From a virus, in IMG/VR virus record IMGVR_UViG_3300022752_000416, positions 1 to 22,723 of that record: DNA of 22,723 nucleotides; one strand, written 5' to 3'. Under the pieces are notes generated by a model, which was given only the letters and a program-made list of their open reading frames with translations, was not told the origin of the DNA and ran no database searches. Shown in pieces: positions 1-22,723 of this stretch; within the stretch, counting starts at the first letter, position 1; the number at the start of each line of letters is the position of its first letter. A program made the position numbers and the translations under genes.

Positions 1-259
1 CACTGCGCCCAAAGTTGAACATGGAACTCACGCCCTGCCCAGGCATCGCGCCCACCTTCTCAATTACGACGTGCGCTTCATTGCGCGGATACCAGCCATC
101 CAAAATATCCACTAAGGTCACCGCTGAAATGTGGCTCTTCATGGTCTTGCCTGACGCTATCTTGAGCGTAGGCATATCCACTACAGAGTCCAGCACTCCA
201 TCCTCAAAGAATGCAATTGCTCCGCTGATACCTGGGTCAATGCCGATAACAAAACTCAT
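1..259 (-). CDS. RuvC-like Holliday junction resolvase, partial (C-terminus outside window)
   Basis: Reads leftwards from ATG 259-257 and is still open at base 1, so 86 N-terminal residues are visible. The protein begins with a beta strand and the signature GIDPGISGAIAF, where the Asp is the first metal-binding acid of the RuvC/RNase H fold. A second strand, HVVIEKVGAMPGQG, supplies the catalytic Glu, and SSMFNFGRS follows as in phage RuvC-like nucleases. The family cuts four-way and branched DNA, in phages to resolve replication or packaging intermediates. The start overlaps the stop of the upstream HTH gene in an ATGA, so the two are probably translated together. The later catalytic acids lie off the window, so activity cannot be confirmed. 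The family assignment is strong; whether it is a true resolvase or a related debranching nuclease is not settled. Confidence 0.88.
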   Translation of the reverse strand, partial: MSFVIGIDPGISGAIAFFEDGVLDSVVDMPTLKIASGKTMKSHISAVTLVDILDGWYPRNEAHVVIEKVGAMPGQGVSSMFNFGRS

Positions 260-486
260 GCCTGGCTCTCCTTCTGTAGCGCCAGCAACCTGGCCTCCAC
301 CAGGGCGTCGCAAGCCTCTTGCAGATTGATGACTGCCGAGTACAGTGGAACGACCTTGCCGGTGGACCAGCGGCTCACCTGGGCCTTATCGATGCCTGCC
401 GCGTATGCGACATCGCTTAGAGTGAAACCTGACCTCTCTGCTTTCTCGCGGATTGTTCTGATTGCTTGTTGTGTAGTGGATTCCAT
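256..486 (-). CDS. Small XRE-type helix-turn-helix DNA-binding protein
   Basis: A 76-residue protein if started at ATG 486-484. A start at ATG 516 would add ten residues but has no ribosome binding site, whereas AAGGAG (minus strand, about 506-501) lies 14 bases before ATG 486, which is rather far. Residues about 17-50 look like an HTH: TLSDVAYAAGIDKAQVSRWSTG has the usual S/T-L-x-D-x-A-x-x-A-G...Q-V-S-R-W pattern of Cro/CI/XRE proteins. The rest is a short helix rich in Ala and Leu. It overlaps the ruvC-like gene by four bases (ATGA) and sits on one side of a divergent intergenic region with inverted repeats, so autoregulation and control of the rightward early operon is a reasonable inference. 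No dimerisation or protease domain is present, which argues against a full CI repressor; a Cro-like role is more likely. Confidence 0.72.
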   Translation of the reverse strand: MESTTQQAIRTIREKAERSGFTLSDVAYAAGIDKAQVSRWSTGKVVPLYSAVINLQEACDALVEARLLALQKESQA

Positions 487-625
487 GATTAGATTATCAT
501 CTCCTTGTTGACGCATTCTACACCGAAAAGTCTAGGTGTTTTCCCTAATGCATTTCGCAACTGCTGTTTGTGATGTAGTAGTCAACAGATATATGATGCG
601 CCTGTCATCAACAACCGGAGTAAAT
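487..625. promoter_or_regulatory. Divergent promoter/operator region between the HTH gene and the rightward early operon
   Basis: 139 bases without a convincing gene separate two outward-facing transcription units. Rightward, TTGTGA (568-573) and TATGAT (592-597) with an 18-base gap resemble a sigma-70 promoter, followed by CCGGAG (615-620) five bases before ATG 626. Leftward, TAGAAT (minus strand, 520-515) is a good -10 but has no good -35. An inverted repeat ACACC-N10-GGTGT (520-539), interleaved with GAAAA (525-529) and TTTTC (539-543), lies just upstream of that -10, where an operator would sit. The HTH protein encoded next to it is the obvious candidate ligand. Promoters were read by eye, so the exact elements are tentative. 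Confidence 0.42.
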
Positions 626-913
626 ATGAAACTTACCAACTACCAGCGCAGTCAGCTTAAAGCTGCCGCCTGCTTCGGAGGCGAACACATTGACAAGGTG
701 GTTGCCGAATTGCAACGCGAGAACCCAGAAGCCTTTTTGCGCGAGTCGGAGCTGGACCAGCGCGACTTCTACCACCAGCCAATGGCCGTTCATCGGTCCT
801 ACGTTGAGCGTTTCCTGCCTCGCCGTAAGAGCGAGTACAACCAGGAACAGATCCAGGTGATGGCGCAGAACCACTACCTTGAAACCACTTACCAGATCGG
901 AGTCGGAGCATGA
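626..913 (+). CDS. Unknown early protein, 95 residues
   Basis: First gene of the rightward cluster. ATG 626 is chosen because CCGGAG ends five bases upstream; an extension to the GTG at 536 would run through the promoter-like region. The protein begins MKLTNYQRSQLKAAACFGG and is mostly helical and highly charged, with QRENPEAFLRESELDQRDFY and, later, RRKSEYNQEQIQVMAQNHYL. I recognise no catalytic motif, signal peptide or membrane segment. Position as the first gene after a divergent promoter, small size and tight coupling to the next gene suggest an early host-takeover or regulatory protein, but that is inference only. The stop overlaps the next start (ATGA at 910-913). Confidence 0.7.
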   Translation: MKLTNYQRSQLKAAACFGGEHIDKVVAELQRENPEAFLRESELDQRDFYHQPMAVHRSYVERFLPRRKSEYNQEQIQVMAQNHYLETTYQIGVGA

Positions 914-996
914 AACAAGCTATGTATGACGCGGCACTCACTATCGCAATCCTTACCGCACTTTATTGTGTACTCAATTCATGGTGGTTCGCATGA
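910..996 (+). CDS. Tiny single-pass membrane peptide, 28 residues
   Basis: ATG 910 overlaps the previous stop (ATGA) and the frame closes at TGA 994-996, itself overlapping the next start (ATGATGA, 993-999). The peptide begins MKQAMYDAALTIAILTALYC and then continues VLNSWWFA. Residues about 7-22 form one uncharged hydrophobic stretch, with one Lys and a mid-sequence Asp near the N-terminus and aromatic Trp-Trp-Phe at the other end, as at a membrane interface. GGAG at 905-908 is only one base from ATG 910, so the second ATG at 922 (24 residues) may be used. Overlap on both sides argues it is a real gene, but such a short frame could occur by chance. Function unknown. Confidence 0.5.
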   Translation: MKQAMYDAALTIAILTALYCVLNSWWFA

Positions 997-1241
997 TGAA
1001 CCCGCTAGAGATTGAGATCAAGCGCACAGTGTTCGCGCACTTACCCGCCGTCGGAGACTTTGGCATCCTGTCACGCGGTGACCTGGCCACTGTCCTGCAT
1101 ACCGCTTGCACTGAGGCTGCACTTGCAGGATGGGCGCGTGGTGCTGAGACCGCACAGAAACGTCTGGACCAGGAACTAGAGATTCTGCGCCAGGAGTTGA
1201 AGTCTATCCAAACCGAATTGGCGTATGCCAAGGCTAACTAG
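993..1241 (+). CDS. Unknown coiled-coil early protein, 82 residues
   Basis: Starts at one of two adjacent ATGs (993 or 996) that overlap the stop of the membrane peptide; GGTGG at 983-987 is a modest ribosome binding site. The N-terminal half (IEIKRTVFAHLPAVGDFGIL, then SRGDLATVLHTACTEAALAGWARGAE) is a small globular or helical domain. The last about 35 residues (AQKRLDQELEILRQELKSIQ onward) have leucine and charged residues in a heptad-like pattern, typical of a coiled coil and so of an oligomer. No enzyme motif is visible. It belongs to the same tightly packed cluster as its neighbours. A frame starting at GTG 966 would swallow most of the membrane peptide and has no better start signal. 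Confidence 0.7.
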   Translation: MMNPLEIEIKRTVFAHLPAVGDFGILSRGDLATVLHTACTEAALAGWARGAETAQKRLDQELEILRQELKSIQTELAYAKAN

Positions 1242-1350
1242 CCTAATCGTGCTGGCGCTCTGCGCCATGCTGTTTGTGTTTGATTCACCGGAGTACGCAT
1301 CATGGATGACGATGATATTGATTCCTGGGCAACCATCGCCCTGGGCTTGA
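1225..1350 (+). CDS. Possible small hydrophobic peptide, 41 residues, overlapping both neighbours
   Basis: An ATG inside the end of the coiled-coil gene opens a frame MPRLTSLIVLALCAMLFVFD followed by SPEYASWMTMILIPGQPSPWA. The beginning looks like an export signal or a single membrane span: one Arg, then about fifteen hydrophobic residues, then Ser-Pro. It overlaps the previous gene by 17 bases and the next by 49 bases. It fills what would otherwise be a 60-base gap in a cluster with almost no gaps, which is the main reason to list it. No clear ribosome binding site is present, and the hydrophobic run could be an accident of composition, so this is a low-confidence call. Confidence 0.3.
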   Translation: MPRLTSLIVLALCAMLFVFDSPEYASWMTMILIPGQPSPWA

Positions 1351-1478
1351 TAGCCAGCATATTTTTCTTCATTGGCCTGATGGCCGTTGTAGCCGCCGCC
1401 TGCATGGCCTGGGGCTACTACACATATGAGCCTATCTGCGGCAGCATCGCCGCCTTATTTACTCAGGAGTGCAAGTGA
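1302..1478 (+). CDS. Small membrane protein, 58 residues
   Basis: ATG 1302 follows CCGGAG (1288-1293) at eight bases, the same core used by the first gene of the cluster. The protein opens with an acidic cap (MDDDDIDSW) followed by a long hydrophobic stretch, residues about 9-38 (TIALGLIASIFFFIGLMAVV continuing AAACMAWG), enough for one long or two closely packed helices. The tail has two Cys (46 and 57) around GSIAALFTQE. With the acidic end first and no positive charge there, the N-terminus may face the periplasm. The stop overlaps the next start (TGATG, 1476-1480). I do not recognise a family; early phage membrane peptides often block superinfection or alter host envelope physiology, but nothing here proves that. 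Confidence 0.65.
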   Translation: MDDDDIDSWATIALGLIASIFFFIGLMAVVAAACMAWGYYTYEPICGSIAALFTQECK

Positions 1479-1711
1479 TGACCGGATTTAATTCAAAGCG
1501 TGACGCGGCTGCGGACAAGCATCGCACCATGAGCAAAAAAGACTTGGCTATGGACAGCCTGACGCGCATCTGCGAGATACAGCAGCGCCTAATTAACCAA
1601 CTGATTGCTATGGAGCAGAACTCTTATGCCCGTGGTTATGAGGATGGGATGGCGGCGCAGGCCGAGGTGGACATAGCCCTAAACGAAATTGCGTCTGGCG
1701 AGTCAAAATGA
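1478..1711 (+). CDS. Unknown early protein, 77 residues
   Basis: ATG 1478 is chosen over the in-frame GTG at 1469 because AGGAG (1464-1468) sits nine bases before it and it overlaps the previous stop by one base. The chain is helical: a basic N-terminus (KRDAAADKHRTMSKKDLAMD), then LTRICEIQQRLINQLIAMEQ and a C-terminal NSYARGYEDGMAAQAEVDIA. The middle has spaced Ile/Leu residues that suit a short coiled coil or helical hairpin. No catalytic motif, signal or membrane span. The stop overlaps the zinc-ribbon gene (ATGA at 1708-1711). Confidence 0.68.
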   Translation: MTGFNSKRDAAADKHRTMSKKDLAMDSLTRICEIQQRLINQLIAMEQNSYARGYEDGMAAQAEVDIALNEIASGESK

Positions 1712-1938
1712 TATGCCCAGAATGCAAAGCCTGGACCCGCGTCCTAGAGACCAGGCATAAATACGACAACGAAGTTTATCGTCGGTATGAGTGCGCCAAT
1801 ACGCACCGGTTCTCAACGATGGAGAAAGTGAAACTCAAAGAGGTGAAGAATGCAGATAACAGCAACATTCCAAGACGAACAGGAGGCGATCAAAGCGATC
1901 TACTCGGGCTACGCCTGGCAGACCCTGCAAGAGATTAA
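1708..1938 (+). CDS. Zinc-ribbon protein resembling the NrdR/Ogr N-terminal domain
   Basis: A 76-residue frame beginning at ATG 1708. MICPECKAWTRVLETRHKYD and RRYECANTHRFST follow the layout of the NrdR zinc ribbon (CPxC, then V-x-x-[ST]R, then R-R-x-E-C, then RF-[ST]T-x-E), and also recall Ogr/Delta-type phage regulators. The visible ligands are Cys3, Cys6, Cys29 and probably His33, in place of the usual fourth Cys. The NrdR ATP-cone domain is absent, so it is a stand-alone nucleic-acid or protein binder rather than a full NrdR. The last 29 residues overlap the next gene in another frame and look unlike a fold, being low in hydrophobic residues. The functional protein may therefore be essentially the first about 47 residues with a disordered tail. 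Confidence 0.62.
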   Translation: MICPECKAWTRVLETRHKYDNEVYRRYECANTHRFSTMEKVKLKEVKNADNSNIPRRTGGDQSDLLGLRLADPARD

Positions 1939-2041
1939 TGAAGTGCTGCGCTCAAATAGAAAACACGGCCTACCTTTTGAGCAGACCGTGTCTCAAATAC
2001 AGGCATCTGTGAACGATGCCTTGGCGCTGATTCCGGATTAA
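1850..2041 (+). CDS. Unknown small helical protein, 63 residues
   Basis: ATG 1850 lies three bases after GAGGTGAAG, a usable ribosome binding site inside the zinc-ribbon gene. The sequence MQITATFQDEQEAIKAIYSG, then YAWQTLQEINEVLRSNRKHG, then a C-terminal helix SQIQASVNDALALIPD, is balanced, amphipathic and protein-like, better than the overlapping frame over the same bases. It ends at TAA 2039-2041 and shares a TTAA with the stop of the opposing acidic gene. No domain recognised. It is the last gene of the rightward cluster; no room exists for a separate terminator between the converging units. Confidence 0.66.
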   Translation: MQITATFQDEQEAIKAIYSGYAWQTLQEINEVLRSNRKHGLPFEQTVSQIQASVNDALALIPD

Positions 2042-2328
2042 GCGGCCTCGGCTTCTTCTTCCTCTTCGTCGTCGTATTCTTCTTCGTCGTCGTATTCTTC
2101 TTCGTCGTCGCCCCAATCTGCCTCTTCGTCTTCAACCAGCAACCACTCGCCGGTCTCTTCGTTCAGCCAGTACCAAGCGTCGTACTCAGCGTCGAACCAG
2201 CAGTAGCAATCTGCCTCGTCGTCGTACTCGTACTCTTCGCCATCTTGAAAGCAATCGACTAACGATTCGCAATCGCTGTTGATTTCTACTTCGGTGGAAT
2301 TGTTGATGATAAATGTGAATGAATACAT
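2038..2328 (-). CDS. Hyper-acidic protein without basic residues, 96 residues
   Basis: ATG 2328 is preceded by AAGGA seven bases away, and that binding site contains the stop of the upstream metallophosphoesterase gene, so the two are coupled. By direct count the protein holds 42 Asp/Glu and no Lys, Arg or His. The N-terminus (MYSFTFIINNSTEVEINSDC) looks like a small beta element; the middle is rich in Tyr, Trp and Cys (ADCYCWFDAEYDAWYWLNEE), and the end is an Asp/Glu/Tyr repeat (EEEYDDEEEYDDEEEEE). The charge and the aromatic spacing recall phage DNA-mimic proteins that block host DNA-binding enzymes, or acidic chaperone-like tails. No known anti-restriction family can be named from sequence alone. 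The acidic end is encoded by an 18-base tandem repeat. Confidence 0.72.
   Translation of the reverse strand: MYSFTFIINNSTEVEINSDCESLVDCFQDGEEYEYDDEADCYCWFDAEYDAWYWLNEETGEWLLVEDEEADWGDDEEEYDDEEEYDDEEEEEAEAA
2063..2110. repeat. 18-base tandem repeat encoding Asp/Glu/Tyr
   Basis: The plus strand from 2063 to 2110 is a perfect period-18 sequence of about 2.7 units, each with the core CTTCGTCGTCGTATT. On the coding (minus) strand one unit gives Tyr-Asp-Asp-Glu-Glu-Glu. Such a tract can gain or lose whole units by slippage without shifting the frame, which would lengthen or shorten the acidic tail of the hyper-acidic protein. Confidence 0.85.
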
Positions 2329-2338
2329 GGTGAAGTCC

Positions 2339-3307
2339 TTAAACGTTGATGATTTGACCGCGAAACTCTACCTGATCGTCAGCCCACTTATGAACCAACT
2401 CAGGCCACAAAATCCTACCATTTTTGAATGTCAGGACCGCAAATCCCGACCGGTGGTTCAGAGGATTCCCTTCTCCATAATCAAACTGTGGGCCATAGGG
2501 TTCGGCAAGCGTTCCAGTATCTACGCCATACCTATTTCCCTTGTAATCAGCAAATGGCGTTACCTTCAGCGAGTGCAGATGGCCGGTGACAATAGATATT
2601 CCAGCGTTAACCGTGTTGTTGTGGGCGGCGTGGATGCCGGATCTGTAGCGGTGCTTGATGATGCAGTCCGGTGTAGGCCAGACAGACCAGGCAAACTCCC
2701 AGGCTGGGAGATGGTCCTGCAACTTGAACCCATGCACCTCACGGTACTGAGGAGCCTGGGACGCCAGCTTGTTGGCGAATCTGCTGTCGTGATTTCCCCA
2801 AGTAAACAGCAGCTTTACATTGTGCCTGGCTGCCTTGGCCGTTTCCTCAATCTCGCCAAGATGGGCCTGCACCGCCTTGAGTTCTTCTATTACGCTAGGA
2901 GTCTTGGACCATCCCAACGGGTCGTGCCTGCTGATAGTAGCCCCGTCGAATGCATCTCCATTAGAGATGACTGCGTGCGGCTTGAGTTCTTTGATTGCCC
3001 AAAGCAGGCCACGGTATGCGGTGGTGTACTCGCCAGGCCAGAAATGCGCGTCACTGAAAACGATTATGGTCTGGTCGAGGATGCCGAGATCCACTCGGTT
3101 CAGCGACGTCTGGATTGGCTGATACTGAGAGTATTTTTGCGACCTCTCATCAAATCCAATCAATGGCTGGTTGGTATCCTTTTCAATTCTGCGCCGTCGA
3201 TTATTGACAGAACGCTCAGTAACATCCAAGTGTTCAGCGACTTTAGAGCAAGATCCAAAACGCTTCCAGACATTGATAAACTCTTCACGGGAAACTTTAG
3301 GTTGCAT
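2339..3307 (-). CDS. Metallophosphoesterase with N-terminal helix-turn-helix
   Basis: Start ATG 3307 has GGAG five bases upstream; the ATG at 3340 has no such site. The 322 residues comprise an N-terminal HTH-like segment (about 8-40, SREEFINVWKRFGSCSKVAE then HLDVTERSVNNRRRR), a linker, and a calcineurin-like phosphoesterase domain from about residue 80. The two-metal motifs are complete: FSDAHFW (Asp86, His88), SNGDAFDG (Asp118), WGNHDSR (Asn172, His173), GIHAAHNN (His226/His229) and TGHLHS (His243, His245). The family cleaves phosphodiester or phosphomonoester bonds; phage members are often called nucleases or DNA repair exonucleases, but the substrate here is unknown. The HTH suggests DNA targeting. 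Its stop codon lies inside the ribosome binding site of the acidic protein gene. Confidence 0.86.
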   Translation of the reverse strand: MQPKVSREEFINVWKRFGSCSKVAEHLDVTERSVNNRRRRIEKDTNQPLIGFDERSQKYSQYQPIQTSLNRVDLGILDQTIIVFSDAHFWPGEYTTAYRGLLWAIKELKPHAVISNGDAFDGATISRHDPLGWSKTPSVIEELKAVQAHLGEIEETAKAARHNVKLLFTWGNHDSRFANKLASQAPQYREVHGFKLQDHLPAWEFAWSVWPTPDCIIKHRYRSGIHAAHNNTVNAGISIVTGHLHSLKVTPFADYKGNRYGVDTGTLAEPYGPQFDYGEGNPLNHRSGFAVLTFKNGRILWPELVHKWADDQVEFRGQIINV

Positions 3308-3357
3308 GGTGACTCCACAAAGTTGCGTGGAATCTAACACTTATTGATGTAATAGAT
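3308..3357. promoter_or_regulatory. Short divergent intergenic region with inverted repeats
   Basis: Fifty bases separate the leftward metallophosphoesterase gene from the rightward winged-helix gene. It contains CCAC-N8-GTGG (3315-3330) and ATCTA-N16-TAGAT (3332-3357), the second reaching up to the start of the winged-helix gene. Two DNA-binding proteins flank it, so these are candidate operators. I cannot identify convincing -35/-10 pairs in either direction, and the winged-helix gene has no Shine-Dalgarno sequence here. Confidence 0.3.
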
Positions 3358-3729
3358 ATGAAGCCAACCCGCCTAAAGCAGATTGAGCAGGCACTTAGGA
3401 AACGCCCTATGACTCGCAAGGAGTTAGCGGCTGCCGTGTTCCTATCTCAGCGTGCTGTTGAGTACAACATGAAGAAGATGCATGAGCGCGGCCAGGTCTA
3501 CGTCGCAGGCTGGTCCCGCACCAAGGGGGCGCTTGCCCGTGTCTACGCTTGGGGGATAGGGACCGACGCCCCACGCCCTGCGGCCTACTCAGGGTATGAG
3601 CGCGTGCAGCGGGTGCGTGAGCGTGAGTCTCCAGAGGAGAAAGACTTTCGCCTGGCGCGTGAGCGAGGCAAGCGCAGGAAGATTAAGGTTGATCCGCTGA
3701 TGGCAGCTTTCTACTCAATCCCCAAGTAG
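3358..3729 (+). CDS. Winged-helix DNA-binding protein
   Basis: A 123-residue protein on the strand opposite to everything around it. Residues about 5-60 fit a winged helix: QIEQALRKRPMTRKELAAAV, then FLSQRAVEYNMKKMHERGQV as the recognition helix and start of the wing, then YVAGWSR for the wing strands. The second half is a long, very basic tail (ERVQRVRERESPEEKDFRLA, then RERGKRRKIKVD) likely to be disordered or to bind nucleic acid. The start ATG 3358 has no ribosome binding site, so leaderless translation or a weak start is possible. Its last 15 bases overlap the end of the converging 715-residue gene. A likely role is a regulator of the early-to-late switch, but this rests on fold and position only. 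Confidence 0.7.
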   Translation: MKPTRLKQIEQALRKRPMTRKELAAAVFLSQRAVEYNMKKMHERGQVYVAGWSRTKGALARVYAWGIGTDAPRPAAYSGYERVQRVRERESPEEKDFRLARERGKRRKIKVDPLMAAFYSIPK

Positions 3730-5862
3730 TCCAGAACCATATGGTTGCATATTGCTACCAATACCGCCACCAGTGAATCCACCAAGACCAGCGGCTCGTG
3801 ATCGAGCCTCACCTTGACGGCGTAATTGCATTATCAAATCGTTTAATGCTTGTGGTTCACGCGATAACAGAATCTGGCCCATTTGATTACGCACCGGCTC
3901 TGGCGTGCTGATCCTGTTAGCCAGGCCAACCGCTGATGTAATCATGCCTGGCACATTACCACTTACGACAGACTGACCGGCAGCCATAGCAGGAGCGATA
4001 TCTAGGTCAGACATACCAGCCAGGCGTGCTGCAGTCTGCGATCCACGGCCAGCAGACTCCAGACCTTTCAGTCGTGCCTCTTGGGCTACAGCAGCAGCAA
4101 ACTTACGGTAGTCGCCTTCAAATACAGCTTTCAGGCGTTCCTGAGTAGCTGGCTCCTTCCACATCTTTAACAAAGACGTTTGACCGGCCTCTGTGCCTGT
4201 CTTTTGGCGTAATGACTGCAACGCACCAATGCGGAATGCATCAATCTCTGATCCAGACAACGTACCAAGTTCCTGCTTGAAGTTGACAATGTCGCCCGTC
4301 ATGGCCTTGCGACCGAGTTCTGCTGCATCCATCATCTGCGACGGTCCTGCCCACTTCTCTAGTGCCTGCTGATATGCTGACTTTCCTCCTAGCTTGGGAG
4401 ACTTGTCAACCAGGAAACTGGTCAAGTTGACACGAATATCGTCAATGGCACGCGCTTGGTTGCCGCTGCCTGATTGCTTGGCTGATTGTGCCGCGTCATA
4501 CAGAGACTGCTTGACAGAATCTAGCACCGTCATTGGTACGACATCGCCTTTTTTAAGGTTGCCAAGATTAATCTCTTGGCCTGTCTGCCTGCGGAACAAT
4601 GTCTCAGCGCCACCCTGCAAGTCTTTAGACTTTTGCAGCAGATTGAGCAGATTGTCATCAACCGTCACGCTGGCATTTTCAATGGCCTGGTAAAAAGGTC
4701 GAGACTCAGTTTTGCGCAATGTATTGAATGCATCCAGACTTTGCTGGAACTGAGCGCCTTGCGTACCCATAGCCTCGTCAGCAGCAGATACCAAGCGCCC
4801 TGCACGTCCTGCCTGGCGCTCACGAATAGCACGCTCCAGTGCCTGCTTAGTCTCACCAGGCAACGTCGCTAGCGTATCCAACAATCCGCGTACGTTAGCG
4901 CCTCCAACATCAGCTATACGCGCCTCTGGTCCCAACTTACCCATCCGCGCCTGTGACATGGTTAGTGCGCTTTGCAATAGGTCTGGTGGCGTGTCGCGCA
5001 GCAAAGCCTCGGCAACCTTTTGCTGGGCGTAGCGTGATGCTGCCGTGTCAGATACCCGCGCCATGACTTGCCTACCACCAGCTCCAAGTACGGCCATCAC
5101 CGGCTGGCTTACAGGGCCAAGTACGCCACCAATGGCTGCACTTTTTAGCGCGTCCTGGGTGATCTGTCCCATATCCTCACCAGTTGAAGATCCTGCGCCA
5201 CCTACCAAGCCATATCCAACGCCAGAAGTACCAGCCTGCACCATGCGCTGACCCATACCCATAGTCTGACCAGCGGCAGGAGCACCAGCTAGGTATCTGC
5301 CTATGCCTTGGATATTAGCTGCTACTCTCGGAGCCACTGCCTCAACGCCAGACACAATTGGACGTGCAGCAGCACCAATTGCTCTGCTTGTTAGGTTGGA
5401 CATTGCCAATGGTAAAGATGCTGCACCTTGCAACCCAGCAGATAACCAGGGACTTTCCTTCATGTAGGACTCAGTTGCACCGCGCACAACGTCGCGCTGC
5501 TGCTGGTATGCCTGGCTTAATGGGATATTCTGCTGGTACGCAAGCAGAGGTGCAGCAACTGCACCAGCCAACTCATCAAAATAACCAAGCGTCGGGCCTT
5601 GCATTGCCGTGACAATGGCCCTCTCTGTAGTGGACTTCTGAGCGCCCTGCTCATACGATGGTGACCTACGCTCCAAGATTGACTTGACAATCTCAGGCGC
5701 AGCGTAATTGCTTTCCATTGCGGTAGTTACTTGCGGTCCAATATTGGGCTGCGTCTGCAAAAACTGAGCAATTTCTTGATCGTTGTAACCAGCTTTTTTG
5801 GCCTCTAAGATCTGAGCATTTAGATCTTTCCACTCATCCCATCCTGATTTTTCGCCAGCCAT
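3715..5862 (-). CDS. Large internal virion (ejection-type) protein, 715 residues
   Basis: ATG 5862 follows GAGGAG at seven bases and overlaps the upstream stop (TAATG). The N-terminus (MAGEKSGWDEWKDLNAQILE) leads a helical region containing a short motif AGYNDQEIAQFLQTQ. The centre is Ala/Gly-rich and amphipathic (residues about 150-260, with GAASLPLAMSN and VGYGLVGGAGSS), as in proteins that insert into membranes. The rest is long helical sequence with many Gln and Arg, ending in a Gly-rich tail. No lytic transglycosylase motif is evident. As the last of three large Ala-rich proteins at the end of the structural block it matches the ejection proteins of podoviruses, which leave the capsid and form a channel for DNA across the cell envelope. 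The specific role is inferred from position and composition. Confidence 0.68.
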   Translation of the reverse strand: MAGEKSGWDEWKDLNAQILEAKKAGYNDQEIAQFLQTQPNIGPQVTTAMESNYAAPEIVKSILERRSPSYEQGAQKSTTERAIVTAMQGPTLGYFDELAGAVAAPLLAYQQNIPLSQAYQQQRDVVRGATESYMKESPWLSAGLQGAASLPLAMSNLTSRAIGAAARPIVSGVEAVAPRVAANIQGIGRYLAGAPAAGQTMGMGQRMVQAGTSGVGYGLVGGAGSSTGEDMGQITQDALKSAAIGGVLGPVSQPVMAVLGAGGRQVMARVSDTAASRYAQQKVAEALLRDTPPDLLQSALTMSQARMGKLGPEARIADVGGANVRGLLDTLATLPGETKQALERAIRERQAGRAGRLVSAADEAMGTQGAQFQQSLDAFNTLRKTESRPFYQAIENASVTVDDNLLNLLQKSKDLQGGAETLFRRQTGQEINLGNLKKGDVVPMTVLDSVKQSLYDAAQSAKQSGSGNQARAIDDIRVNLTSFLVDKSPKLGGKSAYQQALEKWAGPSQMMDAAELGRKAMTGDIVNFKQELGTLSGSEIDAFRIGALQSLRQKTGTEAGQTSLLKMWKEPATQERLKAVFEGDYRKFAAAVAQEARLKGLESAGRGSQTAARLAGMSDLDIAPAMAAGQSVVSGNVPGMITSAVGLANRISTPEPVRNQMGQILLSREPQALNDLIMQLRRQGEARSRAAGLGGFTGGGIGSNMQPYGSGLLGD

Positions 5863-7778
5863 TATGGTGCTCCTCTAGGCTTAATGATTGAATTTAACGG
5901 TGGTCGTTTATCAGCACCTGGTGCTGTTGATGGCGTGGATGTAAACACTGGAGCATTTGCTCCAAGTGCTGTATTGGCATCAATCTCATACTTTTTCCCG
6001 AATAATGCATATTCACCGCGTTTTACGTTATATGCATTGGCAGATGCGTTGTACAACTCATTTGCAAGAGAGCCAAAATCATTACGTTGACTAGGTGTAA
6101 GTAAAGTTCCCTTCTTCCACATATCAACGTAGTTAGTCAGGCGATCCATTTTCCCGCTAGCAGCCATAGCAATTCCCAATTCAGACTCACGCACTACTGA
6201 TCCAGGATCAAGCAGTTTCATAATCTTGGTTGCTGCCGCCACATCACCGATAGGATTCTCTTTTTTGAGTGATTCTGTAACTTGCGAGAATGCACTCTTC
6301 ATGCTCTGGAATTCTTTGTATACAGGCTCGTTGGTAAATTCCTTCTTCAAGTCAAACTCGTTTTTAAATCCTTTTTCTCCAGTGTTGAGTGATACGCTAG
6401 TAGCACCTGACTTGCGATAGTCTTTAAGTGCAGCAATACCAGGAGCGCCTGTTCCAGCCAATGATTCACCACCAACATATTCAAGATTAGTCACTTCAGA
6501 TGATGGTGCGTTATATTGCGATACGCCTTCAAGTATTTTGCTTGTCCCGTCGTTGAAGTACTGAACCATCTTAGGCAGTCCACCACGCATTTCCATTCGT
6601 GGCTGCCCTTCTGGCTTGGCTACTTCAGCAAGTCCTGATACAGGCTTAAATGTCCCGTCGTTGAAGTACTGAACCATTTGCACCTTACCATCAACCAGTT
6701 TCTGCTCTGGCTTACCTTCTGGCTTTGCCGCTGGAGCCGGACCTCTGTATGGAATAGGTTCACCCGACTTTAGGCGAATGTAGTAGTTGCCGTCTTCGGC
6801 TCTATATGGTTCACCTTGAGTTTCCTGCTGTGGTCTAGCTTTCTCTGCCAAAGTAGCGTAGGCCGTTGCCTTTGCAGTGTCGCCAGCTTGAGCCGCAATG
6901 TTTGATGCGTTCATATATCTGTTGTACAGCAGATCTGCCTGGCTCATAGGTACAGCAGCACTAGGAGTACCAATCATGGCAGCGCGTGCCACTGTAGGGC
7001 CAGCCGGTAAACCTGGTGCATTGATAGCTTGATCTGGAGTAATCGCAGCACCAGGCATAACCGCACCGCCATCTCCAACCAACGCACCACTGATGCGTGC
7101 CTCAATGTCGCGCGCACGCTTGTACTCTTCCATCTTCTGTTTCATCGCCATGCTCTGTAGCAGATTCTGCTGCGCTGCCGTGTAGCCCTTCTGACCAGCA
7201 CCATAAGCCTCACCAAGCGCCTGCCCTAGTCCTACAGGCGTGCGGCTCGGACCTGATGCCGCAAGCAGTTGCATGGCCGCTGCCATTACGCCCTGGTTCT
7301 GTAGCTGCGCTCGTTGCTCTGGCGTCATGTACTCGTCCAGCGCGGATGCACCGCCAAACATATCACCCAGAAGGCCGAGTGTGCGCTGTGGTGCTGCTCC
7401 AGCTTCTTGTGCTGGCTCTGCTTGTGCTGCGACATCCTCCGGTGCAACCATAGCACGATAGTTAGGATTGTCCTGAGCCATCCTATCTTCAATGACAACA
7501 GGCGCTCTTGATGGCCCAATTTGCGGATTAAAACGCAGTTGCGGCACATCGCCCATCAGCCCCGCGCTAGGAGTGAAGTCTCCCATCTGGGTAGGAACGT
7601 AGGGTCCAAAATTGTTGAGATATAAACTCTCAGGACCTTTCCCTCGCGACATAAATCTAGTCGGTGGACGGGCGTTCTGATTGAACCTTGTGGCTCCAAC
7701 TCCGCTGCCAAGGTAGTATTGGCTTAATGGGTTAACTGAATATTGATCACCATAATAGAAATCTGACAATGTTGCCAT
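5862..7778 (-). CDS. Internal virion (ejection-type) protein with DPGSVVRESE motif, 638 residues
   Basis: The start is ATG 7778, eleven codons past the end of the preceding gene's stop region, with AAGGGG six bases upstream; an upstream ATG at 7862 would lie well inside the preceding gene. Residues about 150-230 (MTPEQRAQLQNQGVMAAAMQ, then LGQALGEAYGAGQKGYTAAQ) form the Ala/Gln-rich helical region common to such proteins. Near residue 540 lies KIMKLLDPGSVVRESELGIA, a motif I associate with virion proteins of many podoviruses. Two copies of MVQYFNDGT (about residues 370-410) are encoded by an exact 27-base repeat. No catalytic domain is visible. It lies between two other Ala-rich structural genes, with coupled starts on both sides. 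Assignment as a DNA-ejection protein is by family resemblance. Confidence 0.68.
   Translation of the reverse strand: MATLSDFYYGDQYSVNPLSQYYLGSGVGATRFNQNARPPTRFMSRGKGPESLYLNNFGPYVPTQMGDFTPSAGLMGDVPQLRFNPQIGPSRAPVVIEDRMAQDNPNYRAMVAPEDVAAQAEPAQEAGAAPQRTLGLLGDMFGGASALDEYMTPEQRAQLQNQGVMAAAMQLLAASGPSRTPVGLGQALGEAYGAGQKGYTAAQQNLLQSMAMKQKMEEYKRARDIEARISGALVGDGGAVMPGAAITPDQAINAPGLPAGPTVARAAMIGTPSAAVPMSQADLLYNRYMNASNIAAQAGDTAKATAYATLAEKARPQQETQGEPYRAEDGNYYIRLKSGEPIPYRGPAPAAKPEGKPEQKLVDGKVQMVQYFNDGTFKPVSGLAEVAKPEGQPRMEMRGGLPKMVQYFNDGTSKILEGVSQYNAPSSEVTNLEYVGGESLAGTGAPGIAALKDYRKSGATSVSLNTGEKGFKNEFDLKKEFTNEPVYKEFQSMKSAFSQVTESLKKENPIGDVAAATKIMKLLDPGSVVRESELGIAMAASGKMDRLTNYVDMWKKGTLLTPSQRNDFGSLANELYNASANAYNVKRGEYALFGKKYEIDANTALGANAPVFTSTPSTAPGADKRPPLNSIIKPRGAP
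6543..6677. repeat. Exact 27-base direct repeat inside an ejection protein gene
   Basis: The same 27 bases, beginning TGTCCCGTCGTTGAAGTACT, occur at 6543-6569 and 6651-6677. The copies are 108 bases (36 codons) apart, in the same frame, and encode MVQYFNDGT twice. The sequence between them also looks related (KPEG...K/R and M/L...KMVQ), which suggests a recent in-frame duplication of about 36 codons in a linker region. Confidence 0.9.
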
Positions 7779-7788
7779 TCTGTTCCCC

Positions 7789-8910
7789 TTATCCAAAGTA
7801 TCCAAGCAGACCACCAATGCCAGCACCGATTGGTCCACCGAACTGATAACCGGCAGCAGCACCGCCCAAAGCGCCAGCAGTCTGGTTTCGGTAGTACGGC
7901 TGCGTCTGAGTCATGCCCAGGTTAGGCAATTGACCAGAAAGAGCGCCAGAGGCAACGCCAAACTTCTCCAGACCGATGTTGCGCAGGGCATCCATCTGAG
8001 CCTGCTCCAGCGCCTGACGCGCACCGCCAGCTTGCATTGCAGCTTGCGCACCACTCATGCGCAGACCCTGCTGCTGCGCTCCCAGGTTGCCCAATTGGTT
8101 TGCAGCGCCAAGCCTAAACTGAGCGCCAGCAAGTCCTGTGCTTTGATTTGCCAGTGCAGCCTGCTGCGCAAGGCTTGCATTGAATTGAGCCATTGCATTT
8201 CTAGATGCTGCATTTGACAGTTGAGCCTGATTCATCGCACCAGCACCAAACTGTGATGCAGATGTACGTTGCGCAGCATTCTGCATTGCAGCCTGCTGCT
8301 GTCGTGCAAGGTCTTGCTGTTGCGCGTTCATTGCACTGTTGTACGCCTGCTCATTCAGTTGGGCTAACAACTTTCCAGCCTCAGTGCCAAACCCAATGTT
8401 TGTCTGCGCCTCTGCAACTCCTTGGCGTGATCCACCAAATGCTTTTGCAGCACCGGCTTGCTGTGCAATTTGTCTTACGGCATTCTGCCGACCAATCTCC
8501 AAATCAGCCAGCGTGTTCCTTGTTACGTTTTGCGTGTAAGGATTCATGTACTGACCGATGTCAGCCATGTTGGCTTGTGCCGCAGTAACGTCACTTGCCC
8601 CGTAACCAGTTGCACCAGACATTGCTGCTCGTCCACCACCAAACCCTCCAACCATCTGCGGTTGGTATGCTCCGGCCATACCAGTTTGATATGCAGCCTG
8701 GTCAACTGAACCAATGCCAGGACCACCAAGTCCTGTATTGACTAATTCCTGCTCACCCGCCGTGTACAGCGGATTGAATCCGGCAAATTGCCGTACCGGT
8801 AATGCACCGGCAACGCTCTGACCCTGCTGAATGTTGGCTAGATAAGCAGCCTTCAGATCAGGGTCAATGGATGTGGTGCTAGTGCTAGTCCCGCCGCCGC
8901 CTTTAGACAT
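7789..8910 (-). CDS. Ala/Gln/Gly-rich internal virion protein, 373 residues
   Basis: ATG 8910 follows AAGGAG at seven bases. The N-terminus MSKGGGGTSTSTTSIDPDLK is flexible. At about residue 120 is YMNPYTQNVTRNTLADLEIG, a motif seen in putative ejection proteins of many phages. Residues 140-310 are Ala/Gln-rich helices (for example NAQQQDLARQQQAAMQNAAQ). The last 30 residues (GALGGAAAGYQFGGPIGAGI then GGLLGYFG) are a glycine-zipper-like hydrophobic stretch able to span a membrane. Composition and location match the small first component of a podovirus ejection channel, comparable in position to T7 gp14, though no sequence homology to T7 is claimed. Its stop lies in the ribosome binding region of the next gene. 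Confidence 0.7.
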   Translation of the reverse strand: MSKGGGGTSTSTTSIDPDLKAAYLANIQQGQSVAGALPVRQFAGFNPLYTAGEQELVNTGLGGPGIGSVDQAAYQTGMAGAYQPQMVGGFGGGRAAMSGATGYGASDVTAAQANMADIGQYMNPYTQNVTRNTLADLEIGRQNAVRQIAQQAGAAKAFGGSRQGVAEAQTNIGFGTEAGKLLAQLNEQAYNSAMNAQQQDLARQQQAAMQNAAQRTSASQFGAGAMNQAQLSNAASRNAMAQFNASLAQQAALANQSTGLAGAQFRLGAANQLGNLGAQQQGLRMSGAQAAMQAGGARQALEQAQMDALRNIGLEKFGVASGALSGQLPNLGMTQTQPYYRNQTAGALGGAAAGYQFGGPIGAGIGGLLGYFG

Positions 8911-8921
8911 ATTGTTTCTCC

Positions 8922-10403
8922 TTACATTTCGAGCAAGCCGCGTAGCTTGCCCTTTGAAATCTTGCCCGAGTTGATTAGGTTCATCAACTCAATACCGTAC
9001 TTCTTCACCGCCTTGTCGTTGATGACGTACTCGCCATCTTTCAAAGCGCCGTAACCGTCATCAGGACCAATTGGATTTGGACCTTGCAAGTGCATCATGG
9101 AGACGTGACCGCCTTGGGCAAATCCACCGCGTGTTCCACGGTCACCACCGCCTGATGCGTCACCGTTGTTTCCTCCGGTAGCTGCACCACCGCCGCCTTC
9201 TCCACCACCGCCGTAGCCTCCACCGCCACCATCACGGTTACCGCCACCACCACCGCGTCCTGTGTCTCCAGGGCTGCTGCCTCCAATACCGCCATCACGG
9301 TTACCGCCACCACCGCCACTACCAGCGCCAGGTGCAAGTGATGCTTGAGCAGATGCCTCTCTGCTTGCTTGTGCTTCAGCGGCTCTCTGCGATTGAGCTT
9401 GTGAATCTAATGCCCTTTGCATTGCCTCACCAGCAAGCGTATTTTGGTTTTCTAAATTAATAGTTGGGTTGACGCCCATCTTCTCTAATCTACTGTCGTA
9501 CCATGCATCTGGCCCAACAGCTTTTGAAAACGCGCCTAGCGTAGTCCAGCCGAGCGCATCTTGACCTGCAAGGCTTAAGCTACCTTCAATTGGATTTTTT
9601 CGGTAATAGGCAGCACGCTCCGCTGGCGTTAGCTGAGAAAATGCGCTTGGACCCTCTCTGTCAGCACCACCTCTACCACCACCTCCATCACCGCCAACCA
9701 TTGGCACTGTAGGCTCAACTGGATTCACGATAGGCTGCGGCGTAAAGGTACGCTGGTACGGTGTAAAGCCACCGGTGTAATCGGATGCATAAGGGTTGAA
9801 TCCACCTGATGGCATACCAAAGAACGAAAACGGCTGCGACTGTCCAAATTGAGACATGATCTCAGCGTAACGGTTACGCCCACCAGATGCTGGCGTTGGG
9901 ATATAGGGCATTGGTGCAGACATGTAAGGTTGCCGCCCAGGATAGGAAATTGGAACTCCAGCAGGAGGCGACATAGTGGGATTACTCACACCAGCGTTTC
10001 TAGCTTCAGCAGGGCTGCCATATGCGCGTCCATCTGGGCCATATGTGATTACCGCCGGAGATGCTTCACCCATTGGGTTAAATTGCTGAATTACAGGTGC
10101 AATTGGCTGAGGCGCTGGAGTGTAAGGTTGAATTACAGGTGCAATTGGCTGAGGCGCTGACTGTATATTCGACACGCGCAAATCTGGACCCAGAAACGAA
10201 CCTTCAAAATCTGATTGTGGTAGGGCCGGATTTAGTGGTGTAGCTGCCCGACCATATGGAATAAGTGGAACGTCAACAGGAGGCGACATCGTTGGATTGC
10301 TTACACCAGCGTTTCTAGCTTCAGCAGGACTGCCATACGCCCGTCCATCAGGACCGTACACAAGCACTCCTAAAGAGGGTTCATCTCTACCACCAAGGCT
10401 CAT
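8922..10403 (-). CDS. Gly/Pro-rich virion protein with internal peptide duplications, 493 residues
   Basis: ATG 10403 has AAGGAG seven bases upstream. The N-terminal third is Pro-rich and repetitive: a 27-residue peptide starting YGPDGRAYGSPAEARNAGVS occurs at residues 16-42 and 121-147, and APQPIAPVIQ occurs twice near residue 90. Then follow a helical segment (residues about 250-345) and a Gly-rich region around 350-425 (GAGSGGGGGNRDGG and similar blocks). The C-terminus is a compact domain, GPNPIGPDDGYGALKDGEYV then INDKAVKKYGIELMNLINSG. This ending, an [DG]-G-E-Y/F-V-I-N-x-x-A-V-x-x-x-G-x-x-x-M-N-x-L pattern, is one I associate with phage structural proteins. Role in the virion is not known; its location suggests an accessory or ejection-associated component. 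Confidence 0.65.
   Translation of the reverse strand: MSLGGRDEPSLGVLVYGPDGRAYGSPAEARNAGVSNPTMSPPVDVPLIPYGRAATPLNPALPQSDFEGSFLGPDLRVSNIQSAPQPIAPVIQPYTPAPQPIAPVIQQFNPMGEASPAVITYGPDGRAYGSPAEARNAGVSNPTMSPPAGVPISYPGRQPYMSAPMPYIPTPASGGRNRYAEIMSQFGQSQPFSFFGMPSGGFNPYASDYTGGFTPYQRTFTPQPIVNPVEPTVPMVGGDGGGGRGGADREGPSAFSQLTPAERAAYYRKNPIEGSLSLAGQDALGWTTLGAFSKAVGPDAWYDSRLEKMGVNPTINLENQNTLAGEAMQRALDSQAQSQRAAEAQASREASAQASLAPGAGSGGGGGNRDGGIGGSSPGDTGRGGGGGNRDGGGGGYGGGGEGGGGAATGGNNGDASGGGDRGTRGGFAQGGHVSMMHLQGPNPIGPDDGYGALKDGEYVINDKAVKKYGIELMNLINSGKISKGKLRGLLEM
9963..10358. repeat. Diverged 81-base duplication (9963-10043 and 10278-10358)
   Basis: Two segments 315 bases apart encode the same 27-residue peptide (starting YGPDGRAYGSPAEARNAGVS). 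Comparing them codon by codon I count ten base differences in 81, all silent. Inside the span is a younger exact 31-base repeat at 10087-10117 and 10129-10159 (offset 42 bases, beginning TGAATTACAGGTGCAATTGG) that encodes APQPIAPVIQ twice. Confidence 0.88.
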
Positions 10404-10404
10404 A

Positions 10405-10764
10405 TCACAACTCCTTGCTCAGAATATGCCACTTAGGTTCATATCCCTCATCTGCTAAAAATGTTCTGGCCCAACCCTTACGGCCAGCCAAGGTAACTCG
10501 CGTGCAACCATTCTGCTTTCCCCAAGACTCGATGTGTGGTCGCATCAGCTTGAGTTCATCGAGGTCGCCGCCAGCAAGAAAATAATGCAGATTCTTGAGT
10601 TGCGGATAGACAATGATCTCAGTGATGACTGCGCTATTTGTCCCAGCCCATAGCTGAAACCGTCCTACCTCTACACCCTGCGCAACATCTTGAAGAGTGT
10701 GAGTGCCTTCCGAGTATTCTAAAGCCGCTTGGATGTGTTGTGCCAGCCTCCAGAAATCATCCAT
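10405..10764 (-). CDS. Small GNAT-like protein of the tail gene block, 119 residues
   Basis: The start is ATG 10764, which overlaps the upstream stop by one base (TAATG) and has AGGGA seven bases before it; a frame reaching back to 10815 would add 17 residues lying in the upstream gene. The N-terminus MDDFWRLAQHIQAALEYSEG is helical, followed by strands (ITEIIVYPQLKNLHYFLAGG) and a C-terminal IESWGKQNGCTRVTLAGRKG then WARTFLADEGYEPKWHILSK. The last part follows the arrangement of the C-terminal half of GNAT acetyltransferases (helix, strand, Gly-Arg-x-Gly-Trp, helix, Gly-Tyr, strand). The acetyl-CoA loop is not convincing, so it may be a structural relative without activity. It is commonly found near tail genes in related phages, to my recollection. 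Confidence 0.55.
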   Translation of the reverse strand: MDDFWRLAQHIQAALEYSEGTHTLQDVAQGVEVGRFQLWAGTNSAVITEIIVYPQLKNLHYFLAGGDLDELKLMRPHIESWGKQNGCTRVTLAGRKGWARTFLADEGYEPKWHILSKEL

Positions 10765-12242
10765 TACCGTTTCCCTGCCGTTGTGGCCTCCAGGCGCATC
10801 ACACCAACTCGCCAATCTTGCAGGACGCTCCCTGTAACCTTCATCTTTACTGACCGACCTGTGAACCTGGCATCCGTAGGCGCCTTGGCGCTGAACGGCC
10901 CATAACTTACCTCGTCAGAAGTTGGATACATCCTGGCTGTGAATGAGATGGCGACCTCGCCCAGACTCTGCTCATCAGGAATAACTGATCTCACGGCCAT
11001 CACGTTGTCGCCATTACCAAGTTCAATCGGTCCTGACTGCGCGTAGGGGGAGACTGAGTCATAGGTAAACCCTACCTCGTGGTCGTAGATGTACCCGTCA
11101 GTTCCGACCATCATGGGGTTGACAAATACACCTCGGTCAGTTCCCGCTGTACGCGCCAACAATCCTATAGCCCAATGCCCCTCACGATAGCTATAGGTGA
11201 CATATGAGTCATTCTCGTTTGATGATAGCGACGGGTAGAACCAGGTCACCTCACCAAATGCTGAATTGTGGACGGCGTATACCTTGGATGATTGATTCAG
11301 ATTCATATTGTTGAAAACATAGTCTCCAACATCGCAAGCCATAGGCTTGACAAACCCGTCATATGACCAAAATCCTGATTTACTCATCCACATAGCGGAA
11401 GTATCGATGGCCGCTACTGCCTGCGCCGAGATGACTCCGCATCCGCTGCCAACCTTCTCAAAGCTGTAGACGTAGGGCAGTCCGATGTAGCTGGCGACGT
11501 GCGCGTCAGTGTCAGTGAATAGGATGTTGACGCCACGCACGCGCTTGCCGCACCTGAGATTCCCGACTGATGCTATCTCAAAGTCGCCAGCTTGGTTGGT
11601 AGATGCCGCCGTCCATATCGTGTTGTTCTCCTGATCTGACCACTTCACCAGGCGCGGGTTACCTGACGCGCCCAGGGCGAACATGATGCGCTCACTGGTG
11701 ACCATCACCGCCGCGCAGCTTGTAGGTGCGTTGGTGATTACAGCCGCAAGTGTGGGCGTTGTGAACCCTAGTTGCCACTCGTAAATCTTGCCGTCGGTGC
11801 TGCTGCACGCTGTAAGGTACTCGCCCCAAGTGTCCAGGCTCCAGGTCGTGACAGGGATTGATCCGGTATCAGGTCGCGCAGTGCCATAGGAAAAATCGCC
11901 ATAGGTAGAGTATCCGTATCCGGTTGTCCCTGTAGCGTCAGCAGTTCCAGTGGTGAATCCAGTAGGCGTGATGTCCTTCAAAACACCACTGGCATTCATC
12001 GCGTACAGCTTTGACTGAGTGCCAGCAGCAGCAAAACGGTTTGCGCTGTTGTCACGCCAAGCAATCACACCTCGGCACTTACCCGTCATGGCAGACGTAG
12101 ATTTCTTTCTCCATCCTCCAATGGGTCGCAGGGTATTCTCAAACCATCTCACCAAGTTGGAGTCGTACCAGCGGCCAGCCGACTGATATTCAGTGCCGTT
12201 GCGGTAGACGCCTGGTGGAATTTTTAAGGGGATGAGTGCCAT
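10764..12242 (-). CDS. Probable tail hub/stabilisation protein, 492 residues
   Basis: ATG 12242 lies just after the stop of the C1q-like gene, with only a weak binding site (GGTG five bases before). The N-terminus MALIPLKIPPGVYRNGTEYQ leads SAGRWYDSNLVRWFENTLRP and IGGWRKK, a beginning I associate with tail or stabilisation proteins of podovirus-like phages. The rest is beta-rich with recurrent Trp-containing strands spaced as in a beta-propeller (for example VIAWRDNSANRFAAAGTQSK, KYEWQL-like segments and SKSGFWSYDGFVKPMACDVG). By position it could correspond to the P22 gp10 class of tail plug/stabilisation proteins, but this is by analogy of architecture, not a motif match. No enzyme motif seen. 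Confidence 0.58.
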   Translation of the reverse strand: MALIPLKIPPGVYRNGTEYQSAGRWYDSNLVRWFENTLRPIGGWRKKSTSAMTGKCRGVIAWRDNSANRFAAAGTQSKLYAMNASGVLKDITPTGFTTGTADATGTTGYGYSTYGDFSYGTARPDTGSIPVTTWSLDTWGEYLTACSSTDGKIYEWQLGFTTPTLAAVITNAPTSCAAVMVTSERIMFALGASGNPRLVKWSDQENNTIWTAASTNQAGDFEIASVGNLRCGKRVRGVNILFTDTDAHVASYIGLPYVYSFEKVGSGCGVISAQAVAAIDTSAMWMSKSGFWSYDGFVKPMACDVGDYVFNNMNLNQSSKVYAVHNSAFGEVTWFYPSLSSNENDSYVTYSYREGHWAIGLLARTAGTDRGVFVNPMMVGTDGYIYDHEVGFTYDSVSPYAQSGPIELGNGDNVMAVRSVIPDEQSLGEVAISFTARMYPTSDEVSYGPFSAKAPTDARFTGRSVKMKVTGSVLQDWRVGVMRLEATTAGKR

Positions 12243-12244
12243 GA

Positions 12245-12898
12245 TTACACCGATAGGTTGGAGACAAACGACAGTGTAACGATGGCCGACGGTACTGCTG
12301 GCCTGGTTGGGGAAGTGCCTGCCGGATACTGCTCAATCGACACTCCGACATCAGTAGGCCGCCACATAATCTCCACATAGTCGTTTGCGTTAAGGCTTAC
12401 AAAATAGTTTATTGCTGCAATTGTGTGAAATGGATCGCTGGCGCCTTTTCTGGGTGCAAACCCAAACCTTGAGTTCGACTTATCAATATTGGTTCCATTC
12501 TTTCTAAACCAAACGTCAACGTCTTGGGATGAATTTGTCGTATTCGTAAACTGGATGGAAAACTGGACGTTGTATATGCCCGACTGCGATACGTTCAGTC
12601 TAGATGAGTTTGAGAGAGTGACGCCGTTGTTGAAGTCGGTGGTGTCAAACGTGATGGCGTAGGCTGTTGTGGTGTTAGCCGCAACTTGGTCTGTTGAGTC
12701 CTGGAACGCGCCGTAAGGAGCGTTAAGGTACTTTCCACCACGCGGTCCGAATAACGCTGCCAGAGCATTTGTGATGCGGTTGGCGTAGATGCCTATGTTG
12801 CTGAGTGTTTGGCTAAAGTACAGACGATCATATGTATCGCTAGGGCTGCCAAGATTCGGCTGCGCTGGCGTTGTAATCTGACCGCTGTAGTCTGCCAT
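12245..12898 (-). CDS. C1q/TNF-like jelly-roll virion protein, 217 residues
   Basis: ATG 12898 is chosen because the longer frame (from 12931) overlaps the endolysin gene end; neither start has a good ribosome binding site. Residues 1-65 include a conserved-looking leader (DTYDRLYFSQTLSNIGIYAN then RITNALAALFGPRGGKYLNA). From about 70 to the end the strand order of a C1q/TNF jelly roll is visible: AYAITFDTTDFNNGVTLSNS, SGIYNVQFSIQFTNT, DVDVWFRKNGTNIDKSNSRF, INYFVSLNANDYVEIMWRPT and a final VTLSFVSN strand. Such domains form trimers and serve as receptor-binding or decoration heads. The gene sits after the endolysin, apart from the three fibre genes, so it could be a decoration or a tail-spike component. 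Confidence 0.68.
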   Translation of the reverse strand: MADYSGQITTPAQPNLGSPSDTYDRLYFSQTLSNIGIYANRITNALAALFGPRGGKYLNAPYGAFQDSTDQVAANTTTAYAITFDTTDFNNGVTLSNSSRLNVSQSGIYNVQFSIQFTNTTNSSQDVDVWFRKNGTNIDKSNSRFGFAPRKGASDPFHTIAAINYFVSLNANDYVEIMWRPTDVGVSIEQYPAGTSPTRPAVPSAIVTLSFVSNLSV

Positions 12899-12899
12899 G

Positions 12900-13331
12900 T
12901 TAAGCGTATGGGCGAGTGCCCGCCTTGTCAATGATTAGAACTTGTCCTCTTGGAGTACCGTTCAATGTGTTGGGAATAGAGATGTGCGTCCAGCGATCAA
13001 ACTCTCGTATCAGTTGGTCGTAAGGAAGTTTTGCGGCCATGATAGCCTTCACAACCTGGTCAGGAGTAAGGCTAGGAACGCGAATATCAGCAGCGCAACC
13101 AAGACGATGCTGGCTAGTATCTTTGCTTCCCACCGCATCATTGACTTTTTTACTGCGATACGCAGAGTTGACCATGACCGGAACACCACCCAAGGCAGTT
13201 TTGACACGCTCAAGAAGACCCGCAAGTCGTACAAGATTTGTTCTTTCAAACGCGCTAGGAGTGTTGTCAAACTCACGGTGGTCAGTTACCGTTAGTTCTT
13301 CAATACTGAAGTGTTCTGTTAACTGGATCAC
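12900..13331 (-). CDS. Peptidase M15A-type endolysin, 143 residues
   Basis: Starts at GTG 13331, which overlaps the holin stop in a GTGA. The chain matches the M15A family of D-Ala-D-Ala carboxypeptidase-like zinc peptidases. It opens with LTEHFSIEELTVTDHREFDN; SAYRS (Arg59) and the metal pair follow in SQHRLGCAADI (His75, Asp82, spacing HxxxxxxD), then RWTHIS with His116 as third ligand and Glu110 nearby as candidate base. The length of about 140 residues is normal for single-domain phage endolysins of this class. It would cut the peptide cross-links of peptidoglycan. It has no signal peptide, so release depends on the holin encoded just upstream. Strong call. Confidence 0.9.
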   Translation of the reverse strand: MIQLTEHFSIEELTVTDHREFDNTPSAFERTNLVRLAGLLERVKTALGGVPVMVNSAYRSKKVNDAVGSKDTSQHRLGCAADIRVPSLTPDQVVKAIMAAKLPYDQLIREFDRWTHISIPNTLNGTPRGQVLIIDKAGTRPYA

Positions 13332-13735
13332 TTTGCCGCCACACCATTGATTTTTTCAGCAGTACGCATACCGCCCAGGCCAAGCATTCCAAGCATTAGC
13401 GGCATCATGGTTCCCATATCCATAGTGGGGAACTTGACGGGATGGCCGTACATTGTGCTGCCCCACTCGGCAAGTGGACCAATGACAAATTGCACCGCAA
13501 ATCCTGCACCGCAGACCCATCCAATACCTGGCCGCCAGCCACTAACGAAAATGCTAGGGTTGGAGGCTTCGGCCTTGTTGATCTCCAACTGTCCAGCAAT
13601 AATTGACAGTTCACCAGACTGTTGCAGCTTGAACAGTTCTAACTTGGCGGCAGCAGCTTGCGCAGGATCAGGCCATAGCCGATCCATGACTTTTCCACCA
13701 ATGTCTAAGAGTGCGGATACTGGATCAAGTGCCAT
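13328..13735 (-). CDS. Holin of the 3-TM GTA-release type, 135 residues
   Basis: The start is ATG 13735 with AAGGA seven bases upstream; the longer frame to 13789 would add 18 basic residues. After an amphipathic N-terminal half (KLELFKLQQSGELSIIAGQL) comes ASNPSIFVSGWRPGIGWVCG, the hallmark of the holin family found in gene transfer agents (Holin_3TM, PF11351), then hydrophobic stretches at about 70-88 and 107-122 (MMPLMLGMLGLGGM). It forms membrane lesions that let the endolysin reach the wall. It overlaps the second membrane protein gene by 11 bases and the endolysin by four, a complete holin-endolysin pair. Confidence 0.85.
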   Translation of the reverse strand: MALDPVSALLDIGGKVMDRLWPDPAQAAAAKLELFKLQQSGELSIIAGQLEINKAEASNPSIFVSGWRPGIGWVCGAGFAVQFVIGPLAEWGSTMYGHPVKFPTMDMGTMMPLMLGMLGLGGMRTAEKINGVAAK

Positions 13736-13964
13736 CTGGTATTCCTTTTTGTTGTGAATCTGAACGTATCTGTACAATCTTTTCGGCACTCTTACCGGCC
13801 ATGATTCCAGTCACCACAATCGTAAGTGCCTGGCCTAGCATTTCCACATATGCGCCCCGCGTCTCAAGTTCAAAAATGCTAAGAGCCGCAAAGGAAACAT
13901 AGCTAACAAGCAGAAACACTACCGTTACTGGCTGGATGTTCTTTGCTAACCAGGACTCGTTCAT
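13725..13964 (-). CDS. Second holin-like membrane protein, 79 residues
   Basis: ATG 13964 overlaps the upstream stop (ATGA). The protein has a short N-terminal MNESWLAKNIQPV, a strong membrane span at about residues 13-32 (VTVVFLLVSYVSFAALSIF), an acidic loop (ELETRGAYVE) and a second span at about 43-58 (LGQALTIVVTGIMAG), followed by a basic/Gln tail ending in SDSQQKGIPDGT. Size, topology with two spans, and the WL...QP start match small phage holin-like proteins. Encoded directly before a holin with which it overlaps, it may act as antiholin or as a co-holin. No sequence feature decides which. Confidence 0.68.
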   Translation of the reverse strand: MNESWLAKNIQPVTVVFLLVSYVSFAALSIFELETRGAYVEMLGQALTIVVTGIMAGKSAEKIVQIRSDSQQKGIPDGT

Positions 13965-14239
13965 TTTGATGCTCTTTCGTATAACTGCTCTACCCTTGAG
14001 CGAATCTTCATACTGTCTGCACTTCCTAGTATGTTCCCCAAGTTAGAGTAAATCAGCGTTAGCTGCTCCTTGGTGCATACAGTCCCTGATTCATCCAACC
14101 AATCCCAAATCCTATTTGACCGTTCTTTCGGATCATGCGTACTGTACGCAATATTCAAAAAATCGGATACGCTGCACTCGCGCTTTGCTGTCGCGCCGTA
14201 CACCAGCGACAAGATGAATAGTGGAATAAGCCAGCGCAC
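13961..14239 (-). CDS. Exported small protein of the lysis cluster, 92 residues
   Basis: Starts at GTG 14239, directly abutting the upstream stop, with AAGG eleven bases before it. Residues 1-18 (MRWLIPLFILSLVYGATA) are a clear signal peptide with an Ala-x-Ala type end before KRECS; there is no lipobox. The mature part has two Cys (22 and 55, able to form a disulphide) and is helical: SVSDFLNIAYSTHDPKERSN, WDWLDESGTVCTKEQLTLIY, SADSMKIRSRVEQLYERASK. It is exported to the periplasm. In the lysis cluster it might aid outer-membrane disruption, but it does not look like a Rz1 lipoprotein (no Pro-rich mature part). Function unknown. Confidence 0.66.
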   Translation of the reverse strand: MRWLIPLFILSLVYGATAKRECSVSDFLNIAYSTHDPKERSNRIWDWLDESGTVCTKEQLTLIYSNLGNILGSADSMKIRSRVEQLYERASK

Positions 14240-14473
14240 TCACTTGTCAGCCTTGTTTTCCAGCTTGTCAAAGATGCGCTCCAATGTCGCGTCAATCTTG
14301 TCCAGACGGCTCTCGATGTCTGCCTTGCTGACGTAGTTCTTTGGCAGATCAATCTCGATGGCCTTGATGTCTGCTTTCAGCGCCTTGACCGAGTCCCATA
14401 TTTCTTTACACCACCAGCCAACGGCGATCAGGATCGCGCCTCCGATGAAGTTGAACATTGGCTGGAATTCCAT
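14240..14473 (-). CDS. N-terminal TM plus coiled-coil protein, 77 residues
   Basis: ATG 14473 has GGAGGA five bases upstream. Residues about 7-24 (FNFIGGAILIAVGWWCKE) make one membrane span; the remainder is a charged helix (IWDSVKALKADIKAIEIDLP, then SKADIESRLDKIDATLERIF, then DKLENKADK) with heptad spacing. This layout (short N-terminal anchor and periplasmic coiled coil) is what an inner-membrane spanin has, but it is short for that class and no partner lipoprotein is embedded in or after it. Many phages carry such anchored coiled-coil proteins beside holins. It is the first gene of the lysis group. Confidence 0.62.
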   Translation of the reverse strand: MEFQPMFNFIGGAILIAVGWWCKEIWDSVKALKADIKAIEIDLPKNYVSKADIESRLDKIDATLERIFDKLENKADK

Positions 14474-14474
14474 G

Positions 14475-15539
14475 TTATTCCTCCAATGCGGCGATACGGG
14501 CAGCTAGGGAAGTGATGAGTGCTTGCTGCTCTTGCATGGCCTTGATAAGCATAGGCACAAACACACTGTACTTTACGGATTTTGTAGTACCAATCTCATT
14601 GTTATCAATATCTCGGTTAATGTTTGTCTCAACCATTCCAGGGAAAATGCTTTCCAATTCTTGAGCAATAACACCAATCTGTTTGTTTGTCCCGTTATCA
14701 CTTTTTAAGTTGTAGTTGCGAATTTTCACTTGCATCAAATCAGCAAGTTTTGGTGTTGCATCAACAATGTTGTCTTTAAGTTTTACATCAGAAAGCGCGC
14801 CATAAGAATTATTTGCGTTTTGTATATTTCCATTGCCATAAATGATGATATTTGCAACGGTGTTGGAACTTGATGTCCCATAAAAATGATTCCATCCAGT
14901 TCCAGATGCGGTCGCAGAATCTGACCTAAAGTTTGATTCTGTGTAAGCTGCTGGTGTTTGTGATTGCACTCGTCCATTGATATTTACACCACCAATAATC
15001 AATCTTCCTGCGCTCAATATCATTTGTGCAGTAGATGGAGCAGCGGCGTTATATGCAGCAAAATTTAGACTTGCAACCGTTGCGCTTACACCGCTTGACC
15101 AAATTCTTACCGCATCTGACGAATTAAATCCGCTTGAATCATTCATGCCAAACTGAAGCAAAGGTAAAGCAGTTCCAGCCGATGTGTCTTGAATGGATAT
15201 TTTTGCCGCGCCAGCAGTAGCTGAAACAACAGCAAATTTTCCATAGGTGCTTGGCGAAGTAGTACCAATCCCCACGTTTTGGCTTGTGTCTACGGTTACC
15301 GCTGTAGTCCCAACTGTTTTGATGGTCAATGCAGTTGACGTGTCAGTGTCAATGCTGCCACCTATCTTCAGCACCTTCCCAGAGCCAACATGAAGACCAA
15401 CGCTGGTTCCGGTTCCAGCCGCAGCAAACACCGCGTCCACCGAGTCTAGGTCGGTGTTGATCTTTGTGCCCCAAGTGTCGGTGGATGCACCTACCTCTGG
15501 TTTAGTAAGGAGTAGGTTGGTCGTTGTCGTATCAGCCAT
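14475..15539 (-). CDS. Tail fibre with C-terminal S74 intramolecular chaperone, 354 residues
   Basis: ATG 15539 has GAGGT five bases upstream. The N-terminus [20 protein letters not shown] then [19 protein letters not shown] is a common fibre beginning. The middle is beta-rich ([20 protein letters not shown]). From about residue 248 a peptidase S74 (endosialidase-type chaperone) domain is plain: [11 protein letters not shown] with candidate catalytic dyad Ser250/Lys255, then [16 protein letters not shown] and [20 protein letters not shown], finishing in a coiled coil. In this family the domain folds the trimeric fibre and then cuts itself off at the Ser, here predicted to remove about 105 residues. 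Third fibre gene in a row, just before the lysis genes. Confidence 0.87.
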
Positions 15540-15547
15540 GATTTACC

Positions 15548-16660
15548 TCATTGGGTTGTCCAACTCTTAGACGTTGCGCCTAATGGTGTCCAGGTGTCGG
15601 TGTTGTCAGAAATTATAGTCCAGCTATCCGTATTTGGGGACTGCGTAGTCCATGTGGTGGTTGCTGTACCAGAGTCAGTCCAAGTGTCTGAATTTGCTGG
15701 CTCCGGCTCCCACTTCAACCTGGCGGCAATCAGGTCCAGTGCTGTTACAGCATCCTCAATCTGTACCAGGTAGATTGACCCTCCAGCGCCAATCCCATCA
15801 GTCGCAGCACCTGGCTCCAGCATTGCGATGCTAAAGGTGCTACCAGCAGCAGAGTAGGCATCACCACCACTCAGCATTTCCAGCACTTGAACAAACATTG
15901 ATCCGACACTTGCTTGTGCGTCAGCCGCTGTGCCTGACTCTGCGCTATTTACAAAATATGCAAAAGCAGGCGTCAATGTATCTGAAACTGTACCCGATTC
16001 AGCCAAAACTGAACTAAGGGTAAACGTGCTGATTGCGGTATCAGACGCCGACAAAGAGTCAAGCGCCGCAGCTACAGCAGTCAGCGCGTTGCTTACAGCG
16101 TCAGCAGTTGAACCAGCTTCTGCCAGATTGACCGGCATGACAACAACGCCAATCTGAGAATCAGTCGCACTTCCAGCCTCTGTAGCAAACGCCACTGCAA
16201 CCATTTGGTTGGCTAGTGAGTCTGCTGCCGTTGCGCTTTCTGCTGCAAAGGCTATTACGTTAAAACTGGATACTTGGGAATCTGATGCTGAACCAGATTC
16301 TGTTATTGCTGCCACCGCAGTTAAACTGTTAACAATGGAATCCGCAGATGATGCTGCCTCAGATAGCGTTGTGGGTATTGTCAAAGCCCCAATCGTGCTG
16401 TCAGATGCTGCACCAGTTTCCGATAACGACAATGCAAATGTGACTGCTAGTGATTGGCTATCTGCGCTGGTTACTGCCTCTGCAATTGCAGCGGAATAAC
16501 CAAATCCAGATAGCAATCCATCAACTGCATTCATGCCATACGCGCTGTATCCATACGCTCCATCACCATACCCAGACGTTCCCTCTGTTAGAGTTACAGA
16601 GTAGACTGTTCCAGATAAAGTGCTGAATGGACTTTGTGAGAATGCTGAAAAGCCAAGCAT
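15548..16660 (-). CDS. Fibre protein built of exact 20-residue and 10-residue repeats, 370 residues
   Basis: The start is ATG 16660: AGGA lies six bases upstream, while an in-frame TTG at 16723 falls inside the 53-residue gene. Residues 1-60 are a Gly/Tyr-rich leader (GYGDGAYGYSAYGMNA). From residue 61 an acid (Glu, once Asp) recurs at 61, 81, 101, 121, 141, 161, 181, 201, 221, 241, 261 and 282, usually six residues before an Asp (for example ESGSASDS), ending with a weaker unit near 302-309. After a short WEPEPAN linker, Trp recurs at 327, 337, 347, 357 and 367 in units like SDTWTDSG. The protein is thus almost all repeat, probably a slender beta-structured shaft. Lying between two other fibre genes it is almost surely a tail fibre part. 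Confidence 0.72.
   Translation of the reverse strand: MLGFSAFSQSPFSTLSGTVYSVTLTEGTSGYGDGAYGYSAYGMNAVDGLLSGFGYSAAIAEAVTSADSQSLAVTFALSLSETGAASDSTIGALTIPTTLSEAASSADSIVNSLTAVAAITESGSASDSQVSSFNVIAFAAESATAADSLANQMVAVAFATEAGSATDSQIGVVVMPVNLAEAGSTADAVSNALTAVAAALDSLSASDTAISTFTLSSVLAESGTVSDTLTPAFAYFVNSAESGTAADAQASVGSMFVQVLEMLSGGDAYSAAGSTFSIAMLEPGAATDGIGAGGSIYLVQIEDAVTALDLIAARLKWEPEPANSDTWTDSGTATTTWTTQSPNTDSWTIISDNTDTWTPLGATSKSWTTQ
15551..16480. repeat. Coding repeats: about 13 units of 60 bases, then 5 units of 30 bases
   Basis: The gene body encodes 20-residue units from 16480 down to about 15734 and 10-residue Trp units from about 15703 down to 15551. The protein period is exact for eleven units, then one unit of 21 residues. 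At the base level the units are clearly diverged, so this is an old amplification held in register by selection, not a fresh tandem array. Confidence 0.8.
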
Positions 16661-16668
16661 GGCATTTC

Positions 16669-16830
16669 CTACTCGCTTGGCGAGGTTTCTAGAATTGTAG
16701 GCTGGTTGCCAGCTTCTACCCAATCAATGTAAGCGCGGAAGTCTGGGTCTTGGTCTGACTGACAAGGCGCAACCACCTTGCCGTCGGCATCCCGCGTTAC
16801 GGTTCCTTGGTCAAGAATAATCGTGTACAT
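16669..16830 (-). CDS. Conserved-looking 53-residue mini-protein between fibre genes
   Basis: Starts at ATG 16830, overlapping the previous fibre stop by one base (TGATG), and stops at TAG 16671-16669, nine bases before the next fibre ATG, with that gene's binding site AGGA overlapping the stop. The sequence MYTIILDQGTVTRDADGKVV, APCQSDQDPDFRAYIDWVEA, GNQPTILETSPSE is well-formed and contains a strand-turn start and an acidic helix. I recall very similar small proteins between or after fibre genes in other phages, without a known function; a fibre-assembly helper or a small tip subunit is plausible. It was missed by a size cutoff, not by poor quality. Confidence 0.72.
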   Translation of the reverse strand: MYTIILDQGTVTRDADGKVVAPCQSDQDPDFRAYIDWVEAGNQPTILETSPSE

Positions 16831-18101
16831 CAGTAGTCCGTCTCAATCCACCAGCCGCCAAATGCCATTCCTGTAGCTGTCGCACCTGAGTTATTAGTTA
16901 TCCAGTGCCTAAAGGAAAGAAATGTTGTATTTGCGGGTAGTACAGTTCCAGCAGTCCCTGTCAAAGTTCCAGTAGCTACATCTCCAGTATTTAGTCTTGT
17001 GACTTGGTAATACACAGTGTTATTTGATGTGGGCGGAGCAAACAAAGCAAGTTCGTACCAGTCGGTATCTGAGGTGTTTGCTGGAAAACTTGCGCCCAAG
17101 TCAATTGGAGTCTGAGCCGCAGAGCCACCGTAATAGATAAACAGATTTGTGTTTGCTGCCCCTTGCCCAACTCCAATACAATTTGTCAGCGTAGATGGTT
17201 CTACATTAGTTGGATTAGCAACAGAAGAAGTCAGACCTACAAATGACCTTTTATTTGCTGCATGACTGTAATATCCAAACCTGCTAGTCATGTAAAAACC
17301 GCCATAGGCAGTAGATGTGGCAGAACCTAAAGCATAAAAATTTGTTCCAGTCCTTATATAACCTAGAGTTCCAGCACTTGCTTGAGCATTATATCCAGTT
17401 CGTGGTGCTCTAGTAAACATACTAGTTGCTGCTATAGTTTGTACACTATTACCAGTAACTGAAGTAGTAACCGTCCATTGGTCAACATTATTAAATCCAT
17501 AAACTGAATTTATATATGCCACACGTTTATTAGATAATGCAACTTGCAATGGGTATGCCGCATTGGTAGCGTTCAAAAACGCTGGTGCTGCATAGCCTCC
17601 TCCAATATTCCTAGCAAATGTTTTGAGATTCCCAGCAGATGGTGCGGCTGGAATTGATGCAACCGTAACGCTTGAAACTTGGTTTGTTGTGCCCGTCAGG
17701 TTAACAGTTGTAAATGCTCCGGTTGATGGAGTCGTTGCACCAATGCTGGAGTTTTCAATTACATATCCGCTGACCTTGTCGCTTGCGTCTTCGTTGACTG
17801 ATTTACCGGCTGGGTAGCTACAGAATACGTTTTTTGTACCAGCAGAGAAAGTGACTAAGCTATTGGAGTTGCTTGAACTTAGTACGGTTGTTCTGGATAG
17901 GGTTGTACCGGAAGCTGTGTATGTACCAATCCCAACCTCCCATTCGGATGTACCTATTCCTGCAATCGTGTAATAGGTAGTATTGCCATCACCAATAGCA
18001 GCAAAAGACTGAAAACCTGTAGCTGCACCCGCCAGGGTGACGGTTCCAGTTCCGGTTGTAGTTGTGGTTTCTTGAACCCGATCAGCAATTACAAGAGCCA
18101 T
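16830..18101 (-). CDS. Tail fibre protein with phage-adaptor N-terminus, 423 residues
   Basis: ATG 18101 follows TAGGAG at six bases. Residues 1-105 (MALVIADRVQETTTTTGTGT, VTLAGAATGFQSFAAIGDGN, EWEVGIGTYTASGTTLSRTT) form an N-terminal module shared by fibres and fibre-like proteins of many phages, probably the part that joins the virion. Residues about 113-136 (VIENSSIGATTPSTGAFTTV) are the usual short link, after which a distinct beta-rich C-terminal domain (residues 150-423) begins; that is where host recognition would lie. There is no S74 or visible enzyme motif in the C-terminal part, which ends in a strand FGGWWIETDY. First of three fibre genes. Confidence 0.8.
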   Translation of the reverse strand: MALVIADRVQETTTTTGTGTVTLAGAATGFQSFAAIGDGNTTYYTIAGIGTSEWEVGIGTYTASGTTLSRTTVLSSSNSNSLVTFSAGTKNVFCSYPAGKSVNEDASDKVSGYVIENSSIGATTPSTGAFTTVNLTGTTNQVSSVTVASIPAAPSAGNLKTFARNIGGGYAAPAFLNATNAAYPLQVALSNKRVAYINSVYGFNNVDQWTVTTSVTGNSVQTIAATSMFTRAPRTGYNAQASAGTLGYIRTGTNFYALGSATSTAYGGFYMTSRFGYYSHAANKRSFVGLTSSVANPTNVEPSTLTNCIGVGQGAANTNLFIYYGGSAAQTPIDLGASFPANTSDTDWYELALFAPPTSNNTVYYQVTRLNTGDVATGTLTGTAGTVLPANTTFLSFRHWITNNSGATATGMAFGGWWIETDY

Positions 18102-18117
18102 TAAAGACTCCTACCGG

Positions 18118-18294
18118 TCAGTTTGCAACAAGTTCGTCTTCTTTGAAGAAACGCTCTTGTGCCTGATTGAATTGATCGGTGTATGAAACGCGCAGCAGGA
18201 GTGTCGATTCGTTATCAACAACTGCACCAACCACAACAGTACCCGTTATGGCCGTACCCTTGATGGTCACGTTGTCGCCTGTTTTGAATGCCAT
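18118..18294 (-). CDS. Small SH3-like virion-block protein, 58 residues
   Basis: ATG 18294 has TAAGGA seven bases upstream, and the frame ends at TGA 18120-18118, sixteen bases before the first fibre. The protein MAFKTGDNVTIKGTAITGTV, VVGAVVDNESTLLLRVSYTD, QFNQAQERFFKEDELVAN has the strand pattern of a small SH3/KOW-like barrel (G-D-x-V at the first turn, G-T-V-V-V-G in the middle, R-x-x-Y and a final E-D-E-L). Such short proteins are frequent next to decoration or fibre genes. Role unknown. It is too short for common gene-size cutoffs but has a strong start signal and clean coding content. Confidence 0.72.
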   Translation of the reverse strand: MAFKTGDNVTIKGTAITGTVVVGAVVDNESTLLLRVSYTDQFNQAQERFFKEDELVAN

Positions 18295-18304
18295 GATTGA
18301 ATCC

Positions 18305-18859
18305 TTAGACAGACGCGGTATAGGTGACGTTTAATGTATCGCCAGACGCTACAGAACGATTTCCTCCAGTAAAGCTACCAGCGGAGTACAGGACGCCTGA
18401 TGTAGTCGCACGCACCTGGGTAACCGTCAACAATGCACCGGCAATGGTTGCTGTGGCGTTGATGCTGAATGAGGTTGCGGTAGATGCCTTAGAACTAGAG
18501 GCCGCAGCGTTCCATGCAACGGTGATACGGTTTGAGCCTGTGTAGGCAGTGCTTTCTGTCCATCCAGCGTGAGATGCTAGGGTGTCACCAGCCGCATAAG
18601 TAGGAGTACTTGTTCCATCTACCAGGCCCATGTACCAGGCTGCGGTGTACGCGCTGCCAGCAAAATACTTGTCCAGCAGATCGTTCTTTCCTACTGTCAC
18701 CACCAGGTTTTCAATGGTGTCAACCCACTTGACCTGACCATCTTGGCCTACGCACTCAACCTCATAACGGCCAGTGACTCCGATGGTTTCATCCATATCG
18801 GATTTGCGTGAGATTGCTACGCTTGAGGAGTCTTGACCATTGATACGCTCTGATTGCAT
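18305..18859 (-). CDS. Beta-rich virion structural protein, 184 residues
   Basis: ATG 18859 has GGAG six bases upstream; the longer frame begins with TTG at 18871. After a polar leader comes TGRYEVECVGQDGQVKWVDT and ENLVVTVGKNDLLDKYFAGS, then AAWYMGLVDGTSTPTYAAGD, ASHAGWTESTAYTGSNRITV, and a tail of strands ending SGDTLNVTYTASV. This order (W-x-G-L, D-T-x-x-S-H-A-G-W-x-E, G-D-T-L-N-V-T-Y) is one I recognise from virion proteins of many podo- and siphoviruses annotated only as structural, decoration or tail proteins. It lies between the adaptor and the fibres, so it could be a decoration or a tail-nozzle protein. Confidence 0.65.
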   Translation of the reverse strand: MQSERINGQDSSSVAISRKSDMDETIGVTGRYEVECVGQDGQVKWVDTIENLVVTVGKNDLLDKYFAGSAYTAAWYMGLVDGTSTPTYAAGDTLASHAGWTESTAYTGSNRITVAWNAAASSSKASTATSFSINATATIAGALLTVTQVRATTSGVLYSAGSFTGGNRSVASGDTLNVTYTASV

Positions 18860-18884
18860 TTTGTTCTCCAAAACTGGGAAAATT

Positions 18885-19505
18885 TTAACCGAAAGACTTG
18901 GCGCGTGACTTCAGCTTACCGCCGCTAGTCGCTCCGCGCTCATCTGCAATTTGCAGTTCCTCAATACCTCGTTGGTACAGACTGGACCACACTTGAATTC
19001 TTGCATCATCCTGTAGGTAGGGTGCAGCCTGGAGCAGCGAACCGTACAAATACACGTCAGGCGCTTTTGTCAGCAGCCAGTTGGTGGTGTTGGACGTGGA
19101 TAGCTTGCTGAGTTTGCTGTAGTAGATCAACTCGCCGGTGTAGCTTGAATCAGGGATTGGGACAACGCGGATCTGAGAACCGACTACGCCAAAGAATTTA
19201 GGTTTACCGCTTGACGTGTAGACAGTCAGCAAGTCATCCAGGCTATCGATGGTCTCAAACTGCAACGGCGTGACAGGATTGGTGTCCATCTTGAACGTCC
19301 GCGCCTCTAGGAAGTCGCCTGGCGTTGCGTTGTACTCAGCATCAATGGTGGCCGTGGCACGGGTAATCATCTGGGTCGTGCGCAGAGTACGCTCCATCTG
19401 AGCCTCGGCCAGAGATACAAAGTCGGTGATGGCAGACGTGAGATCGCTACGGTTGAGCCAATCGGCGACCGAGGCTTTCAGTTCAGCGTAGGTGCTAAGT
19501 GCCAT
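18885..19505 (-). CDS. Head-to-tail adaptor protein (SU10-type), 206 residues
   Basis: ATG 19505 lies inside the end of the glycosyltransferase gene (11-base overlap), with AAGG nine bases before. The pattern MALSTYAELKASVADWLNRS, SLAEAQMERTLRTTQMITRA, TPGDFLEARTFKMDTNPVTP, ELIYYSKLSKLSTSNTTNWL, APDVYLYGSLLQAAPYLQDD follows the adaptor proteins that sit under the portal ring in SU10-like and related short-tailed phages: helical N-terminal half, a central beta part and a final helix with W-x-x-L-Y. Position after portal, scaffold and capsid genes fits. It would dock the tail to the portal. Confidence 0.78.
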   Translation of the reverse strand: MALSTYAELKASVADWLNRSDLTSAITDFVSLAEAQMERTLRTTQMITRATATIDAEYNATPGDFLEARTFKMDTNPVTPLQFETIDSLDDLLTVYTSSGKPKFFGVVGSQIRVVPIPDSSYTGELIYYSKLSKLSTSNTTNWLLTKAPDVYLYGSLLQAAPYLQDDARIQVWSSLYQRGIEELQIADERGATSGGKLKSRAKSFG

Positions 19506-20160
19506 GCTCTGCCTTTTCCTTCTCGATGTCGCGCATCATCCAGGTATGGTCGTGCTTGAATTCAAAAGTCCCGATGTGGCCTATCTCTTTGCTCACGTCG
19601 TGGTCTATGTAGATTTTATACCCTGCTGCTTGCGCCTTCCGGCAGAAGAAGATGTCCTCACCGATGTAGCCACGCTTGTCGGTACGCCAGGGAGTCTCGA
19701 ACCAAGGTTCTGTCAGCTTCTCAAAGACGTTGCGCTTGATTAGCATCACGCCCATGCCGATGCTGCCAACTTCCTCGATGCCGGTGGACTCTGGCATGGT
19801 GTAGACCAATTCGCGCTCGCCATCTGGCCCATACTTCTGCGCAGTCGGGCCGGTAGGGATTCTCCGGCGTGCGCAGTTGGTCGCCACAATGTCCAGGTCG
19901 TGTTTCAGCAGGCGCTCAACCATGTCCTGCGGGAACGTCATGTCGGAGTCAATGAATAGGATATGGGTGCATCCTTCGCCCATCGCATCCAGCGCCAGAT
20001 CAGCACGCTGGTTCTGGATAAGCGTACCCTGCATGATCTTCAAACTGACTGCATCTGTCGTGTTCAGCGTGTGGTAGCAGACCATATTCACCAGACAGTA
20101 AGTGAAATTGGCGTGAACCATGTCACGGGCTGGCGTGCAGACTGCAATGTAGTTATTCAT
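19495..20160 (-). CDS. GT-A family glycosyltransferase, 221 residues
   Basis: ATG 20160 overlaps the upstream stop (ATGA). The start MNNYIAVCTPARDMVHANFT is the first strand and nucleotide-binding loop typical of GT-A folds. CTHILFIDSDMTFPQDMVER carries the DxD metal motif (Asp71, Asp73), and GYIGEDIFFCRKAQAAGYKI contains the GED segment (Glu168, Asp169) seen before the last helix of GT2-like enzymes, followed by HDVSKEIGHIG with a candidate metal His. It would transfer a sugar from a nucleotide sugar; the acceptor is unknown. Being embedded between the capsid and adaptor genes suggests it modifies a virion protein or acts when these are made. No membrane span. Confidence 0.82.
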   Translation of the reverse strand: MNNYIAVCTPARDMVHANFTYCLVNMVCYHTLNTTDAVSLKIMQGTLIQNQRADLALDAMGEGCTHILFIDSDMTFPQDMVERLLKHDLDIVATNCARRRIPTGPTAQKYGPDGERELVYTMPESTGIEEVGSIGMGVMLIKRNVFEKLTEPWFETPWRTDKRGYIGEDIFFCRKAQAAGYKIYIDHDVSKEIGHIGTFEFKHDHTWMMRDIEKEKAEHGT

Positions 20161-20471
20161 ATTTGTCCAGGTCTCGTTCTAAAAAATCTGTTGTCGGGGT
20201 CATTGAGCCAGCGTTTCATGTACGCCTGATCGTCTAGCTTGCCCTCGGCCTTGAGTTTGTAGTAGACGCCCTCTGGAATGCTGGCGACGTGATGCCACTC
20301 GCCACTCCAATTTGCACGCTCATCTACCTTATTGAAATCCGCTTTGTTTGCTTCAACAACTGCTGTGACATCCTGCTGAGTCTGAATTGTTGCCTGTCCG
20401 GTTTCATCGTTGTAATGCCAAAAGCGGGTAATACCCGCTTCCTTGTTTTCGTCAAATACTTGATTGTTCAT
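20157..20471 (-). CDS. Conserved-looking small protein after the capsid gene, 104 residues
   Basis: ATG 20471 lies just past the run of T that ends the terminator hairpin and has no clear ribosome binding site, so expression is probably lower than that of the capsid gene. The sequence includes FWHYNDETGQATIQTQQDVT, VEANKADFNKVDERANWSGE and, at the end, YMKRWLNDPDNRFFRTRPGQ. The last block (W-L-N-D-P-D-N-R-x-F-R-T-R-P-G) is one I recall in small proteins found in head gene clusters of several phages, function unknown. No signal or catalytic motif. It is coupled to the glycosyltransferase gene. Confidence 0.66.
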   Translation of the reverse strand: MNNQVFDENKEAGITRFWHYNDETGQATIQTQQDVTAVVEANKADFNKVDERANWSGEWHHVASIPEGVYYKLKAEGKLDDQAYMKRWLNDPDNRFFRTRPGQI

Positions 20472-20476
20472 GCGTT

Positions 20477-20506
20477 AAAAAAGGGACCAGGTTGCCCTGA
20501 TCCCTT
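20477..20506 (-). terminator. Rho-independent terminator after the major capsid gene
   Basis: Read on the minus strand, an 11-base stem AAGGGATCAGG, loop GCAA, CCTGGTCCCTT (20506-20481) ends in six T (20482-20477). All pairs are Watson-Crick except one U-G wobble. The hairpin begins eight bases after the capsid stop codon (TAA 20517-20515). On the plus strand the same stem has a C-A mismatch and no T run, so it works for leftward transcription only. It would reduce read-through into the genes that follow, as expected after the most highly expressed gene. Confidence 0.85.
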
Positions 20507-20514
20507 CAAGTTGA

Positions 20515-21477
20515 TTACGAAGTAATCAGGTCAGCAGCCAAACCGTGAGCGTTCTCGGCCAGCACCTTGTGGCCCCACTCCACCAGCAACATACGCTTCT
20601 CAGCGTCGCCGGTCTTAGCGAGTTCAACTTGCTGGTAAGGACGCAGCACAGTCATCTTGGCGTACTCGGGATCCAGCACCCAGGCGTCACGTTCACGTTG
20701 GAACCTGTTCGCAATAACGGCCACGGTTCCGAAATCGCTAACGTAAAGATCAACCGCGCCGATCAAAGTCGCTGGCTTTTCACCGCCATTGATGTTGAAA
20801 CGGCTGGAAGCGATACCAGAGAAACCGCTGACGCGCTGCTTGTTAACAGGACCAGTCATAAGGATCTTTGGAGCGCCGCCAGCAGACCACACTTGCTGAA
20901 TCACATTCTTGAGAATGGTCTCAGTAAAGGTACGGACGTTACCGTCAGTACGGGCGCTGTTTGGCAGCGTGGTGTACGACGGGTTTGTGCCGTTGGTCTG
21001 CATATCTACGTTGGTTTTGACATACGCGCCCAGAGATGCCGTACCGCGTGCGGTGCTGGTGCTTCCAGCAGCAGCCACTGCACCGTTAAGCATGGTGAAC
21101 TCTTGGTCACGTTTCAGTTCGGCGCTACGCTTGGCGATCTGGTAAGCCAGTTCGCTGCGACGGCCAGCCTTGTTGACCACCTCTTCAGTCGCGGACAAGA
21201 TGATGGTCTTGCGCGAAATCTGAGCGTAGTTTTGCAGGCGAACGGTTGCGGTAACAGCGTCAAAAGAGGCGACATCGTCACCCTCAATCTGCTTGTTGGC
21301 TGCGGCTGCGGCCAGTGTGTCGGTCTGATATTCAAACAGCGAATTGCTGATTGACTCGCGACCGATGTTGCTCATGTAAGGAGTTTCTTCGGGAGCGATA
21401 TTGGTGATGATGTTGGACAGATCTTCACGAATACCTTTGGCATCAAAGGTCGTGAAAGTGTTAGTTACGATAGTCAT
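20515..21477 (-). CDS. Major capsid protein (SU10/DUF5309-like), 320 residues
   Basis: ATG 21477 has GAG in GTGAGTACACC as a weak site. MTIVTNTFTTFDAKGIREDL, SNIITNIAPEETPYMSNIGR and FEYQTDTLAAAAANKQIEGD are characteristic of the DUF5309/SU10-like capsid family (HK97 fold); ISRKTIILSATEEVVNKAGR, SELAYQIAKRSAELKRDQEF and the C-terminal DPEYAKMTVLRPYQQVELAK, TGDAEKRMLLVEWGHKVLAE continue the match. Length near 320 is typical. It follows the scaffold gene directly and precedes a strong terminator, the usual arrangement for a gene needed in hundreds of copies per particle. Strong call. Confidence 0.9.
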   Translation of the reverse strand: MTIVTNTFTTFDAKGIREDLSNIITNIAPEETPYMSNIGRESISNSLFEYQTDTLAAAAANKQIEGDDVASFDAVTATVRLQNYAQISRKTIILSATEEVVNKAGRRSELAYQIAKRSAELKRDQEFTMLNGAVAAAGSTSTARGTASLGAYVKTNVDMQTNGTNPSYTTLPNSARTDGNVRTFTETILKNVIQQVWSAGGAPKILMTGPVNKQRVSGFSGIASSRFNINGGEKPATLIGAVDLYVSDFGTVAVIANRFQRERDAWVLDPEYAKMTVLRPYQQVELAKTGDAEKRMLLVEWGHKVLAENAHGLAADLITS

Positions 21478-21484
21478 GGTGTAC

Positions 21485-22441
21485 TCACTTTAATAAAAGT
21501 TCAATTGCGGAGACCGCGTCTTGGACGCGGCCAGTTTTTGCAAGACGTTGTTTTGCACGCGTTGACTCGCTTGTTGTTGAGACTCGACCCGCTGCACCTG
21601 GCTTGGCTGGTCTTGGGCCATTGTTGGTCACCGGCTTGATGTTGCCCCGCTTGGACATCATCTGTTCGTACAGTGCCGCTTTACGCAGCACGTTCACGAC
21701 GCGGTGGTCAAAAATGTTCTTCAGTTCATCAGGCTGAAACCCGGCTTTCTGCCCAAATTCAATGAGTAGCGCTTTCTCTGCCTTGGCCTTGGCGGGGTCC
21801 TTCCACTCGGGTAGGACTTCCATCAATCTGTCTTGCTCTTGAGCAAGAAACGCCTGCATAGACTGCGCCTGTTCTGCGCGGTAGATTTCTGAAAGTCGCT
21901 GCTGTTCGCTCTGAATAGCCGCGTACTTAGTCTGGTTCTCACGCACCAACTCCTTCTGCCTCACCCACTCGATGGGGTCCTCTTGGTAGAGGCGGTCCCA
22001 ATCGATCTGAGGCTCTGCCGCCTGCTGAACTTGCTGCTCCAACTGTCCCAATAACTGCGCGTACTGCGCACGCTCGGCGCGGATGGCCTGGCTCTCTTGC
22101 TCAACTTGCTTGCGCACCTCGGCAATCTGCTGGGTCTTCCGCGTGTAGTCTTGAGTGCGTGAGTAACCTTGCTGGAGTTCGTCAAGCGTTACAGAAACTT
22201 CCTTACCGTCTACCTTGACGGTGAAAGTCTGCGGCTCTTCGCTCTCCTCCGATTCCTCATCTTCCTCTGACTGTTCGGTAGGTGTTTCATCGTCCGATGC
22301 GTCTGCATCACCGGACAATTCCTCATCCACCGCCGCCTCAGTTTCCTGAGATAACGCCTCGTCGGGTAACTTTTCTCCGTCTTCCGGAAGTATCGCCGTG
22401 AGTGCCTGGACTGCTGCGTCCATGTTGAGTGATTCTGTCAT
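21485..22441 (-). CDS. Capsid scaffold protein, 318 residues
   Basis: ATG 22441 overlaps the upstream stop (ATGA). The N-terminal about 70 residues are very acidic (DDETPTEQSEEDEESEESEE), followed by a small strand segment (FTVKVDGKEVSVTLDELQQG) and a long Gln/Glu/Arg-rich coiled-coil region (about residues 95-205, for example VRKQVEQESQAIRAERAQYA). The C-terminus is basic (TRAKQRLAKTGRVQDAVSAI), which in scaffold proteins binds the coat. Low aromatic content, helical build and place between portal-side genes and the capsid gene all agree. The VDGKEVSVTLDELQQGYSR block is common in podovirus scaffolds I recall. Confidence 0.84.
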   Translation of the reverse strand: MTESLNMDAAVQALTAILPEDGEKLPDEALSQETEAAVDEELSGDADASDDETPTEQSEEDEESEESEEPQTFTVKVDGKEVSVTLDELQQGYSRTQDYTRKTQQIAEVRKQVEQESQAIRAERAQYAQLLGQLEQQVQQAAEPQIDWDRLYQEDPIEWVRQKELVRENQTKYAAIQSEQQRLSEIYRAEQAQSMQAFLAQEQDRLMEVLPEWKDPAKAKAEKALLIEFGQKAGFQPDELKNIFDHRVVNVLRKAALYEQMMSKRGNIKPVTNNGPRPAKPGAAGRVSTTSESTRAKQRLAKTGRVQDAVSAIELLLK

Positions 22442-22689
22442 TTATTTACCCGTTCCGCAGCGCGTTGCGCCACTTTTGCGTTGTCGATGGTCTTTGTTAG
22501 TTCATTCTTGAGGTTCTCAATTGCCCTCAATATGGACCAGGCCATCTCGCGTTTTGCGGATTCCTCGGGTTTGCTGCTCTTGAAAATCCAGAGTTGATCG
22601 TTCTCAATCTTGGTGATTGCCGTATTGAACGTCTCATCCTCTAAGAGTTCCTGTGCCTTGCGGCCAGCGCGAATTACTTGATCTGTCAT
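22438..22689 (-). CDS. Small helical head-associated protein, 83 residues
   Basis: ATG 22689 overlaps the stop of the preceding gene (ATGA) and the scaffold start lies in its own stop. The chain is all-helical: VIRAGRKAQELLEDETFNTA, ITKIENDQLWIFKSSKPEES, AKREMAWSILRAIENLKNEL, with a charged tail ending ERVNK. Proteins of this size and style lie between portal and scaffold in many podo-like phages; function unknown. Both starts and stops are coupled, so it is made at a fixed ratio with its neighbours. Confidence 0.68.
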   Translation of the reverse strand: MTDQVIRAGRKAQELLEDETFNTAITKIENDQLWIFKSSKPEESAKREMAWSILRAIENLKNELTKTIDNAKVAQRAAERVNK

Positions 22690-22723
22690 GCCATTCCAGG
22701 TTGGTTGATGGTTGCCTCTCGAT
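22686..22723 (-). CDS. C-terminal end of an upstream structural gene, probably portal (partial)
   Basis: In one minus-strand frame the window edge reads REATINQPGMA followed by TGA at 22688-22686, which overlaps the next start as ATGA, the commonest coupling in this block. The gene body lies outside the window, so no domain can be seen. Portal is the likely identity from the order portal, small protein, scaffold, capsid, but only eleven residues are visible. Confidence 0.45.
   Translation of the reverse strand, partial: REATINQPGMA

Follow-up and report, generated by a model that had tools for sequence, protein, structure and literature searches.

What would a phage gain from a protein of 96 residues in which 42 are acidic and none is basic? 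Such a protein is encoded in the 22,723-nt stretch of DNA analysed here (the window), and an earlier note on this DNA had put it forward as a candidate DNA mimic, with an inhibitor or partner of the adjacent phosphoesterase as a second possibility. The window (22.7 kb) is part of a phage genome and encodes scaffold, endolysin and virion proteins as well as a major capsid protein (20515-21477); no near DNA match to it was found in INPHARED. The features around the acidic gene are as follows.

2038..2328, minus strand: acidic protein gene, 96 aa; ATG at 2328, stop TAA at 2040-2038
2251..2328, minus strand: variable N-terminus of the short form, residues 1-26; pN/pS 0.53; predicted hairpin plus short helix, low confidence
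2131..2250, minus strand: conserved core, residues 27-66; four predicted aromatic-rich strands with acidic turns
2041..2130, minus strand: acidic tail, residues 67-96; predicted disordered
2059..2110, minus strand: 18-nt tandem repeat (DDEEEY units), with a copy number that differs among relatives
2339..3340, minus strand: metallophosphoesterase gene, immediately upstream across a 10-nt gap; not an obligate partner
1850..2041, plus strand: convergent 63-aa gene, a neighbour outside the system

Recounting the minus-strand frame at 2038-2328 gave 26 Glu, 16 Asp, 17 Phe, Trp or Tyr, 4 Cys and no Lys, Arg or His, in agreement with the composition given in the earlier note, and the computed net charge is about -42 at pH 7. 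The in-frame repeat described at the end of the protein was recovered as well, as 2.9 copies of an 18-nt unit with a 97% match (2059-2110); close relatives, e.g. L003 and L004, carry fewer copies. The gene had also been described as coupled to an HTH-phosphoesterase gene. The coupling and the enzyme assignment agree with the 10 nt between the phosphoesterase stop and the acidic-gene ATG and with the matches of the enzyme (2339-3340, minus strand) to Metallophos (E=1e-6) and phrog_221 (1e-28), but the HTH part gave only sub-threshold Pfam matches, the best with E=0.01. At the other end of the gene, the stop of the acidic gene overlaps that of the convergent 63-aa gene in the TTAA palindrome at 2038-2041, and no terminator-like site was found in the window between the two operons. 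A 352-codon open frame antisense to the phosphoesterase gene (2279-3337, plus strand), also open in a few relatives (cluster c118), can mislead simple longest-ORF calling. Elsewhere in the window, a glycosyltransferase-like gene lies among the head genes (19495-20160, minus strand; phrog_34859, 2e-9), and a small HTH protein (256-516, minus strand), whose PHROG matches are CII/repressor-like (best 3e-5), gives a hint that the window phage may be temperate.

Relatives of the acidic protein were found in IMG/VR with a protein query (61), a short-form profile (115) and a long-form profile (144), and the best 80 of the 115 and the best 80 of the 144 were carried forward. The 155 gene entries correspond to at least 108 DNA-distinct loci, as judged from at most 350 nt of sequence at each. 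A divergent second form, which first surfaced in a control search, occurs at 39 loci in the IMG/VR scan, 32 of them distinct. No relatives were confirmed in bacterial and archaeal genomes (two contig scans, 84,980 genomes); none was found among plasmids and none was confirmed in INPHARED by tblastn, searches in which matches may be masked by BLAST low-complexity filtering, and one INPHARED tblastn search gave weak matches only, in head-tail proteins. Pfam, NCBIfam and PHROGs offered no convincing family match for the acidic proteins. The best PHROG match, phrog_21303 (E=0.0029, 4 of 15 members), is of unknown function and may be compositional, and the best PDB profile match, a pneumococcal choline-binding repeat (E=4; common YDxxYxAWYYL), was judged to be chance. 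We found no description of such a family in the open-licence literature. One record, L094, carries two different acidic genes (1009-1398 and 2967-3347), each near a phosphoesterase gene, which may reflect duplication, recombination or misassembly.

Judged by its pattern of substitutions, the acidic ORF is a real gene under purifying selection, since pN/pS across 38 short-form sequences is 0.29 overall; the value is 0.18 for the core, 0.53 for the N-terminus and 0.24 for the tail. Composition was counted in the 91 unique relatives with a C[YF]CW core, 14 ORF rows without the motif being left aside. These relatives have 0 to 5 Lys, Arg or His residues, a D/E fraction of 0.32-0.48 and a net charge of -26 to -49; 18 of the 91 lack Lys, Arg and His altogether and 50 lack Lys and Arg. 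The complete absence of basic residues in the window protein is thus partly chance and is not conserved in the family.

The 108 loci were grouped by gene neighbourhood. In type A (49 loci), the type of the window, the acidic gene lies on the same strand directly after the phosphoesterase gene, at a spacing of about 10 nt, and in type B (31 loci) it lies on the opposite strand, convergent with the phosphoesterase gene, with 53-120 nt from the enzyme match to the gene end. In type C (26 loci) it follows a different major capsid gene and faces an HNH-endonuclease gene within 200 nt in 25 of the 26. The remaining 2 of the 108 loci are incomplete. Among the 39 loci of the divergent form, 21 genes follow the phosphoesterase gene, 7 are convergent with it, 7 follow the capsid gene and have the HNH gene, 3 have only the HNH gene visible and 1 has none of these. 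The HNH endonuclease thus faces the acidic gene at the capsid site in the divergent form too, and it may drive the spread of the HNH/acidic-gene pair by homing. The capsid protein of the window is nearest to that of a spring-water phage (63%), a Sinorhizobium phage standing at 50%, and the type C capsids are nearest to that of DSL-LC04 (90.7% identity), a metagenome-assembled phage from a lake, for which a gammaproteobacterial host is listed (PMC10611076). From such freshwater neighbours we infer that the family is carried by lake phages.

Several lines of evidence indicate that the acidic gene moves. In three named relatives of the type C phages, DSL-LC04, HTVC023P and Pag-Yong1, no acidic gene was found next to the capsid gene; the next gene there encodes a cement, hypothetical or minor-capsid protein. 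Type C loci carry, beyond the HNH gene, a gene (c16) whose product matches the DSL-LC04 cement protein with up to 37% identity, and the capsid-site loci therefore have an insertion between genes, capsid and cement, that are adjacent in DSL-LC04. The type B locus L134 and the type C locus L135 have a single stretch in common, 358 nt at 97.8% from the -10 box to the gene tail, and their remainders (10.9 and 7.3 kb) gave no match to each other. In a tree of the long forms (55 of the 57 type B and C rows, length at least 90), in which many forks are open because the alignment has few columns, the gene has to switch site 5 times, with no fewer than 4 of the switches forced by well-supported branches. 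Both the L134/L135 pair and the tree point to horizontal exchange.

Upstream of the type B and C genes we found a leader composed of the -10-like box TANGAT, a few nucleotides, a hairpin of 5-6 bp and a T-rich stretch with a Shine-Dalgarno GGAG or GGGG before the ATG. Scored at 107 of the 108 loci, this leader is present in 31/31 of type B, 26/26 of type C and the single unclassed locus, and in 0/49 of type A; the window subgroup therefore has no such leader, its genes closely following the phosphoesterase gene. A search of both strands of these loci, 1.92 Mb in all, gave just 60 arrangements of cassette plus ATG, which leaves about two at most that do not precede family genes. When one version of the leader pattern was scanned without protein information against 2.9 million IMG/VR viral contigs, all 34 matches preceded a family member; the automated motif test scored 33 of the 34, the frame of the other (L165) being cut by the contig end with its 87 visible residues those of the family. 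A looser pattern of hairpin plus Shine-Dalgarno matches many sites ahead of other genes, hence the -10 box is needed for specificity.

The hairpin itself covaries. In an alignment (A5) of 29 of the 40 unique leaders, near-copies having been dropped, 97.1% of cells are paired and three pairs are changed on both sides. Of 500 shuffles none matched the hairpin for paired cells, for cells changed on both sides or for the covariation score, while 15 matched it for pairs changed on both sides and 106 for further pair types. The divergent form adds the compensatory stems GTAGC/GCTAC, GCGGC/GCCGC and GCGGA/TCCGC, and has the -10-like box and hairpin at 36 of 36 loci with sufficient upstream sequence. 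No Rfam match was found for L139, L134 or L068. The scan of L139 flagged the hairpin as an intrinsic terminator, but in many sequences the T-run lies several nucleotides from the stem, so that a 5' stem-loop is the more probable reading. 5' stem-loops can stabilise mRNA. Terminator-like sites flank the L139 gene, one between the capsid gene and the cassette and one after the gene, so that it reads as a self-contained unit. The promoter scan found no canonical -35/-10 pair at this gene, and its promoter is therefore proposed from the conserved -10-like box alone.

With its dedicated leader, and with only the stretch from cassette to tail shared by L134 and L135, the gene reads as a mobile moron, and we regard it as very probably a mobile, self-expressed cassette. 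Phage morons include autonomously transcribed counter-defence genes. Like them, the genes of this family are inserted between neighbours of a related phage and have their own -10-like box, a terminator-like site and a record of horizontal exchange; the family differs in its two recurrent insertion sites and in a conserved leader hairpin that, in our pattern scan, preceded this one protein family only. That the gene has repeatedly entered unrelated phages at two fixed sites argues for a strong general benefit, of the kind typical of counter-defence or host-takeover genes.

The conserved part of the protein is its core. In the main form (residues 27-66) it reads roughly EEYxYDEDx-[CV]xCWYDEE-xxAWYWLNEETGEWLLVED, and an example from the divergent form reads EEYEFDDEGYAYWFDEENEVWYWYDEESDDWYECED. 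Across the main-form alignment (A3, 60 hand-picked sequences; A4 comprises 49, also hand-picked) Y33, Y35, D36, W44, D46, W52, Y53, W54 and W62 are invariant, and E31, Y33, D36, W44, D46, W52, Y53 and W62 are invariant across 15 chosen members of both forms. Sixteen positions are at least 90% Asp or Glu in the 60 aligned main-form relatives (15, 21, 29, 31, 32, 36, 37, 38, 46, 50, 57, 58, 61, 66, 67 and 68), and since the two residues swap freely at several of them, the conserved property at the acidic positions is charge and not residue identity. A near-pure underlying unit is seen in L428, YVYDEEADV-WYWYDEEADV-WYVYDEESDD-W. Metal binding through the CxC motif was rejected, because no fewer than 8 of 107 unique ORFs have Val in place of the first Cys and the divergent form lacks CxC.

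AlphaFold predicted a four-stranded sheet for the window protein (strands 33-36, 41-46, 51-56 and 61-64, pLDDT mostly 75-85) with modest overall confidence (mean pLDDT 66, pTM 0.46). The N-terminus was modelled with low confidence as a hairpin and short helix (pLDDT about 49-54, residues 1-20), and the tail is predicted to be disordered, with pLDDT about 50 from residue 71. The earlier note had named full disorder as an outcome that would speak against its proposal; what the prediction gives is a folded core, with disorder in the tail. In other relatives a longer N-terminal domain replaces that of the short form, and the long-form model places a low-confidence hairpin and helices ahead of the core. 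Strong negative charge thus lies within a folded domain, the fold being a modest-confidence prediction. No significant fold match was found in the PDB (Foldseek best E 1.6; Ugi, 1udi_I, at rank 22 with E 4.1), and the best hit of the VIA fold search was an artificial protein (Z 3.5); a known fold may have gone unmatched in these searches. Matches in BFVD were to uncharacterised phage proteins only. The best of them, A0A6J7WGB1 (BFVD/UniProt) from an uncultured Caudovirales phage, is 59-70% identical in the aligned part and is annotated merely as uncharacterized.

T7 Ocr and PBS2 Ugi are small, extremely acidic phage DNA mimics, and the window protein resembles these two, together with T7 gp5.9, lambda Gam and SPO1 Gp44, in size and acidity. 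The contrast drawn in the earlier note, that such mimics usually keep some basic residues, proved unsafe: SPO1 Gp44, which targets RNA polymerase, has an acidic middle region (residues 56-122) that mimics single-stranded DNA and is reported to be 57% Asp or Glu with, as in the window protein, no Arg, His or Lys (PMC8208478). Gp44 would be the nearest functional parallel. T7 gp5.9 (pI 4.0) displays its acids on the surface and shows that DNA mimics need have no common fold (PMC9836394), and AcrIIA15 is reported to combine a dsDNA-mimicking domain with repression of its own transcription in the same protein (PMC10901769). The window protein differs from the known phage DNA mimics in its predicted four-stranded sheet, with no significant match, and the acidic family differs from them in that its cassette is mobile and brings along a conserved hairpin leader.

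Nucleic-acid mimicry is our best single guess for the function, with a probability a little short of even. The window gene would be a short-form member of a phage moron family. Host RNA polymerase would read the cassette on its own schedule, probably early or constitutively, so that soluble polyanion is made in quantity; the small sheet, with its patterned acids, may then fill and block the surface by which a host protein binds DNA or RNA. Candidate targets are a defence enzyme, RNA polymerase or a nucleoid protein, and specificity could come from the aromatics or from the variable N-terminal domain. The conserved acidic pattern, the predicted folded core and the mobile, autonomous moron support the original DNA-mimic candidate, whereas the fold searches gave it no match. 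The modest model confidence also weighs against mimicry, as do the many aromatics among the identity-conserved residues, which may point to peptide binding, and the position of part of the family behind late (capsid) genes; the lack of the cassette in the window subgroup and of a canonical promoter pair in L139 weigh against the cassette. The full statement, a mobile moron cassette whose product blocks a nucleic-acid-binding surface of the host, we hold to be possible, at somewhat under an even chance. A new mimic fold built of aromatic-x-aromatic-Y-D-E-E decapeptides, on a mobile gene with a dedicated leader of -10 box and covarying 5' hairpin, is a bolder and rather doubtful proposal.

The main rival to mimicry is peptide binding by the aromatic face, in which an OCRE- or WW-like small sheet binds a proline-rich or other linear host peptide and the acids serve solubility or affinity. 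The prominence of aromatics among the identity-conserved residues, a weak OCRE match in Pfam (E=0.73, 1 of 15 members) and the three decapeptide units of L428, with their aromatic-x-aromatic-Y-D-E-E pattern, speak for it. OCRE is described as having a unique beta-sheet fold and aromatic residues repeated in octamers (PMC5127646), and the RBM5 domain shares with the family short aromatic repeats in a small beta fold. The family units are decapeptides of period about 10, not 8, and far more acidic, the single-member OCRE match is not significant, and the conservation of a charge pattern with Asp/Glu exchange would be left unexplained, which makes this reading unlikely. A disordered polyanion that soaks up Ca, Mg, polyamines or nucleoid proteins, with no specific mimicry, would suit the composition of the tail, its variation in repeat copy number and its predicted disorder, but the core is more constrained than the tail (pN/pS 0.18 against 0.24) and its acid positions are fixed; such a sponge seems still less probable.

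Two further explanations rest on where the gene is found. One of its two sites lies directly behind the major capsid gene (26 of 108 loci; 7 of 39 in the divergent form), which suggested a virion-associated or assembly protein. This is improbable given the terminator-like sites of L139 on both sides of cassette and gene, the cement gene directly after the capsid gene in the related DSL-LC04 and the predominance of the phosphoesterase site. A partner or inhibitor of the metallophosphoesterase, the second possibility of the earlier note, could account for the enzyme gene adjoining the acidic gene at 80 of the 108 distinct loci, on the same strand at 49 and convergently at 31, and for the tight spacing in the window type. 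The earlier note had asked whether relatives always sit beside the enzyme; 26 loci proved to lie behind a capsid gene instead, so co-occurrence is not invariant: the enzyme is present in 14 of 14 type A or B records and in 0 of 16 type C records searched, although records may be fragments. Conversely, 80 enzyme relatives with 53-64% identity include 70 with at least 700 nt downstream, and just 2 of these 70 have the acidic gene; no relative of it was found in the stretch examined beside 4 of 4 inspected INPHARED enzyme relatives. These counts led us to reject dependence on the phosphoesterase and, with the opposite-strand arrangement of type B, leave partnership or inhibition highly improbable. 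Mimicry of nucleic acid is the reading we retain.

The non-coding leader by itself now suffices to recognise this abundant, unannotated phage gene family. If the leader hairpin is a control element, it would be an unusual protein-specific leader that moves together with its gene. It might respond to the protein or to the protein's target, and gene and switch would then be passed on jointly among unrelated lake phages. Should the protein indeed be a mimic, its core would be a minimal and new fold by which DNA-binding proteins are blocked.

Follow-up and report, generated by a model that had tools for sequence, protein, structure and literature searches.

A tryptophan-ladder protein as the proposed stalk in a two-gene tail-fibre cassette of SU10/LUZ24-type podoviruses

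Trimeric fibre shafts are built from units of strict length and diverged sequence, with alternating hydrophobic and polar residues and a turn residue, and the length of such a shaft is given by the number of its units. The unit is 15 or 8 residues long in the triple beta-spiral of adenovirus and reovirus and the triple-stranded beta-helix of T4 gp5, while the beta-solenoid of curli (CsgA/CsgB) consists of polar repeats of about 22 residues with Gly/Asn turns. To our knowledge, little is known about the attachment of fibres in short-tailed phages outside the T7 and P22 models. The tail modules of SU10 (7z4x, 9nwi, 9ny2) and LUZ24-type phages have major capsid, adaptor and nozzle-like proteins homologous to those of the virus described here.

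Here we describe a protein from this virus that resembles trimeric fibre shafts in its strict but diverged units, its alternation, its turn residue and a length set by unit number, all of which is known from sequence alone, and that differs from them in a unit of 20 residues, a C-terminal ladder of Trp every 10 residues and the lack of a sequence match to any solved structure. Its unit length and its polar repeats with Gly/Asn turns are similar to those of curli; unlike curli, it has a Trp ladder and a phage tail gene context, lacks the Ser-Gln-Asn signature, and gave no curlin-repeat match in Pfam scans at E up to 1. More than 100 relatives make up the family, which is absent from Pfam, PHROGs and NCBIfam, where neither the protein nor its relatives had a match above the cut-off. 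We consider it modestly probable that the protein serves as the stalk in a tail-fibre cassette of two genes carried by SU10/LUZ24-type podoviruses, and that its Trp ladder connects the host-binding fibre.

The ladder protein and its family

The window, by which we mean the whole stretch of DNA analysed, is a virus record of 22.7 kb (IMGVR_UViG_3300022752_000416). Its minus strand encodes an SU10-type major capsid protein (SU10_MCP, 20515-21477; PF17236, E 3.6e-87; PDB 9ny2), an SU10-type head-to-tail adaptor (SU10_adaptor, phrog_2941, 18885-19505; PF24175, E 9.4e-38; PDB 9nwi) and a nozzle-like virion protein with nozzle homologues in the PDB (phrog_3287, 10764-12242). By its SU10-type major capsid protein and adaptor we class the phage as an SU10/LUZ24-type podovirus. 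The ladder gene lies between the adaptor group, which is upstream in the same gene run, and the tail-fibre gene. The gene order of phage phiM5 is the same as that of the window; unlike the window, neither LUZ24 nor the first 50 kb of SU10 contains a ladder of four or more Trp. Other genes of the window include one between the capsid and adaptor genes (19495-20160), in a position conserved in many relatives, where its counterparts are annotated as glycosyltransferase, and an ORF at 8922-10403 with a repeated block of about 26 residues (GPDGRAYGSPAEARNAGVSNPTMSPP) followed by long Gly-rich stretches. The product of 12245-12931 is weakly matched, below the Pfam cut-off, by BclA C-terminal (E 1e-4) and TNF-like (E 0.01) domains and is possibly a C1q/TNF-like trimeric head.

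The ladder ORF (15548-16660 including the stop, minus strand) encodes 370 amino acids in positions 15551-16660, with its stop codon at 15548-15550; its start, the ATG at 16660, is supported by the close relatives, all of which share the same Met. Near the N-terminus, aromatic pentads place Tyr-Gly every five residues (residues 31-42, YGDGAYGYSAYG; 16535-16570, minus strand). The shaft follows, with eleven exact 20-residue units of the form E1...D7 (residues 61-280; 15821-16480, minus strand), and ends in two units with one-residue insertions that run into the ladder (residues 281-316; 15713-15820, minus strand). The ladder itself takes up residues 317-370 (15551-15712, minus strand) and reads WEPEP...W...W...W...W...W.

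An acid occurs at residues 61, 81 and so on to 261, eleven times exactly 20 apart (Asp at 201, otherwise Glu), with an Asp six residues after each (67-267); beyond these, a 21-residue step leads to E282/D288 and then to E302 or D303/D309. The Trp stand exactly 10 apart at 317, 327, 337, 347, 357 and 367. Among 5000 shuffled versions of the protein, acid runs reached at most 7 at any period, against 12 observed at period 20, and Trp runs at most 3, against 6. Residue count and shuffles thus confirm the original prediction of an acid every 20 residues eleven times and then at 282; the Asp that it placed usually six residues on is present in all eleven units and again after 282, and its Trp ladder, described as five from 327 to 367, has the predicted spacing and one more Trp, at 317. 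The shaft units are diverged (mean identity 28% in amino acids and 41% in DNA) and use both codons of Glu and both of Asp, which argues against a recent DNA duplication and for a spacing kept by selection.

That the spacing itself is selected, as had been suggested, agrees with the relatives: a unit length of 20 is constant within each protein and nearly so across the family, rather than varying freely, while the number of units runs from about 8 to 14 and indels between aligned relatives are mostly whole units. The close relatives of the window protein (46-92% identical) keep the 20-residue units and have lost or gained whole ones. Only the nearest kin (L001-L004) have the 21-residue slips near 282 and 302; in L005-L011 the acids stay at 20 there, with one whole 20-residue unit fewer.

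We define the family by at least three Trp (or Trp/aromatic) at a constant spacing of 10 or 11 at the C-terminus, shaft units of constant length (20, less often 21-22) and a fibre gene with the motif PxVGxSxDTWGxxxN directly downstream; the window protein combines six Trp at 10, eleven 20-residue units and a motif-bearing fibre gene. A search with the aligned C-terminus yielded 84 relatives in IMG/VR. Most members share a three-part build, with Tyr/Trp-Gly every five residues at the N-terminus, a shaft of 20-residue units and the C-terminal ladder. In all 49 relatives read, four to six C-terminal Trp are exactly 10 apart, and the strongest shaft period is 20 in 45 of them (21 in two, 22 in one, and one too short to judge). 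The ladder is the most conserved part of the protein: across an alignment of 34 rows whose overall identity is 19-59%, its six Trp, together with the preceding Arg and the WEP motif, never vary. Whether a protein has 8 units or as many as 14, the first ladder Trp occupies unit position 15 and keeps register with the shaft. In a second clade Trp recurs every 11 residues (WxxIDNSQNADW) and the shaft units are 20 or 22 long; the earlier idea that the second period is half the first therefore holds for most proteins with spacing 10 (20:10) and fails where a 20-residue shaft meets an 11-residue ladder. A PDB sequence search with the family profiles gave chance matches only, a genome scan with the ladder profile confirmed no relatives, and a literature search found no description of the 20-residue repeat or the Trp ladder.

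Several members depart from this plan. The N-terminal Tyr-Gly block of L004 (4001-5221) is duplicated as a whole 37-residue module, and in L012 a Trp-Gly pentad block (WGSGPWGSGVWGG, residues 267-277), like the N-terminal blocks of L023 and L024, lies as an insert midway along the acid shaft. A 554-aa ORF of L251, directly upstream of an 11-type fibre gene, appears to fuse a minor-tail-like protein (MAFTGNFMPTSFK...) in frame to a ladder part without its own start, as either a natural fusion or an assembly chimera. Octadecabacter virus 2 gp11 (URC15513.1; L115, 7065-8591) is annotated 'ribonuclease E', apparently a misannotation of a Trp-ladder stalk with six Trp at spacing 10.

The fibre gene beside the ladder gene

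The tail-fibre gene begins after a gap of 8 nt (14475-15539, minus strand) and encodes an S74 chaperone C-terminus. Comparison across loci singled out its N-terminal motif (residues 1-36; 15432-15539, minus strand) as the feature conserved alongside the ladder gene. At the loci compared other than L019, the next gene opens with the form xLxxPxVGxSxDTWGxxxNxxxxxxD. The distance between the two genes ranges from -8 to +28 nt, and about 30 loci share the order scaffold-MCP-adaptor-...-ladder gene-fibre gene.

To choose loci without reference to the ladder, the fibre N-termini alone were used as queries against IMG/VR, and all reading frames upstream were read in the best 80 loci of each scan. Among these, a ladder at spacing 10 lies directly upstream of the 10-type fibre in 66 of 74 distinct loci (61 with at least three aromatic rungs, five with two Trp), and a ladder at 11 upstream of the 11-type fibre in 48 of 49 (40 and eight, respectively). 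At least three rungs occurred in 12% (10-type) and 5% (11-type) of shuffled controls, and two Trp at constant spacing in about half of the shuffles, so the 13 two-Trp cases rest on their motif context. Of 11 motif-bearing phages in INPHARED, nine carry a ladder gene as the immediate upstream neighbour: MW202496, MW202711, MW202879, phiM5 (Sinorhizobium), Octadecabacter virus 2, Ochrobactrum OH, Microcystis phage MJing1 (degenerate), DSL-LC04 and Pelagibacter HTVC023P. The other two, Chlorobiaceae phage CV-1-33 and Tunturi_4, have no ladder gene upstream of the motif, and L154, L177 and L184 likewise carry the fibre motif and no ladder gene; the fibre N-terminus can therefore work without a ladder. 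At two further loci (L130, L145), the place of the ladder gene directly before the fibre gene is taken by a gene of some 180 aa that resembles an HNH/AP2-type mobile endonuclease.

Ladder spacing (10 or 11) matches the type of the fibre N-terminus (Fisher p about 1e-30). We rejected this match as proof of contact between ladder and fibre, since it goes back to a single event, one deep split on the tree of the phages' adaptors.

A different reading is that the ladder protein is itself the receptor-binding fibre, its Trp tip forming a flat aromatic platform for host glycans that acts independently of the neighbouring fibre. Stacked Trp are a known sugar-binding geometry, the C-terminal position of the ladder is the usual one for a fibre tip, and the gene is placed among tail genes. 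Receptor tips usually diversify, however, whereas this one varies less than any other part across phages whose hosts are Sinorhizobium, Ochrobactrum, Octadecabacter or unknown; the adjacency to a separate fibre gene is retained; and Octadecabacter virus 2 has its about 200 non-repetitive residues at the N-terminus instead. We regard this reading as unlikely. Because the ladder is so conserved and a separate fibre gene adjoins it, sugar binding by the Trp appears less likely than a connector role.

The particle annotation of phiM5 bears on a second alternative, in which the ladder protein would be an assembly factor outside the virion, serving the neighbouring fibre as template or protection during folding and lost afterwards. 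The fibre beside the ladder protein (gp19) is annotated as found in virions; the particle proteome flags gp17 and gp19, the two neighbours of the ladder protein gp18, but not gp18 itself. The closeness of the gene pair, which sometimes overlaps, and the absence of the ladder gene from some phages would also suit such a factor. Known fibre chaperones, on the other hand, do not have a long repetitive shaft that varies by whole units, which is typical of a structural stalk, and the fibre already has an S74 chaperone domain of its own; we therefore find an assembly factor improbable, and prefer a stalk that would be present in the virion.

Shaft types and the place of the acids

When acid-type units are numbered from the Glu, positions 13, 15, 17, 19, 3, 5 and 9 carry hydrophobic residues or Ala, Ser/Thr predominates at even positions, and Asn, Gly or Pro is frequent at position 11. 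This alternation, with its N/G/P-rich turn, makes a beta pattern of the shaft plausible. AlphaFold2 monomer predictions reached a low pLDDT, 31 for the whole protein (11 rows) and 50 for its C-terminal 140 residues (34 rows). With the first ladder Trp set as position 15 and the numbering run back through the shaft, 24 acid-type proteins of 8-14 units have an acid at position 1 in 91% and at position 7 in 95% of cases, which places shaft and ladder in fixed register.

The same gene slot holds other shafts of the same period. In 25 other relatives position 1 is I/A/M/V and position 7 is A/L/M/V, with the period still at 20, and there are Gly-type members and a basic shaft in Ochrobactrum OH gp46. 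On the tree of the phages' adaptors, at least 27 changes of shaft type are needed under a typing rule that is coarse, against one change of ladder spacing, and acid shafts occur in both ladder clades. The shaft is therefore an exchangeable module with a constrained unit length. The acids, judging from these comparisons, are not the essence of the design; what stays constant is the spacing, the Trp end and the adjoining fibre gene.

These observations weigh on the possibility that the acids are the working part, with stacked Glu/Asp sites binding divalent metal and stiffening a beta-solenoid, possibly a curli-like one. The regularity of E1 and D7 in the acid-type relatives would fit, as would the recurrence of such shafts in both clades; Lys and Arg make up about 0.4% of acid-type shafts, whose charge may need counter-ions. 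Yet shafts that are acid-free or basic keep the same slot and period, the acids share the hydrophobic face of the alternation, neither curlin repeats nor another Pfam family was matched, and AlphaFold2 built no solenoid, at the low confidence given above. We give this possibility slightly less credence than an assembly factor. Given the acid-free, Gly-type and basic shafts, the functional, perhaps metal-binding, acid face of the original prediction is not supported as a common function of the family. Low-complexity drift or repeat slippage without functional meaning, to which the Ala/Ser/Thr-rich shaft might point, is scarcely credible given perfect spacing with diverged codons that shuffles never approached and a period and ladder kept in more than 100 proteins.

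A proposed stalk and connector

The ladder, its register, the unit length and the fibre neighbour are stable while the shaft varies, and we therefore propose that the ladder joins the stalk to the fibre motif. The short aromatic-Gly N-terminus, the beta-patterned shaft and the C-terminal ladder would together form an elongated, probably trimeric arm, with an exchangeable shaft whose length is set by whole units. The ladder would be the unchanging connector, carrying or docking the host-binding fibre from the next gene by way of the conserved PxVGxSxDTWGxxxN motif at that fibre's N-terminus. A fibre-carrying stalk would be expected to have just such parts: an anchor, a length-adjustable shaft and a connector that stays fixed. 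Three observations weaken this reading: gp18 of phiM5 lacks the particle flag that gp17 and gp19 have, a few phages manage with no ladder gene, and the agreement of ladder and fibre types goes back to one event.

More tentatively, the Trp ladder could be a general, so far undescribed docking rail for exchangeable host-binding fibres in many podoviruses, on which the one Trp of each decad or undecad would pack against the Trp-Gly motif of the fibre's N-terminus. If so, shaft and fibre could both be swapped while the connector stays fixed.

More than 100 metagenomic loci carry a member of the family, as do several isolates, among them phages of Sinorhizobium, of Octadecabacter and of Pelagibacter, an abundant ocean bacterium; phiM5 is one isolate in which the connector role could be tested. 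Counting Trp is enough to recognise the ladder, which points to the adjoining host-binding fibre and is an example of strict residue spacing that survives where sequence does not. Taken together, the data suggest an undescribed way of mounting the host-binding fibre of a phage.
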